From: an uncultured Cryomorphaceae bacterium
GTDB taxonomy: Bacteria; Bacteroidota; Bacteroidia; Flavobacteriales; Schleiferiaceae
Length of the DNA stretch: 64,000 bases
Direction of reading: 5' to 3'
Assembly: GCA_913043005.1 (NCBI GenBank)
Contig: CAJWKU010000003.1
Span: forward strand, 1 to 64,000
Both the position numbers and the translations under genes were made by a program. Below are positions 1 to 64,000 of this stretch, piece after piece; within the stretch, counting starts at the first letter, position 1; every line of letters begins with the position of its first letter. The notes beneath the pieces were generated by a model. It was given only the letters and a program-made list of their open reading frames with translations, did no database searches and was not told the origin of the DNA.

Positions 1-268
1 TACCATGAGATTTTGCTTTTGGGTTGTCCCATTTATAAACTTGTGCATGAGCCATCTCATGAAGAAGGGTGATTAAAAATGCGTTTTTGTTTAAGTCGTT
101 ATTAATACTTATCGATGTTATTCCGTTTTTGTTCCAACGAAAATCACCCCATTTTGATTTTCGTGGTCGTGATAATTTAATATTTCCACTGTACCTATCC
201 ACAATATTTTTTAAAATACCATATGAGGTTTCTGGCACATATGGCTCGACGATTTGCCAATTATGCAT
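1..268 (-). CDS. SprT-like zinc metalloprotease, N-terminal part
   Basis: The readable part is the first 89 residues; the C-terminus runs off the window edge. It contains the zinc-protease motif LLHEMAHAQ (H70, E71, H74) and ends in KSHG, where H88 fits the third zinc ligand of SprT-like proteins (HExxH followed by a downstream HG). That arrangement is typical of SprT/Spartan-like proteases, of which the Bacteroidota members are mostly uncharacterised. The ATG at 268 is the first start after an in-frame stop. It overlaps the end of a small lipoprotein gene by 8 nt, so translation of the two is probably coupled. No signal peptide is seen, so a cytoplasmic protein is likely. Family assignment is fairly secure; substrate is unknown. 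Confidence 0.78.
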   Translation of the reverse strand, partial: MHNWQIVEPYVPETSYGILKNIVDRYSGNIKLSRPRKSKWGDFRWNKNGITSISINNDLNKNAFLITLLHEMAHAQVYKWDNPKAKSHG

Positions 269-413
269 GAATATGGCTATTTAACTCGCTTGATTTTTCA
301 ACTTTAAGACTAAAGTTTGGACAATCGCAGTCCCTTGCGCTTCTGCAAGAAAACATTGATAAAAGCACAGCGGCAAACACTATTAATCTCATTCTATTTT
401 TTTTTACTTCCAT
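261..413 (-). CDS. Small lipoprotein, 50 aa
   Basis: A short reading frame of 50 codons encodes a basic start (MEVKKNRMR), a hydrophobic stretch and a lipobox-like LLSMFSC, followed by a short cysteine-containing tail (CRSARDCDCPNFS). This is the layout of a lipoprotein processed by signal peptidase II at Cys23. ATG codons exist at residues 1 and 8; the first is chosen because a TAAATTCG element lies 7 nt upstream. Its end overlaps the SprT-like start by 8 nt. The rest of the mature peptide is only about 28 residues and its function is unknown. It is divergent from mlaE with only 30 bp between start codons. Confidence 0.62.
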   Translation of the reverse strand: MEVKKNRMRLIVFAAVLLSMFSCRSARDCDCPNFSLKVEKSSELNSHIHA

Positions 414-431
414 GACACCCCGAATTTAACC

Positions 432-439
432 TATTTTTG
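432..439 (+). promoter_or_regulatory. Minus-7 promoter element of mlaE
   Basis: TATTTTTG matches the Bacteroidota TAnnTTTG minus-7 consensus exactly and ends 4 nt before the mlaE ATG, so the transcript would start at or next to the start codon. No clear minus-33 TTTG is visible. Confidence 0.5.
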
Positions 440-443
440 GTGT

Positions 444-1187
444 ATGATTTATCGCTTTTTTGAAGGATTGGGCGCCTATTTTCTTTTTTTAGCAGATGTG
501 TTTAGACGTCCTGAGCACTGGAGAGAATATTATCGCTCTTTTTTGCGTGAAGTTGATCTTTTAGGTTTCAGTTCTATTGCACTGGTTTGTTTCATATCCT
601 TATTTATGGGTGCAGTAGTTCTTATCCAAACTGCTATGAATCTTGATAATCCCTTTTTAGCTGACAGTTATATTGCGATAGCAGTTAGGGAGGCTATTGT
701 TTTAGAGTTTGCTCCAACAATTGTTAGTTTGATTTTAGCAGGAAAAGTTGGATCTAACATCGCATCCACTTTGGGAACAATGCGAGTCACCGAACAGATG
801 GATGCTCTCCGTGTCATGGGAATTAACCCTGCATCATATCTAGTCTTGCCAAAAATAGCAGCTTGTTTACTATTCAATCCAATTCTGGTAATTTTTGGAA
901 TGTTATTGGGCCTTGTCGGAGGCTATTTAGCAGGTGATTTATTGAATCTTGTCAATACAGAGGTCTACCTCTCTGGTTATTTTATGGAGTTTTTCCCGCA
1001 TTATGTTAGTTACTCATTAATTAAAACATTTGTATTCGCTTTTATTATCGCAACTGTTTCGGCTTTTTTTGGCTATAAAGTAGAGGGTGGAGCAGTTGAA
1101 GTTGGAAAAGCGAGTACCAAATCTGTTGTTGCTATGTCCTTTACGATCATTTTATTTAATTACATATTAACCGATATAATACTCTAA
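444..1187 (+). CDS. mlaE: MlaE-family ABC transporter permease
   Basis: This 247-residue integral membrane protein carries the MlaE signature around residues 85-130 (AGKVGSNIAS and GTMRVTEQMDALRVMG), with several hydrophobic segments. MlaE proteins form the membrane part of the Mla/MCE phospholipid transporter in the inner membrane, working with an MlaF ATPase and an MlaD MCE-domain protein. The next gene is the ATPase, overlapping by 1 nt (TAATG), so the two are co-translated. Unusually, no MlaD gene follows. Direction of lipid transport cannot be read from sequence. Length is normal for the family. Confidence 0.9.
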   Translation: MIYRFFEGLGAYFLFLADVFRRPEHWREYYRSFLREVDLLGFSSIALVCFISLFMGAVVLIQTAMNLDNPFLADSYIAIAVREAIVLEFAPTIVSLILAGKVGSNIASTLGTMRVTEQMDALRVMGINPASYLVLPKIAACLLFNPILVIFGMLLGLVGGYLAGDLLNLVNTEVYLSGYFMEFFPHYVSYSLIKTFVFAFIIATVSAFFGYKVEGGAVEVGKASTKSVVAMSFTIILFNYILTDIIL

Positions 1188-1948
1188 TGATACGGGTTAA
1201 AGGAATTAAAAAAGCATTTGGAAAAGAGCATGTACTTAGAGGTATTGATGTTGAACTCTACCCTGGGAAATGTAATTTAATTATTGGTCTAAGTGGGAGC
1301 GGGAAAACAGTTTTCCTCAAATCTATTTTGGGCCTTCACTCCGTTGATTCAGGAACAGTTGAATATGATGGACGTATACTGGGGGATTTGAATAAAAATG
1401 AGACAAAAAAACTACGTCAAGAAATGGGAATGGTTTTTCAAGGCTCTGCTTTGTTTAATAGTCTGAGTATCGAAGAAAATGTTGGCTTACCTCTCAATTT
1501 TTTCTCCAAGATGAACTTAGAAGAAAAGGCTGATAGAATTAAATTTTGCCTTAATCGTGTTAGAATACCAGATGATGCTTTTGTTAAAATGCCTTCAGAG
1601 CTTTCAGGTGGTATGCAAAAAAGAGTAGCAATTGCTAGGGCTATAGTATTAAATCCAAAATATCTGTTTTGTGACGAGCCGAATTCAGGATTAGATCCAG
1701 AAACAGCAATTGTAATCGATAAACTTATCCACGACATTACCCACGAGTTTGGAATGACTACCATATTAAATACTCACGATATGAATTCTGTGCTTGAAAT
1801 TGGTGATCATGTAGTTCTTCTTCAAGAAGGCAAGAAGACCTGGGAAGGTAAAAAAGAAGATGTACTTACTACAGATGAAAAAGCTGTAGTTGACTATGTT
1901 TTTCGCAGTAATCTTTTTAAGCAAATGCGCAGCGCATTAGTTAAATAA
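1187..1948 (+). CDS. mlaF: MlaF-type ABC transporter ATP-binding protein
   Basis: The 253-residue ATPase has Walker A GLSGSGKT (34-41), Q-loop region MVFQGSALF, ABC signature LSGGMQKR (139-146), Walker B YLFCDEP (159-165) and H-loop histidine in NTHDM (about 197). The LSGG-M-x-K-R form and the partner permease place it in the MlaF group, which powers phospholipid movement across the periplasm. It is co-translated with mlaE. The opposite-strand kmo gene ends 12 nt downstream, so the operon contains just these two genes. No strong terminator is visible in the short gap. Confidence 0.9.
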   Translation: MIRVKGIKKAFGKEHVLRGIDVELYPGKCNLIIGLSGSGKTVFLKSILGLHSVDSGTVEYDGRILGDLNKNETKKLRQEMGMVFQGSALFNSLSIEENVGLPLNFFSKMNLEEKADRIKFCLNRVRIPDDAFVKMPSELSGGMQKRVAIARAIVLNPKYLFCDEPNSGLDPETAIVIDKLIHDITHEFGMTTILNTHDMNSVLEIGDHVVLLQEGKKTWEGKKEDVLTTDEKAVVDYVFRSNLFKQMRSALVK

Positions 1949-1960
1949 CTGCAGAAAAAT

Positions 1961-3289
1961 TTAGTCTAAATATTTTAAAATACTCTCATAAACTTCTGTG
2001 CTCTCCCAATTTTTTTCAATTTCAGGCATTGCCATTATTTTTTCCATAATCTTTTCTTGTTTTTTACCTGTTGCAAGAGCCTTTGAATATGGTATATGCG
2101 AAAACGTAACCTGAGAATATAAAGGAATCCATTTATCAGGATACAATTCACTGAATCTATTTTCTATTTTTTTTCTCAATAAAAAATCTGGCTGCCCGGT
2201 ATGATCTCTCATCTCAATAAAATTGTGCATTGCTAGATCTGAAATTGCATCAGCGTCTGGTTTACGGGTGTTGCTAAATGTCTCAAAAGCTTCATTTAAA
2301 TTTTCTGATTTTTCAAGAATCTCATCAAAAACACTACAGTCTTCAAATCCAGAATTCATTCCTTGGCCATAAAAAGGAACTATGGCATGCGACGCATCGC
2401 CCAAGAGCATTGATTTCCCTTTTACATTCCATGGCTTACATTTTATAATTACTAGGCTGGATGTTGGGTTAGACTCCCATTGATTTTCAAAGTCTTCCAT
2501 TAAATTCAGAGCGTCTGGAAATATATCATTCATAAATTTCCGGGCCTTGAAGGATGAATCTAATGTCTCGAAGCTTAGCTCTCCTTTTAGTGGAAAAAAT
2601 AATGTACATGTGAAGCTTCCATCTGGATTTGGCAAGGCAATTAGCATATATCCTCCTCTTGGCCATATGTGAAGAGCTTCCTTTTCCATTTTAAAATTAC
2701 CTAAAGCGTCTGGTGGAATATTAAGTTCTTTATATCCGTGATCTATGTAATCTTGGGAGTAGGAAAAACCATCTCTACGTTGAAATGCCATCCTAATTTT
2801 AGAAAAGGCTCCATCTGTTCCGAATACTGCATCATTATTTACCTCAATTTCCCTTGAGCCGTTATCAAAAGTGACAGATCCTGCCTCAATATCAGCAGAA
2901 ATACATTTGTGATTGAAATTGATTTTAATATTTGGATTAGATTCAGCTTTTTCTATTAAAATTTTGTTCAATCCTCCTCTTGAAACCGAATAAATTGCTT
3001 GGCCATTTTTTCCATAATTTTGAAAGCTAAGTTTACCATCAATACTGTGCATTACTCTTCGGTACATGGGTATTGCAGATTCCATTACTTCTTCAGAAAT
3101 ACCAACTTTTTTTAATGCAGCCCAGCCTCTTTCACTTAATGCTAAATTTATAGATCTTCCTTCTGAATTCTTTAGTCTTCTTGGGTCTTTCCTTCTCTCA
3201 TAAATTTCTACTTTATGTCCTCTTTTAGATAGGAAAAGGCTTAAAAGGGAGCCAACTAATCCTGCTCCAACTATGGTTAACTTATTCAT
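1961..3289 (-). CDS. kmo: Kynurenine 3-monooxygenase
   Basis: This 442-residue FAD-dependent aromatic hydroxylase converts L-kynurenine to 3-hydroxykynurenine using NADPH and O2. The Rossmann motif GAGLVG is at residues 8-13 and the second FAD motif GDASHAIVPFYGQG at 297-310, with the GMNSGFEDC continuation typical of kynurenine monooxygenases. Its start overlaps the stop of kynU by 4 nt (ATGA), so the pair is one transcription and translation unit. Together the two enzymes make 3-hydroxyanthranilate, the precursor of quinolinate for NAD or of further catabolism. The other pathway genes are not in this window. Confidence 0.93.
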   Translation of the reverse strand: MNKLTIVGAGLVGSLLSLFLSKRGHKVEIYERRKDPRRLKNSEGRSINLALSERGWAALKKVGISEEVMESAIPMYRRVMHSIDGKLSFQNYGKNGQAIYSVSRGGLNKILIEKAESNPNIKINFNHKCISADIEAGSVTFDNGSREIEVNNDAVFGTDGAFSKIRMAFQRRDGFSYSQDYIDHGYKELNIPPDALGNFKMEKEALHIWPRGGYMLIALPNPDGSFTCTLFFPLKGELSFETLDSSFKARKFMNDIFPDALNLMEDFENQWESNPTSSLVIIKCKPWNVKGKSMLLGDASHAIVPFYGQGMNSGFEDCSVFDEILEKSENLNEAFETFSNTRKPDADAISDLAMHNFIEMRDHTGQPDFLLRKKIENRFSELYPDKWIPLYSQVTFSHIPYSKALATGKKQEKIMEKIMAMPEIEKNWESTEVYESILKYLD

Positions 3290-4554
3290 TGATTTAGAGA
3301 TTCATAAAGGACTTTTTCGAGTCTGGATATATCCTGATAGTTATTATATAGTGGAGCGATTGCCATTCTTATAGTTCCTGGCTCTCTCCAGTCTGCAATA
3401 ACCCCATTTTTGGTTATTTGTTCAAAGAAAAAGTGGTCGCGGTTTGCAAATTTGACTGAAACTTGACCCCCTCTTTTCTTGTCTTCGCGTGGTGTTATAA
3501 TTTCAATATTTTCTCCTGTTTCTAACTTGAGATGATCTAACATATCCATCAAGGCTTTACTTAAAACCAGAGATTTTTCCCGTAATAATTTGAATTCAAC
3601 GATATCAAAAATATCTAGAGATGCCCTCATTGCAGCCATTGACAGAACAGGCGCATTGCTCACTTGCCACGATTCTGCCGTCTTTATGGGATTAAAATTC
3701 TTTCCCATTTTAAATCGAGATGATTTATCATGGCCCCACCAACCTGCAAATTTATTTAATTTGCTTTTGTGGTGTTTTTCATGAACAAATAAACCTGCGG
3801 TACTTCCTGGTCCAGAATTTAAATATTTATATGTGCACCAGGCGGCAAAGTCCACACCCCAATCATGCAAATTTAGAGGGGTGTTTCCTATCGCATGTGC
3901 TAGATCCCATCCAACATTTATTCCTTTTTTCTTAGCTGCTTTGGTTATTTTGTCTATGTCATAAAGTCTTCCCGTATAATAATTTACTCCGCCAATTAAT
4001 AGAACAGATATGCGATCTCCGTATTTTGATATGGCATTGATGATTTCATTATCATTTGGAACTCCAGTTTCATCTGATCCAGAAACTTCAATTAGTTCAT
4101 TTTCGCTGTATCCATTCATTTCAAGTTGGCTAACCAATGCATAGCGATCACTAGGAAATGCTTTCTTTTCGCAAAGAATCATCGGCCTTTGTTTTGTTGG
4201 TCGGTAAAAGCTAGCTAGGGCAAAATGTAAATTTGCAGTTAACGAACCCATTGCTACAACTTCTGTTTTTAAAGATCCTGTTAATTTTGCAAGAGACTCG
4301 TTAAAGTATTCATGGTAGGGCATCCACGGATTCTTTGCTTTAAAATGACCATCAACCCCCAACTCTTCCCAATCTTTTAATTCCTGCAATATGGCTTCTT
4401 TTACTCCTTTTGGTTGAAGGCCAAGAGAATTGCCTGTGAGGTATATGCAATCCTCTTTCTGCAATTTAGGGACATGGAATTTTTCACGTAGAGAATACAG
4501 TGAATCTCTGGCATCTAAATGTTTTGCTTCAGAAATAGTTAAAAAAGCGTTCAT
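3286..4554 (-). CDS. kynU: Kynureninase
   Basis: The 422-residue PLP enzyme hydrolyses (3-hydroxy)kynurenine to (3-hydroxy)anthranilate and alanine. It shows GWDLAHAIGN, the aspartate-containing cofactor motif, and WCTYKYLNSGPG with the Schiff-base lysine at K243, both characteristic of kynureninase. Length is normal. It is the first gene of the kynU-kmo unit and is divergent from gcvP, with 78 bp between start codons. A weak TACGTTTA sequence just upstream of the start resembles the minus-7 element. Cytoplasmic, no signal sequence. Confidence 0.93.
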   Translation of the reverse strand: MNAFLTISEAKHLDARDSLYSLREKFHVPKLQKEDCIYLTGNSLGLQPKGVKEAILQELKDWEELGVDGHFKAKNPWMPYHEYFNESLAKLTGSLKTEVVAMGSLTANLHFALASFYRPTKQRPMILCEKKAFPSDRYALVSQLEMNGYSENELIEVSGSDETGVPNDNEIINAISKYGDRISVLLIGGVNYYTGRLYDIDKITKAAKKKGINVGWDLAHAIGNTPLNLHDWGVDFAAWCTYKYLNSGPGSTAGLFVHEKHHKSKLNKFAGWWGHDKSSRFKMGKNFNPIKTAESWQVSNAPVLSMAAMRASLDIFDIVEFKLLREKSLVLSKALMDMLDHLKLETGENIEIITPREDKKRGGQVSVKFANRDHFFFEQITKNGVIADWREPGTIRMAIAPLYNNYQDISRLEKVLYESLNQ

Positions 4555-4595
4555 AAACGTAAACTTTTGTCGTGCAAGTTAGGTTATAAGAGAAG

Positions 4596-4603
4596 TAATT
4601 TTG
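4596..4603 (+). promoter_or_regulatory. Minus-7 promoter element of gcvP
   Basis: TAATTTTG is an exact TAnnTTTG match 29 nt before the gcvP ATG. A TTTG lies at 4566-4569, but the 26-nt spacing is longer than usual, so only the minus-7 element is proposed. Confidence 0.45.
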
Positions 4604-4632
4604 TCCCAAACAAAAAGAACATCAAATAGAGT

Positions 4633-7485
4633 ATGTCAAAGGAATTTGAAAAACGACACATTGGTTCAAAAAACCAGGATTCACAAAAAATGTTGGACCG
4701 CATTGGTGCCGATAGTCTTGAGGATTTGATTTTTGAAACAGTTCCAAGCTCAATTCGTCTCAAAGAGGAAATGCCTATTTCTGAGGGTATTAGTGAGGTT
4801 GATTTTTTAAATCATATGTATTCCTTAGGTAAGGAGAATGAGATTTTCAATTCCTACATCGGTCAGGGTTATTATCCTACGGCCACTCCTGCCGTTATTC
4901 AACGTAATATTTTGGAAAATCCAGGATGGTATACTGCCTACACACCGTATCAAGCGGAAATTGCTCAAGGTAGATTAGAAGGTCTCTTAAATTATCAAAC
5001 AATGATAATTGACCTCACGGGAATGGAAATTGCAAATGCCTCTTTATTAGACGAAGCCACAGCTGCCGCGGAAGCAATGAGCCTGATGCTCGGTTCTCGT
5101 TCAAGGGAGCAGAAAAAAAATAATGCGATTAAATTCTTTGTTGATGAGAATATTTTTTCTCAAACAAAATCTCTCTTAAAAACTCGTTCCGAACCCATGG
5201 GAGTAGAAATTGTTTGGGGTGATGCAAATGAGTTTGAGCCGAGTGAAGAATATTTTGGTGCTTTTTGGCAATATCCTAATTCCTCTGGAGCAATAATAGA
5301 CTATCAAAAAGTTGCGAAAAAATGCAATATTGAGGATGTTAAAGTTGCGGTAGCTGCAGATTTATTATCTCTTACTCTTCTTGAAGCCCCAGGCTTATGG
5401 GGAGCTGATGTTGTTTTAGGCTCTACTCAACGCTTTGGGATTCCAATGGGTTTTGGAGGCCCTCATGCAGCTTATTTTGCATCGAAAGAAGAATTTAAGC
5501 GATTTATGCCAGGTCGCATTATCGGTCGAACTATTGATAAAGACGGAAACCCCGCCTTGAGAATGGCTTTGCAGACAAGGGAGCAGCATATCAAAAGAGA
5601 TCGTGCCACTTCTAATATTTGCACATCTCAAGTTTTATTGGCGATAATGGCTGGAATGTACGGAGTCTATCATGGCCCTGAAGGCCTGAGAAAGATAGCC
5701 CTGCGCATTCATAGTCATGCATTGAAATTTAGTTCAGTCTTGCAAAAGCTGGGGTATGTAATATTGAACAAAACTTTTTTTGACACTTTACATATTGATG
5801 CCAACGATGATTTTAAGGCACTAATTCAAGGTTTGAGTCAAGAAGCCTGTATTAATGTTGGCTATTCAGATAAAGGAATTCTAGTATCAATGAATGAGAT
5901 GATGACGAATTCCGATTTAGATTCTTTACTATCTCTTTTTGCTAAGGCGAAAGGTTTAGATGTGCCAGATTCTTACTCTCAAGTTACGGAGGCCCTTCCG
6001 AAAAGTCTTGCCAGAGTCTCAGGATTTATGGAGCATCCAACATTCAGAAAATACCGAAGTGAGACAGACATGATGCGCTACATGAAGAAGTTAGAGCGTC
6101 GGGATATAGCTTTAAATCATTCGATGATTCCCCTAGGCTCATGCACTATGAAGCTCAACTCAGCTGCAGAAATGTTGCCCCTAAGTTGGCCTTCGTTTTC
6201 TCAAATTCATCCCTTTGCTCCTCTGGAGCAAGCAAAGGGTTATTTGAACATAATTGACTCTCTTGAAAAAGATTTAGCTATAATCACAGGTTTTGATTCC
6301 ACATCACTTCAACCAAATTCTGGAGCTCAGGGAGAATATTCAGGTTTGTTGGTTATTCGAGAATATCATAGAAGTAGAGGTGATTTTCAAAGGAGGACAG
6401 CTTTAATCCCTTCTTCTGCCCATGGAACAAACCCAGCTTCAGCTGTGATGGCTGGAATGGATGTAGTTGTAGTTTCATGTGATCCAAAAGGTAATATTGA
6501 TATTGAAGATTTAAGGTTGAAGTCTGAAAAATTCTCCGAGACACTGTCTTGTCTTATGATTACATATCCTTCAACTCATGGTGTTTTTGAATCTGCAGTA
6601 AAAGAAGTGACATCTATTATTCATCAGCACGGGGGTCAAGTCTATATGGATGGCGCCAATATGAATGCTCAAGTAGGTGTAACCTCTCCAGGGTTAATTG
6701 GGGCGGATGTATGTCACTTAAACCTTCATAAAACTTTTGCTATTCCTCATGGCGGAGGCGGGCCAGGAGTTGGTCCAATTTGTGTAAAGAATCATTTATC
6801 TGAATTTTTACCTAGTCATCATCTGCATAAAACGGGAGGCAACAAACCTATTGGTTCGGTATCTGCAGCCCCTTACGGCTCTGCATTAATACTATTGATC
6901 TCTTATGGTTATATAAAAATGCTCGGAGCTGAGGGTCTTACCAACAGTACAAAGTATGCAATATTAAATGCAAATTACATTAAGTCTCGGTTGGAATCCG
7001 CATATCCTATTTTGTATTCTGGAGAAAATGGTCGTTGCGCTCATGAGATGATCATTGATTGTCGTCCATTTAAAAAAGATGCCTCCATCGAGGTTGTCGA
7101 TATAGCGAAGAGGTTAATTGATTATGGATTTCATGCTCCAACTGTAAGTTTTCCTGTTGCTGGAACAATGATGATCGAACCAACAGAGAGTGAGTCTTTG
7201 GATGAGATAGATCGTTTTTGCGACGCGATGTTAGAAATACGTGCAGAGATAGGTGAAATAGTCTCTGGATCAATGTCTTCTGAAAATAACCCGTTAAAAA
7301 ATGCTCCTCATACTCAAAATATTTTGGTCAACGATGAATGGTCACTGCCTTACTCAAGGAGAAAAGCAGCTTTTCCAATAGATTATTTAAAAGAGAATAA
7401 AGTTTGGCCTTCAGTCGCTCGTGTTGATGAGACTTATGGGGATCGAAATTTAAACTGCACTTGCGCACCCACAGATAGTTATTGA
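4633..7485 (+). CDS. gcvP: Glycine dehydrogenase (decarboxylating), P-protein
   Basis: This 950-residue PLP enzyme is the single-chain (fused P1/P2) form of glycine cleavage system P-protein. It decarboxylates glycine and passes the aminomethyl group to the lipoyl arm of GcvH. The N-terminal half begins with the typical FEKRHIGS motif. The C-terminal half carries the glycine-rich HGGGGPGVGPI segment and the PLP lysine in HLNLHKTF (about K700). Length matches the family. gcvT and gcvH are not adjacent, which is common in Bacteroidota. The gene stands alone between kynU (divergent) and a secreted-protein gene. Confidence 0.96.
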   Translation: MSKEFEKRHIGSKNQDSQKMLDRIGADSLEDLIFETVPSSIRLKEEMPISEGISEVDFLNHMYSLGKENEIFNSYIGQGYYPTATPAVIQRNILENPGWYTAYTPYQAEIAQGRLEGLLNYQTMIIDLTGMEIANASLLDEATAAAEAMSLMLGSRSREQKKNNAIKFFVDENIFSQTKSLLKTRSEPMGVEIVWGDANEFEPSEEYFGAFWQYPNSSGAIIDYQKVAKKCNIEDVKVAVAADLLSLTLLEAPGLWGADVVLGSTQRFGIPMGFGGPHAAYFASKEEFKRFMPGRIIGRTIDKDGNPALRMALQTREQHIKRDRATSNICTSQVLLAIMAGMYGVYHGPEGLRKIALRIHSHALKFSSVLQKLGYVILNKTFFDTLHIDANDDFKALIQGLSQEACINVGYSDKGILVSMNEMMTNSDLDSLLSLFAKAKGLDVPDSYSQVTEALPKSLARVSGFMEHPTFRKYRSETDMMRYMKKLERRDIALNHSMIPLGSCTMKLNSAAEMLPLSWPSFSQIHPFAPLEQAKGYLNIIDSLEKDLAIITGFDSTSLQPNSGAQGEYSGLLVIREYHRSRGDFQRRTALIPSSAHGTNPASAVMAGMDVVVVSCDPKGNIDIEDLRLKSEKFSETLSCLMITYPSTHGVFESAVKEVTSIIHQHGGQVYMDGANMNAQVGVTSPGLIGADVCHLNLHKTFAIPHGGGGPGVGPICVKNHLSEFLPSHHLHKTGGNKPIGSVSAAPYGSALILLISYGYIKMLGAEGLTNSTKYAILNANYIKSRLESAYPILYSGENGRCAHEMIIDCRPFKKDASIEVVDIAKRLIDYGFHAPTVSFPVAGTMMIEPTESESLDEIDRFCDAMLEIRAEIGEIVSGSMSSENNPLKNAPHTQNILVNDEWSLPYSRRKAAFPIDYLKENKVWPSVARVDETYGDRNLNCTCAPTDSY

Positions 7486-7590
7486 AATCTTTAAGATGAC
7501 TTTAAATGATCAGCAGAGCTTATTGTTACTGATATTGGGATTTTTGTGCTTTGTTTCGTAAATTCGACATTCCACTAATTAAAAGATAGG

Positions 7591-9585
7591 ATGAAAAAAA
7601 TTACTCTCTTAACCATTGCGACTAGTTTGTCTCTCTCGGTTTTTGCTCAAAATGCTGAAAGAACTGCTCCTAATGTAAAAATGATGGATGATGGTTTAGT
7701 CAGGCATTTGACCCAACAGCAAGTTCAAGACATGTATGGATCTGAGACACCAATATGGTCTGAGGATTTTGCTAGCGGCATACCTTCAACTTGGTTGAAT
7801 TTTGGCACAGCTAATCTTGTTTCAGACACCGATGCGGTCTGGGAATACCGAGGAACCTTAACTACTCCAAACAATACTGTAGGGTCTCGAGGAGCATATT
7901 TTTCGTCTCAAGCCCCGATGAATTCAGCTACTGCAGCAAATGGTTTTGTGATCTTTGATTCTGATTTTATTGATAATGCGGGTGTAGCTGGAAATTTTGG
8001 TAATGGTATTGCTCCTTCACCCCATGTAGCGGAACTGATTACCGATATGATAGATCTTTCTTCCAATGCTATCGTTGATTTATCATTCACACAATATTAT
8101 CGACGTTTTGCTGGACCTGCTGGTTCTCAAGCGGTTCCAGCAACTTACGTTGACTTTTCGGTAGATGGGGGTGCAACATTTCCATACAGTGTAACTCTCA
8201 ACTCTGGAATAGCTGTTAATAGTTCAACTGCTGACAATGATATAGTAAATGTTATAGCGGGTAGCTATATTGGTGGCCAAGATTCTGTCAAGATTCGCTT
8301 TCGCTTTGATGGCGATTACTACTTCTGGTCTATTGATGATATCCAAATTGTAGGTACCCCTGCAAATAGAATGAATTTTACTGATTGGCAAGGTGCTCCA
8401 GCTCAAGATATTTTATATGGACCAAGTGCAACAGGTTCCGCTAAAATGGGACACATGACTTTGAAACAGGCCAGAGGAATCTCTTTTGACGTTAATGCGG
8501 TGAATAGCGGTACTCAAGATCAGTCAAATGTTAAATTAGATGTTCTAGTTTTTGATGGTGGGTCACTTATTCAAACAGTTAGCTCCGCAACGAAGTCATT
8601 ATTGGCTGCTGGAGATACTGCAACTTTTAATGATTTGAACACATATGCAACAGCATGGACCCCAAGTGCAAATGGGACATATGATTTGGTTTATAATATA
8701 AAGTCTGATTCAGTTTCTGTTTTTTCTGATACTACAAGCCTTTTTGTTACTGATTCTACCATGTCCATGGATTTCGGTTCTTGGGACAATTCTATTGGTG
8801 CATCTTCAAACACTACGCAATGGGGTGATGGGTCTCAAATGTACAATCGTCATGATCTAATCGATGATGAATTGTTATTTGGAGCGAAGGTATACTTAGG
8901 TTCAGCAACTGTAGCAGGGGGTATTCTTGAAATGGCTGTTTATGATTCCTCAGCATATGGAGGAAACACCTCTGGATGGGATGCCAATAAGTTGGTTGGT
9001 TATGGACAAAAAGTAATAGATGCGCAAGACGTTTCTCAAGGTTTTGTTCGATTTGATTTCACTGATGCTTCAAGTGGTCGAGGAATTGACTTAGAACTTG
9101 CTAAAGGGGCATACATGTATAATTTGACTATGTATGACAACCAGGGAGCCAATCCTCTATTGATTAGAAATGATCAAACTTGGGGTAAGGCTGGAGGTTC
9201 AGGATCAATGTACCTGGCTGCTCTTGGTAATTGGTATTCTGGATACTCTGGAGGAAGATCATTCAATAACCTTTGGATTCGTGGTTTGAATTGTCCTGCA
9301 ACCAGTGCTGCAGCTTGCATGAGCGCCGGCGTTGATGAAGAGTCAATTGAGGTCATCACAATTTCCCCGAATCCAGCAAGTGATTATGTTTCATTGGATT
9401 TTGGTCTAGCTGTGGGTAATTATAATGTTTCAATTGTGGATTTAACCGGTAAGGTTATGAAATCTGAAACAATTCGCGCAGCAGCTGATGTAACTATGTA
9501 TGTTGGTGACTTAAATGTTGGTATGTACCTAGTTAGAATTCAAAAAGGAGATAGTGTAAAGACAAGCAAGTTGTCCATATTATAA
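7591..9585 (+). CDS. Secreted T9SS type A sorting-domain protein with MAM-like domain
   Basis: The 664-residue protein starts with a clear Sec signal peptide (MKKITLLTIATSLSLSVFAQ). A beta-sandwich region follows at about 55-255 (IWSEDFASGIPSTW, SIDDIQIVG) resembling the choice-of-anchor J/MAM-like domain. The middle is of unknown fold. The C-terminal 75 residues form a T9SS type A domain (ISPNPASDYVSLDF, SIVDLTGKV, GMYLVRIQ), which directs export and anchoring by the type IX system. It is preceded by about 105 nt without a convincing promoter and followed by a strong terminator, so it is a single-gene unit. Ligand or substrate is unknown. Confidence 0.85.
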   Translation: MKKITLLTIATSLSLSVFAQNAERTAPNVKMMDDGLVRHLTQQQVQDMYGSETPIWSEDFASGIPSTWLNFGTANLVSDTDAVWEYRGTLTTPNNTVGSRGAYFSSQAPMNSATAANGFVIFDSDFIDNAGVAGNFGNGIAPSPHVAELITDMIDLSSNAIVDLSFTQYYRRFAGPAGSQAVPATYVDFSVDGGATFPYSVTLNSGIAVNSSTADNDIVNVIAGSYIGGQDSVKIRFRFDGDYYFWSIDDIQIVGTPANRMNFTDWQGAPAQDILYGPSATGSAKMGHMTLKQARGISFDVNAVNSGTQDQSNVKLDVLVFDGGSLIQTVSSATKSLLAAGDTATFNDLNTYATAWTPSANGTYDLVYNIKSDSVSVFSDTTSLFVTDSTMSMDFGSWDNSIGASSNTTQWGDGSQMYNRHDLIDDELLFGAKVYLGSATVAGGILEMAVYDSSAYGGNTSGWDANKLVGYGQKVIDAQDVSQGFVRFDFTDASSGRGIDLELAKGAYMYNLTMYDNQGANPLLIRNDQTWGKAGGSGSMYLAALGNWYSGYSGGRSFNNLWIRGLNCPATSAAACMSAGVDEESIEVITISPNPASDYVSLDFGLAVGNYNVSIVDLTGKVMKSETIRAAADVTMYVGDLNVGMYLVRIQKGDSVKTSKLSIL

Positions 9586-9605
9586 TTAAGTTTAAAAAAA
9601 AATCT

Positions 9606-9637
9606 AAAGCGGCCTCTGTGAAGGGGCCGCTTTTTTA
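9606..9637. terminator. Strong, probably bidirectional intrinsic terminator
   Basis: AAAGCGGCC (9606-9614) pairs perfectly with GGCCGCTTT (9625-9633) around a 10-nt loop and is followed by a T tract. On the minus strand the stem is also followed by a T-rich run, so it can end both the T9SS gene and the convergent nth. Confidence 0.85.
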
Positions 9638-10270
9638 TTTTCTAAAAGCAATTGGGTTTACTATTGATGTTATGAAATCTATCTCAGGTTTCCAGCCTCG
9701 GGCAGGACTGTGTGATCTTCCGTAGAAAATTATCTGCAGATGAAGTTTATTCCAGTTTTCTATTGGGAACAAACGCTTTGCGTCTTTCTCTGTTTGTTTT
9801 ACATTTTTACCGCTTGTTAACCCCCATCTTTTCATTAACCTGTGTATATGCGTGTCAACGGGAAAGGCGGGATGACCAAATCCCTGGCTCATGACAACGG
9901 ATGCTGTTTTGTGGCCTACAGAGGGAAGTGCTTCAAGTGCTTCAAATGAATTCGGAACTTTTCCTTGGTGATCGTCACAGATAATTTCAGAAAGACCTTT
10001 TAAACCTTTTGATTTCATTGGAGTCAATCCGCACGGTCTTATTATTTCTGCTATTTCTTCTATGCTCATTTCAGACATGAGCTTAGCGGTATTTGCTCGC
10101 TTGAATAGCTTTGGAGTGATCGTGTTTACTCTGGCGTCGGTGCATTGAGCTGATAGAACAACTGCTACTAGTAAAGTAAATATGCTGTCATGATTTAAGG
10201 GAATTGGTGTTTTGGGATAAAGTTTTTCAAGAGAGTCTTGGATATACAATACTTTTTCTTTCTTTGTCAT
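9635..10270 (-). CDS. nth: Endonuclease III without iron-sulfur cysteines
   Basis: This is a DNA glycosylase/AP lyase for oxidised pyrimidines in base excision repair. From the ATG at 10270 it is 211 residues, the same as E. coli Nth; a longer frame reaching 10378 would run into the divergent bcp gene and is rejected. The helix-hairpin-helix LPSVGHKTA has the catalytic lysine K121, and VDTHIHRL the catalytic aspartate D139. The C-terminal four-cysteine [4Fe-4S] cluster of classical Nth is absent: the region reads FYGRSHSPARGW with no cysteine. A TTTCTTTG sequence 5 nt upstream resembles the minus-7 promoter. Confidence 0.9.
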   Translation of the reverse strand: MTKKEKVLYIQDSLEKLYPKTPIPLNHDSIFTLLVAVVLSAQCTDARVNTITPKLFKRANTAKLMSEMSIEEIAEIIRPCGLTPMKSKGLKGLSEIICDDHQGKVPNSFEALEALPSVGHKTASVVMSQGFGHPAFPVDTHIHRLMKRWGLTSGKNVKQTEKDAKRLFPIENWNKLHLQIIFYGRSHSPARGWKPEIDFITSIVNPIAFRK

Positions 10271-10323
10271 GTAGACAAAGAAAACTCTTGTTGCGCTTTT
10301 ATTAAAAGAAATTTTTAAAATAT

Positions 10324-10785
10324 ATGACACATTTAAACGTAGGCGACGTTGCCCCAGGTTTTTCAGGATTGGATTCAAATGGAAATAAAATAGAACTAAG
10401 TGATTTTAAAGGGAGCAAGGTGGTTTTATATTTTTATCCAAAAGATGATACGCCAGGATGCACGGCTGAAGCTTGTTCATTCCGGGATAATTACTCCCAA
10501 TTACTAGATGCTGGGGTTGTTATTTTAGGTGTTTCTCCAGATTCTGTAAAAAGGCATGCGAAGTTTATTCAGAAATATGATCTTCCTTTTCCGTTAATTG
10601 CAGATGAGCAAAAAGAGATAATTAATTTATATGGTGTTTGGGGTCTGAAAAAGTTTATGGGAAAAGAGTATGATGGTGTTTATCGTGAAACATTCATTAT
10701 TGGCCAAGATGGCCGAATCGAATCCATAATTGAAAAGGTTAAAACTAAAGAAAGTGCTGAGCAAGTACTAGCATCGATTAAATAG
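10324..10785 (+). CDS. bcp: Thioredoxin-dependent peroxiredoxin (Bcp/PrxQ)
   Basis: The 153-residue peroxiredoxin reduces hydroperoxides through thioredoxin. DDTPGCTAEACSFRD contains the peroxidatic Cys46 and the resolving Cys51 four residues later, the hallmark of atypical 2-Cys PrxQ/Bcp proteins. It has no signal peptide, so it acts in the cytoplasm. It is divergent from nth with 53 bp between starts, pairing oxidative-damage repair with peroxide removal. Length is standard. Confidence 0.94.
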   Translation: MTHLNVGDVAPGFSGLDSNGNKIELSDFKGSKVVLYFYPKDDTPGCTAEACSFRDNYSQLLDAGVVILGVSPDSVKRHAKFIQKYDLPFPLIADEQKEIINLYGVWGLKKFMGKEYDGVYRETFIIGQDGRIESIIEKVKTKESAEQVLASIK

Positions 10786-10868
10786 AACTGAAATATTTCG
10801 AATTCTTTTAATGATTAAGATATATTGTGGATAAATATTTCTTTTTTAGTAAATCTTAGTTGATTCTG

Positions 10869-10902
10869 TTGCTGAAATCATTCATCTCAATTCTTACATT
10901 TG
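10869..10902 (+). promoter_or_regulatory. Probable recA promoter
   Basis: TACATTTG at 10895-10902 matches TAnnTTTG, with a TTG 23 nt upstream at 10869-10871. The predicted leader is about 45 nt. I see no obvious SOS-type palindrome in the 168-nt gap between bcp and recA, and nothing else recognisable. Confidence 0.45.
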
Positions 10903-10953
10903 ACATAGATAATTGTCCATACAGATTAATCAAATTTCAATAACATAATTCAA

Positions 10954-11952
10954 ATGAGCAACGATAAAGACGCCAAACAAAAAGCACTCAAACTCACCAT
11001 GGATAAATTAGACAAAACCTACGGGAAAGGTGCTGTTATGAGATTGGGAGACGATGCGATTGTTGATGTAGAAGTTATTCCCTCTGGTTCTTTAGGTATT
11101 GATTTGGCTCTCGGAATTGGTGGGTTTCCTCGTGGCCGTGTTGTGGAAATATATGGTCCCGAATCATCTGGAAAGACAACTTTAACTCTACATGCAATTG
11201 CTGAAGCTCAACGACTTGGCGGTATTGCTGCATTTATCGATGCCGAACATGCTTTTGACAGATTTTATGCAGAAAAAGTTGGTGTCGATACAGAGGAATT
11301 AATTATTAGCCAACCGGATAATGGAGAACAAGCTCTTGAGATTGCTGACAATTTAATCCGTTCAGGAGCTATTGATCTAGTGGTTATTGATTCCGTAGCT
11401 GCCTTGACTCCTCGTTCAGAAATTGAAGGCGAAATGGGAGATAGTAAAGTGGGTTTGCATGCTAGGTTAATGTCTCAAGCGTTAAGAAAATTAACAGGAA
11501 CGATTTCAAAAACAAATTGTACGATTATTTTCATTAATCAATTGCGAGAAAAGATCGGTGTGATGTTTGGAAATCCAGAAGTTACGACAGGCGGTAATGC
11601 TCTGAAGTTTTATTCCTCAGTTAGACTAGATATACGTCGAAGTACTCAAATTAAAGATGGAGATCGGGTAATGGGTAATCGAACAAAAGTTAAAGTTGTG
11701 AAGAATAAAGTTGCCCCTCCTTTTAGAACCGCTGAGTTTGATATTTTATATGGTGAAGGAATCTCAAAAGTTGGAGAGCTTATTGATATTGGTACACTAT
11801 ATGAGGTCATAAACAAAAGTGGAAGTTGGTTTAGTTATGAGGGAACCAAGCTTGGACAGGGCAGGGAAGGTGTAAAAACAATTTTGCGAGATAATCCTGA
11901 GCTTATGGAAGAGATTGAGAAGAAAATCATTTCGAAGATTCAGGATGCATAG
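10954..11952 (+). CDS. recA: Recombinase RecA
   Basis: The 332-residue recombinase forms filaments on single-stranded DNA for homologous recombination and the SOS response. Walker [10 protein letters not shown] lies at about 68-76, preceded by the conserved [19 protein letters not shown]-binding loops lie around [10 protein letters not shown] and GNPEVTTGG. The C-terminus is short, ending soon after the conserved core, as in many Bacteroidota. Its stop overlaps the ATG of the following TPR lipoprotein (ATGCATAG), suggesting co-transcription. Confidence 0.97.
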
Positions 11953-12973
11953 ATCATCTTTAGGATGTATTCAATTTTTTTTATTTGCTGCTATTATTCT
12001 AATAATTTCAGGGTGTTCAAATAATGCTGAATCTGTTTTTAATGATTTACAAATCGAAACTACTCCAGCAGATAGTGTTAACCAGTATATTTCTATTCAT
12101 CCCAATCATATACCCTCGTTAATTATTAGAGGGAGACGTTATCTCAATAATGCAAATCTTCCATATGCAGATGCAGATGCAGATGCAGTACTAGAATTAG
12201 ATAGTCTAAATCATGATGGTCTGCTTCTAAAAGGTGAGGCAAATTATTTATCTAATTCAACTAGGGTATCCAGAGATTTTTGGTTAAAATGTATAAAGAA
12301 TCATCCTAAAGAAATAGATTGTAGGCTTAAACTTGCAGAGCTCTACAGTATCGTTTTAGAGTATGAAAAAAGTAATGAACTAGTTAATAGGGTAATAGAT
12401 TTATCTCCTAATAGCTCAGTTGCATTCTTCATCAAAGGAATGAATATAAGAGACACAAAAGGAGATACAGCTCTGTCATTAAGCTACATTCAAAAATCTA
12501 TAGATCTAGACCCAAATTATTTCGCTGCTATTGATATGGCTGCAGTTATGCTTGCTGCTCAAAAAAACAGCCTGGCTTTGAGTTATTATAATCGACTACT
12601 AGAATTGCAGCCAAACAATTCCGATACTTATTATAAAATTGGGATGTTTAATCTTGGGGCTCGCGAATATAACGGAGCGCTGGAGGCATTTACAAAGTCA
12701 ACTCAAATCAACCCTCAGGATGCTGAGAGTTTTTTCAATATGGGTTACATCCATTTAGAATTAGGATTATTAACTGAGGCGAGAAATCTATTTAGCAAAA
12801 GCATAAAGGCTCGTGCAATTAATCATCGGGCCTTTTATGGTCGAGGGTTCTGCTGGGAAAGAGGAGGGGATTTAATTAATGCTGAAAAAGATTATAGTCA
12901 AGCACTATCACTTAACCCTGAGCATAAACCGAGTGAAGAGGCATTATCTCGAGTTAGAAATGATCTTCAGTAA
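11945..12973 (+). CDS. TPR-repeat lipoprotein
   Basis: The start is placed at the ATG that overlaps the recA stop. This gives a signal sequence ending in the lipobox LIISGC and a 342-residue protein. At least six TPR units follow (for example [20 protein letters not shown] and [10 protein letters not shown]-like helices), which form a helical scaffold for protein contacts. It is predicted to be anchored to a membrane in the envelope. The run of GCAGAT repeats at about 12166-12189 encodes alternating Ala-Asp and keeps frame if it changes by whole units. Partner proteins are unknown. Confidence 0.8.
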
Positions 12974-15102
12974 TGAAAAATGATTATTATAAAAAGCAAC
13001 GAGGTCTATTGAAATATGTTGCTGCAATAGGAGTATTTTTTTTGATTTTATTTAATTTTTTAGAAACTAGAAATATGATTGAGCCCAGAGCGATTCAAAA
13101 ACAATTCACGCACGAAATGCATGGTGATAATCGCGAGGATACCTACTATTGGTTGAAGGAAAGACAAAACCCGGAAGTTATTTCTTATCTAGAATCTGAA
13201 AATAATTATCGTCAAAATGGAATGCAGGTTGTTAAGAAATTAGAGGATGAACTCTATTCAGAAATGACGGAGAGGTTAAACCCAGATGAATCAAGTGTTC
13301 CTGTGCAGGTAGATGATTATTGGTATCAAACCCGTTTTGAAAGTGGAAATGATTATCCAATTTACTGCCGGCGAAAAGGAAGCATAAATTCTCCAGAAAA
13401 TATAGTCTTAGATGTTAATATTCTCGCCGCTGATAGGTCTTATTGTCAAGTTAGTGGTCTATCCATGACGCGAGATCATGAATGTATGGCTTATGGCGTA
13501 GACTTTATTGGGCGCCGTTTGTATACTCTACATTTTATGGATTTGAAAGATAATAATGTCTGGGATTTTCAAGTGGAAGGAACTTCAGGTGCATTTGCAT
13601 GGGCTGACGATGGAGAAACTTTTTTTTACGGCACAAAAGACCCTATCACATTGCGTTCTGATAAAATTTGGCGGCAAAAAATTGGATCGGATACACCTCC
13701 AGTGCTTGTTTATCACGAGAAAGATGATACATTTTCATGTTCAGTGTATCGATCTAAATCAAAAAAATATATTCATATTGCAACGGGCGCCACAAACGTT
13801 GATGAACTACATTATCTGCCATCAGATAACCCAATGGGTGAATTTACTATTTTGCGAGAAAGAGAGATGGGAGTTGAGTATTCTGCAAGCCACTTTAATG
13901 GGCATTGGTATATTCTTAGTAATATAGAGGAGAGACCTAATTTCGCTTTGTTCCGTGCAAAAGAGTTGTTGCCTAAAAAATGGGTTCCATTTATTGAGCA
14001 TCGCGATGACGTTCTCCTTGAGGGCATGGATTTGTTTAAAGATTTTTTGGTCTCAGAGGAGCGTTCAAATGGCTTGTTAAATCTTATCATCCGACCATGG
14101 GAAGGTGATTCTCATTCGGTTAGCCTTCCGGAAGAGACATATACTTTATATACCGGGAGCAATCCTACAGAAGATACAGAGAACTTAAGATTTGTCTATA
14201 CTTCTTTGATTACACCTGCGACAACTTACGATTACAACATGCGCACTCGTGAGAAGAAAATTTTAAAACAGACAAAAATTATAGGGGGCTATGACTCCTC
14301 CAAATATATTAGTTACCGGTTTTGGGCAACTGCATCCGATGGGACAAAAATTCCCATATCTTGGGTTGGGCCAAAAGAGTCCGAGGGAAAATCTATTCCA
14401 ACTTTATTATATGGTTACGGTTCATATGGGATTACTATTGATCCCGGTTTTTCGATATCAAGATTAAGTCTCTTAGAGAGGGGTATGGCATTCGCTATAG
14501 CTCATGTTCGTGGTGGACAATATATGGGTAGAGAGTGGTATCTAAATGGGAGGATGGAAAATAAAACGAATAGTTTTAACGATTTTATTCTTTGTGGAGA
14601 ATTTTTAAAAGAATCTGGATATTCCTCAGAACTATATGCAATGGGTGGCTCTGCAGGTGGCTTGCTTATGGGTGCAATTGTCAATATGCGGCCAAAACTT
14701 TGGTCAGGAGTCATTGCCGCTGTCCCTTTTGTTGATGTGGTAACAACAATGTTGGATGAAAGTATACCATTGACAACGGGAGAGTATAGTGAGTGGGGTA
14801 ACCCAAATGATTCAGATGTATATTTTCGTTTGAAGTCATATTCGCCTTATGACAATGTGACTCATCAAGATTACCCTCCATTACTTATCACAACTGGACT
14901 CCATGATAGTCAAGTTCAATATTGGGAACCTGCAAAGTGGATAGCTAGATTACGTGAAATGAGGAACAATAAGGAGCCTTTATTTATGCACTGTAACATG
15001 GAAACAGGTCATAGTGGTGCTTCTGGACGATACCAGGCTTATCGTGAAACTGCTATGGAATATTCCTTTCTTTTAGGCTTGAAAGAAGGATTATTTAATT
15101 AA
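12973..15102 (+). CDS. ptrB: S9 family oligopeptidase B-like serine peptidase
   Basis: The 709-residue protein has an N-terminal beta-propeller and a C-terminal alpha/beta hydrolase. The triad is Ser560 in GGSAGG, Asp645 in GLHDSQVQ and His680 in ETGHSG, matching oligopeptidase B, which cuts after Lys/Arg in short peptides. An N-terminal hydrophobic stretch (YVAAIGVFFLILFNF) suggests a membrane anchor or signal, so the enzyme may act in the periplasm rather than the cytoplasm. It overlaps the TPR gene by 1 nt (TAATG). Its 3' end overlaps the convergent waaA by 8 nt. Confidence 0.88.
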   Translation: MKNDYYKKQRGLLKYVAAIGVFFLILFNFLETRNMIEPRAIQKQFTHEMHGDNREDTYYWLKERQNPEVISYLESENNYRQNGMQVVKKLEDELYSEMTERLNPDESSVPVQVDDYWYQTRFESGNDYPIYCRRKGSINSPENIVLDVNILAADRSYCQVSGLSMTRDHECMAYGVDFIGRRLYTLHFMDLKDNNVWDFQVEGTSGAFAWADDGETFFYGTKDPITLRSDKIWRQKIGSDTPPVLVYHEKDDTFSCSVYRSKSKKYIHIATGATNVDELHYLPSDNPMGEFTILREREMGVEYSASHFNGHWYILSNIEERPNFALFRAKELLPKKWVPFIEHRDDVLLEGMDLFKDFLVSEERSNGLLNLIIRPWEGDSHSVSLPEETYTLYTGSNPTEDTENLRFVYTSLITPATTYDYNMRTREKKILKQTKIIGGYDSSKYISYRFWATASDGTKIPISWVGPKESEGKSIPTLLYGYGSYGITIDPGFSISRLSLLERGMAFAIAHVRGGQYMGREWYLNGRMENKTNSFNDFILCGEFLKESGYSSELYAMGGSAGGLLMGAIVNMRPKLWSGVIAAVPFVDVVTTMLDESIPLTTGEYSEWGNPNDSDVYFRLKSYSPYDNVTHQDYPPLLITTGLHDSQVQYWEPAKWIARLREMRNNKEPLFMHCNMETGHSGASGRYQAYRETAMEYSFLLGLKEGLFN

Positions 15103-16297
15103 AATATTCGTCTATAAATTTTATAACTCTATCTGTAGCGCCAAGGTTGTTTTTAATAAAGTCTTGAGCAGATTTCTTTTTTTGTTTAACAATATTTTCA
15201 TCAGAATCTAATAATTCGGAAATCCATTTCTTTAACTCCTCAGAATCTGCATTCAAATTCAAAATATCTGCACCACATTTAATCGCTTCCCAATGGTTAT
15301 GAGTTTTGGGGCCAAAAGTCACAATGTTTTGAAATACTAAAGCTTCTAGAATATTGTGTAACCCGTGATGGAACCCTCCACCGATAATGGCAATATCAGA
15401 ATGACCATAAAGCTGCTGTAATTGACCTATTGTATCGACAACTAAAATCTTTGCTTTAGATATTTTTTCTTTGGTATATGAATCTAATTTGGAAATAAGA
15501 ATAAAGTGATTGGGTAAGCTTTTTATTAATTCATCGAGACGTTCAATATTATGGGGGGCAAATGCGAATTTTATTTGTGGAAAATCATCAATTAAAGGAA
15601 TAATTAAAGATTCTTCTTTTTCCCAAGAACTTCCAGCAATCAATAATTTCTTGCCGTCTTTAAAGTCATCTAATCTTTCAATGGGCTTCCAATTAATCTG
15701 TTGAAGATTAACATAGTCAAACCTTCCGTCTCCGCTAAAAAATCCGTTTGAGAATCCCGATTCACCAAATAAAAGCAAGCTCTCTTGAGTTTGATGCCCT
15801 ATCCCAATTGCTTTTTTAAAAACTTTATTCTCTATAAAATTCCATTTCCATAATACGTGATGATTACGTTTGAAATGTGCAAAAGTTATCACGTAGGGAA
15901 TATTTCTCTTCACAAGGTTTTCCGACATTACTGGCCACAAATCATATTTCGCAAAGACTGCAAATTTTGGATTAATAATATCCAGAAAAGTATTTACTCG
16001 GCTTAAACGGTCGATTGGGACATAGCCATAATGTTTCTCTTTTTTGGAAACAATATCCCATGCACTGGGTGAAAAAATACTAACAAATACTTTCTTTTTT
16101 CTTTTTTCTAAATCTCGAATTAGCTTCTCTACCATCCAGTATTCACCCAAAGAGCTTGCATGTATCCAAAAGTCGAATTTTTCATTTTGGATTTGGATAT
16201 TTCTATTATTTATCCTCTGCCTAGCTTTTGGATTACCTAGTATTGATGATAGGTATATACTTAAATGAAAAATTATTCCTGGCAATCTTTGAATCAT
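15095..16297 (-). CDS. waaA: 3-deoxy-D-manno-octulosonic acid transferase (Kdo transferase)
   Basis: This 400-residue GT-B glycosyltransferase adds Kdo from CMP-Kdo to lipid A precursor at the inner membrane. An N-terminal membrane-proximal helix precedes WIHASSLGEYW, whose Glu52 corresponds to the conserved catalytic glutamate of KdtA. C-terminal motifs GGGFHHGLHNILEAL and FGPKTHNHWEAI are typical of the family. Size is normal. kdsB, which makes its CMP-Kdo donor, lies 4 kb away. The gene is probably transcribed on its own or with an unseen upstream start. Confidence 0.93.
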   Translation of the reverse strand: MIQRLPGIIFHLSIYLSSILGNPKARQRINNRNIQIQNEKFDFWIHASSLGEYWMVEKLIRDLEKRKKKVFVSIFSPSAWDIVSKKEKHYGYVPIDRLSRVNTFLDIINPKFAVFAKYDLWPVMSENLVKRNIPYVITFAHFKRNHHVLWKWNFIENKVFKKAIGIGHQTQESLLLFGESGFSNGFFSGDGRFDYVNLQQINWKPIERLDDFKDGKKLLIAGSSWEKEESLIIPLIDDFPQIKFAFAPHNIERLDELIKSLPNHFILISKLDSYTKEKISKAKILVVDTIGQLQQLYGHSDIAIIGGGFHHGLHNILEALVFQNIVTFGPKTHNHWEAIKCGADILNLNADSEELKKWISELLDSDENIVKQKKKSAQDFIKNNLGATDRVIKFIDEYFN

Positions 16298-16320
16298 TTT
16301 AAGTGCTTTTGAATTACCAG

Positions 16321-17106
16321 TTAATAATAATATTTTGTTTGAGATTTTTCACTTAGTATCGGAAGAATCCATGTAGCCCTGAATCCAATGCCAAAATCCC
16401 ATTTTACGGTTGTGTCTATTTCTTCTAATATAAATTGGTACTCACGAATTAATCTCGTGATAGATTGGAAGGTTTGAAATTCAATTTTAAAATGTGGTGC
16501 ATTTTTTCCTATGTGTAACCATCCTAAATTTTCTTGAAAATATACTCCTCTATGCAAATTATCTAAGCCATAGATATAGGGGGGTTCAAGTTGTGGAACT
16601 CCTCCCGATGATAATAATGCTCTCTTGTGTTGGATTACACCAGCCTCAAGCCAGATAATAGGATTCGAATTAGACTTTCCCCATTTTGAAATTATGGAGC
16701 CAAAGTGAAGCCCAATTTGCCCTCCTCTTAACTCCGATTGCAGACCTGAAAGAGAACTTCCATCATTGCTCATAATTTCTCCATTTCGAGTAATTAAGTG
16801 ATCTAAAATATCGTCTAATTTTCGAACATTCCCACCATATAAATAAGTCGAACTTATACCATAAAATAAATTCCCATTCGTCCAAGAATATTGGAGACCA
16901 GCATCTAATAATGGGCCATAGTTTTCATACCAATTGCCTAATGGGACTTGTCCACCAAGTCTTATTTGAATTAAGCTTCCCCTTTGTTTAGCTTTTGTTT
17001 CATCAATATTTAAATCCTGATTCGATTCTATATTCGGTGGTTGCGCCTTAGTTGAATAGGACATCAATACTAATGAAAAACCCGTTATTAATGATGTGAT
17101 ATTCAT
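16321..17106 (-). CDS. Predicted outer-membrane beta-barrel protein
   Basis: The 261-residue protein has a signal peptide ending near YSTKAQ and then alternating amphipathic segments rich in Tyr, Trp and Gly (LRGGQIGLHFG, GIGFRATWILP), as in small outer-membrane barrels. No named family is recognised. It is upstream of waaA on the same strand, with 23 nt between, so the two could share an operon. A TACCTTCG element ends 4 nt before the ATG, suggesting a leaderless mRNA. Function is unknown. Confidence 0.68.
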   Translation of the reverse strand: MNITSLITGFSLVLMSYSTKAQPPNIESNQDLNIDETKAKQRGSLIQIRLGGQVPLGNWYENYGPLLDAGLQYSWTNGNLFYGISSTYLYGGNVRKLDDILDHLITRNGEIMSNDGSSLSGLQSELRGGQIGLHFGSIISKWGKSNSNPIIWLEAGVIQHKRALLSSGGVPQLEPPYIYGLDNLHRGVYFQENLGWLHIGKNAPHFKIEFQTFQSITRLIREYQFILEEIDTTVKWDFGIGFRATWILPILSEKSQTKYYY

Positions 17107-17110
17107 TTTA

Positions 17111-17118
17111 CGAAGGTA
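17111..17118 (-). promoter_or_regulatory. Minus-7-like element of the outer-membrane protein gene
   Basis: TACCTTCG differs from TAnnTTTG at one base and ends 4 nt before the ATG at 17106. The same TTCG variant is seen before the small lipoprotein gene and the tRNA-Phe gene. Confidence 0.35.
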
Positions 17119-17136
17119 GAACGTAAGATCTTTCTA

Positions 17137-17165
17137 TTGATTGCCCAATTGAATTAGTATTTTTG
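17137..17165 (+). promoter_or_regulatory. Promoter of the DegT aminotransferase gene
   Basis: TTG at 17137-17139, an 18-nt spacer and TATTTTTG at 17158-17165 fit the Bacteroidota promoter pattern (TTTG/TTG, about 19 nt, TAnnTTTG). The predicted leader is roughly 25 nt. Confidence 0.5.
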
Positions 17166-17196
17166 TTTTGACACTTTTTAACATCTAAGTCAAAAA

Positions 17197-18336
17197 ATGG
17201 ATTTTACTTCACCTATACAGATGGTTGATCTTTTAAGTCAACATCAAAAAATACAAATGGAATTAGACTCTGCTGTTCTGAAAGTAGCTCATTCAGGCTC
17301 TTATGTTAATGGGCCAGAAGTAAAGATTTTCACAGAAGGGTTGAAAACCTTCTTAGGTGTGGAACATGTCATCCCCTGCGCTAATGGTACGGATGCGCTT
17401 CAGATTGCATTAATGTCTCTTGGTTTAAAGTCTGGTGATGAGGTTATTACAGCAGCTTTTACTTACATCGCTACCGCAGAGGTCATTTCACTTTTGGGCT
17501 TAAAGGCAGTTCTTGTTGATGTGGAACCAGATTATTTTGGGTTGGATATTGATCAAGTTGAATCTGCAATAACCTCCAAAACAAAGGCTATTATTCCTGT
17601 CCATTTATATGGCCAGGCAGCTAACATGGAAAGACTTAATTCTATAGCTCTGAAATACGAATTAGAGATTATTGAGGATTCGGCGCAATCAATGGGTGCT
17701 AAGTATAATTTTTCTGATGGTAGAACTGAAATGCTGGGTACTATTGGAACAATTGGTTGTACATCGTTTTTCCCCTCTAAAAATCTTGGATGTATGGGTG
17801 ACGGAGGGGCATTATTTACCAATGATAGAGTATTAGCAGAGCGAATTAAGATGATATCAAACCATGGTCAAAAAATTAAATATCAACATGATGTAATCGG
17901 CTGTAATAGCCGATTAGACACCATTCAGGCAGCCATACTGAGTGTTAAATTGAATTATTTAGAGGAGTATAACAGTTCACGACAGCGGGCTGCATATTTT
18001 TATGATCAAGGTTTAGGTAATTTATCAACTTTACAAATTCCAAAAAGAAGAAAGGACAGCTCACATGTTTATCATCAATATACTCTCAGAGTATTAGATG
18101 GTTCTCGTGATTCATTGGCGAAGTTTTTAAATGATAAAGGGATTCCAAGTATGATTTATTATCCATTTCCATTACATTTCCAAAAGGCTTTTAAAAGTGA
18201 TCAATATCCTATTGGTTCATTACCGGTTTCTGAAAAATTATCAAGTCAAGTGCTTTCATTACCAATGCACTCAGAACTGGATGAACAAATTCAAGTATAT
18301 ATTGTGGAAACAATTAAGAAATTTTATGAGGTATAA
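17197..18336 (+). CDS. DegT/DnrJ/EryC1/StrS-family sugar aminotransferase
   Basis: The 379-residue PLP enzyme aminates a nucleotide-linked (or octulosonate) keto-sugar for surface polysaccharide. Family motifs are PCANGTDALQIAL, AAFTYIATAE, IEDSAQSMGA and the PLP lysine region SFFPSKNLGCMGDGG. The N-terminal IQMVDLLSQ opening resembles WbpE/PglE-type transaminases. It is followed after 28 nt by a T9SS protein gene and then kdsB, so it may act in envelope glycan or T9SS-anchor A-LPS synthesis. The precise sugar substrate cannot be told from sequence. Confidence 0.88.
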   Translation: MDFTSPIQMVDLLSQHQKIQMELDSAVLKVAHSGSYVNGPEVKIFTEGLKTFLGVEHVIPCANGTDALQIALMSLGLKSGDEVITAAFTYIATAEVISLLGLKAVLVDVEPDYFGLDIDQVESAITSKTKAIIPVHLYGQAANMERLNSIALKYELEIIEDSAQSMGAKYNFSDGRTEMLGTIGTIGCTSFFPSKNLGCMGDGGALFTNDRVLAERIKMISNHGQKIKYQHDVIGCNSRLDTIQAAILSVKLNYLEEYNSSRQRAAYFYDQGLGNLSTLQIPKRRKDSSHVYHQYTLRVLDGSRDSLAKFLNDKGIPSMIYYPFPLHFQKAFKSDQYPIGSLPVSEKLSSQVLSLPMHSELDEQIQVYIVETIKKFYEV

Positions 18337-18364
18337 ATATTTGATTAAATCAATATCCTAAGTC

Positions 18365-20482
18365 ATGTTTCAGAAAAATATTAGAAGTTTTTCTTGTTTT
18401 CTTTTTCTTTCATTGGCCTTAAAAGGTCAACCTATCGATTTTTCTATTCAAAAGATTAAAACCTTTCAGATGAAAGATGGAAATTTAGATTATGATCTAA
18501 GGATTAATACTTTAGAGGCACCGGATGCATTTTCTAAACAATCTATTTTACTTGAAATAAAAAATAAAGCGGAATTAAAATTTGGCAAGGCGATATATAA
18601 CGGCTTAAATAGAAAAAGCTTAAAAACAACTGCAGATGACCCTTTAATAATTGATGAATTAGGAATGAAGCGAGTGTTTGCCGTGAATGGAGCACAGATA
18701 CCACTTCCTGGAGGGACACCAAATGATAATACAGTCGCGTTTTCTAAAGATAGTATTCTATTAGGTGCTGTAAATTCAATTTTGTGGGCATGGGATTTAA
18801 AGACTGATACATTTCATTTCCCTCAACAATTTGTATCTCTTATACAAGCATCTGGTGTATCAACTTCGGCAAACGCAAGTGATCCAAGACTATTATATGA
18901 CCCGGTGGAAGATAGATGGATTTTATTGTTTTTTGTTGGCAATACCCCAGCGTCAAGCAAGATTGTAGTTTGTTTTAGTGAATCAAATGATCCTGCAGAA
19001 GGCTGGCATCTTTATACATTGCCCGGTAATCCTTTGAATAATAATCGATGGAGTGATTTCCCTAGCATTTCATTGTCAGAGAATAAACTAGTAATGTCAA
19101 TAAATTTAATTATTCCTGGAGTCAGCTGGCAATTAGGTTTTGATGGAACAGTTATTTGGGAAATGGATAAAATCGCAGGTTTTTCTGGAGAATCAATTCT
19201 ACCCTCTCAGTTACATCATGGTATCAAATATGAGGGTGAGTATATAAGGAATTTAGTTGCTGTTAAAGGTTGGGATGGTCAGGTCTCAAAAGCAATGTTT
19301 GCCTCAAATCGTAATTTCTCTATTCAAAACGATACAGCATTTTTTTTAACCCGATCCGATTCTGCTGTAGGATTGAATCACAGTTATGTTATTTCTATGT
19401 GCCCCACTACAATTCCCTACGGAGTGCCACCCAACGGAAAACAACCAATAACAAGTGGATCTGATACTTATGACCTTTCTACTAATGATGCAAGATGGCT
19501 TGGTGCAATTGAAACTCCAGATAATAGGGTTCATTTGGTAGGTACTACAAGAGATTTTTCATCAAATAGATGCGCTATCTATCATGGTATAATTGAAAAC
19601 CCTGACAGTCCTGATAGTCTTGATGGAAAAATAATTTCACATCCATCAAGGGATCTGGCATATCCAAATATTGCTTTTGTCGGAAATGAAAAATGTGATG
19701 AGGAAATTCTTATCGGTTTTAATCATAGTTCGATTAACGAATTCGCAGGTTTTTCAGCAATATACCAATCTAACGATGCGTCGTATTCAGATATTTTAAC
19801 ATTAAAGCAAGGAGAAGGAATAATAAATAAATTAAGTGGTCCCGAAAGGTGGGGAGACTATTTTGGCCTTCAAACTGTATATCACGACCCTCAAAAAGTT
19901 TGGGCAGCAGGATTTTATGGATTAATAAATGGTGGGAATTCAACCTGGTTCACTTTATTAAATAGTCCAGACTCTAGTATGCTTAAAGTTGAAATGGAAT
20001 CAAGTGGAATGGGATGTGATCATCTATTAAGTGCAAATGTTTTCGGAGGAGTTCAGCCATATAGATTTTTTTGGAATGATGTTGAAGGACTTTCAAGTAT
20101 AGATAATTTGTGTAGCGGAGATAGTATTAATCTCGAGGTATTTGATGAAAGAGATTGTTCTGTTAAGTTATCTTATTATATACCATTTGCTGATATTTCT
20201 GCTCCAAGTATTTTTCCAAATCCTTCTCTTGGACAAGCTACTTTAGTTATTGATGCCCCGAATAATGGATATTTATTTGTCCGGTTAGTAAGTAATCTGG
20301 GAGAAATCACGAATATTGATAGGAGAGAAGTTCGTCTTGGCCGTAATGAAGTTTATCTCTGGTTCGGTCACATGCCTGCCGGACAATATACTGTCCAAGC
20401 TATTTTTAGTAGCAATTCCGAATTGATGTCTCAACCTGAAAATGTTCTGGGTGAGAAAATAATAATTATTCCTCAGAGCTAA
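18365..20482 (+). CDS. Secreted T9SS type A sorting-domain protein
   Basis: The 705-residue protein begins with a signal peptide (FLFLSLALKGQ). A large central region with motifs such as SDPRLLYDPVEDRWILLF and NNRWSDFPSISL suggests a propeller-like beta domain. A SprB-like segment follows (GGVQPYRFFWNDVEG), then a T9SS type A tail (SIFPNPSLGQATLVI, MPAGQYTVQAIF). The tail is followed by about 20 extra residues rather than ending at the usual sheet. It sits between the aminotransferase and kdsB on the same strand, with gaps of 28 and 23 nt, so it is likely in one operon. Function is unknown. Confidence 0.78.
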   Translation: MFQKNIRSFSCFLFLSLALKGQPIDFSIQKIKTFQMKDGNLDYDLRINTLEAPDAFSKQSILLEIKNKAELKFGKAIYNGLNRKSLKTTADDPLIIDELGMKRVFAVNGAQIPLPGGTPNDNTVAFSKDSILLGAVNSILWAWDLKTDTFHFPQQFVSLIQASGVSTSANASDPRLLYDPVEDRWILLFFVGNTPASSKIVVCFSESNDPAEGWHLYTLPGNPLNNNRWSDFPSISLSENKLVMSINLIIPGVSWQLGFDGTVIWEMDKIAGFSGESILPSQLHHGIKYEGEYIRNLVAVKGWDGQVSKAMFASNRNFSIQNDTAFFLTRSDSAVGLNHSYVISMCPTTIPYGVPPNGKQPITSGSDTYDLSTNDARWLGAIETPDNRVHLVGTTRDFSSNRCAIYHGIIENPDSPDSLDGKIISHPSRDLAYPNIAFVGNEKCDEEILIGFNHSSINEFAGFSAIYQSNDASYSDILTLKQGEGIINKLSGPERWGDYFGLQTVYHDPQKVWAAGFYGLINGGNSTWFTLLNSPDSSMLKVEMESSGMGCDHLLSANVFGGVQPYRFFWNDVEGLSSIDNLCSGDSINLEVFDERDCSVKLSYYIPFADISAPSIFPNPSLGQATLVIDAPNNGYLFVRLVSNLGEITNIDRREVRLGRNEVYLWFGHMPAGQYTVQAIFSSNSELMSQPENVLGEKIIIIPQS

Positions 20483-20505
20483 TAGGTCAAAATCACACGA
20501 AAAAT

Positions 20506-21213
20506 ATGGTCAATAATGCTGTTGCGATTATTCCAGCCCGATATGGAAGCACTCGGCTTAGTGGAAAACCACTTTTAGATATCAATGGTAAGCCTATGAT
20601 AGTCAGGGTCTGGGAAGTAGTTAAAAAAGTTTTACCAACTTATGTTGCAACTGACGATCTAAGAATAGCAGAAGCTATTGAGAGAGAAGGAGGGAATACT
20701 ATTTTAACTTCTGTTGATTGCCAAAATGGCACTGCTAGGGTCGCTGAAGCTTTTGCTAACATTAATATTGATGCAAAAATTGTTTTAAATATTCAGGGAG
20801 ATGAGCCAATGGTTTCAGAAAAAGATATCAATATTCTATTAAGGTTAATGCAAAATGACAGGGTGAAAATAGGTACTCTAGTTACTTCAATACTGGAAGA
20901 AGATGAAGCGTCTGAAAGTAATTGTTTTGTTGATAGAACGGATGATGGTAAATGTCATGATTTTAGAAGGAGAATTGAGAATTTCTCTTTTAATAAGTAT
21001 CGGCACGTTGGAATGTATGGTTTTATGTCCTCAATCCTTGAGGAATTGACTTCATTAAAACCCACTGCTAGAGAAAAAAATGAAGGCTTAGAGCAATTAC
21101 GCTGGATAGAAAATAAATATGAAATATATTCTTCAGTAATTGAAACTCCGGGAATTGGAGTTGATACTTCGGAAGATTTAAAAAAAGTAAGAAAAAAACT
21201 AGATCGTAATTAA
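20506..21213 (+). CDS. kdsB: 3-deoxy-manno-octulosonate cytidylyltransferase (divergent)
   Basis: The 235-residue enzyme activates Kdo (or a relative) with CTP to CMP-Kdo for lipid A-core assembly. The nucleotide-binding start IPARYGSTRLSGKPL, LNIQGDEPM, RHVGMYGF and GLEQLRWIENKY/GVDTSEDL are clear family marks. Two segments depart from common KdsB sequences: the usual HxSGT(D/E)R is CQNGTAR, and the usual LYFSRxxIP is replaced by CHDFRRRIENF. This may mean altered substrate preference. It ends 4 nt inside the convergent O-methyltransferase gene. Confidence 0.85.
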   Translation: MVNNAVAIIPARYGSTRLSGKPLLDINGKPMIVRVWEVVKKVLPTYVATDDLRIAEAIEREGGNTILTSVDCQNGTARVAEAFANINIDAKIVLNIQGDEPMVSEKDINILLRLMQNDRVKIGTLVTSILEEDEASESNCFVDRTDDGKCHDFRRRIENFSFNKYRHVGMYGFMSSILEELTSLKPTAREKNEGLEQLRWIENKYEIYSSVIETPGIGVDTSEDLKKVRKKLDRN

Positions 21214-21848
21214 ACTCTACGAGCGATCATTAGGCCATCGCGAACGGGTAGTAGCTGATGATCTACTCTTTTATCGTTAACGATTTTTTTATTGAAATTA
21301 TTCAATCCCATTGTTTCGTGATCCTTTTCATTTGGGTCAACAACTTTTCCGCTCCAAAGGACATTATCAGCAATTATAATTCCTCCTATTTTCATGTTGT
21401 CAATTACTAAGTCAAAATAATCAGAATAACTCTCTTTGTCTGCATCAATAAATACCATGTCCCATTTTTCTTTTAACATTGGTATTATATGTTTTGCATC
21501 TCCAAAATGTAATTTAATGGTATTTGATAGATCACCTTTCTGAAGATATTTTTCAACTCTTGGTTTTAATTCATCGTTTATGTCAATAGTATGTAGTACC
21601 CCGCGGTTGGATAACCCTTCGGCCATGCATATTGCAGAATATCCGGTGTATGTTCCGACTTCAAGAATTCTATCAGGTTTTATTAAGTGTGATAATAAAC
21701 TCAGGAATCGGCCTTGTTGATGTCCACTAAGCATTCTGGGCATCAGCACTTCTTGCCATGTTTCTTGTTCTATTAAATTTAAAAGCTCACTATGAGCTGC
21801 AGTATGGTTTGCTGAATATTGGTCTATTTCTTCTGGAAGGAATTGCAT
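21210..21848 (-). CDS. Class I SAM-dependent O-methyltransferase
   Basis: The 212-residue enzyme belongs to the caffeoyl-CoA/catechol O-methyltransferase-like family (Methyltransf_3). The SAM motif ILEVGTYTGYSAICMAE and the metal/catalytic DMVFIDADKESY with IIADNVLWSG are clear. Such enzymes are Mg-dependent and methylate catechol-like groups; the bacterial substrates are usually unknown. It is the last gene of a minus-strand run with the M16 and S9 peptidases, 11 nt after the M16 gene. Cytoplasmic. Confidence 0.88.
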   Translation of the reverse strand: MQFLPEEIDQYSANHTAAHSELLNLIEQETWQEVLMPRMLSGHQQGRFLSLLSHLIKPDRILEVGTYTGYSAICMAEGLSNRGVLHTIDINDELKPRVEKYLQKGDLSNTIKLHFGDAKHIIPMLKEKWDMVFIDADKESYSDYFDLVIDNMKIGGIIIADNVLWSGKVVDPNEKDHETMGLNNFNKKIVNDKRVDHQLLPVRDGLMIARRV

Positions 21849-21859
21849 GGGGTGCTTTT

Positions 21860-23098
21860 TTAATCTAAAGGAACGTAACGAAGTTCACTCATTTCATGAC
21901 TCGAAAAAATTTGCTGTGCCAATTCTTGAATTTGAGATATTTTAAGAGCATCAACTTTAGTAACTATTTCTTTAAAAGTATCGACTCTATTGTAAACTAG
22001 CAGCGATTTTCCGAGAGAGGTCATCATATTGACGTTGCTTTCTTGAGCCAAAGCCATTTGACCTAGTAATTGTGTTTTTGCTTTACTAAACTGTAATACT
22101 CCCAGTTTTTTATCTCTTAATAGTGTCAATTCTTTAATGATTAATCTATGACAACGGTCAATCGTTTCCAAGTCAGTTCCAGCGTATATACCCCATATTC
22201 CAGAGTCATTATATGAGTTTATAAAACTTTCAATTTGATAAGCTATTCCATGACGCTCCCTAATATTTAAGTTTAACCGGGAGTTCATCGAAGGGCCTCC
22301 TAATAAATTATTTAGAAGAACAATTGCAGTGTAGTCTTTATCATGGATCGAAATCCCTTCTCCACCAATGATGATATGACTTTGATGTATTTCTTTTTTA
22401 ACATGTTTTATTTCGCTTTTTGACACGAAAGGAGTGGTCCTGGAATGAATATCCATTTTCCCTTTCCAATTTGAAGCATGTCGATCTGCTAATCGTTCAA
22501 ATTCACTATGATTTATACCTCCAACAGATGATAATACTGCTCTCTCTGGAGTATAATTTCGCTTAACAAAGTTTATTACTTGTTCTTTAGAAAAGCTTTT
22601 AACTGATTTTTCAGAACCAAGAATATTTCTGCCTAGCGGATGATCAGGATATAATAGAGAATCAAATTCATCAAATATTAATTCAGAAGGGCTGTCCCGA
22701 TAAGAGTCTATTTCATCAAGAATAACTTCTTTCTCTTTTGGTATTTCTCGGTCAGGAAAGGTTGCGTTTTGAACTATATCAAATATTAATTCCATGGATC
22801 TTTCGTAGTGCTCACGCAAAAAGCTGGCATATAAAGTCGTTTCTTCTTTTCCTGTATAAGCATTTAATTCTCCGCCTACATCCTCTATTCTGGAAATAAT
22901 ATGGAAAGCTTTGCGCTTTTTTGTCCCTTTAAAAAGAAGATGTTCAATAAAATGTGCTAGCCCCTCCTCCTCGGGACTTTCATCTCTCGATCCTGCTTGA
23001 ATTATTAGTCCAATATGGCCGGTAGGGGATCTTACTTCTTGATGAATCCATCGAAGACCATTTTTTAGGATTCCAGTTTTAAAAGGAATTTGCTTCAT
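21860..23098 (-). CDS. M16-family zinc metallopeptidase
   Basis: The 412-residue protein has the inverted zinc motif HFIEH (H49, E52, H53), followed by LLFKGTKKR, as in mitochondrial processing peptidase-like M16B enzymes. There is a second, non-catalytic M16 domain in the C-terminal half. It lacks a signal peptide, so it is probably cytoplasmic. M16B enzymes usually work as dimers on unfolded peptides. It is in line with the O-methyltransferase and follows an S9 peptidase by 48 nt. The substrate is unknown. Confidence 0.92.
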   Translation of the reverse strand: MKQIPFKTGILKNGLRWIHQEVRSPTGHIGLIIQAGSRDESPEEEGLAHFIEHLLFKGTKKRKAFHIISRIEDVGGELNAYTGKEETTLYASFLREHYERSMELIFDIVQNATFPDREIPKEKEVILDEIDSYRDSPSELIFDEFDSLLYPDHPLGRNILGSEKSVKSFSKEQVINFVKRNYTPERAVLSSVGGINHSEFERLADRHASNWKGKMDIHSRTTPFVSKSEIKHVKKEIHQSHIIIGGEGISIHDKDYTAIVLLNNLLGGPSMNSRLNLNIRERHGIAYQIESFINSYNDSGIWGIYAGTDLETIDRCHRLIIKELTLLRDKKLGVLQFSKAKTQLLGQMALAQESNVNMMTSLGKSLLVYNRVDTFKEIVTKVDALKISQIQELAQQIFSSHEMSELRYVPLD

Positions 23099-23146
23099 GT
23101 ATATTTACTGCAAGGATGCCAAAAATGCCCCTTAATTTTGGGTGAA

Positions 23147-25225
23147 TTAATCTTTTAACCATTTATCGAGCCAAGAGAAAAACTCACTATGCCAAACAAG
23201 ACCATTTTGCGGATTCAGAATCCAATGTCCTTCGTTTTGAAAGTGTAAAAACCTAGATGGAATGCCTCGCAATTGAGCGGCTTGATATGCTTCTATTCCT
23301 TGATTTACTGGTACTCTAAAGTCTTTTCCTCCATGAATAACAAGTAAAGGTGCAGTCCAATTTTGAACAAAATTCCTTGGATTAAAATCTGTGTAAGCTT
23401 TTGGGACACTAGCTTGCCAGTAGGGTCCTCCAACATCTTTATTTGCAAAAAACATTTCTTCCGTGCTAAGATACCAGCTCTCCATATTAAATAGTCCACA
23501 ATGAGATATTAGAGTTTTGAATCTATTTTCGTGAATACCGGCCAGCATATAAACAGAATAGCCTCCATAGCTGGCACCTATAGCTCCAAGTTTATTTTCA
23601 TCAACATATGATTCTCGTGCGAGAGTATCTATTGCAGCTAGATAATCACGCATAGCTTGTCCACCCCAATCATTTGATATTTGTTCATTCCATTCTTTTC
23701 CAAATCCTGGAACACCATGCCGATTCGGCGCTACTACGATGTAGCCTTTCGCTGCCATTAGTTGGAAATTCCATCGAAAGCTATAAAATGAACTTATCGC
23801 GGCTTGGGGCCCCCCTTGACAGTATAGAAGTGTGGGGTATTTTTTGTCTTCATCAAAATCTGGAGGGAAGAAAACCCATGTAAGCATTTTTTTGCCATCA
23901 CTTGTATTTATCCATCTTTTTTCCACATTTCCAACTTCAATCGAATTATATATGCTGTCGTTTACTGTTGTTAATTTAGTGGGTAAAACATATTTTTTGA
24001 TATTGATTTTCAAAATCTCTGTGGCATTATTATGATCTTGACGCTCGGATATTATTAAGTCACCACTTACTCCGAATTTCCCATAATTGAAATCACCCTT
24101 TGTCAGTTCTTTGATTTTTCTTGCAGCAAGCCCATTTTTGCCCTTAATTAAATCCAACCGCCGAATTTGTTGAGTAGCTTCTATGGTTTCATTATAAATG
24201 ATGGTTTTATTATCAATCCATTTGTAATTATTTATATATTCTGCCGGAATTATGGGAGTGATAGTACGTTTTTCACCACATTGATCTGTTGGAATAATAT
24301 ATAGTTGATTAACATCACTTTCATAGCCATCTTCAGGCATTGCTGTGAATGCTATATTTTGTCCATTAGGAGAAAATGTTGGGTTATTGTCATATCCTTC
24401 TAGACCATTTAATGTACTGGTTCTCTTAGTTTCTCGATCGTATAAATATATTTTTGAATTTGTATGAGTAGTAAAATCTTTTCCAATCAGTTTTTTACTA
24501 GCATATAAAATATACCTCCCGTTTGCACTAATATCAAAACTTTCCGATCCACCAAAAGGTGGCATGGGAGAATGAAATCTCTCACCCTCCATAATATCTG
24601 TATAATTTGTTTTAGGGGATTTATTATTAAGGTCTATTATCGAAAAAGCAATATGATTATAACTGTAGTCTGTCCATCTATCCCAATGGCGATACATTAA
24701 ATCATCATGTATAGAATACTCTGCCATCGGTTTGTCAGGATGTCTCTCTAACGGAGTTTCATCTAATTTTACTCTTGCTGAGAAGGCTATGAGAATTCGC
24801 CCATCGTCTAACTCTACAATTTTAGCATTATCAATCCCACCTTTTATCGCAGTTAATTTTTTTGCTTTTTCCGAATTTTCGGAATTTACTTTTGAAATAT
24901 ATAATTGTCCTTTTTGTATGTAAACGTAGCTGTTACCCCCCCTTATTATAAAACCAGAATATTTACTAGTTTTTGAATTGGTAAGCTGAGTGGTTTTGTT
25001 ACTTTTTAAATCGGCTATAAATAGCTCTCGATTTCCCTTATTCTCCTCTAGGTTATAATTGGTAACTCCATAAAGAGCCTTGCCATTTGAAACATGATCT
25101 AGGCTAACACGCCCCAGCTCCCAAAGAGTCTCTGAAGTCATTTTAATTGATTTATTCTCTGATTCTTGAGCACTAAGCATAATGGGTAAAATTGCTATGA
25201 ATAAAATAGTGATGGAATTTTTCAT
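23147..25225 (-). CDS. Secreted S9 (prolyl oligopeptidase-type) serine peptidase
   Basis: The 692-residue protein has a signal peptide (ITILFIAILPIMLSAQ), a WD40-like propeller (for example NPTFSPNGQNIAFTAMPEDG) and an alpha/beta hydrolase domain. The predicted triad is Ser552 in GASYGGY, Asp635 in GGKDFRVP and His667 in NEGHWI, which is the acylaminoacyl-peptidase/dipeptidyl-peptidase pattern. It probably releases dipeptides or acylated residues from peptides in the periplasm. It follows the DUF4286 gene by 7 nt and is likely in the serS-downstream operon. Confidence 0.9.
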   Translation of the reverse strand: MKNSITILFIAILPIMLSAQESENKSIKMTSETLWELGRVSLDHVSNGKALYGVTNYNLEENKGNRELFIADLKSNKTTQLTNSKTSKYSGFIIRGGNSYVYIQKGQLYISKVNSENSEKAKKLTAIKGGIDNAKIVELDDGRILIAFSARVKLDETPLERHPDKPMAEYSIHDDLMYRHWDRWTDYSYNHIAFSIIDLNNKSPKTNYTDIMEGERFHSPMPPFGGSESFDISANGRYILYASKKLIGKDFTTHTNSKIYLYDRETKRTSTLNGLEGYDNNPTFSPNGQNIAFTAMPEDGYESDVNQLYIIPTDQCGEKRTITPIIPAEYINNYKWIDNKTIIYNETIEATQQIRRLDLIKGKNGLAARKIKELTKGDFNYGKFGVSGDLIISERQDHNNATEILKINIKKYVLPTKLTTVNDSIYNSIEVGNVEKRWINTSDGKKMLTWVFFPPDFDEDKKYPTLLYCQGGPQAAISSFYSFRWNFQLMAAKGYIVVAPNRHGVPGFGKEWNEQISNDWGGQAMRDYLAAIDTLARESYVDENKLGAIGASYGGYSVYMLAGIHENRFKTLISHCGLFNMESWYLSTEEMFFANKDVGGPYWQASVPKAYTDFNPRNFVQNWTAPLLVIHGGKDFRVPVNQGIEAYQAAQLRGIPSRFLHFQNEGHWILNPQNGLVWHSEFFSWLDKWLKD

Positions 25226-25232
25226 GATACTT

Positions 25233-25547
25233 TTATTTTTTATTAATATCGATAACGTCTAACATGGTTCGAAATGCTACAAATTTTCCTCCATAAAGTT
25301 TCTCTGTTTTATTTCTTAGGTTTGGAGCATATAGTTGTTCATAAAGCTGATAATCAGCAAGTTCATTAAATAAATATTGAATTGAGTAAGTGGTGCCAGA
25401 TTCCTCATCAATTACAACTCGTGCAAATCTGGATTCAATAAATAATCCGGTGGAAAGTACTTCCGGTATATGAATAGATTGCATCCAATTTTTCCATTCA
25501 TCATGAACAGAGTCATCAATATTAATGGTTACATTGTAAATGTGCAT
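25233..25547 (-). CDS. DUF4286-family protein
   Basis: The 104-residue protein starts IYNVTINIDDSVHDEW and contains FIESRFARV and TYSIQYLF, which match DUF4286, a small family of ferredoxin-like fold proteins common in Bacteroidota. It is cytoplasmic, with no catalytic residues evident. It sits between a lipoprotein gene (9 nt gap) and the S9 peptidase. The biological role is unknown. Confidence 0.85.
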   Translation of the reverse strand: MHIYNVTINIDDSVHDEWKNWMQSIHIPEVLSTGLFIESRFARVVIDEESGTTYSIQYLFNELADYQLYEQLYAPNLRNKTEKLYGGKFVAFRTMLDVIDINKK

Positions 25548-25556
25548 TATTATAGT

Positions 25557-26093
25557 TTATGGAGTTGAATGATCCCAATTATCCCAGATGAATTGAAGGT
25601 GATTATCGACACTGTCATGGTTATCCATTGACTTAAGTATATAATTGATCCGGTTATTTAGATCGGCTAGGTATGGAATTATAGCATTTTTCTCATTTTC
25701 AATTGATTTTAAGGCTTCATGTTTTTCGATTTTATGATTTTTAATATCATGCCTCAGATCATTTATTTGTTGTGAATCAAATTCGATTCTCCCCTTAATT
25801 TCATTCACTGATAAAAAATCATGAAGCCGAATCATTTCTTTGTGGCGAATTTTCAATATTTCGAATTCATTTGTAAAATAAATTTTATTTTCAGTGCTAT
25901 ATACTTTTCTTTTAGCAATCTCCACGTGCCTTTGAAGATCTTTTAATGCAGCTTCAAAACCTCTGTCATAAAGCATACTAATGAGGTTTCTCGAATCATT
26001 TAAATCTTTTTCGAGTCGATTCAATTCAACCAAAAGAGGGTTGCTACAGGAGGACAGAAGGGCTGTCAAAGCAATTAAAAAGAAGCGTCTCAT
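25557..26093 (-). CDS. Coiled-coil lipoprotein of unknown function
   Basis: The 178-residue protein has a short signal peptide with lipobox ALLSSCSNP. The mature chain is almost entirely charged and helical (EKDLNDSRNLI, HEALKSIENEKNA), predicting a coiled coil, with a Trp-rich end. Its start overlaps the serS stop by 4 nt, so it is translated with serS although no functional link is obvious. It is probably attached to a membrane facing the periplasm. I do not recognise a family. Confidence 0.72.
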   Translation of the reverse strand: MRRFFLIALTALLSSCSNPLLVELNRLEKDLNDSRNLISMLYDRGFEAALKDLQRHVEIAKRKVYSTENKIYFTNEFEILKIRHKEMIRLHDFLSVNEIKGRIEFDSQQINDLRHDIKNHKIEKHEALKSIENEKNAIIPYLADLNNRINYILKSMDNHDSVDNHLQFIWDNWDHSTP

Positions 26094-27364
26094 GAGATAA
26101 TTTTAAACCCTGTGTATTTATGTAAAACAGCCGGGATTGTGATTCCATCTGGACTTTGATTATTTTCAAGAATAGCAGCCATTATTCTGGGTAAAGCAAG
26201 GGCAGATCCATTTAATGTGTGAGCAAGTGAAATTTTATTATTCTTATCTCTAAAGCGAAGTTTAAGTCTATTAGTTTGAAATGTTTCAAAGTTAGAAACA
26301 GAGGATACTTCAAGCCATCGCTGCTGTGCAGCTGACCACACTTCAAAATCATAAGTTAGCGCAGAAGTGAAACCCATATCACCACCGCATAATCTAAGTA
26401 CGCGGAACTGCAATCCTAAATCTTTTAAAATTCCAGCGACATGATTAACCATTGTGTCTAGCCTTTGGTATGAATTATCAGGATTGGTAATACAAACAAT
26501 TTCAACTTTATCAAATTGATGAAGCCGATTCAAGCCTCTCACATCTTTTCCATATGATCCAGCTTCGCGTCTGAAACATGGGGAATAAGCTGTCATTTTG
26601 ATCGGCAGCTCAGATTCATCGATAATCTCGTTCCTGAATAAATTGGTTAGCGGAATTTCTGATGTAGGTATTGCAAAAAGGTTGTCATTTTGAATATGAT
26701 ACATTTGTCCTTCTTTATCTGGAAGCTGCCCAGTTCCAAAACTTGAATCTTCATTGACAAAATAGGGTGGTTGAATTTCCATATAACCCTCTTGTGTATT
26801 TTTATCCAAAAAGAATTGGATCAATGCGCGCTGAAGTCTGGCTCCATTTCCAGTATATATTGGAAATCCTGCACCAGTAACTTTAACTCCTCGTTCGAAG
26901 TCAATAAGATTATATTTACTGGCTAAATCCCAATGAGGTATTAGTCCATCAATTGATTTTTCATGGGTCTTCTCCCATGTGCTTATTATTTCATTTTCTT
27001 TTGAAGACGAACCTTGCTTAACGCTACTGTGAGGAATATTTGGGAGGCTCAGTAATATTTCTTTTTCTTTTGATTCAAGATCAAGTAGCCTTTTCTCTAA
27101 GATCAACAATTCTTTTTTAATCGATGCTGTCTTGTTTTTTATTTCATTCACCTCGGAAGTTTTTCCATCAAGAACTAATCCTCCGATAAGTTTGGCGGTC
27201 TTATTTGATTCTGCTTTTCGGCTTTCTGTTTTATTTTGGATTTCTCTCCGCTGCTCGTTTATCAGAAGAATTTTGTCCACTATTGGTTTTGCATCAATAT
27301 TCCGCTTTGATAAGGCCTTGATAACTCTTTCTGGATCTTGACGTAATAAATGTAATGATAGCAT
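26090..27364 (-). CDS. serS: Seryl-tRNA synthetase
   Basis: This class II synthetase charges tRNA-Ser. The start is set at the ATG at 27364 (MLSLHLLRQDPERV), giving 424 residues; a longer frame to 27400 would enter the upstream terminator. An N-terminal coiled-coil arm (about 30-100) binds the tRNA. Motif 2 FRREAGSYGKDVRGL and motif 3 LNGSALALPR are intact. A rho-independent terminator lies directly upstream, so serS has its own promoter, perhaps the TATTTTTA that ends 4 nt before the ATG. Confidence 0.95.
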   Translation of the reverse strand: MLSLHLLRQDPERVIKALSKRNIDAKPIVDKILLINEQRREIQNKTESRKAESNKTAKLIGGLVLDGKTSEVNEIKNKTASIKKELLILEKRLLDLESKEKEILLSLPNIPHSSVKQGSSSKENEIISTWEKTHEKSIDGLIPHWDLASKYNLIDFERGVKVTGAGFPIYTGNGARLQRALIQFFLDKNTQEGYMEIQPPYFVNEDSSFGTGQLPDKEGQMYHIQNDNLFAIPTSEIPLTNLFRNEIIDESELPIKMTAYSPCFRREAGSYGKDVRGLNRLHQFDKVEIVCITNPDNSYQRLDTMVNHVAGILKDLGLQFRVLRLCGGDMGFTSALTYDFEVWSAAQQRWLEVSSVSNFETFQTNRLKLRFRDKNNKISLAHTLNGSALALPRIMAAILENNQSPDGITIPAVLHKYTGFKIIS

Positions 27365-27369
27365 TTGGT

Positions 27370-27408
27370 AAAAATAAAAAACCCTCTGCTGCAAATGCAC
27401 CAGAGGGT
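27370..27408 (-). terminator. Intrinsic terminator after rpmA
   Basis: ACCCTCTG (27381-27388) pairs with CAGAGGGT (27401-27408). On the minus strand the stem is followed by a T-rich run (27371-27380). It separates the rplU-rpmA operon from serS. Confidence 0.8.
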
Positions 27409-27434
27409 ATATAAATTATTGAAAAGTTATAAAA

Positions 27435-27707
27435 TCAGGCTACACTGGGTTCTGAAAATGGCAAAACCGATACGAAACTTTTATTACCAACTTTTTTCTT
27501 GAAGTCAACAGTACCTGTTGTTAAAGCAAAAAGTGTGTGGTCTTTACCCATGCCTACATTTTCTCCTGGATGGTGAGTGGTCCCGCGTTGACGAACTATA
27601 ATGTTTCCGGCTAAAGCCGCCTGGCCACCATAAATTTTAACCCCTAGTCGTTTACTTTCAGACTCGCGACCATTTTTTGAACTACCTACGCCTTTTTTGT
27701 GTGCCAT
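27435..27707 (-). CDS. rpmA: 50S ribosomal protein L27
   Basis: The 90-residue protein starts [16 protein letters not shown], the flexible N-terminal tail that reaches the peptidyl transferase centre, and continues with [10 protein letters not shown] and [18 protein letters not shown]. It is 12 nt after rplU and is followed by a terminator, the standard bL21-bL27 operon. There is no N-terminal propeptide of the Firmicutes type. Confidence 0.97.
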
Positions 27708-27719
27708 GATATATAAGTT

Positions 27720-28256
27720 TTAAGCTTTTTTTGAATCTGCCTTATTTGAGGCAGCTTTTTTTACTGGTTTTTTAATTACTGTATCACCAGATTTTTTTAT
27801 TGTAACAGCTTTTTTTGTTGATTTCTTTGGTGACTCATCAAGAACTTTCTTACTCGCTACAACTTTTTTAGTAGATTTCTTTGTTTCTACCTTCGGAGTC
27901 TGATCTGCTGTACTTTTTGCGGATTGCGACGTCTTTTTAGACGCAGTTAATTGAATGTCAGTTACGGATATTTGAGTCATAGGTTGACGATGTCCGGTCT
28001 TTTTTTCATAGCCTTTTCTTCGCTTTTTCTTAAAGATTATGACTTTATCAGCTTTGACATGACCTAAAATGCTTGCGGTTACGCTTGCACCTTTTATAAC
28101 TGGGGCGCCTACTGTTACTGTGCTTTTTTGTTCGGCAAGAAGAACGCGGTCAAATTTTACTTTGTCACCTTCATTTCCTTCCAAACGGTGCACATATACA
28201 CGTTGGTCTTTTTGCACTTTGTATTGCAGCCCTGCTATTTCTACTATGGCGTACAT
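27720..28256 (-). CDS. rplU: 50S ribosomal protein L21 with long lysine-rich tail
   Basis: Residues 1-104 are a normal L21 (YAIVEIAGLQYKVQKDQRV, FKKKRRKGYEKKTGHRQ). They are followed by about 74 extra residues with 23 lysines, many in KK pairs, plus Ala, Ser, Thr and Val (KKSTKKVVASKK). The usual length is about 103. Similar Lys/Ala tails are known on some Bacteroidota ribosomal proteins, but this one is long and probably disordered, likely touching rRNA or other nucleic acid. It is the first gene of the L21-L27 operon with a good promoter 26 nt upstream. Confidence 0.95.
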   Translation of the reverse strand: MYAIVEIAGLQYKVQKDQRVYVHRLEGNEGDKVKFDRVLLAEQKSTVTVGAPVIKGASVTASILGHVKADKVIIFKKKRRKGYEKKTGHRQPMTQISVTDIQLTASKKTSQSAKSTADQTPKVETKKSTKKVVASKKVLDESPKKSTKKAVTIKKSGDTVIKKPVKKAASNKADSKKA

Positions 28257-28281
28257 ATGTACTGGGATTAGTTAAGGGGGG

Positions 28282-28308
28282 CAAAGATAGTCTTAAATTC
28301 TAAACAAA
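28282..28308 (-). promoter_or_regulatory. rplU-rpmA promoter
   Basis: On the minus strand TATCTTTG (28289-28282) matches TAnnTTTG; a TTTG (28308-28305) lies 15 nt upstream, shorter than the usual spacing. The leader would be about 20 nt, a short one for an L21 operon. Confidence 0.5.
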
Positions 28309-28371
28309 TCACTTGCGATTTTCCGAAAATTGTTTTAATAAAAAATGACTGATTAAACCTTTGTTGATTAT

Positions 28372-29808
28372 CTATTTGGAGTCTACGATGTTAAACTTAT
28401 TTTCAGATAACCCTACTATAACACTGACTGAGGCGTCTCCTGTCAAATTTAACATTGTGCGTACCATATCAATTATTCGGTCTACAGGGAAGATAATTGC
28501 TATCCATGCAGGGTTAAGTCCAACACTTTCTAGGACCACAATTAACATAATCAATCCAGCGCTGGGAACAGATGCTGCACCAATACTTGCAAGTGTTGCT
28601 GTGAAAATAATCGTCGCTTGTTGCGCCAGGGTCAAATCAATCATATGAAATTGTGCCATAAATATTACCGCAATACTTTGGTACAATGCTGTGCCATCCA
28701 TATTTACCGTGGCACCCACTGGTAATACAAATGAACTAACTTCTTCATCTACACCAAGATTATCACGAACACAATCCATTGTTACAGGTAAAGTGGCAGC
28801 TGTCGAAGAAGTTGAAAATGCCAAAATTTGAGCAGGTCTTATTCCTTTCGAAAAATATTTCCAAGATTTAAATAAACCCATTTTTGTTTTCCTATTTATA
28901 AGTAATGCTATAACCAAAGGATAAAAAATAAAAATCATGATTAACAAGGCAATAATGGTTGTAATAGTGTAAGCACCTAGTGCTTTAAATATTTCTAGAA
29001 GCCTAGTTGGATCGTCCCCAGCCATTTCTGCCAATTTTCCTGCTAAAAGAGCAAATACAAAAACAGGAGCACCTTTCATTATTATATCAACCATTTTTAT
29101 AAAAATGTTACATCCACTGTTTATGAAGCCAATCATATGGGAGGTCTTGGATTTTGGCAAGGCGACTAATGTCACCCCAAAGAAAAGAGAGAAAAAGATA
29201 ATCTGCAGCATTAAGCTGCTGTTAAAGGAGACAAAAATATTCGAGGGCACCATATCAACAAAAAATTGTAGTGGGCCAGATTTTTTTGATGATGAAGCCG
29301 CTGCAATTTTATTATTTAATTCTTCATTTGAGCGTTGCTCTTTTAATGTCTGTCTGGCATCTTTTAAATATGATTTTAATTGAGAGTCTTCAGTTAATCT
29401 AATGTCATCAAAAAACTCAACTCCCTCGGTTTCATTGACCCATATTTCATATGACAATCTATTTACTTTAAGCTGTTCTTGATCAGCTTGGTATCCCGGT
29501 TTAAATGTGTTTGCAAAAAATAATCCAACACAACATGCAATTAAAGTTGAAGTGATATACAAGGCAAGGGTCTTGACCCCCATTCTTCCTAATGTTGCAG
29601 TATCATTTAATCCACTAATTCCTGAAATTATGCTAAAAAGAACTAAAGGAATAGCGATAAGCTTTAGTAATCGAATAAAAATTTCTCCAGCTGGCGCAAT
29701 CCAGTTGAGAGTAAAGTCACTCCATCCCATTGATGAACTCAACAAAGCCCAAAGAACACCTAATATTAATCCGATTATAATTTGAACAGCTAGAGAAGGC
29801 TTTTTCAT
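28372..29808 (-). CDS. Dicarboxylate/amino acid:cation symporter (DAACS)
   Basis: The 478-residue GltP/DctA-type secondary transporter takes up glutamate, aspartate or C4-dicarboxylates with Na+ or H+. The transport core carries the serine-rich re-entrant loop (FSTSSTAATLPVTM) and the NMDGTALYQS motif, plus GAASVPSAGLIMLI. A roughly 90-residue soluble insert between early membrane segments (about 85-175, helical and charged) is longer than in E. coli GltP. It stands alone on the minus strand. The substrate cannot be chosen between amino acids and dicarboxylates. Confidence 0.9.
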   Translation of the reverse strand: MKKPSLAVQIIIGLILGVLWALLSSSMGWSDFTLNWIAPAGEIFIRLLKLIAIPLVLFSIISGISGLNDTATLGRMGVKTLALYITSTLIACCVGLFFANTFKPGYQADQEQLKVNRLSYEIWVNETEGVEFFDDIRLTEDSQLKSYLKDARQTLKEQRSNEELNNKIAAASSSKKSGPLQFFVDMVPSNIFVSFNSSLMLQIIFFSLFFGVTLVALPKSKTSHMIGFINSGCNIFIKMVDIIMKGAPVFVFALLAGKLAEMAGDDPTRLLEIFKALGAYTITTIIALLIMIFIFYPLVIALLINRKTKMGLFKSWKYFSKGIRPAQILAFSTSSTAATLPVTMDCVRDNLGVDEEVSSFVLPVGATVNMDGTALYQSIAVIFMAQFHMIDLTLAQQATIIFTATLASIGAASVPSAGLIMLIVVLESVGLNPAWIAIIFPVDRIIDMVRTMLNLTGDASVSVIVGLSENKFNIVDSK

Positions 29809-29898
29809 AAGGGGTCGCTTTTTAAATTAATCTGATTTAGGATACTAATATTTTAAATAAATATCAAATATTAATTTTTTTCTTGGTTGAAAAAAATA

Positions 29899-30783
29899 TC
29901 ATTTTTTATTGACAATTCTTACACCAAGAAGGATTACAGCCATTCCCAAAAAATGATTTAGTAAGAGGCTCTCCCCGTCAATAATCCCCCACACCAAGGC
30001 CACTATTGGAATTACGTATGTTGTGGATGCAGCAAAAATTGGTGTTGTGATGGATATTAATTTATTAAAAACAACCATCGATAGAGAAGTTCCAAAAATC
30101 CCCAGGAATGCGACAGCTAAAAATGGAACCAAAATATCTGACTTTAATATACCGGAGGGCCAGAAAATAGTTGAACTAAAATCTGTGAATATGAGAATAA
30201 TGATGGAAGGTATACTTGCACCAATAAGAGCGAAAAGAGTAATCGCTTGAGGTGAAAGGTGATTCAATTTTGAAATTGAATTTATACTAATTCCATAGCA
30301 TGCCGCTGCGCACAAGGCTAATAATATGTATGGCCAATTAGTTCCAACTACTGAATTTGAGCTAAATGGATTAATTAATATTAACGTTCCTATTAGCCCG
30401 ATAAAAACACCGAGAAACTTAAGAGGTTTTAGTTTTCGTCGGTAAGCAATAATTCCGACAATGAGAGTGAAAAGTGGCGTCATTGAATTTGTTATTCCTA
30501 CTATTCCTGAAGGGATATAGTTGATGGCAACCGGGAATAATACATAAGGAATAGAATTACCTAAAATTGCAATTACAATAAGATGAGGAATATCTGATCT
30601 CCGAAATTCTTTAAAGAACGGATAAGCAAAAGTCAAAGTAAATAATGCAGCAAAAATAATTCTAGCAGCTCCTATCTGGATAGCGCTAAACCCCTGTAGA
30701 GCGTGCTTCATTATGATAAATGAAGATCCCCAGACAAAAACAAGGCTAAAAAAAATGATCCAGGGCAAGAATTTGGCTTTCAT
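29899..30783 (-). CDS. EamA/DMT-family transporter
   Basis: This predicted inner-membrane exporter has about 10 hydrophobic segments formed by two EamA repeats (VFVWGSSFIIMKHAL and ILLALCAAACYGISI as the repeat starts). The ATG at 30783 gives 294 residues; an earlier in-frame ATG/alternative start would lie inside the divergent ctaA start region. A TACCTTTG element lies 7 nt before this ATG. EamA proteins commonly export amino acids or metabolites, but no substrate can be named. Confidence 0.85.
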   Translation of the reverse strand: MKAKFLPWIIFFSLVFVWGSSFIIMKHALQGFSAIQIGAARIIFAALFTLTFAYPFFKEFRRSDIPHLIVIAILGNSIPYVLFPVAINYIPSGIVGITNSMTPLFTLIVGIIAYRRKLKPLKFLGVFIGLIGTLILINPFSSNSVVGTNWPYILLALCAAACYGISINSISKLNHLSPQAITLFALIGASIPSIIILIFTDFSSTIFWPSGILKSDILVPFLAVAFLGIFGTSLSMVVFNKLISITTPIFAASTTYVIPIVALVWGIIDGESLLLNHFLGMAVILLGVRIVNKK

Positions 30784-30790
30784 AAGGCGA

Positions 30791-30809
30791 CAAAGGTAGA
30801 TTACCTTTG
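30791..30809. promoter_or_regulatory. Symmetric divergent promoter pair for EamA gene and ctaA
   Basis: CAAAGGTA at 30791-30798 and TACCTTTG at 30802-30809 form an inverted repeat. Read outward, each half is a perfect TAnnTTTG minus-7 element on its own strand. They end 7 nt before the EamA ATG and 5 nt before the ctaA ATG, so both mRNAs would be leaderless or nearly so. Confidence 0.55.
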
Positions 30810-30814
30810 TAGTC

Positions 30815-31930
30815 ATGCGTCAACCACCTTCAACATTATGGACTTTTTTGTTAAGACGATTATTACAGATGTCGATAATATTGACTTTTCTTGTGATTCT
30901 AGCTGGATCCATAGTTAGAATGACCGGTAGCGGTATGGGTTGTCCAGATTGGCCAAAATGCTTTGGGTTAATAATTCCACCTACAAACATTAATCAGGTT
31001 TCGTGGTCTCCAAATTTATTATTTAGTGAGGGGCAAATGGTAATTAAAGATCAACAATTATTAGTAGCAAATAGATCATTTAGTTCGCGCCTAGAATTTA
31101 ATCCTTCTAATTGGAATAGCTATGAACGTCATGACTATGCGATATTTAACCCGGTTCACACATGGATCGAATACATTAATAGACTACTTGGGGCCTTACT
31201 TGGAATACCCATTTTATTGGCTTCAATTTTTATTTTTTTTCGATATCGTTCTCATCCAAAATGGTCATTAACTATGATAGCTATTCTCGGCATGCTTTTA
31301 TTTGAAGCATGGTTGGGGAAAGTCGTTGTAGATGGCAATCTCATTCCACATCAAATAACATTTCATCTAGCAGGAGCATTTATAATTTTAGCGTTGCTTG
31401 CTTTGATATACCGAAGTGTAAGTTCTGAATGGGAAACTCATGCCTTTGTTGCTGAACGAAATATTCGGGATTTGGAAAAAAATAGAAGTAAAGTCTTTAG
31501 AATTTATATTTTGATTTCCATTTTACTTGGAATTCAAATTATTCTAGGTACTCAAGTAAGGGAAGAAGTTGATGTGCTGATGAAAACTTTTGGCGTAGGG
31601 GCCTCAAGAATAGGGTGGGTAGGTAAACTGAGTTCAATTATACTTATACATCGAAGTTTTTCAATTGTTCTGCTGATGTTTTCGTTCTATTTATTGAGAT
31701 TATCAGAAGGTTTGGCTGGTTTGCGTTTTAGAGCTGGTATTGTTTTAATAATTTTTATAACAGAGGCCACTCTAGGTGCCGCAATGTACTATTTTGATAT
31801 TCCTAAAATAATTCAACCAATACATATTATATTAAGCGCAATAGCATGGTTTTTAATAATAGATGGATCATTTAAATCTTGGTTGATGATTCGCCACTTC
31901 AAGCAAGATCAAGGGGTTTCAAATAACTGA
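30815..31930 (+). CDS. ctaA: Heme A synthase (COX15/CtaA family)
   Basis: The 371-residue membrane protein oxidises the C8 methyl of heme O to make heme A for aa3-type cytochrome oxidase. The N-terminal GSIVRMTGSGMGCPDWPKCF is the family signature. Histidines lie in HTWIEYINRLLGALLG, HQITFHLAGA, HRSFSIVL and PIHIILSAI, in line with heme ligands. About eight membrane segments are seen. Its end overlaps the convergent gldD gene by 12 nt. Cytochrome oxidase genes are not in this window. Confidence 0.93.
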   Translation: MRQPPSTLWTFLLRRLLQMSIILTFLVILAGSIVRMTGSGMGCPDWPKCFGLIIPPTNINQVSWSPNLLFSEGQMVIKDQQLLVANRSFSSRLEFNPSNWNSYERHDYAIFNPVHTWIEYINRLLGALLGIPILLASIFIFFRYRSHPKWSLTMIAILGMLLFEAWLGKVVVDGNLIPHQITFHLAGAFIILALLALIYRSVSSEWETHAFVAERNIRDLEKNRSKVFRIYILISILLGIQIILGTQVREEVDVLMKTFGVGASRIGWVGKLSSIILIHRSFSIVLLMFSFYLLRLSEGLAGLRFRAGIVLIIFITEATLGAAMYYFDIPKIIQPIHIILSAIAWFLIIDGSFKSWLMIRHFKQDQGVSNN

Positions 31931-32527
31931 TTTCCATTTAATTGATTCCATTATATTTACCACTTCTTGCTCAAGAAATTCGTTTATAGGTTTTAAAGAA
32001 TCAGGATTAGGTTGGGCATATATGTAAGCTGCTCCCCGAATAAAATTCGATATACTATCGGTCGCAAAAAATTGAATGCTGGATGCTGTATTTCCATAAA
32101 TGCGAAATACCATTCCATTTACATTTCTTTCAGAATTCACATAGTTTTTTTGATCAATACCCTCTGCCACAACGGAGTGTTTAAAAGTCATTTTATGCGC
32201 ATCGTCTATTAATTGCGATAAATTCCCATTAATACTTTTATAGGTGATCTGAATTCTTCCGTTACAAAAAGGATAAAACATATCTCCCCACCCTAATTCT
32301 GATTTATCAATCCAATATCCATTGCTACTGTGAATGAAGTTAAACGGTAAATTAAGATTGTTTAATTTTAGCTCTACAGAGCTATCTTTCGGAATTGTGA
32401 GTCTCATAAAACCATATGGTCTGAGATTTATAGAACTTGAATTTGATGAAAACAAAAGGTGAAGACTAGTCGCTATAAAAGCAACAACAAAAATTAGGAT
32501 TGTTATGTAAACAAATTTAGTTTTCAT
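31919..32527 (-). CDS. gldD: Gliding motility protein GldD, without lipobox
   Basis: The 202-residue protein matches GldD: LRPYGFMRLTIP near the N-terminus, YKSINGNLSQLIDDAHKM, VFRIYGNTASSIQFFATDS and FIRGAAYIYAQPNPDSLKP. It overlaps the end of gldE by 11 nt, the conserved order in gliding Bacteroidota. GldD is required for gliding and T9SS-related functions in Flavobacterium johnsoniae, where it is a lipoprotein. Here the N-terminal segment (ITILIFVVAFIATSLHLLF) has no cysteine, so a membrane anchor rather than lipid attachment is predicted. Confidence 0.88.
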   Translation of the reverse strand: MKTKFVYITILIFVVAFIATSLHLLFSSNSSSINLRPYGFMRLTIPKDSSVELKLNNLNLPFNFIHSSNGYWIDKSELGWGDMFYPFCNGRIQITYKSINGNLSQLIDDAHKMTFKHSVVAEGIDQKNYVNSERNVNGMVFRIYGNTASSIQFFATDSISNFIRGAAYIYAQPNPDSLKPINEFLEQEVVNIMESIKWKSVI

Positions 32528-33824
32528 TTTCGATTAATTTCACTTTTACACGAACAATTCTGCGAACATCGACAGCTTCAACGGTCCATTTTATAGGACC
32601 AATCGTAAGTGATTCTCCTTTCAAAGGCATCCGCCCAAGTTGCTCTAATAATATTCCTGCAACTGTATCTGCTTCACCTCTATATTCCTCTAAAACATCT
32701 GGACTAATATTTAATACACGATAGAGGTCAGTCAATTGAGCTCTTGCCTCAAATACAAATGTATACTTATCTAATTGGGAGTATAGTTGTTCATCAGAAT
32801 CAAATTCATCACGAATCTCTCCAACAATTTCTTCCATAACATCCTCTAGGGTAGTAATTCCTGAAATCCCACCAAATTCGTCTACCACAACAGCCATATG
32901 CATTTTTTTTTGTCGAAAGTCCCCTAATAAATCGTCAATTTTCATATTCTCGGTAACAAAAAAAACCGGTCTTAAGAGTTCTGCCCAATTGAATTCATTA
33001 GAAGCATCCAAATGGTTAAGTAGATCTTTTGCATGTAAAATTCCCAATATACTATCAAGGCTTTTTTGAAATATTGGAATTCTTGAATAACCATTTTCAG
33101 AGACGGATTCTAAAACTTTTTTAATGTCAAGATCAGAGTTAATTGCAAAGATATCTTGACGTGGTGTCATTATTTGTTTAACACTTGTTGATCCAAATTT
33201 TACAATTTCTCTGAGCAGTCTTTGCTGCTCGGGAGTCGTTGCTTCATCTGATGTTAAATCTAGGGCTTCTTCAAGCTCATTAACTGTAAGAGATTTTGCT
33301 TTGCTGAAACGATCGATATAGCGAGAGGATTTTACTAGAGCGTTGCTTATTGGATTTAAAAATTTAATTGCATTTTGAATAAATTTAGAGCTTGACATAG
33401 TCCAATTAAGTCCATGATTTGTAGCATAAGTCTTAGGTATAACTTCACCGAAAACTAAGATTAAAGTGGTCACAAAAATTGTTTGGATTCCTAAAGCTAT
33501 AAAAGGATAGTCCTCTAAGTTAAAAATTAAACTTGTTGCTAATGATGACAATAAGATTAGTCCAAGATTAAATAAATTGTTTAGAATTAGTAATGTTGCT
33601 AACAAATTCTCTGGAGACTTAAGGACTTCCAAAACCCGTTTTGAGGAAATGGATTTATCCTCACTAAGTTCGACTTTTTGATTTGGCGAAAGCGAAAAAT
33701 AAGCTACCTCTGATGCAGAGGTAAATGCAGATCCCATTAAAAGTAATAACATCGCTAGTAGGTGAAAAATAACTCCACTCGGAAAGGGTTGAAAAATTGA
33801 AAAAAATAAAGGTTCAGGGTCCAA
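32517..33824 (-). CDS. gldE: Gliding motility-associated protein GldE (CNNM/CorC type)
   Basis: The 435-residue protein has an N-terminal DUF21/CNNM membrane domain, two CBS domains (about 200-320; IMTPRQDIFAI, GISGITTLEDVMEEIVGEI) and a C-terminal CorC/HlyC domain. Gene order mutY-ssb-gldE-gldD supports GldE. The start is TTG at 33824: an in-frame stop lies immediately upstream, and the resulting MDPEP opening is common among GldE proteins. It probably supports GldD function at the inner membrane; a metal-transport role like that of CorC/CNNM is possible. Confidence 0.88.
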   Translation of the reverse strand: MDPEPLFFSIFQPFPSGVIFHLLAMLLLLMGSAFTSASEVAYFSLSPNQKVELSEDKSISSKRVLEVLKSPENLLATLLILNNLFNLGLILLSSLATSLIFNLEDYPFIALGIQTIFVTTLILVFGEVIPKTYATNHGLNWTMSSSKFIQNAIKFLNPISNALVKSSRYIDRFSKAKSLTVNELEEALDLTSDEATTPEQQRLLREIVKFGSTSVKQIMTPRQDIFAINSDLDIKKVLESVSENGYSRIPIFQKSLDSILGILHAKDLLNHLDASNEFNWAELLRPVFFVTENMKIDDLLGDFRQKKMHMAVVVDEFGGISGITTLEDVMEEIVGEIRDEFDSDEQLYSQLDKYTFVFEARAQLTDLYRVLNISPDVLEEYRGEADTVAGILLEQLGRMPLKGESLTIGPIKWTVEAVDVRRIVRVKVKLIENEN

Positions 33825-33857
33825 TTAGGATGATTTAAATCAGAATAATAAATTTAT

Positions 33858-34262
33858 TTAAAATGGCAAATCATTATTTTCATGATCGTCGGCCTTGTGC
33901 GAATTTACGCCATTTTGATTACCACGGTTGGGTCCTAACATTGTCATTGAGTCACCCGCAATTTCAAAATTATATCTAGTTTTATTATTTTCATCATTCC
34001 ATTGTCTAGACCTAATTTTACCTTCAATGAATACTTTATCTCCTTTTTTTAAATACAACTCACAGACTTCAACTAATCTTGGAGATCGAAAAACAATGTT
34101 ATGCCATTCTGTAATCTCTTTTTTTTGACCCTCTTTGTCCGAGTAATTTTCTGATGTGGCGATGGGAAATTTTATTATTTTCCCGCCATTATCAAAACTT
34201 ACTGTTTCAGGATCTTTTCCTAGGTTCCCTATTAACATTACCTTATTCAAGCTGCCAGTCAT
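33858..34262 (-). CDS. ssb: Single-stranded DNA-binding protein
   Basis: The start is set at the ATG at 34262 (MTGSLNKVMLIGNLGKDPE), giving 134 residues. A longer frame would overlap mutY and adds a non-conserved N-terminus. The OB fold is followed by a short Asn/His-rich linker and the acidic tip ending DLPF, which recruits repair and replication partners. It lies 25 nt after mutY and 33 nt before gldE, within one minus-strand operon. Confidence 0.93.
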   Translation of the reverse strand: MTGSLNKVMLIGNLGKDPETVSFDNGGKIIKFPIATSENYSDKEGQKKEITEWHNIVFRSPRLVEVCELYLKKGDKVFIEGKIRSRQWNDENNKTRYNFEIAGDSMTMLGPNRGNQNGVNSHKADDHENNDLPF

Positions 34263-34287
34263 TTTTTCTACTAAATAGTCCTTAGAT

Positions 34288-35304
34288 TCAAATGTAACTT
34301 TTTTCATTTAATATTTTCAATATTGGAGCAGGAAAGGCTAACCTTTTTAGATCTTGATTTGAGAACCATTGAATTTCTTCATTTTTAGGATATATTTCTC
34401 CCGTCCAGTCTGAAAAATATAGATTCATTTTTCTATGAGTTAAAAGGTGTTTTTGATATATAATATTGCCCTTTTGAATATTCCTACTTTTTTTTGCTAA
34501 CTCCCAATCTTCAAAATTTAATTCTAAGGGTGTCCAAAGGCCACCCCATATGCCGGTTTTGGGTCGTAGAGTGAATCCATATGTATCATTCTTTCTTAGG
34601 AATACATAGAACTTATCTACTTCTTTTATTCTTATAGATTTTAGTTTAACCGGAAAGTTATGCTGGTTACCGGATCTTCTTGAGATACAATTCTCTTCAA
34701 ACGGACATGCTGGGCAATTTGGTTTTTTAGGTTTACAGATGGTTGAACCAATATCCATTATGGCTTGATTACTATCTCCAGGTCTTTTTTTTGATAATAG
34801 CGGCAATGCTAGGGCCGATATTTCTTTTATCGTAGATTTCTTTTCAATAGGAGAACTTATTGCAAAGAGTCTTGAATATACACGGAATGCATTTCCATCG
34901 AGCGCAGGGGAAACTTCTCCAAAGCAGATCGAGGATATAGCAGCTGCAGTGTATGGTCCTATTCCTGGAAGTTTTAATAGCTCTGAAGATGTCTTCGGGA
35001 ATTCACTTTGAAACTTTGAGACTATAATCTGAGCTGCTTGATAAATGTTTCTCGCTCGGCTGTAATATCCCAAACCTGACCATAAAGCCAATATTTCTGA
35101 CTCTTTAGCCTTGGAAAGACTTTTGACAGTGGGAAATTTCTTTAAAAAAATTTCCCAATATTCAAGGCCCTGATCTATCCTAGTTTGTTGCAATATTATC
35201 TCACTTAACCATATTGCATAGGGGTCTTTTGTCCTTCGCCAAGGTAAGAAGCGTTGATGATTATCAAACCACTTTATTAGATCGGTTTGCATTTTATTTA
35301 TCAT
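34288..35304 (-). CDS. mutY: A/G-specific adenine glycosylase MutY
   Basis: The 338-residue enzyme removes A opposite 8-oxoG. WLSEIILQQTRID has the catalytic glutamate (E35), the helix-hairpin-helix LPGIGPYTAAAI and LDGNAFRV the catalytic Asp136. The [4Fe-4S] cysteines are intact at C190, C197, C200 and C206 (6-2-5 spacing). A C-terminal NUDIX-like domain recognises 8-oxoG. It is the first gene of the mutY-ssb-gldE-gldD cluster and is divergent from the HU gene. Confidence 0.95.
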   Translation of the reverse strand: MINKMQTDLIKWFDNHQRFLPWRRTKDPYAIWLSEIILQQTRIDQGLEYWEIFLKKFPTVKSLSKAKESEILALWSGLGYYSRARNIYQAAQIIVSKFQSEFPKTSSELLKLPGIGPYTAAAISSICFGEVSPALDGNAFRVYSRLFAISSPIEKKSTIKEISALALPLLSKKRPGDSNQAIMDIGSTICKPKKPNCPACPFEENCISRRSGNQHNFPVKLKSIRIKEVDKFYVFLRKNDTYGFTLRPKTGIWGGLWTPLELNFEDWELAKKSRNIQKGNIIYQKHLLTHRKMNLYFSDWTGEIYPKNEEIQWFSNQDLKRLAFPAPILKILNEKSYI

Positions 35305-35339
35305 AATTGTTGAATCACTTACAATTGCCTAACTTTGCG

Positions 35340-35347
35340 GCCGCTAA
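35340..35347 (+). promoter_or_regulatory. Minus-7 promoter element of the HU operon
   Basis: TAACTTTG is an exact TAnnTTTG match, 41 nt before the HU ATG. No clear minus-33 TTTG was found at the usual distance. A NotI-like GCGGCCGC follows at 35348-35355 in the leader. Confidence 0.4.
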
Positions 35348-35388
35348 TTTAAACCCATTTTAAGGGCTCACATAAAAAATAATTCAAC

Positions 35389-35682
35389 ATGACAAAAGCG
35401 GATATTGTTACTCGCATAGCAGATAGAACTGGCATGGAAAAGTCAGATGTTTTAGCCGTTGTAGAAAATTTCATGCGAGAAGTTAAGACCAATATGGAGT
35501 CTGGAGAAAACATATATTTAAGAGGTTTTGGAAGTTTTGTTTTGAAAAAACGAGCTGAAAAGACAGGTCGCAATATCTCGAAGAATACCACATTAATAAT
35601 TCCTGCTCATTATATACCAGCTTTTAAGCCTGCAAAGACTTTTGCTGGAAAAGTAAAGAGTAATGTTTCAATAAATAAATAA
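35389..35682 (+). CDS. HU/IHF-family DNA-binding protein
   Basis: The 97-residue nucleoid protein starts MTKADIVTRIADRTG and contains the YLRGFGSFVLKKRAEKTGRN arm signature and AFKPAKTFAGKV. The DNA-bending proline sits in the TLIIPAHYIPAF arm. It heads a plus-strand run with a TPR protein, a COX24-like peptide and RNase G, an arrangement I recognise as common in Bacteroidota. It probably acts as a dimer in chromosome compaction. Confidence 0.93.
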   Translation: MTKADIVTRIADRTGMEKSDVLAVVENFMREVKTNMESGENIYLRGFGSFVLKKRAEKTGRNISKNTTLIIPAHYIPAFKPAKTFAGKVKSNVSINK

Positions 35683-35692
35683 ACCAGATTAA

Positions 35693-36196
35693 ATGAATCG
35701 TTCGCGGACATTGGCAATAGTATTAGTAGTTATTTTAACCGCTACTATTTTGTTGTTTCCGAACGTTTTGAAAGAGACTGAAAAGAGCATTGAAGAACTT
35801 AGCCCCTTGGATGAAAAAGTTCAAGTCGCTGTTAAAATGATAGAGTCGGGGAATGGTAACCCCATGGAAGCTATTTTTTCTCTTAGAGAAGTAGTTGAAG
35901 CAGATTCAAACCATCGAGATGCTCAATTCTACCTTGGACAATTTTCTATAATGTCCGGGCAATGGAGCAAGGCGGTAAATCGTTTTGTGAAAGTTTTAAG
36001 AATTGACCCTTCTGATGTTTACGCAATGGAATCCCTGGCAATAGCTAGATTTCAGCAAGGAGACATAGAAGAGGCCATTAAAAATCTGATTTTTTTTTTA
36101 GAAGCATATCCAAACTCATCCCGCGATTCCGAATTGAGAACTCTTTTAGCGAGTTATCAAGGGGAAAGTCAATCGGAAGTCGATAAAGTTCAATGA
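35693..36196 (+). CDS. Membrane-anchored TPR protein
   Basis: The 167-residue protein has an N-terminal membrane segment (LAIVLVVILTATILLF) and about two to three TPR units (HRDAQFYLGQFSIMSGQWSK, YAMESLAIARFQQGDIEE). It lies 10 nt after the HU gene and just before the COX24-like peptide and RNase G. The position is conserved in relatives, but the role is not known; a scaffold at the inner membrane near RNase G is only a guess. Confidence 0.8.
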   Translation: MNRSRTLAIVLVVILTATILLFPNVLKETEKSIEELSPLDEKVQVAVKMIESGNGNPMEAIFSLREVVEADSNHRDAQFYLGQFSIMSGQWSKAVNRFVKVLRIDPSDVYAMESLAIARFQQGDIEEAIKNLIFFLEAYPNSSRDSELRTLLASYQGESQSEVDKVQ

Positions 36197-36220
36197 TTGT
36201 TTCATTTAAATAAATAAATT

Positions 36221-36310
36221 ATGCCTAGCGGTAAAAAAAGAAAGCGCCACAAGATGGCAACTCATAAAAGGAAAAAGCGCTTGCGCAAGAACCGTCATAA
36301 GAAGAAATAA
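36221..36310 (+). CDS. COX24/AURKAIP1-domain basic peptide, 29 aa
   Basis: A 29-residue, extremely basic peptide (MPSGKKRKRHKMATHKRKK, then LRKNRHKKK) is encoded between the TPR gene and rng. It matches the short AURKAIP1/COX24-domain proteins of Bacteroidota, related to mitochondrial ribosomal protein mS38, so it is probably a small ribosomal subunit component. It is too short for routine gene callers. It is 24 nt after the TPR gene and 12 nt before rng, all on one strand. Confidence 0.88.
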   Translation: MPSGKKRKRHKMATHKRKKRLRKNRHKKK

Positions 36311-36322
36311 AAATAAATAATT

Positions 36323-37873
36323 ATGCGTACCGAGTTAATCATTCAAGCGAATGAGTCGAACGCAGTTATTTCTCTTCTCAAGGATGGTCGTTTAGTTGAG
36401 CTAGTCAATGAAGATGCAAAACAGCAGTTTTCAGTTGGTGATGTGTATTTAGGTCAGGTGCGAAAACTCGCAACTAGTTTAAATGCCGCTTTTATAGATG
36501 TAGGATATGAAAAAGATGCGTTTCTACACTATCATGACTTAGGGCCACAAATTTCTTCATGGTTATCCTTTAATAAAAAAGTTCACCTAGGAAAACAGTC
36601 ATCTAATATTGCTGATTTCGGTTTACTTCCCCTAATTAAAAAAGACGGGAATATGGAGAACACCATTAAATCAGGAGATGAAATTCTGGTACAAGTGGTA
36701 AAGGAACCCATTTCGACAAAAGGTCCAAGGGTTACATCTGAGATATCAATCGCCGGACGATTCATCGTTCTGGTGCCGTTTACGGATAGAATATCAGTAT
36801 CCCAGAAGATCCGAGAAAGAAAAGAGAAAGATAGACTGCGTAAGCTTGTTCAATCTATACGTCCAAAAGGCTTTGGTGTGATCGTTCGCACTGTTGCTGA
36901 TGGAGCATCCCCTGAAGATTTAAAGGCTGATTTAGCCGATTTATTGAAAAGGTGGAAAATTTTACATAGAAATCTACGTAATGCAAAACCTCGTAAGTGT
37001 GTTTTGCAGGAGATGGACAGGGCAAGTGCATATTTGCGAGATGTATTTAATGATTCTTTTGACCAGATTGTTGTAGATAATGAAAGTTTACATGCTGAAA
37101 TAAAGGAATTTATCGAATCCATCGCTCCTGAAAAATCCTCAATTGTAAAGTTTCATAATTCATCTGTTCCAATTTTTCAGCAATATGGTGTTGATCGACA
37201 ACTGAAATCTGCATTTGGCAGAACCGTTAATATGGGTAAAGGGACATATTTAATTATTGAGCATACGGAAGCAATGCATGTCATTGATGTAAATAGTGGA
37301 AATAGATCTAGTAGAGGAGAAAGTCAAGAAGAAAATGCTTTAGCTGTAAACTTAATGGCGGCAGAAGAAATTGGTCGTCAACTAAGGCTCCGTGACATGG
37401 GTGGTATAATTTGTATTGATTTTATTGATATGAATACTGCTGAACACCGTAAGGCTTTATTTGAAAAAATGAAGGAAGTCATGTCTGTTGATAGGGCTCG
37501 ACATAAGATTTTGCCTCCATCAAGATTTGGTTTGATAGAAATCACAAGACAGAGAGTCAGGCCTGCTAAAAGAATTGAGACCAAGGAAGAAAACCCAGAT
37601 ACTTTGGTTGAGGCTCCAATTACTATGATTACTGCACTTGAGCAAAAATTTGATCAAATTGTTGGACGAATGAAATCAAAAGGCAGAAATGAGATTATAT
37701 ATCTACACGTACATCCATTTATTCATGCATATTTAACAACAGGATATTTATGGAATCGACGATTTAAAAAATGGTCGCGCTCATATGGGATGAAATTAGA
37801 AGTTGTTGAAAGAGACGCCTTTAAAATGTTGGAGTATCGTTTTGCAGACTCCAAGAATAGAAAAATGGGCTAA
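36323..37873 (+). CDS. rng: Ribonuclease G (Rne/Rng family)
   Basis: The 516-residue endoribonuclease processes rRNA and degrades mRNA. It has an N-terminal S1 domain (VGDVYLGQVRKLATSLNAAF), the 5'-sensor/RNase H region and the metal-binding aspartates in HVIDVNSGN and ICIDFIDM. The CPxCxG zinc-link of RNase E/G is not present: the corresponding region reads TRQRVRPAKRIETKEENP with no cysteines. That loss appears usual in Bacteroidota. It is the last gene of the HU operon and is followed by a hairpin. Confidence 0.93.
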   Translation: MRTELIIQANESNAVISLLKDGRLVELVNEDAKQQFSVGDVYLGQVRKLATSLNAAFIDVGYEKDAFLHYHDLGPQISSWLSFNKKVHLGKQSSNIADFGLLPLIKKDGNMENTIKSGDEILVQVVKEPISTKGPRVTSEISIAGRFIVLVPFTDRISVSQKIRERKEKDRLRKLVQSIRPKGFGVIVRTVADGASPEDLKADLADLLKRWKILHRNLRNAKPRKCVLQEMDRASAYLRDVFNDSFDQIVVDNESLHAEIKEFIESIAPEKSSIVKFHNSSVPIFQQYGVDRQLKSAFGRTVNMGKGTYLIIEHTEAMHVIDVNSGNRSSRGESQEENALAVNLMAAEEIGRQLRLRDMGGIICIDFIDMNTAEHRKALFEKMKEVMSVDRARHKILPPSRFGLIEITRQRVRPAKRIETKEENPDTLVEAPITMITALEQKFDQIVGRMKSKGRNEIIYLHVHPFIHAYLTTGYLWNRRFKKWSRSYGMKLEVVERDAFKMLEYRFADSKNRKMG

Positions 37874-37894
37874 TTTTTTTGAAAATAAATACAT

Positions 37895-37929
37895 GTTAAA
37901 GCGGTTAATAGCCGCTTTAACTATTTTAT
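37895..37929 (+). terminator. Intrinsic terminator after rng
   Basis: GTTAAAGCGG (37895-37904) and CCGCTTTAAC (37912-37921) form a perfect 10-bp stem with a 7-nt loop, followed by TATTTTATA. The T-run is weak but the stem is strong. Confidence 0.75.
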
Positions 37930-37937
37930 AGAAGATT

Positions 37938-38423
37938 ATGTTTAAGCGAAAGAAGGTTTTTGACTTTGAAATTGCCAAGCAATCAATTCGAAAATATTGT
38001 TCTTTTCAAGAGCGCTGTCAGAGTGAGGTGAAAAATAGATTGGTTCAAATGGGTTTATCTATTCAAGTTGTGGATAATATATTATCAGACTTGATTTTAG
38101 AAGGTTATATATCGGAAGAAAGGTATGCTAAGGCTTATGTTAGGGGAAAATTCAAAATAAAAAAATGGGGAAGAATTAAGATTAAGCAATCCCTAATTTC
38201 AAAAAGAGTAACGTTTAAATGTATAGAAATCGGACTTTTGGAAATTGACGAAATTGAATATCGAAATTGCTTAGAGAATTTAATTTCCAAGCGTTTATTA
38301 ATTTCTCCACAGAAAGATAGCAAATCAGCATTATTAAAATATTTTCAAAATAGAGGTTTTGAAAATCATTTAATTCTGGAGTTGATTCAGGAAAAAGTTG
38401 ATAGTCCCTCGAATAAAACTTGA
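37938..38423 (+). CDS. recX: Regulatory protein RecX
   Basis: The 161-residue, lysine-rich, all-helical protein has the three-repeat RecX layout (YCSFQERCQSEVKNRLVQMG; LILEGYISEERYAKAYVRGK; LLKYFQNRGFENHLILELI). RecX binds RecA filaments and limits recombinase activity. It is 26 kb from recA rather than adjacent. Its 3' end overlaps the convergent threonine aldolase gene by 37 nt. Confidence 0.88.
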   Translation: MFKRKKVFDFEIAKQSIRKYCSFQERCQSEVKNRLVQMGLSIQVVDNILSDLILEGYISEERYAKAYVRGKFKIKKWGRIKIKQSLISKRVTFKCIEIGLLEIDEIEYRNCLENLISKRLLISPQKDSKSALLKYFQNRGFENHLILELIQEKVDSPSNKT

Positions 38424-39415
38424 ATGTCCTTTTCTTTTATGTCCAGATGAGTAACGATTCTCATCCATTCTTTATCCATAAGTATGATGAGAATATTTTT
38501 TGATAGCAAATGATTGGAGAGGTCAAGAGTACTTATTGAGCTTTTAACTTTAAATAATATTATATTACTTTCAACAGGTTTTATTTCACTTATGTATTCA
38601 AGTTTACTCAAGTATGCGAAGACTCTTTGCGCTAAATCATGATCTAAGGATAAACGGTCAATATTATTTTGTAGGGCATAAATTCCAGCTGCAGCGAGAT
38701 AACCGCTTTGCCGCATTCCTCCACCAAAACGTTTTCTTACCCTTTTACCCTGGGATATAAAGTCCTTGCCACCTATGAGTAGAGACCCTACTGGAGCTCC
38801 AAGTCCCTTGCTTAAGCATATGGATATCGAATCAAAGAAGTGATAGTCTTCTGGTGACTCATTATCTCTAATAATTGCATTAAATACTCTTGCTCCATCT
38901 AAATGATAATTTAAGCCATTAGATCTTGCTGTTAACCCTAGATCTTTAAGTAATGGAATTCCCAAACATGTTCCACCTCCTTTGTTTGATGTATTTTCTA
39001 CAACAACTAGTCTACTCTGTGCTGCATGGACATCAATTTCAGGTTGGATAAGACGATTTATATCATCAGGAAAAATTCGCCCAAAGTCATCGCCACCTGT
39101 TCTGATCTGAACTCCGGAATTAAATGCAACGCCACCGCCTTCATAGTTGTAAATATGTGACAATGGTGAACATATTAATTCTTCACCGGGTCTGCAATGT
39201 ACATTTATTGCAATCTGATTTGTCATGGTTCCTGAGGGACAAAATAGTCCTGCTTCCATGCCGAACATCTCAGCCGCTATTCTCTCTAGTCGCTTTACGG
39301 TCGGATCATCTCCCAATACATCGTCACCAATAGGAGCCTTGTTCATTGCGTCAAGCATTTCTTTTGAGGGTTTCGTAACGGTATCCGAACGAAAATCAGA
39401 TATGGTATTTTTCAT
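38387..39415 (-). CDS. ltaE: Low-specificity L-threonine aldolase
   Basis: The 342-residue PLP enzyme splits threonine or allo-threonine into glycine and acetaldehyde. DFRSDTVTKPSKEM at the N-terminus, YHLDGARVFNA and ISICLSKGLGAPVG with the PLP lysine K203 are typical. The glycine it yields could feed GcvP. It is divergent from prfB with 34 bp between starts and has TACCTTGG, one mismatch from the minus-7 consensus, 4 nt before the ATG. Confidence 0.93.
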   Translation of the reverse strand: MKNTISDFRSDTVTKPSKEMLDAMNKAPIGDDVLGDDPTVKRLERIAAEMFGMEAGLFCPSGTMTNQIAINVHCRPGEELICSPLSHIYNYEGGGVAFNSGVQIRTGGDDFGRIFPDDINRLIQPEIDVHAAQSRLVVVENTSNKGGGTCLGIPLLKDLGLTARSNGLNYHLDGARVFNAIIRDNESPEDYHFFDSISICLSKGLGAPVGSLLIGGKDFISQGKRVRKRFGGGMRQSGYLAAAGIYALQNNIDRLSLDHDLAQRVFAYLSKLEYISEIKPVESNIILFKVKSSISTLDLSNHLLSKNILIILMDKEWMRIVTHLDIKEKDIQVLFEGLSTFS

Positions 39416-39437
39416 AGAACCAAGGTAGTCATCACCT

Positions 39438-39445
39438 TACTTTTG
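39438..39445 (+). promoter_or_regulatory. Minus-7 promoter element of prfB
   Basis: TACTTTTG matches TAnnTTTG exactly and ends 4 nt before the prfB ATG, predicting a leaderless mRNA. Confidence 0.5.
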
Positions 39446-39449
39446 TACT

Positions 39450-40559
39450 ATGGTTTCAAATGATCAATTAAAAGATTTTAAATCGCGATTAAGAGTTCTC
39501 AAGAATTTTATAAGACCTGAAGAGCGTAAAGTAAAATTACTTAATGAGGAGGAGCTTACAATTGATCCTAATTTTTGGAAGGATTCAGCTCGTGCTGAAT
39601 TAGTTATGAAAAATATCCGAGAAATGAAATATTGGATTCAGGGATATGATAAGATTGTATCTCTTTTTGGAGAAGTGGAAATATCACTAGACTTCTTTAA
39701 AGAGGAAGGTCTTTCAGAATTAGAGGTTGATGAAGCAGTTCAAAAATTTGAAATTGCGCTTGGTGATATGGAATTCAGAAACATGTTATCTGGAGAAGAG
39801 GATAAATTATCCTGCGTGATACAAATCACTGCAGGTGCAGGAGGTACTGAGTCTTGCGACTGGGCTGGAATGTTAATGAGAATGTATCTAAGATGGGCAG
39901 AACGAAATAAGCATAAAGTAAAAGAGTTAAACTTCCAGGAAGGGGATGTGGCTGGGGTGAAAACAGTGACATTAGAAATTGAGGGAGACTATGTTTTTGG
40001 ATATTTGAAAGGAGAAAATGGAGTTCATAGATTAGTTAGAATTAGTCCTTTTGATAGCAATGCGAAAAGACATACATCATTTGTTTCGGTTTACGTTTAC
40101 CCACTTGTAGATGATACCATTGAAATTGAGATTAATCCAGCAGATATTGAAATTACAACGGCACGTTCAAGTGGTGCTGGAGGACAAAATGTAAACAAAG
40201 TAGAAACCAAAGTACAGCTAAACCATAAACCATCTGGTATTCAAATTCAGTGCTCCGAAACCCGCTCTCAGCACGACAATCGTTCAAGAGCGATGCAAAT
40301 GCTGAAATCTCAACTTTATGAAATTGAACTCAAAAAGAAATTGGCTCATCGGGATGACATTGAAGCTGGTAAAATGAAAATTGAATGGGGCTCGCAGATT
40401 CGAAATTATGTACTTCACCCATACAAACTCGTCAAAGATGTTCGGACTTCTCTGGAGTCTACAGATCCAGATTCAGTTCTGGACGGCAATATTGATGGTT
40501 TTTTGAAAGCTTATTTGATGGCTGACGGAACGGCAAATAAGGATCTTGACAGTGAATAG
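39450..40559 (+). CDS. prfB: Peptide chain release factor 2, no programmed frameshift
   Basis: The 369-residue factor ends translation at UGA and UAA. The SPF tripeptide for UGA reading is at 199-201 and the catalytic GGQ at 244-246 (GAGGQNVNK). It is encoded in one uninterrupted frame: near codon 20, where E. coli-type prfB has an in-frame UGA and a +1 shift, the sequence reads straight through ([10 protein letters not shown]). The autoregulatory frameshift is therefore absent. The promoter sits right at the ATG. Confidence 0.96.
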
Positions 40560-40623
40560 CGTATTAAATTAAATGACTAGATCGATGCTCAAGTGCACTG
40601 CGCACTTTTGTAACTTAGAGTTT

Positions 40624-43600
40624 ATGTCCATTAAGTTCTTATCAAGATATTTATTTTTCATTTTCATAATTGGAAGTTTAAATGCTCAAGTAACTATTCA
40701 TGATCGGGCTTCAGGCCAATTTATTCCGAATAAAGGACAATGGCCAAAAGAGGTTAATGCTCAACTTCACACTGATAATGCAAGAATTTGGATTCTTAAA
40801 GATGGTCTGAGATTTGCTCTCAGAGGTCCGGGAAAAGATGATACAAATAATTTTTATGTATTCACCGAACGATTTGAGGGCTCTAAACAAGGCGAATGGA
40901 TATCTATGGAGCCAACAAAAAGCTCATTTAATTACTTTATATCTGGAACTAAAGAGATAACTAAAGTTTGCGGATTCAGAAAAGGGCGAATGGAAAATCT
41001 TTATCCTGGAGTTTCTCTGATTTTTGAGCTTAATGATTTTGGAGAATTAAAGACAACATGGATTAGTGAAGAACCCGATCAATTAAATGTCTTGGGAAGT
41101 AGTTTTGAAGGGGTTAATAATATTCACTCTAAGTCTAACCATTTATTTATCGATTTGCCTGTTGGGAAGTTAACTATTGATTGCCCCATTGCCAAAACTC
41201 GAAAAGGAACGTCAAAAGTACATTGGCGAAAAACAGACAGTATTTGGCGACCAGTTTCGAAAAAATCAATTCTTATTGATCCAGTTTACCGCTTTTCCAC
41301 ATTTTCCGGTTCGATAAGTGATAATTTCGGATATACTGCAACATATGATAATAAAGGTCGAACATGGGCTGGGGGTATAGTTTTCGGTGGGCAATTCCCA
41401 TATTTTAACGGAATTCAGAGTTCATTTGCTGGCGGTGCTACTGATGTAGCTCTAATGTTATTTTCATCAGATGGTACGGGATTGCTATCTGGAACATTTT
41501 TTGGCGGAAATAATAGAGAACAGCCTCATTCAATGATGGTTTCTCCCAACGGAGATTTATATGTTCTTGGAGTATCCGGTTCAAATAATCTTGCCGTATC
41601 GGTAAATGCTTACGATAGTTCTTTTAATGGCGGTAGTTCTATTTATGGAGGAGGTCAGACATTCAATTCTGGGACAGATATGTTTATTCTTCGTTTGGAT
41701 TCTACTGGATCCATAAAAAAAAGTATGACATACATTGGAGGCTCTGGAAATGATGGCATTAATGAATTTGGAACTTTAAATTATGGAGATGAGGCAAGAG
41801 GTGAAATATTAGCTACATCAAATGGTATTTATATTGCGTCTAATACGAAATCAACAGATTTTCCAAATACAAATGGAAGCAGTTTTGGGGGGACTCAAGA
41901 CGGTATTTTAATTAAAATGAGCTCGGGTCTTGACACCTTGGTTTGGTCTTCTTATTACGGTGGTTCAAGTATGGATGCTTTATTTGGATTGGTCAAATTG
42001 TCTACTCAAAATGAAGATCATTTATTTGCAGTAGGTGTTTCTGAGTCTGATGGTCTTGCGGATTCAATATCATTTCAACCTCAAAGAGCGGGTGTTGAAG
42101 ATGCATGGATCATTAGAGTTGATAAAAATAACGGAACCCTCGAGAAAAGCACTTATTTCGGAGGGATGGACTCGGATTACGGGTTTTTAGTTGCACATAA
42201 TAAAATTGGATCTTTTAAGGCAGTGGGAGACTCGAATTCCATTGTTATAGTTGGAAATAATAAGAGTAACTTAACTTCTGTAAATAGTTCTTGGTTTCAA
42301 TCATCTTCATCTCAATATTTTTTGTGGACTAATAGCGATTTAGACTCTATTTATAGAATACAAACATTTGGGAGTGGTAACTTGATTGACCAGAATGTCT
42401 CTCCTACAGCTTTAATGATCGATGAGTGCGGCAGTCTTTACTTTTCCGGCTGGGGAGGTGCCACAAATACCGGAGGGTCAACTAATGGGCTCTTTTGCAC
42501 GACAGATGCTCTTCAGAAAAATACTGATGGTAGTGATTTTTATTTTCTGGTCATAGGGAATAATAGTAACCCTGTTTATGCAAGCTATTTTGGAGATCCT
42601 AATTCTTCCGAACATGTCGACGGAGGGACTTCACGGTTTGATCCTAATGGAGTTATTCATCAAGCAATTTGCGCAGGATGTGGAGGAAATTCCAATCTTC
42701 CAATATTTCCTCATAATGCATATTCGAATACAAATGGTTCGACTAATTGCAATATGGCTGCAGTCCAGATTGCTTTTGAAATGCAAAAAGTTGATTTAAA
42801 TTTATCGTTAAATGCTGATACAATTTGTACCGGCTCAGTTGCGGAAATATTAGGACAGGCAACTAGATGTGACTCTACTTTTATTTCATGGGGGGATGGA
42901 CAAACTTTATCCAGAGTAAGTCCGATAGGTGAAAAACATGTATTTAGTCAGCCTGGATTTTATACTATCTCCATTTATGGAAGTGACTTTTTATGTGGAA
43001 CTGATATATCGACAAACCTATCGATATACGTAACTAGTCCTGAACCTCCTGTGGCAAGAATGGATATATATTTTGACTCTTGCGATGCCTCATCTGGTAT
43101 TATTTTGATCCCATCAGACAGTGCTAAAGGAGATTTTTTCTATGTTTCCTGGGGTGATGGAGTGGATACATATTATTCATATAATGACTCAATTTTTCAT
43201 GTCTATAATGAAATTTTTAATCCAATTGAATTGACAATAGTGGCATTAGATACAATCTGTAATTTGAGCGATACCGTATCATATTCAATTCAATATCGAG
43301 GACCTCTCGGGGAGATAGATTCAAAAATAATTGTGAATCCATGTGCTTCGATCCCTTTGGTAATTGCCCAAGCTTCCGCCACAAATGCTACCAAAATATT
43401 TTGGTATTTAAATGGGTTTTCTTCTCAGCCATTAACTGGAGCTGAAATAGCCTGGGATATGCCAGCATCGGGTGAATATTTAATAGATATTATTACATGG
43501 GACAGTATATGTTCAAATTGGGATTCTACAGTAGTAACTTATATTTCTTTTTCACCCAATGGAGATTCAATTATTTTTCCAAATGTATTTACTCCAAATA

Positions 43601-43848
43601 ATGATGGCTACAATGATTTTTTGAAATTATCATCTTTTGGGGCGTCGGGTATTGCAGATTTTGTTTTTGAGGTATATAATCGATGGGGTCAGAGAGTTTA
43701 CTCTACTCAAGATCCTGGATTTCTTTGGGACGGTCGCTACAAAAATAAAAACTTATCTTCCGGAGTGTATTTTTGGTTATCAAAATGGACAACGATTTGT
43801 GGCTCCGATGGCGAATCCCATGGAGATGTTATGATTAATACTCATTGA
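40624..43848 (+). CDS. Large secreted T9SS type B (gliding-associated C-terminal) protein
   Basis: From the ATG at 40624 (signal peptide SRYLFFIFIIGSLNAQ) the protein is 1074 residues; the earlier in-frame ATG at 40573 would put 17 extra residues before the signal. A DUF7948-like region (FIPNKGQWPKEVNAQL) comes first, then SBBP-like propeller repeats (GGSGNDGI, YGGSSMDAL, FGGMDSDYG), then PKD-like domains. The tail is a CHU_C/T9SS type B signal (FPNVFTPNNDGYNDF, VYNRWGQRVY, GVYFWL). It is probably a cell-surface or released adhesin-like protein. Confidence 0.88.
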   Translation: MSIKFLSRYLFFIFIIGSLNAQVTIHDRASGQFIPNKGQWPKEVNAQLHTDNARIWILKDGLRFALRGPGKDDTNNFYVFTERFEGSKQGEWISMEPTKSSFNYFISGTKEITKVCGFRKGRMENLYPGVSLIFELNDFGELKTTWISEEPDQLNVLGSSFEGVNNIHSKSNHLFIDLPVGKLTIDCPIAKTRKGTSKVHWRKTDSIWRPVSKKSILIDPVYRFSTFSGSISDNFGYTATYDNKGRTWAGGIVFGGQFPYFNGIQSSFAGGATDVALMLFSSDGTGLLSGTFFGGNNREQPHSMMVSPNGDLYVLGVSGSNNLAVSVNAYDSSFNGGSSIYGGGQTFNSGTDMFILRLDSTGSIKKSMTYIGGSGNDGINEFGTLNYGDEARGEILATSNGIYIASNTKSTDFPNTNGSSFGGTQDGILIKMSSGLDTLVWSSYYGGSSMDALFGLVKLSTQNEDHLFAVGVSESDGLADSISFQPQRAGVEDAWIIRVDKNNGTLEKSTYFGGMDSDYGFLVAHNKIGSFKAVGDSNSIVIVGNNKSNLTSVNSSWFQSSSSQYFLWTNSDLDSIYRIQTFGSGNLIDQNVSPTALMIDECGSLYFSGWGGATNTGGSTNGLFCTTDALQKNTDGSDFYFLVIGNNSNPVYASYFGDPNSSEHVDGGTSRFDPNGVIHQAICAGCGGNSNLPIFPHNAYSNTNGSTNCNMAAVQIAFEMQKVDLNLSLNADTICTGSVAEILGQATRCDSTFISWGDGQTLSRVSPIGEKHVFSQPGFYTISIYGSDFLCGTDISTNLSIYVTSPEPPVARMDIYFDSCDASSGIILIPSDSAKGDFFYVSWGDGVDTYYSYNDSIFHVYNEIFNPIELTIVALDTICNLSDTVSYSIQYRGPLGEIDSKIIVNPCASIPLVIAQASATNATKIFWYLNGFSSQPLTGAEIAWDMPASGEYLIDIITWDSICSNWDSTVVTYISFSPNGDSIIFPNVFTPNNDGYNDFLKLSSFGASGIADFVFEVYNRWGQRVYSTQDPGFLWDGRYKNKNLSSGVYFWLSKWTTICGSDGESHGDVMINTH

Positions 43849-43861
43849 ATTTATTAAATAA

Positions 43862-44212
43862 ATGAAAGCAATTATTTACCATAATAACAGATGTGCAAAA
43901 AGTAGGGAGGCAATTGTATATTTAAAAAACTTAAATTTAGAGCTGGAAATAATAGAATATTTAAATTCCCCTCTAAGCTATTCGGAATTGGATAACTTAA
44001 TTCAGTTACTGCAGGTTTCCCCAATTGATATTATCCGGAAAAATGAAAATGATTGGAAGTTAAATTTTGCTATGAATGAACTCCAGGACGAAGAATTAAT
44101 ATATGCAATACTTGAATATCCCAAGTTAATGCAACGACCTATTGTTATTATCGGCGATAAAGGAATCATTGCTAGACCTATCTCTTTGATTGATAACTTA
44201 TTGAAAGACTAG
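43862..44212 (+). CDS. arsC: ArsC-family (glutaredoxin-like arsenate reductase) protein
   Basis: The 116-residue protein has the ArsC opening IIYHNNRCAKSREAI with Cys11 and a serine three residues on, plus LMQRPIVIIGDKGIIARP with the arginines expected for oxyanion binding. These fit glutathione/glutaredoxin-linked arsenate reductases, although Spx/YffB-type relatives share the fold. No ars regulator or efflux gene is nearby, so arsenate reduction is inferred from family only. It lies 13 nt after the large T9SS gene. Confidence 0.8.
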   Translation: MKAIIYHNNRCAKSREAIVYLKNLNLELEIIEYLNSPLSYSELDNLIQLLQVSPIDIIRKNENDWKLNFAMNELQDEELIYAILEYPKLMQRPIVIIGDKGIIARPISLIDNLLKD

Positions 44213-44224
44213 TTTTTTATGAAG

Positions 44225-45610
44225 TTAGCACATATCTTCAGGCCTTACCCAGGCATCAAATTCATCTTTTGTTAAAAATCCTAATTTTAATGCTGCATCT
44301 CGTAATGTGATATTTTCATCATATGCAGTTTTCGCAATTTTAGCTGACTTATCATATCCGATATGGGTATTAAGAGCTGTTACTAGCATCAACGAATTCT
44401 CCAGATGATTTTTAATAATATCACGATTTGCTTTTATTCCTTCTACACATTTATCTGCAAAACTCATACTAACATCACCAATTAACCTTCCGCTTTCAAG
44501 AACATTAGAAACAATCATAGGTTTAAAAACATTCAGCTCAAAATGACCAGATGCACCTCCAATATTTACAGCTACATCATTACCCATTACCTGAGCTGCA
44601 ACCATTGTCAGAGCTTCTGGTTGAGTGGGGTTTACTTTTCCTGGCATTATTGATGATCCCGGTTCATTATTTGGAATACTTATTTCTCCTATTCCTGACC
44701 TTGGACCAGAGCATAACATTCTTATATCATTCCCTATCTTGAATAGTGATACAGCTATTCGTTTTAAGGCTCCTGAAAGCTCCACCATTGCATCATGTGA
44801 CGCGAGAGCTTCAAACTTGTTCGGAGCACTTATAAAAGGCATTTTTGTTAGTTCTGCGATTTTTATTGCAACTTTTTGTGAATAACCTTTTGGGGTGTTT
44901 AAGCCAGTTCCAACTGCAGTTCCGCCGAGGGCTAATTCTTGAACCATAACAATGGCATTATCTAATGCCCTAATGCCATTATCTAATTGTTTCACATATC
45001 CACTAATTTCTTGACCCAAAGTAATTGGCGTAGCATCCATAAAATGAGTTCTTCCTGTTTTTACAATGTCTTTAAATTCTATTGCCTTTTTATGTAGGGT
45101 GTTTCTCAGATGAATAATTCCTGGTCTCGTTATATTCATTGCCTGACTGTAACATGCGATATGCATAGCAGTGGGGAAAGTATCATTTGAGGATTGTGAT
45201 TTATTGACATCGTCATTTGGGTGCAATATTTTTATTGTATCCGTTAATTTTCCACCATTTATTTCATGGGCTCGATTAGCAATCACCTCATTACAGTTCA
45301 TATTAGTCTGAGTTCCAGAACCAGTTTGCCAGACGACAAGTGGAAACTGTTCATCCAATTTCCCTTCTATTATTTCTTCGCAAACTTGACTAATTAAATC
45401 TGATTTGTTAATCTCTAGCACCCCAAGTTCTGAATTGGTTATAGCAGCTGCTTTTTTTAGATATGCAAAGGCATGAATAATTTCTTTAGGCATACTGCCT
45501 TCAGTTCCAATTCTAAAATTGTTTCGTGACCTCTCAGTCTGCGCTCCCCAGTAGGCGTCTAATGGAACATTAACTGGACCCATTGAGTCGTTTTCAGTTC
45601 GGGTTTTCAT
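44225..45610 (-). CDS. fumC: Class II fumarate hydratase
   Basis: The 461-residue enzyme interconverts fumarate and L-malate in the TCA cycle. The family signature [16 protein letters not shown], together with [17 protein letters not shown] and [11 protein letters not shown], places it in the iron-independent FumC class. It functions as a homotetramer in the cytoplasm. It is divergent from a small membrane-protein gene, with a TACATTTG promoter element 40 nt upstream. Confidence 0.95.
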
Positions 45611-45650
45611 GGCAAAAAATTAAAATATTAAAATATAATTTCAAGTAATG

Positions 45651-45658
45651 CAAATGTA
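45651..45658 (-). promoter_or_regulatory. Minus-7 promoter element of fumC
   Basis: On the minus strand TACATTTG is an exact TAnnTTTG match, about 40 nt before the fumC ATG. No good minus-33 TTTG is seen. Confidence 0.4.
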
Positions 45659-45686
45659 GGGCCTAAGATGAAGTCAGTTTGAACTG

Positions 45687-45694
45687 TATATTTG
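45687..45694 (+). promoter_or_regulatory. Minus-7 promoter element of small membrane-protein gene
   Basis: TATATTTG matches TAnnTTTG exactly, 23 nt before the ATG at 45718. It supports transcription of this otherwise uncallable small gene. Confidence 0.4.
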
Positions 45695-45717
45695 CCTAAA
45701 TTTAAACGATATCTTCA

Positions 45718-45891
45718 ATGGCTAAATTTATTGGTTTTCTTATTGCTTTATTGATTATTCTCACTGGGTTCAGCATGCTCATTTTCCTTGGCTTGTTCGT
45801 TGGTTACTGGCTTACTCTAGTGGGATTAGAGCAGTTTGCTCCAAAAGTGCTGTACAAATGGATAGGACACAAACCAGAAAGCGATTCATAA
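45718..45891 (+). CDS. Small membrane protein, 57 aa
   Basis: A 57-codon frame starts MAKFIGFLIALLIILTG and is one long hydrophobic stretch of about 32 residues (one or two membrane helices). A charged end follows (YKWIGHKPESDS). It has its own start codon, a promoter element 23 nt upstream and a stop at 45889-45891, and lies between divergent fumC and convergent manC. The clean hydrophobic/charged pattern argues for a real gene. I do not recognise a family, and no function is proposed. Confidence 0.6.
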   Translation: MAKFIGFLIALLIILTGFSMLIFLGLFVGYWLTLVGLEQFAPKVLYKWIGHKPESDS

Positions 45892-45909
45892 AATTAGCTT
45901 AGTCTCAGG

Positions 45910-46995
45910 TTAAACTAGATCCTCGCCTAATTTCACTTTAACATCGGTAACAAATCTTTTAATGTCTTGCTCACTTTTTTTTGGGCATATGAGTAGTCTA
46001 TTATCGGATTGCACAACAATATAATCCTCAAGCCCTTCAACAACTGCAATCATCTTTTTGGGTAGAGAAAAAATGTTTCCAGAAGAGCTGTATGCAAATA
46101 TATTGTTTGTTATACCTGCGTTTTCATTATTATCCTTCTCAATTTGCAAATAAACTGCTCCCCAAGATCCTAAATCGCTCCAGCCGAAGTCTCCCGGAAG
46201 AACATAAACCTGAGCAGCTTTCTCTAAAATACCGTAATCAATGGATTCATTTGGACATTGGGCATAAATAGTTTCTAGAAAATCAATTTCTTCAGGACCA
46301 TTAAATTTGTCCCAACCCTGGTCAAAAGCGCCATACATATCGGGCATGTGTTTTTCAAATGCACTCAATATGGCATTTGAATTCCAAATGAATATGCCAG
46401 AATTCCATAAGAATTCTCCAGTAGCGATAAATGATTTTGCCAACTCTAGTTGAGGCTTTTCTGTAAAAGTCTTTACTGCTTTAATTTCTTTGTCGAAGTT
46501 GTGTTCTTCAGATTTAAATTGGATGTAACCATATCCAGTTTCAGGTTTATTTGGAGAAATTCCAATTGTTAATAGAATATTATGAGCAGATGTTGTTGAC
46601 AGCCCAAGTTTAATGATTCTTTTAAACTCTGACTCGTTAGTTATTAAATGATCAGCTGGTGTTATTATAAAATTAGCTAAAGGGTCACGCTTCTTTAATT
46701 TAAAGGCCGCTAGAGCGATACATGGCGCTGTATTCCTTCTCAGGGGTTCGGATATGATATTCTCGTTAAGAACTTCGGGTAGTTGGTCGATACATATTTT
46801 CTTGTAATCAGACTTGGTGACAATTAAAATATTTTCTGCTGGAATAACAGAAGATATTCTTCTAAAGGTCTGTTGCAACAAGGTTTCACCGGTATTCAAA
46901 ATATCAAGGAATTGCTTTGGCTTTTCAGATGTGCTTGTTGGCCAAAATCGACTCCCGACTCCTCCAGCCATTATAATTGCATAGTTATGTTCCAT
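45910..46995 (-). CDS. manC: Mannose-1-phosphate guanylyltransferase
   Basis: The enzyme makes GDP-mannose from mannose-1-phosphate and GTP for surface glycans. The start is set at the ATG at 46995 (MEHNYAIIMAGGVGSRFWP), giving 361 residues; a longer TTG-started frame would extend towards the adk promoter. The pyrophosphorylase signature GGVGSRFWP and FTEKPQLELAK are clear. It is the short, single-domain form without an isomerase domain. A TACCTTTA sequence upstream resembles a minus-7 element. Divergent from adk. Confidence 0.92.
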   Translation of the reverse strand: MEHNYAIIMAGGVGSRFWPTSTSEKPKQFLDILNTGETLLQQTFRRISSVIPAENILIVTKSDYKKICIDQLPEVLNENIISEPLRRNTAPCIALAAFKLKKRDPLANFIITPADHLITNESEFKRIIKLGLSTTSAHNILLTIGISPNKPETGYGYIQFKSEEHNFDKEIKAVKTFTEKPQLELAKSFIATGEFLWNSGIFIWNSNAILSAFEKHMPDMYGAFDQGWDKFNGPEEIDFLETIYAQCPNESIDYGILEKAAQVYVLPGDFGWSDLGSWGAVYLQIEKDNNENAGITNNIFAYSSSGNIFSLPKKMIAVVEGLEDYIVVQSDNRLLICPKKSEQDIKRFVTDVKVKLGEDLV

Positions 46996-47040
46996 TGCTT
47001 TTCTTCTAAAATCAGATAAAGGTAAAAACAATAAGGGTTG

Positions 47041-47048
47041 TACATTTG
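47041..47048 (+). promoter_or_regulatory. Minus-7 promoter element of adk
   Basis: TACATTTG matches TAnnTTTG and lies 18 nt before the ATG at 47067. It also argues against an earlier in-frame start at 47046. Confidence 0.45.
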
Positions 47049-47066
47049 CTTTTTCTTATTAGATCC

Positions 47067-47639
47067 ATGAAAAACATAGTTCTTTTTGGCCCTCCAGGAG
47101 CTGGTAAGGGTACCCAGAGTGAATTCCTAGTTGAGGAGTTTGGATTCATACATCTCAGTACTGGTGATATTTTCAGGTACAATATTTTAAATAAAACAGA
47201 TTTAGGTGTTTTAGCGAAAAAGTATATGGATGAAGGTAGGTTGGTTCCAGATTCATTAACGATTGATATGCTAAAGTCAGAATTTGTCAAATATGTAGAT
47301 CCTTTGGGGTTTTTATTTGACGGCTTTCCAAGGACTGAGGCTCAAGCGACTGCATTAGATAGATTTCTTGCTCAAGAAGATTTACGGATTACTGCGATGC
47401 TCGGTCTTGAAGTTCCAGATGAAGAGCTGATGTCCAGGTTGCTAGAGAGAGGAAAAGTATCGGGACGTCCTGATGATGCTAACTCTGAAGTTATCAAAAA
47501 TAGATTAGCTATTTACTATAAAGAAACGGCTGTTGTTCAGCGTCACTACGAAAACCAGGGAAAGTATATTGCTGTCAATGGTGTCGGTTCTGTTAAACAA
47601 ATATCTAGCGTTTTAAAAGCAGAAATAGGTCAATTTTGA
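47067..47639 (+). CDS. adk: Adenylate kinase (short form)
   Basis: The enzyme balances AMP, ADP and ATP. The ATG at 47067 gives 190 residues starting MKNIVLFGPPGAGKGTQ, with the P-loop at residues 8-16 and FDGFPRTEAQA for AMP binding. It is the short type: the extended LID insert of about 27 residues is absent, leaving a reduced lid. It is followed after 9 nt by obgE and is presumably co-transcribed with obgE, the PAP2 gene and crcB. Confidence 0.95.
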   Translation: MKNIVLFGPPGAGKGTQSEFLVEEFGFIHLSTGDIFRYNILNKTDLGVLAKKYMDEGRLVPDSLTIDMLKSEFVKYVDPLGFLFDGFPRTEAQATALDRFLAQEDLRITAMLGLEVPDEELMSRLLERGKVSGRPDDANSEVIKNRLAIYYKETAVVQRHYENQGKYIAVNGVGSVKQISSVLKAEIGQF

Positions 47640-47648
47640 TAGTATCTG

Positions 47649-48641
47649 ATGGCAGATAATAACTTCATAGATTATGTCAAAATATACTGTGCATCCGGTA
47701 AAGGTGGAGCAGGATCTGCTCACCTGTATCGCGCACGGGGTGTTCCTAAAGGTGGTCCAGATGGTGGTGATGGTGGCCGGGGTGGGCACATTATACTCGA
47801 GGGAAGCCCGCAGATGTGGACACTTTTACACCTCAAATATAAAAAACATATAAAGGCTCTTCCAGGTGGGGGAGGGAGTCGAAATGACAGGCATGGTGCA
47901 GATGGAGAAGATGTGATAATAAATGTACCTCTAGGAACTTTAGTAAAAAATGCAGATTCGGGTGAAGTTCTTTTTGAAATAACTCAAGATGGAGAAAGAC
48001 AAACATTACTTTCTGGGGGTCGCGGTGGACTAGGGAATACTCAATTTAAGAGTCCAACAAACCGGACTCCAACAAATGCTCAACCTGGAGAAGAAGGTAA
48101 AGATGGTTGGTTTATTTTGGAATTAAAAGTTTTAGCAGATGTAGGACTAGTTGGCTTGCCAAATGCAGGAAAATCAACACTTTTAAGTGTTGTTTCAGCT
48201 GCAAAACCTGAAATTGCAGACTATCCATTTACCACTTTAGTTCCCAACTTAGGAGTTGTTTCTCACAGAGGTTATAATTCATTTGTTATTGCTGACATTC
48301 CGGGAATCATTGAAGGGGCGAGTGAGGGTAAAGGCTTGGGGCATCGTTTTTTGAGGCATATAGAGCGTAACTCAATATTACTTTTTCTTGTTCCTGCAGA
48401 CTCTCAGGATCATTTAAAAGAATATCATACCTTATTAAGCGAATTACAGAATTACAATCCTGAACTAAGTAAAAAGAGAAAAATATTAGGTATTTCAAAA
48501 TCTGATATGATGGATGATGAATTGAAATTAGAAGTGTCAGCTATATTGCCCTCAGACTTACCGCATATCTTCTTTAGTTCTGTCAGCGGAGAAAATGTAT
48601 TAAAAATGAAAGACCTGTTGTGGGAAGCCTTGAATCCCTAA
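47649..48641 (+). CDS. obgE: GTPase Obg
   Basis: The 330-residue GTPase acts in late assembly of the 50S ribosome and in stress control. The N-terminal Obg domain is glycine-rich (GPDGGDGGRGGHIIL). It is followed by a G domain with G1 GLPNAGKST, G3 DIPG and a SKSD variant in place of the canonical NKxD G4 motif. No C-terminal OCT domain is present, giving the core-only form. The following PAP2 frame starts 22 nt before its stop. Confidence 0.95.
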   Translation: MADNNFIDYVKIYCASGKGGAGSAHLYRARGVPKGGPDGGDGGRGGHIILEGSPQMWTLLHLKYKKHIKALPGGGGSRNDRHGADGEDVIINVPLGTLVKNADSGEVLFEITQDGERQTLLSGGRGGLGNTQFKSPTNRTPTNAQPGEEGKDGWFILELKVLADVGLVGLPNAGKSTLLSVVSAAKPEIADYPFTTLVPNLGVVSHRGYNSFVIADIPGIIEGASEGKGLGHRFLRHIERNSILLFLVPADSQDHLKEYHTLLSELQNYNPELSKKRKILGISKSDMMDDELKLEVSAILPSDLPHIFFSSVSGENVLKMKDLLWEALNP

Positions 48642-49183
48642 AGCTTTTAGATGAAGCATTATTTCTTCACCTCGTTAATTGGGGTTCCAATAGTGTAGAC
48701 CAATTCTTTCGTTTGGTTAGCCTCAGTATTGGAAGTTACGTTTTTGTTGGACTTTTTCTCATTTATGGTTTTTTAAAACTTAAGTTAAATGATGCTATTA
48801 TTTTAGCTTCTCTAATTATCGCTTCAGTTGCAATAGCTGACCTTGTATCCGTTCATGCATTTAAAAATGTTTTTGAACGGTTAAGACCCTGTCATGTTCC
48901 GGAATTGATGATGAATTTCCAACTGGTTGCAATTAAATGTGGCGGAGAGTATGGATTTGTATCTAGTCACGCCTCAACTGTTTGGGCGATTTTTGGAATT
49001 ATAAATTTCTCACGTCCAACCAAAGGTTTGACTATCTTTTTTTTAATTTGGGCGATTACTGTTTCCTATAGTCGAGTATATTTAGGAGTACATTATCCAG
49101 GAGATGTTATTTGTGGAGCTATGCTAGGATTGTTCGTTTCATATTTTCTCAATAGATGGAGAACAATCCCTAGATTTAAATAA
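48620..49183 (+). CDS. PAP2-family membrane phosphatase
   Basis: The 187-residue inner-membrane protein has the three PAP2 motifs: KNVFERLRP, SSHAST (a PSGH variant) and SRVYLGVHYPGD. Such enzymes dephosphorylate undecaprenyl-pyrophosphate or phosphatidic acid/PGP. The only suitable start is GTG at 48620, inside the obgE end; no ATG precedes the conserved region. Translation is probably coupled to obgE. It is followed by crcB 2 nt later. Confidence 0.87.
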   Translation: MGSLESLKLLDEALFLHLVNWGSNSVDQFFRLVSLSIGSYVFVGLFLIYGFLKLKLNDAIILASLIIASVAIADLVSVHAFKNVFERLRPCHVPELMMNFQLVAIKCGGEYGFVSSHASTVWAIFGIINFSRPTKGLTIFFLIWAITVSYSRVYLGVHYPGDVICGAMLGLFVSYFLNRWRTIPRFK

Positions 49184-49185
49184 TA

Positions 49186-49545
49186 ATGAGTCAATTAATA
49201 GCAATATTCTTTGGTGGAGGGATTGGCTCTATTGCTAGATACTCTATGGGTGAGATGATGCAAAGTTTTTTCCCAGAATCCCCTAAATCTGCTATCATAG
49301 GAACTCTTCTCGCGAATATTATAGCCTGTTTAGTATTGGGATATTTGTTAGGTAAAGAGATTCAACCAAAGAATATTTTTTTCTGGAGTGTCGGGTTTTG
49401 TGGTGGATTTTCTACATTCAGTACATTCTCAAATGAGGTTTTGCAGCTCATAAAATCAGGACAATATTTACTGGTAATAGTTTACTTAGTTTTTTCAGTA
49501 GGACTTGGCTTGACTGCTTTAGTTTACGGTTCGAAATTATCTTAG
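49186..49545 (+). CDS. crcB: Fluoride channel FluC/CrcB
   Basis: The 119-residue, four-helix protein exports fluoride as a dual-topology dimer. Family marks are GGGIGSIARYSMGE at the N-terminus and GGFSTFSTFSNEV, with the Phe-box and central Na+ site. No fluoride riboswitch is visible just upstream; the gene is in the adk-obgE-PAP2 run. It ends 4 nt from the convergent T9SS gene. Confidence 0.94.
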   Translation: MSQLIAIFFGGGIGSIARYSMGEMMQSFFPESPKSAIIGTLLANIIACLVLGYLLGKEIQPKNIFFWSVGFCGGFSTFSTFSNEVLQLIKSGQYLLVIVYLVFSVGLGLTALVYGSKLS

Positions 49546-49549
49546 TTTT

Positions 49550-51751
49550 TCATCGGTATAACAGAACTTTACCATATTCTTGTTTTGGGGAATTTGCAAA
49601 GTCTAAAATAAAAAGTCTCCATGTATAAATATCTTGAGGACATTCTATTCCAGAATTATGAATTTTACCATTCCACTCCTCATATGCGTCGATGGACTCA
49701 AATACTATATTCCCCCACCTATCAACAATGGAAAGATGATAATTGTTGAATCCCGTGACTACGGGTCGAAAGGTTTCATTTTTTCCATCATTATCTGGAG
49801 TAAATGCTTTTGGAGTCCAAATATTTAAAACTGGGTCTACTCTAATTAATTGACCTAAAGTGTCCCAGCAACCAAATTGGTTTACAGCAATTCTTTTTAT
49901 TATGAAATTGCCAGTGTCTTGATACTTATGTAAAAAAAAGTCTTGCTGACTGTAAACTGTGCTATCTCCCATGTCAAAATAAAATATTTCATCTATATTA
50001 AATCCACTTGCTTGAACTGCAACTTCTGGTTTGTAGATATTTACTTTTAGTGGAGAAACAGAAAATGGAAAATCAGGACGAGGATTCACTAATATTGCTC
50101 CTATATAATTGCCATAGATCGTGTCAATGCAGCCGTCAATAGTCCAAATCATTAGTTTTACGTCAAATAATCCTGGCGAATTATATGTATGAGTAGGCGT
50201 TTCTAGATGAGAGGTGTCACCATCTCCAAAATCCCATAGATAGGAGAGATTAGTCGAACCAGTAGCTTTTGCGTCAAATTCATATGTAAATGCGTCACAG
50301 CCAATTATTCCGCTAAAGTCGCTAACAATTTTAGGTCTATCATAAACTTTTACTGTATCTATATATGTCTCTTCACATGCTTTAGATTTTATAAATAGTT
50401 TAACAGGGTAATTTCCTGCCTTTGTAAAAGTTATGGGCGGAGGATATTCGCCCGTGAATTGAAAAATATTCGCATCTATAATGGAATTTCCAAATGTCCA
50501 CTCGATGGTTTTATCGGGATACCAGTTTCCGTTGGGTGTAAAAATAAATGCCTGCTCATCGGTACATACCCCTCCATTAATTTGAAAACTGGCATTTATA
50601 GGTGGATAAATATGAAAATCTACTTGATCCGTGTCAGCACACGGCCATCCTGGGTTTGCAATTAGTGTTACAGTATATACTCCAGTATCAGTAAAAGTAT
50701 AAGTTGGATTTGACAAGTTGGAGGTGTCAGAAGTACTATTTGGGTCACCAAAATCCCAATGAAAGAAAGTTGCGTTAAAACTGTTTTCAGAAAATGGTAC
50801 GGTTGTGCCAATACAAAGTTGTGTTGGATCATCAACCTCAGAAATTATATCAGCCCAAATTGAAACTGAACAAGATGTCACATTGAACTGATAATCTCTT
50901 CGAATAGTATTTAATAATACACCATTTCTCCATTCCTCTACACAAATAACTACAACGTATTGACCTGTAACTGATATTTTTCCCGAGAGTATCCCTGTTT
51001 GTCCGTTTATTGAAAGTGGGGGAGTCCCTGGAATTGGATTTGATATGGTGTTAGGTAAACTATATGGGATCACGACATACGGAGGTGGTCCTGGGGGATT
51101 TGGTTGTGGACTATTTAAAGATCCTTGCTGATTTGATTTGCCTCCTCCGTGAAGAACTTTGCAGAGACTATAATGTAATGAGTCATTATCAGGATCATTC
51201 GCCGTTACTGGAATATTTAAGTTTTCTTGGCTACAAAGCACAATTGGTGGTGTTGTATTCCATTGCGGGCTATTATTACAACCAGAATCATTTGGGGGTA
51301 TTTTGGCAGAAATAGTCATGCCCCAATCATCAGGGTTATTTATGTTAGTAATTGTTGCGTTTCTGCAGCATCTTTGATAAGCTATAGAATAGCCCTGAGA
51401 ACTTACGGGTAAAGTCACCAGAGCAATATATTTAGCATATTCTGTGCAAACATTTGGAGGAGCTAATAAACAAGGATTCCCCGTATTCGAAGGTAATGAT
51501 TGGGTAGGCCCTTTGTTAACTTGTATATTATTGATAAGAACACCCGAGGTGGCATTAAAAATACCGATTGAAGCACTATTATCTAATTGTGCTCCAGATG
51601 AATTACAGTCTCGATAGACTATTAATTCAATTTGGTAAACATTATTCCCAACACAAGTATAAGTTATTTCCCCACCTACAAGATGAGCTGCATTTGATTT
51701 TAGATCTAAAATTAATGCGATTGCGAAGAGAGTAATTTTAAGTGCTTTCAT
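49550..51751 (-). CDS. Secreted PKD-domain protein with T9SS type B tail
   Basis: The 733-residue protein has a signal peptide (ITLFAIALILDLKSNA) and a conserved N-terminal module beginning AHLVGGEITYTC, often seen in gliding-associated surface proteins. Several PKD domains follow (FFHWDFGDPNS, SYLWDFGDGDTSH). The tail is a CHU_C/T9SS type B sequence (IWTPKAFTPDNDGKNETF, SIVDRWGNIVFES). Cysteines in RDCNSSG and CCRNATITN suggest disulfides. Its start overlaps the GHMP kinase stop by 4 nt, an odd partner for a surface protein. Confidence 0.87.
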   Translation of the reverse strand: MKALKITLFAIALILDLKSNAAHLVGGEITYTCVGNNVYQIELIVYRDCNSSGAQLDNSASIGIFNATSGVLINNIQVNKGPTQSLPSNTGNPCLLAPPNVCTEYAKYIALVTLPVSSQGYSIAYQRCCRNATITNINNPDDWGMTISAKIPPNDSGCNNSPQWNTTPPIVLCSQENLNIPVTANDPDNDSLHYSLCKVLHGGGKSNQQGSLNSPQPNPPGPPPYVVIPYSLPNTISNPIPGTPPLSINGQTGILSGKISVTGQYVVVICVEEWRNGVLLNTIRRDYQFNVTSCSVSIWADIISEVDDPTQLCIGTTVPFSENSFNATFFHWDFGDPNSTSDTSNLSNPTYTFTDTGVYTVTLIANPGWPCADTDQVDFHIYPPINASFQINGGVCTDEQAFIFTPNGNWYPDKTIEWTFGNSIIDANIFQFTGEYPPPITFTKAGNYPVKLFIKSKACEETYIDTVKVYDRPKIVSDFSGIIGCDAFTYEFDAKATGSTNLSYLWDFGDGDTSHLETPTHTYNSPGLFDVKLMIWTIDGCIDTIYGNYIGAILVNPRPDFPFSVSPLKVNIYKPEVAVQASGFNIDEIFYFDMGDSTVYSQQDFFLHKYQDTGNFIIKRIAVNQFGCWDTLGQLIRVDPVLNIWTPKAFTPDNDGKNETFRPVVTGFNNYHLSIVDRWGNIVFESIDAYEEWNGKIHNSGIECPQDIYTWRLFILDFANSPKQEYGKVLLYR

Positions 51752-52608
51752 CGAATTACTTCATTCCAGGAAAAAAATGTTCTTGGATTATTTAGTTTAA
51801 GATAATCAACTTGTTGCTTGTTTGGAATAATTAACAGTGCAAAGTCACCTCCCCAAGCCCCTAAACTTTTCATGCCAATTGTTGAGTCTTTAAATATTGA
51901 TTGAAGCGGTGACTCTTGACCTAGGTGTTCACTCATTAATAATTCATGTTTATTAACCAAATTTATTAAGGTTTTTATTTTTGATGCTTTAAACATATCT
52001 TCTGTTAAACGAGTAAAAGCTTCAATATTTTGAATAGGTTTTTTATTATACTCTTTTACAGCTTCTGAACTTTCTTTTTTTTTACCTAAATACTGAAAAT
52101 ACATATTTTCAGTTGGCCACTGATTCAATTTTATGGGTGTAATTTCAATATTATTTTTTAGTCTCCGATAAAAAATAGGTTGTTTAGCCATTGCGCACGC
52201 TACATCATAGCCAGATCCATTTGAAGTTTTGAAATGAAGTTCTAAAGCATCTATGGAAAACCACTGGGCAATGAGCGAGGTTAAAGAGGATGAGCTACCC
52301 CAGCCCCATTCCTGGGGAAATTCAAGCTTTGTGAATACTTCTCCTCTTGGGAAGTCATTTCTATGAGCAATTTTCATTGCTTCTGTGATGAGTTTTTTTA
52401 CCTGTCTAAGATTTTCAGATTTCCCCACAAAGCCTTGAATCCAAACGCTACCATCATTTTTATAAGCAGTCCAAAATAGAGATTTATTTCCTTGAACATA
52501 ATTGAAAGTTTGACCTAGTTTAGTTGGGATAGCAATTGATTTAGCTCCTCTAAGAACTGCATACTCAGATGTAATAAGGAGCTTTCCATTTGCGCGAAAA
52601 CTAATCAT
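51748..52608 (-). CDS. GYDIA-family GHMP kinase (mevalonate pathway-associated)
   Basis: The 286-residue small-molecule kinase resembles mevalonate/phosphomevalonate kinases. The N-terminal ANGKLLITSEYAVLRG binds substrate, WGWGSSSSLTSL is the ATP loop and GSGYDVACAMA corresponds to the GYDIA motif. Its start overlaps HMG-CoA reductase by 4 nt, supporting a role in the mevalonate route to isoprenoids. Which phosphorylation step it performs cannot be decided from sequence. Confidence 0.83.
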   Translation of the reverse strand: MISFRANGKLLITSEYAVLRGAKSIAIPTKLGQTFNYVQGNKSLFWTAYKNDGSVWIQGFVGKSENLRQVKKLITEAMKIAHRNDFPRGEVFTKLEFPQEWGWGSSSSLTSLIAQWFSIDALELHFKTSNGSGYDVACAMAKQPIFYRRLKNNIEITPIKLNQWPTENMYFQYLGKKKESSEAVKEYNKKPIQNIEAFTRLTEDMFKASKIKTLINLVNKHELLMSEHLGQESPLQSIFKDSTIGMKSLGAWGGDFALLIIPNKQQVDYLKLNNPRTFFSWNEVIR

Positions 52609-53942
52609 TCAGATTCTATTTTACTCTTTGAAGAACTTCTTAAATCATTAAAGGCATTTACAACCTCTGCATGATGGGGTGCGGATTTTGAAAATATTCT
52701 CTGTAAAATTTCTTTTTCGATATCACTTGCTCCTAATTGATTCAAGATATTTAGCAAATGCATTTTCATATGTCCTTTTTGAATGCCTGTAGTAGTAAGT
52801 GCTCTTAGCGCGGCAAAATTTTGAGCTAAGCCACTAGCAGCAACTATTTTCATCAACTGATGCGCATCTGGACTTCCCAAAACATCAAGAGAGAGCTGCA
52901 CCATAGGATGCAGTTTGGTTAAACCTCCAACTGTACCTAATGAAAGAGGAATTTCAATCCAAAATTTAAAAATTCCATCTTTTATATCGCAATGTGTGAG
53001 ACTTTTATATTGCCCATCCTTTGATGCATATGTATGGCAGGCTGCTTCAACGGCTCTGAAATCATTACCTGTTGCTAGAATAACTGCATCAATACCATTC
53101 ATTATTCCCTTGTTATGAGTAGCTGCACGATAAGGTTCTATTTTAGCAATGTCAACCGCGAGTTTAAATTTCTTGGCAAATTCTTCTGAGGAAAAATTAG
53201 GACCATCTATTAAATCGCTAACTGGACAGGTCACTTCACAACGAACTAGACATTCTGGGGTATAATTTGAGAGAATACTCATAATAATGTCAAGTTTCGA
53301 AGTAGAATTTTCAAATTGATTTTCAGCAGATTCTAAAAAATATTTAGACATCTCCTCGAGACAAGAATTTATGAAATTTGCACCCATAGAATCACAGGTT
53401 TCAAATTTTACCTCTAACTGATAATAATGAATCAATTCATCAGTTTTATCGATCAAATTAACATCTAGAATTCCTCCTCCTCTGTTTCGCATGTTTTTCG
53501 TTAAAACTGAAGTTGCAGATATTAAATCCTTTTGAATAGTTGTAAATAAACTAAATATTTCTTTTTGATCTCCATCGAAAGTAAAGTGAATATGTCCTAT
53601 TTTTTTCGAAGAGATCACATGGCTTTTAAATCCCCCGCGGGATATCCAAAATTTTGCAGATTTTGCTGCTGCAGCAACTACAGAACTTTCCTCAATCGCC
53701 ATTGGAATGGTATATAATTCCTCATTAATTAGAAAATTTGGAGCAACACCTAGTGGTAAAAAATAATTAGCAACAGTATTTTCAATAAATTCATCATGCT
53801 TTTTCTGGATAAGAATATCATTGTGCATGTAAGAGTTCATTAAATGAATTCCTTTTTCTGGATTATTGAGATGAACCTTTGCTAGCCACTCCATTTTGGC
53901 TTTTTTTGAAAGCTTAGAAAACCCTTGAATTTTGCGATTCAT
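52605..53942 (-). CDS. Class II hydroxymethylglutaryl-CoA reductase
   Basis: The 445-residue enzyme reduces HMG-CoA to mevalonate (or the reverse). It starts with the class II feature SKLSKKAKMEWLAKVHL. The catalytic region EESSVVAAAAKSAKFW carries the conserved glutamate, and later motifs are RAATHNKGIMNGIDAV and LGTVGG. It lacks the membrane anchor of class I enzymes. Together with the overlapping GHMP kinase it shows the organism uses at least part of the mevalonate pathway, as many Flavobacteriia do. Cofactor (NADH/NADPH) is not decidable. Confidence 0.93.
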   Translation of the reverse strand: MNRKIQGFSKLSKKAKMEWLAKVHLNNPEKGIHLMNSYMHNDILIQKKHDEFIENTVANYFLPLGVAPNFLINEELYTIPMAIEESSVVAAAAKSAKFWISRGGFKSHVISSKKIGHIHFTFDGDQKEIFSLFTTIQKDLISATSVLTKNMRNRGGGILDVNLIDKTDELIHYYQLEVKFETCDSMGANFINSCLEEMSKYFLESAENQFENSTSKLDIIMSILSNYTPECLVRCEVTCPVSDLIDGPNFSSEEFAKKFKLAVDIAKIEPYRAATHNKGIMNGIDAVILATGNDFRAVEAACHTYASKDGQYKSLTHCDIKDGIFKFWIEIPLSLGTVGGLTKLHPMVQLSLDVLGSPDAHQLMKIVAASGLAQNFAALRALTTTGIQKGHMKMHLLNILNQLGASDIEKEILQRIFSKSAPHHAEVVNAFNDLRSSSKSKIESE

Positions 53943-54096
53943 TTATATGATTATATCTTGAATTTGAATAAAGCTGAATGTAAAGTAACTGCTAAAACTC
54001 CATTTATGGACAAGGGTGTGAATCAATCTAAAGTAATAGGCCCTTATCATTGGGAGCTTCTTTTTCATCTTCAAGGAATATATTTTCTATGAAATA

Positions 54097-55749
54097 TTAA
54101 CTCCAAAAAGCGGCATATATGACTGCTAATAATATCATAATTCCAAATGCCCCAATATTATAAATTGGATCCGTCTTAAACGTCTCCTGACTAATAGATA
54201 TTCCTTTTTTGTCATTTGCTCCCTTGAGTTGATACCAACTAATTATTGCTATAACAAGCATGGTAATTATTGTAGTTAGCCCCATTTGGTTCAAGAAAGG
54301 CAAGTCTACAAACATAGGGCTGTCAGACCAGCCTTTGGGGCTAACTTTAAAGTACATGGCAATCGGAATTGAAGATAAGGCCCCCACGATTGCTCCTTTA
54401 TTGGTAGTTTTTTTCCAAAAAAGACCTAACATGAAGACAGCTAATATTCCTGGACTGACTACACCTGTGTATTCTTGAATGAATTGAAATGCTTGATCAA
54501 TCCCGCCCAACAAGGGGGCCATTATCGAAGCTATAATCAGAGCAACTAAAGCGGAAATTCGTCCCATATTCACCGTTTGTCTGTCATCAGCCACAGTGTT
54601 AATGTACTGCTTGTATATGTCCATGGTAAAAATTGTTGAAGTGGAGTTCAACATTGAAGCGAGAGAAGAAACTATGGCAGCAGTAAGTGCTGCAAAGGCT
54701 AATCCTCTTAATCCAGTTGGGAGTAATTGTAACAACCATGGATATGCCTTGTCAGCTGTATTCATGTCTGGTAAATTATTCATAGCTACGTCACCTAATC
54801 CATTCATTATTTCCGGGTCTTTGATGATAACATAAGCTGCGATTCCTGGTATAACGACAATGATGGGCAAGATCATTTTTAATGCTGCGGCAAAAAGGAT
54901 TCCTTTTTGTGCCTCTTTGAGAGACTTTGCTGCCAAAGTTCTTTGAATGATATATTGATTAAATCCCCAATAATAAAGATTAGCAACCCACATTCCTCCG
55001 ACTAAAACGCCAATACCTGGGAGGTTATTATATTCAGGATTGCTTTTGTCCAAAATCATCGAGAAATGGTCTGGTGCCGCCTCATAAATTGTCTTAAATC
55101 CCGCGAGAAAACCTTGACCGCTTGACACCAAGTCTAAAGCCAAATATGTTGTTGCAAACCCTCCAAGAGTAAGAAAGAAAACTTGAATAACATCAGTCCA
55201 TGATACTGCCGAAAGTCCCCCATATAATGAATATGCTGCTGCAAAAGCTGCCAATCCAATTACCCCATACATTTGAGGAATACCCATTATCGTCTCAAGC
55301 GCTAGGGAACCTAAATATAAAACAGATGCAAGGTTTACGAAAATATACAAGGCTATCCAAAACACTGCTAAAATTGTTTTAAGATTAGTAGAAAACCTTT
55401 TTTCTACAAATTCAGGAATTGTATATAACCCTTTTTCGATAAATATGGGAAGAAAGTATTTTCCAACAATTAATAGCGTAAGCGCTGCCATCCATTCATA
55501 TGAAGCAATGGCCAAACCCAGTTTATATCCAGAACCGGACATTCCTATAAATTGCTCTGCTGAAATATTTGCAGCAATTAAAGAGGCTCCAACGGCCCAC
55601 CAGGGAAGGGATTTGCTAGCTAAAAAATAATCTTCAGCATTTTTTTGATGTCCTTTTTTATCTCGCGACATAAAAAGCCCAACACCCAGTATGAGTAATG
55701 CGTATGAAATAAATATCACATAATCTAAAATTTCAAATTGTGTTGTCAT
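54097..55749 (-). CDS. Sodium:solute symporter (SGLT-type)
   Basis: The 550-residue membrane protein belongs to the SSS family, with about 14 segments. Motifs include FLASKSLPWWAVGASLIAAN and GLYTIPEFVEKRF; the sugar-transporter relatives (vSGLT) share these. It is 32 nt downstream of a NrtR-type regulator and so is probably transcribed with it, opposite a trehalase-like gene. That context suggests uptake of a disaccharide or related sugar. The 154-nt gap to HMG-CoA reductase shows nothing I can recognise. Confidence 0.88.
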   Translation of the reverse strand: MTTQFEILDYVIFISYALLILGVGLFMSRDKKGHQKNAEDYFLASKSLPWWAVGASLIAANISAEQFIGMSGSGYKLGLAIASYEWMAALTLLIVGKYFLPIFIEKGLYTIPEFVEKRFSTNLKTILAVFWIALYIFVNLASVLYLGSLALETIMGIPQMYGVIGLAAFAAAYSLYGGLSAVSWTDVIQVFFLTLGGFATTYLALDLVSSGQGFLAGFKTIYEAAPDHFSMILDKSNPEYNNLPGIGVLVGGMWVANLYYWGFNQYIIQRTLAAKSLKEAQKGILFAAALKMILPIIVVIPGIAAYVIIKDPEIMNGLGDVAMNNLPDMNTADKAYPWLLQLLPTGLRGLAFAALTAAIVSSLASMLNSTSTIFTMDIYKQYINTVADDRQTVNMGRISALVALIIASIMAPLLGGIDQAFQFIQEYTGVVSPGILAVFMLGLFWKKTTNKGAIVGALSSIPIAMYFKVSPKGWSDSPMFVDLPFLNQMGLTTIITMLVIAIISWYQLKGANDKKGISISQETFKTDPIYNIGAFGIMILLAVIYAAFWS

Positions 55750-55781
55750 ATTATGTTTATAATTAGCGTTATGAGTCTCCT

Positions 55782-56486
55782 TTAAAGTTCAAAATGAAAA
55801 TTTCTCTTGGTTAAATCTGCATATCGTTCAGAATCAAAACGATACATTCTCGCAGGACGATGTCTGACTGCTTTTTGCATTTTTTCCAAAGGAATAAGTA
55901 AGTCCATACCAAGTATTTTTTTCCTAAAATTGGCTTTATCGAATGTTTGATTCAATAATTTCTCATAAAGGTCCTGGAGCTGTGCTAAAGTAAATTCTTC
56001 CGGAAGTAACTCGAATCCGATAGGTCGGCGACGTACTCGCTCCTGAAGACGATTCAAAGCAGATGAGAATATTTCAAAGTGATCAAAAGCCATTTCTTTA
56101 ATATCTTGAATTGAAGTCCAAGTGGCGTCAGTAGCCCATGAAGAGGGTTTTGGATTGTAGTCATCAATTTTTATCAGAGAATAATATGCAATGGTCACAA
56201 CACGACCCAAGGGATGCCTATTTACGCCAGCAAATGCTTTGAGTTGTTCTAGATAAATATTTTTCAGTCCGGTTAGCTCATTAAGAACTCGTTTAGTTGC
56301 GTCAAGAGGGTCTTCTTGTTCATGGACGAGGTCGCCTGGAATTGCAGAGAAGTCTTTGAAGGGTTCGGTTCCTCTTTTAATAACAAGAACTTTAACATCT
56401 GAACCATCAAACCCAAAAACCACACAATCTACTGAGATTCCAAAAGTGAAATGAGTGGATGATTTAGCACGTTCTTTTTCGTACAT
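55782..56486 (-). CDS. NrtR-family (Nudix-related) transcriptional regulator
   Basis: The 234-residue protein has an N-terminal Nudix-like domain and a C-terminal winged-helix domain (about 150-234, FRKKILGM, RPARMYRF), the NrtR/AraR layout. The Nudix box at 51-74 is degenerate: RExxEE has become RVLNEL, so it should bind a ligand but not hydrolyse it. In Bacteroidota such proteins control sugar use (AraR). It sits in front of a symporter and is divergent from a trehalase-like gene, next to a perfect palindrome that is its likely operator. Confidence 0.87.
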   Translation of the reverse strand: MYEKERAKSSTHFTFGISVDCVVFGFDGSDVKVLVIKRGTEPFKDFSAIPGDLVHEQEDPLDATKRVLNELTGLKNIYLEQLKAFAGVNRHPLGRVVTIAYYSLIKIDDYNPKPSSWATDATWTSIQDIKEMAFDHFEIFSSALNRLQERVRRRPIGFELLPEEFTLAQLQDLYEKLLNQTFDKANFRKKILGMDLLIPLEKMQKAVRHRPARMYRFDSERYADLTKRNFHFEL

Positions 56487-56514
56487 GAACTTTCTTTATT
56501 TATTGGACAATGGT

Positions 56515-56545
56515 CAAAGGTAATAGTGATATCTACCAAAACAAA
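56515..56545 (-). promoter_or_regulatory. Consensus promoter of the Nudix regulator-symporter operon
   Basis: On the minus strand TTTG (56545-56542), exactly 19 nt, then TACCTTTG (56522-56515) is a perfect match to the Bacteroidota TTTG-N19-TAnnTTTG pattern. The leader would be about 25 nt. Confidence 0.7.
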
Positions 56546-56554
56546 TTGTTTTGC

Positions 56555-56583
56555 AATTAAAGTGTTATGATAACACTTTAATT
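56555..56583. promoter_or_regulatory. Perfect 29-bp palindrome, predicted regulator operator
   Basis: AATTAAAGTGTTAT, one central G, then ATAACACTTTAATT: arms of 14 nt match perfectly. It lies 10 nt upstream of the minus-33 element of the divergent regulator gene. Its size and symmetry suit a dimeric winged-helix regulator, most simply the neighbouring NrtR-type protein. No T-tract follows as in a terminator. Confidence 0.7.
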
Positions 56584-56879
56584 AGTTTTTGCTGCTTACC
56601 CTGAAAGTTTAAGTCAAATAAACCAGTTAAGTTAAACTGACCTGAATGATGATATGAGATTTTCTGGGGTTAGTCAAAATATGTTTAGAAGTTTTTTTTC
56701 AAAAATTATAATTAAGTAATTGATATTAAGTTTTTTATATTGATTTTTATCGGTCTAAATTTTAGTTGGTATCTTCGTATCGAAATAATTAGGGATCTGA
56801 AATAAAATTCATAAACTCAAAAAGTTTTATTAAATCCAAATATTTCATTTTTCAAAGTAATAATTAGAAATTTTTCAAG

Positions 56880-58394
56880 TTGTACGATAATTCACAAGTT
56901 TTAAAAGACATAACTAGTAGTGTCCCAAATCATCAGTCTGCATGGGAAGATATGATTTCAGATCTCACACGAAAAGGGTCATCGTTTAGTTCTCAGGAAT
57001 TACGAGATTCTAAACCTAATGGAGCTGTTAAGACAATTTTAGCCAACTGGGAAAAGTTTAAAGGTAAATCTGATCTATTCATTAAATCGAATCTGGTGAT
57101 TCAAGAGCCAATCCTTTCTAAGTATAAAGAAAAAAGCAAGCAGTCGGCAAAAGAGTATTGTGAAAATATATGGCAGCATCTTAATCGAGGAATTGATAAA
57201 TCAAAGTGGAGCGGTAGTCGTATTGCTCTTCCAAAACCTTATTATGTCTCTTCTGAGACAGCTCAAGATGTTACTTACTGGGAAAGTTATTTTACAATTT
57301 TGGGTTTAGTTGCAGCTCAAAAGAAGCAGGCCGCAATTGACATGGTTGACAATTTTGCCTATTTGCTTGAAAAATTTGGATTAATCCCTTCTCAATCAAG
57401 GTATTATTCATTGTCATCGTCCCAACCTCCTTATTTCTCTTTAATGGTTGCAGTCATTGTCAATAAAGGTTGGGCTAATTGGTCTGACTACGCTTTAGCC
57501 TTAAGAAGAGAATATCAGTTTTGGATGGAAGGAGCGGACGTAGAAGCCGCTGACGGCTTTGCATATCGTCGTGTTGTCAAGGTTAAAGGTTATGTTTTAA
57601 ATCGATATTGGGATGACAAATCAGATAAAAAGCATAGAATTTTAGAACATCATTCAGATCTGTTAGATGTTGCAAAAAAGTCAGGAATTTCTGATGAAGA
57701 AATTATCGAGCATTTATGCTCAGCAAGCGAATCAGGTTGGGATGTCAGTAGTCGTTGGATGTCTAAACCATTGGATTCTTCTTCCATAAAAACAGCTCAT
57801 ATTATTCCTATAGAATTGAATGCACTTTTGTCTCACCTTGAATTCGCTCTTGGAAGAGCTTTTCCAGCAGAGAAAAATCAGTGGAGTGCAAGGGTAAGAG
57901 AGCGTCGTTCTGCTTTAAATACATTATTTTGGAATGGTGAAACTTACACAGATATTGATTTGGATGGAATGGGACGCAGTGAACATCTCAGTGCCGCAAT
58001 GTTTTATCCGCTATGGATTGGAGCCCCCGGAGTGAAGCAGGTTGATCGTGTTTTAGAAATTTTAGAAGTTAATTATTTAACAAAAGGTGGAGTTGTTACC
58101 AGTTTGTCGGATACGGGACAAGAATGGGACTTCCCTAATGTTTCACCTTCGATCCAATGGGCGTGTATAGTTGGCGCCCATCGTTGTGGTAATATTGTTT
58201 TAGCCAATAAAATAGCGCAATCATTTGTTCACAACTGTGATATGTTTTTTGAAAAAAACAAAAACTTTTTAAAGACATACAATTCCGATATAAACAATAA
58301 TTCGAATGATACATCGGAACAGGGATATGCTTGCTCCATTGGAGTGTATTTAGGTTGTGTTGAATTCATAGAGACTGGAAATATCATTGGTTGA
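56880..58394 (+). CDS. GH37 trehalase-like protein with altered active site
   Basis: The 504-residue cytoplasmic (no signal) protein has the GH37 frame: YWESYFTILGL, SQPPYFSLMV, SESGWDVSSRW and QEWDFPNVSP. The proposed general acid aspartate is D288. Other GH37 hallmarks are changed: the PGGRF signature is SSETA (Arg to Thr127), RSQPP is SSQPP (Arg to Ser180), and the GGGGEY segment with the catalytic base is replaced by NDTSEQGY. It therefore may act on a different sugar or be non-catalytic. The start is TTG at 56880, preceded by an in-frame stop; a later ATG at codon 25 is an alternative. Confidence 0.82.
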   Translation: MYDNSQVLKDITSSVPNHQSAWEDMISDLTRKGSSFSSQELRDSKPNGAVKTILANWEKFKGKSDLFIKSNLVIQEPILSKYKEKSKQSAKEYCENIWQHLNRGIDKSKWSGSRIALPKPYYVSSETAQDVTYWESYFTILGLVAAQKKQAAIDMVDNFAYLLEKFGLIPSQSRYYSLSSSQPPYFSLMVAVIVNKGWANWSDYALALRREYQFWMEGADVEAADGFAYRRVVKVKGYVLNRYWDDKSDKKHRILEHHSDLLDVAKKSGISDEEIIEHLCSASESGWDVSSRWMSKPLDSSSIKTAHIIPIELNALLSHLEFALGRAFPAEKNQWSARVRERRSALNTLFWNGETYTDIDLDGMGRSEHLSAAMFYPLWIGAPGVKQVDRVLEILEVNYLTKGGVVTSLSDTGQEWDFPNVSPSIQWACIVGAHRCGNIVLANKIAQSFVHNCDMFFEKNKNFLKTYNSDINNNSNDTSEQGYACSIGVYLGCVEFIETGNIIG

Positions 58395-58464
58395 TATAAT
58401 ATTTAGCTGCTGTAATAATGCCTAATTTAACCTCTGAGGATTGAATCTATTTCAAGTTTTGTAA

Positions 58465-58797
58465 TCAGATAAAAGTATTTCTAGTGTAAATATGTGCACC
58501 AAAGAAATATGCAAAACAATCATAAATATCTGCAGTAAATCGGTGATCAAAATTGGGTATGATAAACTCAAACATTATCGCAGTTATTCCTGTGTAGGTA
58601 AAAATTGGAATTTTTTTGATCCTGAAATTAGCTACAAAAAAAGCGATTAAATACTCTATACTCCCCAGCAATGTCGGAATAAAAACAAGAGGGTCTAAAT
58701 ATGAATCAAGAAATGAGTTAGAAAAATGATAATAGATTAATGTTTGATGCAGTAAAAAACATACGGAGCTGATTATCCAAACATTTTTTCTATTCAT
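58465..58797 (-). CDS. Small conserved membrane protein
   Basis: The ATG at 58797 gives 110 residues with about three to four hydrophobic segments and the motif MFEFIIPNFDHRFTADIYDC. This resembles small Bacteroidota membrane proteins sometimes labelled magnesium citrate secondary transporter, or VanZ-like, but that labelling is unproven. A longer TTG-started frame is rejected because this ATG overlaps the stop of an upstream small gene by 4 nt. Function is unknown. Confidence 0.7.
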   Translation of the reverse strand: MNRKNVWIISSVCFLLHQTLIYYHFSNSFLDSYLDPLVFIPTLLGSIEYLIAFFVANFRIKKIPIFTYTGITAIMFEFIIPNFDHRFTADIYDCFAYFFGAHIYTRNTFI

Positions 58798-58925
58798 ATT
58801 GCCACCCAATAGACAAAGGCACTACCCAAACCTGCTAGAAACATTGAAATCCATTGTAAAAAGTTGTTTTTGAGTGATTTTTGCGGGAATAGAGTTGTTT
58901 TGAATAAATATAGAATCCTAGTCAT
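58794..58925 (-). CDS. Small membrane protein, 43 aa
   Basis: A 43-codon frame (MTRILYLFKTTLFPQK then a hydrophobic FLQWISMFLAGLGSAFVYW) stops at an ATGA overlap with the next gene. The overlap and the single clear membrane helix argue that it is a real, coupled gene. It ends VAI. No family recognised; probably a partner of the following membrane protein. Confidence 0.6.
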   Translation of the reverse strand: MTRILYLFKTTLFPQKSLKNNFLQWISMFLAGLGSAFVYWVAI

Positions 58926-59021
58926 AAAGCGGATAAAGTAATTTCAGTTACAAAACTACAAAAGGTTCATATTTCAATTATGGTAGTTTCTTATTTTAAT
59001 CAAAGCTCAAATTTTTTGATC

Positions 59022-59050
59022 AAAAAAGCCCTTCTTTGAATGAAGGGCTT
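59022..59050 (-). terminator. Intrinsic terminator after tRNA-Phe
   Basis: AAGCCCTTC (59026-59034) pairs with GAAGGGCTT (59042-59050) around a 7-nt loop. On the minus strand it ends in TTTTTT, just downstream of the tRNA 3' end. Confidence 0.85.
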
Positions 59051-59059
59051 AATTTGAAG

Positions 59060-59132
59060 TGGTTCGGGGCGGGATTGAACCGCCGACACATGGATTTTCA
59101 GTCCATTGCTCTACCAACTGAGCTACCGAACC
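59060..59132 (-). tRNA. tRNA-Phe (GAA anticodon)
   Basis: The minus strand folds as a tRNA: acceptor GGTTCGG pairs with CCGAACC, the D arm is GCTCAGTTGGTAGAGC, the anticodon loop reads CTGAAAA with anticodon GAA, and the T arm is GGCGGTTCAATCCCGCC. The discriminator is A; CCA is not encoded and must be added after transcription. It is a single-gene unit with a terminator right behind it. Confidence 0.95.
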
Positions 59133-59148
59133 TCTCAATTTGGAGGCG

Positions 59149-59156
59149 CGAAGGTA
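59149..59156 (-). promoter_or_regulatory. Possible minus-7 element of tRNA-Phe
   Basis: TACCTTCG on the minus strand, one mismatch from TAnnTTTG, lies 16 nt before the mature 5' end. The minus-33 region is only T/A-rich. Confidence 0.35.
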
Positions 59157-59166
59157 AAACGGAAAA

Positions 59167-59292
59167 TCATTTTTTCGAGTTTTTTTTTCTAAGTTTTGAA
59201 TCAATTCCTTTGTTCATTGCTGAAAACAGGAAAAAAATATTTAATATCGCTAACCATAATTCAATATTTTTTTGCTTTTTTAAAACGATCAT
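59167..59292 (-). CDS. Possible small membrane peptide, 41 aa
   Basis: A complete 41-codon frame on the minus strand reads MIVLKKQKNIELWLAILNIF then LFSAM, with a very basic end (KLRKKNSKK). A positively charged start, one hydrophobic helix and a charged tail look like a small membrane protein. It stops just before the tRNA-Phe promoter region and is divergent from the acyltransferase with 2 nt between start codons. AT-rich DNA can give such frames by chance, so this is tentative. Confidence 0.38.
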   Translation of the reverse strand: MIVLKKQKNIELWLAILNIFFLFSAMNKGIDSKLRKKNSKK

Positions 59293-59294
59293 AG

Positions 59295-59861
59295 ATGAAA
59301 TTACTTTTTCTTAAAGGTATCTTATATAAAAGAGGATGGAATTATATCGGAATCTTACCCAATGAGTTAGAAAAATTTATATTGCTGGTAGGACCTCATA
59401 CATCTTGGCGAGATTTTTTTATCGGTCTTTGTGTGCGATCAGATTTAGAAATGTTTAGTATGAAGTTTTTAGCAAAAAGTAATTTATTTATTTGGCCGTT
59501 TTCGATATTTTTAAAGTCCGTAGGTGCAATTCCCGTTAAACGAGGAGATTCCAGCGGTAATGTAAGTCGTTTAATTCAATACTTTGACTCAAAAAAAACC
59601 TTTATTTTAGCTTTAGCACCTGAGGGAACTAGAGCGCGTGTTGATTCTTTAAAGACAGGATACTATAATATTTCTAAAGCCTCAGGGCTTCCAATTATTT
59701 GCCTCGGTATGGACTTTAAACGAAAAATCATATCAATATCAGAACCTTACCAGCCATCCACGCTATTGGAGTCAAATAATTACATCATTAAAATATTTGG
59801 AAGAATTGATGGAAAGAATCCGGATTTAGGTTTGACTCATCTCTTAGATAAAAGCAGATAA
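59295..59861 (+). CDS. 1-acylglycerol-3-phosphate acyltransferase-like protein
   Basis: The 188-residue protein carries the acyltransferase motifs of the PlsC/LPLAT family: HTSWRD (HX4D, H35-D40) and APEGTRARV (EGTR, 110-113). It also has GAIPVKRG between them. It transfers acyl groups to a lysophospholipid or other lipid at the inner membrane. It is shorter than PlsC (about 240), lacking an N-terminal membrane segment, and resembles the small MlaY/YihG-like group. Substrate unknown. Confidence 0.85.
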   Translation: MKLLFLKGILYKRGWNYIGILPNELEKFILLVGPHTSWRDFFIGLCVRSDLEMFSMKFLAKSNLFIWPFSIFLKSVGAIPVKRGDSSGNVSRLIQYFDSKKTFILALAPEGTRARVDSLKTGYYNISKASGLPIICLGMDFKRKIISISEPYQPSTLLESNNYIIKIFGRIDGKNPDLGLTHLLDKSR

Positions 59862-59910
59862 AAGATCTATTTCAAACAATTAATAATGTCAAGTAATATT
59901 TAATGAATAC

Positions 59911-59918
59911 TAAATTTG
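59911..59918 (+). promoter_or_regulatory. Minus-7 promoter element of coaX
   Basis: TAAATTTG matches TAnnTTTG exactly and ends 4 nt before the GTG start of coaX, as at mlaE and prfB. It supports the GTG and predicts a leaderless mRNA. Confidence 0.5.
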
Positions 59919-59922
59919 TATT

Positions 59923-60630
59923 GTGATTGCGATTGTTGAGCGAGGAAATTCGAGAACGAAATTATGTCTATTTAGTCTGACAGGAATCATAATTGACGTA
60001 AAGTATTGGAGTCAATTTATATTGAGCTCAATTCTAGATGAAATACCAAATTCCGTGAAACATATTAGATATTGCAATACTTCGAAAGGATTAGAATCCG
60101 TACCAGCAAACTGGATGGAAATAAACGCTGATTCGAAATGGCCATTTGAACTGAATTATTCTTTAGAAGTAGGTGTTGATCGATTGGCTCTAGTTCTAGG
60201 GGCAAAATTAATCTCTGAGACATTGCCGGTATTAGTTGTTTCATGTGGAACTTGTTTAACTTTTTCTTACTTAGATTCTAAAAATATTTTTCAAGGAGGT
60301 GCTATTTCTCCAGGTTTATCAATGCGACTAAAAGCTATGAACTCTTTTACAGGAAGTCTTCCTTTGTTAACTCCAAAATATGAACAAGACATTAGTCAAA
60401 AAACTTTTGATACTAAATCGAGTATGCAAAAGGGTGCTTATGAGGGAATGATTTATGAAATAGAACAAAGAATAAGATCATTTCAAAGACTGGATAAGAA
60501 ATTAAAATGTTTTTTAACAGGTGGTGATGGTCCGGCTTTTGCTGAATCACTGGAAAGCGGCATCTTTGCCATTTTAAATTTGGAAGCAATAGGGCTCTAT
60601 GCCCAATGGAAACATGAACAGAATCAATAA
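59923..60630 (+). CDS. coaX: Type III pantothenate kinase, atypical active site
   Basis: The 235-residue enzyme should phosphorylate pantothenate, the first step to coenzyme A. Family marks are EVGVDRLALVLGA (GxDR with D86), GGAISPGLSMRLKAM and FTGSLPLL. Three acidic residues common in the family are changed: the opening DxGN is ERGN (E6), and the DAGTxxTxD motif is SCGTCLTFS (S107, S115). The start is GTG at 59923; the only upstream ATG in range runs into a stop. It heads a run with a barrel protein, TPR protein and lptC. Confidence 0.85.
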   Translation: MIAIVERGNSRTKLCLFSLTGIIIDVKYWSQFILSSILDEIPNSVKHIRYCNTSKGLESVPANWMEINADSKWPFELNYSLEVGVDRLALVLGAKLISETLPVLVVSCGTCLTFSYLDSKNIFQGGAISPGLSMRLKAMNSFTGSLPLLTPKYEQDISQKTFDTKSSMQKGAYEGMIYEIEQRIRSFQRLDKKLKCFLTGGDGPAFAESLESGIFAILNLEAIGLYAQWKHEQNQ

Positions 60631-61942
60631 AATTGTTATATTCTTGGCTTTGCCCTTTAGCATTAATGCTCAGAGTAGTGGCATTAGTCCATATTCCATA
60701 TTTGGATTAGGCCAAACACAAATATCCTCATTTACCTACGGTGAGATTTTGGGAGGCACACAAATTGGAAATAATTCTGCTTTTTATGTAAATAGCTCCC
60801 AACCAGCTAGTTATTCTCAATTAAAGTATACCACATTAGATATTGGGGGAAGTTATAAAGCTGTTCATCAAACCTCCGGAAGTGGGGACTTATGGAATAC
60901 TACAGGTGGATTTCGCAGTATGGGGATGGCTTTACCCTTAGCAAAAGGTCTAGGTTTATCAATCGGCATTTCTCCATATACTCAAGTAGGTTATGACATG
61001 CGTACTGCAGGAATTGATAATAATTTTGGCAATTTTGTTCAGTTATTTAATGGAAAAGGAGGAATAAATAAAGCTCATGTAGGTTTTGGTTATATGCCTT
61101 TTTCAATAATGAGTTTTGGAGTCAATTTTAATTACTTGTTTGGTTCTTCCGATAGAAGTGCAAAAATGGTTTTTGATGACAATCAGTTGAATTCAATAAT
61201 GAACAATGAAAGACTTTTAGTTAGTGATTGGTCTCTTGATTTTGGCTCAATGATACATATTCCTTTGCAGGGTAATCGTTTAAATATTGGATTTACCTAT
61301 TCTCCTTCGCAAGATTTATCTGCTTCTCATGATAACTCGAGTTTTACATATATCCCCAATTCTTCTGGTACAGAGACTCCACTTGACACTGTCTTTTCCG
61401 CTTATCGTCCTAATGGATTTATAACTCTTCCATCTGCTTTAGGAATTGGTTTACAGTATGAGAAGTTAGTTAAGGGTCTAAACTTACCCGCATGGTCTAT
61501 TTCTTTCCAGTACAAATTTACAGGCCAGAAAGAGCTCAGAGATTTTTGGTATGAGAATAAACCTAATTCTGGCCCGTACGAAGAAAATAGTCAACTGATT
61601 TCTTTTTCAGGTTCTGTAATTCCTGTCTTGGCTTTTCCTGAACGCAGATATAAGTCTGCAACATCGAATTTAGCTTACCGCGCCTCTTTTAGAATTGGGA
61701 ATACTGGCTTAGTCATAAACGAGAAATCAATAAACTCATGGCAAGCAGGTCTTGGTTTAGGTATTCCACTAGGAGGTAGGACCATATTACCTGGAGACAT
61801 TAAATTTGCTACTATGCATTTTGGATTCCAAATGGGTAACTTGGGTACAAACAATAATCAAATGGTTAATGAATTTTCTTTGTTAGCACTTTTAGGTGTT
61901 ACTCTTAATGATCAATGGTTTCTTAAATTTAAATATCGATAG
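60614..61942 (+). CDS. Outer-membrane beta-barrel protein
   Basis: The ATG at 60614 gives a signal peptide (IVIFLALPFSINAQ) and 442 residues with alternating strands, Gly and aromatic residues, ending in FLKFKYR, as expected for an outer-membrane barrel of the FadL/porin-like type. It overlaps coaX by 17 nt and is followed after 4 nt by a TPR protein. The order coaX, barrel, TPR protein, lptC is often seen in Bacteroidota, suggesting an envelope role. Cargo or partner unknown. Confidence 0.75.
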   Translation: MNRINKIVIFLALPFSINAQSSGISPYSIFGLGQTQISSFTYGEILGGTQIGNNSAFYVNSSQPASYSQLKYTTLDIGGSYKAVHQTSGSGDLWNTTGGFRSMGMALPLAKGLGLSIGISPYTQVGYDMRTAGIDNNFGNFVQLFNGKGGINKAHVGFGYMPFSIMSFGVNFNYLFGSSDRSAKMVFDDNQLNSIMNNERLLVSDWSLDFGSMIHIPLQGNRLNIGFTYSPSQDLSASHDNSSFTYIPNSSGTETPLDTVFSAYRPNGFITLPSALGIGLQYEKLVKGLNLPAWSISFQYKFTGQKELRDFWYENKPNSGPYEENSQLISFSGSVIPVLAFPERRYKSATSNLAYRASFRIGNTGLVINEKSINSWQAGLGLGIPLGGRTILPGDIKFATMHFGFQMGNLGTNNNQMVNEFSLLALLGVTLNDQWFLKFKYR

Positions 61943-61946
61943 TTTC

Positions 61947-63356
61947 ATGAGACATTTTTTAATTTCATCTTTTTTAATAATCTCAATTACTTCATTTGGT
62001 CAAGAATCTAAATGGGGAAGTAGCGAGGCCGACAGCATTAGGTGTTACGAGAATTATAATAATTTCGGATCACTCTACAATGGTAGGTCTTATGTTGAAG
62101 CATTTGATCCGTGGCTTTTTGTTTATAACACTTGCCCAGAGGCTAAAGAGGTTATTTATAAAATTGGTCCCAAGATTATTAATGCTAAAATTAAGACAAT
62201 AGAAGATTCTTTGAAACGTCATGAATTGATTTCCTTACTCTTAAAGGTTCATGATGATAACAATATATATTTTCCAGGAAAAGAGGCTTCTGTTTTGGCA
62301 AAAAAAGCCTACGATTTTTACAAATATTATCCTAAAAAACATTATGAAGCATACAAAATGTTCAACGATGCATTGAATCTTGATCCGGCGTCACTGCAAA
62401 CGGCCTATCTCAATAAGTATTTTAATGCTGTGGTGAACCTTTACAGAATTGATAGTTTAGATACTGAGGGGCTTCTCAACGGCTATAGCAGGGTTGGTGA
62501 GTCAGCAGAAGCGCAGACTAATAACTGGAATCAACGAATCACAATTTTAATAGAAAAAGACACTTTGGGGACAATCTCCTCCAAAGAAAAGAGAATTTTA
62601 GCTAATGATAAAAAGAGATTGAATCAAGTGAATAGTTTGTATCGAAATATCGAGAAGAAGATCGCGCCGCTATTGACTTGTGACCGTTTATCTTTAATTT
62701 ATAATAACGAGAATCTGCAAGTTCATATCCAGGATGCTTCTTGGCTTCGTCGTGCTGAAAAAATGTTGTCTAAAGAACGAGTTGATACTGCTGGATTGAC
62801 TGACTGCTCGGATAATCCTATTTATTATCTTATTGCTCAATCTTTGCATGATTTAGACCCATCGCCGCAATCAGCTCGATCGATGGGGTTGTTGAGTATT
62901 AAAAATGAGAAATGGGATGAAGCAATAGCTTACTTCTCGAATGCTATTGATGGTGAAGTAGATCCTCTAAAAAAATCACGTGATCACATGCGCATCTCTC
63001 AAATAAACCAAAAGGTTGGTAATCTTTCATCAGCAAAGAAAGAAATTGTAAATGCATCTAAGCTTAATCCTTCATCCGGAGAAATATATTTAATTTGGGC
63101 TAGTATATATGCGCAAGCTGCTGGTCAATGCGGAAATAACGTTTTTGAAAAAAATGCCGTGTATTGGGCAGCTGTGAATAAGTTAAACCAAGCAAAAAAT
63201 ATTGATCCTGAAATAGCCGCTCGGGCGAATAAGGCTATTGCTAATTATAAAAAAGGATTTCCCGATAAATCGATATCCTTTCAGTTTGGCTATAAAGAGG
63301 GTGATTCATATCGAATTCCTTGTTGGATAAATGAGACAGTGAGAGTTGCGTTTTAA
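61947..63356 (+). CDS. Secreted TPR-repeat protein
   Basis: The ATG at 61947 (signal peptide FLISSFLIISITSFGQ) gives 469 residues. TPR-like helices are seen at about 130-170 (HYEAYKMFNDALNLDP) and 330-400 (WDEAIAYFSNAIDG, LSSAKKEIVNASKLNP). It is probably a periplasmic scaffold, placed between a barrel protein and lptC in one run. A longer frame starting at 61896 lies inside the barrel gene and is rejected. Function unknown. Confidence 0.78.
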   Translation: MRHFLISSFLIISITSFGQESKWGSSEADSIRCYENYNNFGSLYNGRSYVEAFDPWLFVYNTCPEAKEVIYKIGPKIINAKIKTIEDSLKRHELISLLLKVHDDNNIYFPGKEASVLAKKAYDFYKYYPKKHYEAYKMFNDALNLDPASLQTAYLNKYFNAVVNLYRIDSLDTEGLLNGYSRVGESAEAQTNNWNQRITILIEKDTLGTISSKEKRILANDKKRLNQVNSLYRNIEKKIAPLLTCDRLSLIYNNENLQVHIQDASWLRRAEKMLSKERVDTAGLTDCSDNPIYYLIAQSLHDLDPSPQSARSMGLLSIKNEKWDEAIAYFSNAIDGEVDPLKKSRDHMRISQINQKVGNLSSAKKEIVNASKLNPSSGEIYLIWASIYAQAAGQCGNNVFEKNAVYWAAVNKLNQAKNIDPEIAARANKAIANYKKGFPDKSISFQFGYKEGDSYRIPCWINETVRVAF

Positions 63357-63393
63357 GGGATTTTTCTGCAACAAAAAAATAAGTCGTTTTGGA

Positions 63394-63945
63394 ATGCTAT
63401 TGAAATACATATTTCATTTAGTTGTTATTATTTTTTTATCCGCTTGCTCAAATGAAATATTGAATTCGGAATCAATTGAAATTTCAGAGAATCAACCTTT
63501 AATTGAGCATTATAACACTCAAATCAAATATTCAGATAGCGGATTAGTAAAGATTGTGGTTGTCTCGGGACATATGAAGGACTTTACCGAAGAAAAAGAG
63601 ACTTCACGACAAGAGTTTTCGAATGGTTTTCGAGTAGGGATTATCAATAAAGATGGCTTAGAATCAGGCCATATTAAGTCCATTAAGGCCTTACGGGATT
63701 TAAAAACTCAAATATGGACGCTAATTGGAAATGTTGAGGTTATTCATAAAGGCGGCAATCAACTTTATACGGATAAATTATACTGGGATCGAAAAGCAAA
63801 GCAATTTAATACTGACTCTCAAGTTAGAATTATCGATAAAGAAGAGGAAATAATTGGTTTAGGTTTGAAAGCTGAAGATGATCTTTCGGAATACACGATA
63901 TTTGACGTTAAAGGGCATTTTGAAAGTCAAATTATACAGGAATGA
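63394..63945 (+). CDS. lptC: LPS export protein LptC (lipoprotein form)
   Basis: The ATG at 63394 gives a lipobox signal (HLVVIIFLSACSNE) and 183 residues. The repeat-rich LptC/OstA-like fold shows in WTLIGNVEVIHKGGN and LYTDKLYWDRKAKQF. In LPS export it links the LptB2FG transporter to LptA. In Bacteroidota LptC is often a lipoprotein, unlike E. coli where it is membrane-anchored. An earlier TTG frame at 63346 overlaps the TPR gene and is less likely. The next gene overlaps its stop by 3 nt. Confidence 0.88.
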   Translation: MLLKYIFHLVVIIFLSACSNEILNSESIEISENQPLIEHYNTQIKYSDSGLVKIVVVSGHMKDFTEEKETSRQEFSNGFRVGIINKDGLESGHIKSIKALRDLKTQIWTLIGNVEVIHKGGNQLYTDKLYWDRKAKQFNTDSQVRIIDKEEEIIGLGLKAEDDLSEYTIFDVKGHFESQIIQE

Positions 63946-64000
63946 AAAGAAGTTTTGCAAGAAAATCCCTTAAAACCATAGAATGGATTTGGTTAGTAAT
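63942..64000 (+). CDS. Start of an unidentified protein (partial)
   Basis: An ATG overlapping the lptC stop (ATGA) opens a frame of 19 complete codons that runs off the window: MKRSFARKSLKTIEWIWLV. A basic start leading into a hydrophobic stretch suggests an N-terminal membrane segment. Nothing more can be said; in relatives a hemolysin/CNNM-type or other membrane gene often follows lptC. Confidence 0.5.
   Translation, partial: MKRSFARKSLKTIEWIWLV

Follow-up and report, generated by a model that had tools for sequence, protein, structure and literature searches.

The window, i.e., the whole stretch of 64,000 nucleotides analyzed here, carries on its forward strand (56880–58394) an intact frame without internal stops that encodes a 504-amino acid protein of the GH37 trehalase fold, referred to below as the pseudo-trehalase, with orthologues in four other genomes. 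The gene starts at a TTG, which is the first usual start codon since an in-frame TAG stop is located only a few codons upstream. Inspection of the N-terminal sequence did not reveal a hydrophobic signal peptide, and the protein is for this reason probably cytoplasmic. On the opposite strand and in divergent orientation lies the gene of an NrtR/AraR-like transcription factor composed of a Nudix domain and a winged helix (55782–56486; PF21906, PF19368, PF00293), which has its upstream intergenic region in common with the pseudo-trehalase gene. It is followed on the same strand by a Na+/solute symporter of the SSS family (54097–55749; PF00474, TIGR00813). Positions 51748–53942 encode an HMG-CoA reductase and then a 286-amino acid protein without Pfam match that is mevalonate-kinase-like by position only; both adjoin the symporter in most of the genus loci examined. 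A predicted membrane protein of 114 amino acids (58465–58809) has homologues at 8 out of 12 genus loci examined, with 35 to 94% identity.

The common intergenic region contains a perfect 27-bp palindrome (56556–56582; ATTAAAGTGTTATGATAACACTTTAAT), situated nearer to the regulator than to the pseudo-trehalase gene. Its arms AAGTGTT/AACACTT are kept in the orthologous loci of genomes G012 and G010 at the same distance to the regulator, with different 5-bp centers, and the palindrome was not found in G014 or G016. A genome-wide operator search returned the copy beside the regulator as the sole exact one, while matches with three mismatches occurred at control level. Consequently, no regulon can be drawn. 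The palindrome may control the regulator gene alone.

A trehalase fold with a dismantled active site

The assignment to GH37 made in the first-pass annotation is well-supported by both sequence and predicted fold. The protein matches the Pfam Trehalase profile (PF01204) with an E-value of 3.6e-71 (241 bits vs. a cut-off of 21) and its best PDB trehalase with an E-value of 7.9e-72, at approximately 30% identity to the PDB trehalases and with recognizable signature positions. An AlphaFold model, built with 16 related sequences as input (pLDDT 82, pTM 0.85), superposes on E. coli trehalase 2jjb over 469 residues (Z 52.0, rmsd 2.4). This comparison, which the annotation had proposed, covers the whole fold and predicts the same (alpha/alpha)6 barrel as in the E. 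coli enzyme.

In E. coli trehalase Asp312 acts as the acid and Glu496 as the base, while the trehalase of Spodoptera frugiperda depends on three arginines (Gibson 2007 and Silva 2010, as cited in PMC9604388). We compared the corresponding positions in an alignment that included PDB trehalases together with 69 further members of GH37; residues of the five orthologues are given below in the order window, G012, G010, G014, G016. The signature PGGRFxExYYWDSY of functional trehalases reads SSETAQDVTYWESY in the window, the remnant (57243–57290; YVSSETAQDVTYWESY) having exchanged the Arg for T127, the Phe for A128 and the Asp for E135. The Arg position at residue 127 reads T/T/T/G/G. At the place of xRSQPP stands SSSQPP (57414–57431), with S180 instead of the Arg in all five orthologues. 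Both substitutions had been read from the single sequence and are borne out by the alignment. The suggestion that the Arg of PRPESY survives as R253 did not stand: residue 253 is R in three and E in two orthologues, and the PRPES column is in fact residue 251, which reads K/K/K/N/N, so that this Arg has been lost as well. None of the three essential arginines is therefore present in any of the five proteins.

The catalytic carboxylates fare no better. The acid Asp, described as kept, is indeed found in the window's copy (D288, codon 57741–57743), but its position reads D/G/G/E/E and the residue is not a property of the clade. The segment GGGGEY with the base Glu is shortened or deleted in all five orthologues, in agreement with the earlier observation; the remaining region (58278–58328; YNSDINNNSNDTSEQGY) is the least conserved loop, with 4 of 23 residues invariant. 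E480, considered as a possible substitute, is found in three orthologues and gives way to S in the other two, hence residue 480 provides no conserved replacement base. The second signature, QWDxPNxW, reads EWDFPNVS in a remnant at 58116–58154 (GQEWDFPNVSPSI), the Gln and Trp being replaced by E415 and S422. Over all five orthologues the other pocket changes are Asn 171 to S/T, Asp 135 to E, Gln 415 to E/N and Trp 422 to S/Y.

All ten positions checked are canonical throughout the 69 other GH37 proteins. The motif GGEY is present in 68 of them; in L098, the only exception, DGEY was read by eye, with the Glu retained. Seen in five out of five orthologues vs. none of 69 other family members, the losses are not due to chance. 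When all otherwise invariant GH37 residues are considered, 6 out of 11 are lost in the pocket set taken from the literature compared to 23 out of 75 elsewhere, an enrichment that is not significant (Fisher p 0.11), so part of the change may reflect overall divergence accumulated over a very long stem branch.

A small clade under strong selection

Of the 21 further genomes searched in the genus, 4 carry an orthologue (identity 91, 88, 67, and 66%), all being metagenome-assembled genomes of the Owenweeksia sp. TMED14/Cryomorphaceae group of marine Flavobacteriales; 17 of the 22 genus genomes lack the gene. In a wider search of 395 genomes each from the order and the phylum, the sequences fetched and read residue by residue, shorter and weaker matches aside, comprised no clade member beyond these five, and all GH37 proteins among them are canonical. 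A relative in viral contigs was not found either. The GH37 trehalases of another genus (L027–L035) belong to the same bacterial family and the same Pfam family as the pseudo-trehalase, yet they possess every canonical residue and are separated from it by a very long branch. These canonical trehalases have no residues aligning with AYRRVVK. In a quick tree the five proteins are set apart by a stem with 2.44 changes per column; because of this long stem the placement of the clade is unsure. Such a stem fits a loss of catalysis with rapid change and, afterward, renewed constraint.

The frame is open and free of stops in all five orthologues, and dN/dS amounts to 0.04–0.12 for pairs with measurable dS; between the two subclades the ratio is not computable since synonymous sites are saturated. 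Invariant sites are clustered, with 58 out of 60 in the best stretch, a value reached in none of 5000 shuffles, and neither the base loop (17% invariant) nor the PGGRF loop (48% invariant) belongs to the clusters. Residues 186–247 (57435–57620) are invariant for 87% in the five orthologues. They include the loop 216–247 (the MEGADVEAADGFAYRRVVKVKGYVLNRYWDDK region, within 57435–57620) with 30 out of 32 invariant residues (94%), which helix order and the placement of GH37 motifs put on the presumed active-site side of the barrel. The most constrained part of the protein is formed by residues 311–384 (57810–58031), with 93% invariant. Within these stretches the two subclades do show differences in synonymous codons, and the conservation is therefore not explained by recent recombination.

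From a probable loss of catalysis to a possible role in sugar uptake

Taken together, the protein belongs to a selected, non-trehalase branch of GH37 and is very probably a pseudoenzyme. The first-pass annotation had left three options, i.e., a glycosidase with another substrate, a phosphorylase-like variant or a sugar-binding pseudoenzyme. A GH37-type glycosidase or phosphorylase needs the acid at residue 288, yet this position reads G/G/E/E in the other four orthologues under strong purifying selection, and the base segment is deleted, which favors the third option. From the tests of acid, base and arginines, a trehalase or phosphorylase of GH37 mechanism appears very unlikely in this clade, and we consider it likely that the protein is no active GH37-type glycosidase and has been retained for another reason. 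Sugar binding would be plausible.

We propose, with a probability of roughly 0.6, that the protein is a cytoplasmic pseudoenzyme derived from a GH37 trehalase that binds a sugar or a partner and modulates the neighboring symporter or regulator. The trehalase ancestor would have lost hydrolysis while the protein was retained for binding, and the highly conserved barrel segments (residues 186–247 and 311–384) would form the functional surface. Upon binding a sugar or a partner protein, it might then act on the Na+/sugar symporter or on the NrtR/AraR-like regulator, with which it has the intergenic control region in common. The steps of this proposal are not equally firm. The pseudoenzyme step is its solid part and can be regarded as likely by a wide measure, whereas a role in the control of sugar uptake, suggested by gene neighborhood, is a tentative idea.

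The best-surviving alternative, in our view an unlikely one, is a neofunctionalized enzyme in which the GH37 fold serves a glycosidase or another sugar-active enzyme with new catalytic residues. Candidates are available: E126, E135, E217, D220, E222, D225, H307, and E312 are all invariant in the clade, some of them being clade-specific. The 94% invariant loop 216–247, on the active-site side by topology, and the strong purifying selection are compatible with such an enzyme as well. However, the known acid and base positions have both been abandoned, the former varying freely, and few parts of the protein are less conserved than the PGGRF and base loops.

More doubtful is the idea that the pseudoenzyme, e.g., a scaffold, is unrelated to its neighbors and was placed beside the symporter and regulator by chance. 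Regulator orthologues are present in most genus members without pseudo-trehalase, with the symporter following the regulator in six such loci; there, a PhoD phosphatase gene is found nearby or, in L046, a GH3 gene. PhoD near the same spot in several relatives indicates that unrelated genes come and go at this locus. The presence of regulator and symporter in most relatives without pseudo-trehalase, which implies that they do not generally need it, counts against the role in sugar uptake proposed above. Against chance placement, orthologues of only 66–67% identity still have the shared divergent intergenic region and the arrangement of genes in common, the order regulator, symporter and HMG-CoA reductase being kept beside the pseudo-trehalase in the loci examined of G010, G012, and G014.

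A decaying pseudogene, or relaxed selection on a gene leaving a streamlined genome, would account for the many otherwise invariant GH37 residues that were lost and for the absence from most of the genus, but it is very unlikely because of the low dN/dS in a frame intact in five species, with long invariant stretches despite saturation of synonymous sites. An ordinary trehalase with merely misaligned residues, for which the overall identity of approximately 30% and the complete match of the fold to that of E. coli trehalase might be cited, can be dismissed as highly improbable: the PGGRF, RSQPP, and acid positions align without gaps to their neighbors, the clade has no conserved Arg or Glu that would compensate, and at sequence level there are no conserved in-place equivalents at the three arginines, the acid or the base.

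A characterized relative of the regulator, BtAraR, is an arabinose-responsive NrtR-family factor (PMC4666351). In one relative (L043) the regulator orthologue adjoins a SusD-GH16-GH3 locus. Elsewhere in the window's own genome, a paralogous NrtR-like regulator (L051; G000:C10:34000-49000) lies beside a sucrose-type sugar symporter and is divergent from PFK, GAPDH and a GH65 gene. These two settings were counted for the link to sugar uptake. The same genome also encodes a laminarin-type locus (L050; G000:C12:12000-27000) comprising SusD, a PKD protein, GH16, a CBM48-type protein, GH3, and GH5 with CBM6. In its most specific form, a trehalase fold turned into an intracellular sensor or adaptor over a Na+/sugar symporter and an NrtR/AraR-type regulator in streamlined marine Bacteroidota that feed on algal glucans, the proposal is an unlikely, exploratory one. 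A tie to trehalose synthesis was considered as well for the OtsA route, not for TreS or TreY/TreZ, and is ruled out for that route by the absence of OtsA in all 22 genus genomes, which we also count in favor of the proposed pseudoenzyme; nor does the window's genome encode a second trehalase as a possible regulatory target.

Relation to known systems

Automatic annotation would label this gene a trehalase and so credit these bacteria with a use of trehalose that the gene cannot provide. Small genomes usually lose useless genes. Should the protein bind a sugar but leave it uncleaved, it would be a clear example of an enzyme converted into a regulator and retained in such a genome. In the open-access literature searched, with most subscription papers outside it, no paper on a GH37 pseudoenzyme was found.

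Among the closest known systems, the GH37 trehalase E. coli TreA/Tre37A (PDB 2jf4, 2jg0, 2jjb, 2wyn) has the full-length barrel fold in common with the pseudo-trehalase at approximately 30% identity, but differs in the three active-site arginines, the base Glu segment and the Trp, Asn, and Gln of the pocket, all replaced here, and in the acid Asp, which is not conserved in the clade. The same barrel fold is present in GH63 (mannosylglycerate hydrolase, YgjK) and GH100 (neutral invertases); with Z-scores of 27–34, identities of 9–17% and a shorter aligned length, these families are not closer than GH37. With respect to the proposed action, a parallel is offered by yeast Gal3, a non-catalytic enzyme homologue that serves as a sugar sensor. 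The two families are unrelated, and the analogy would lie in the path taken, by which an enzyme fold is kept, catalysis is lost and binding is put to use for regulation.
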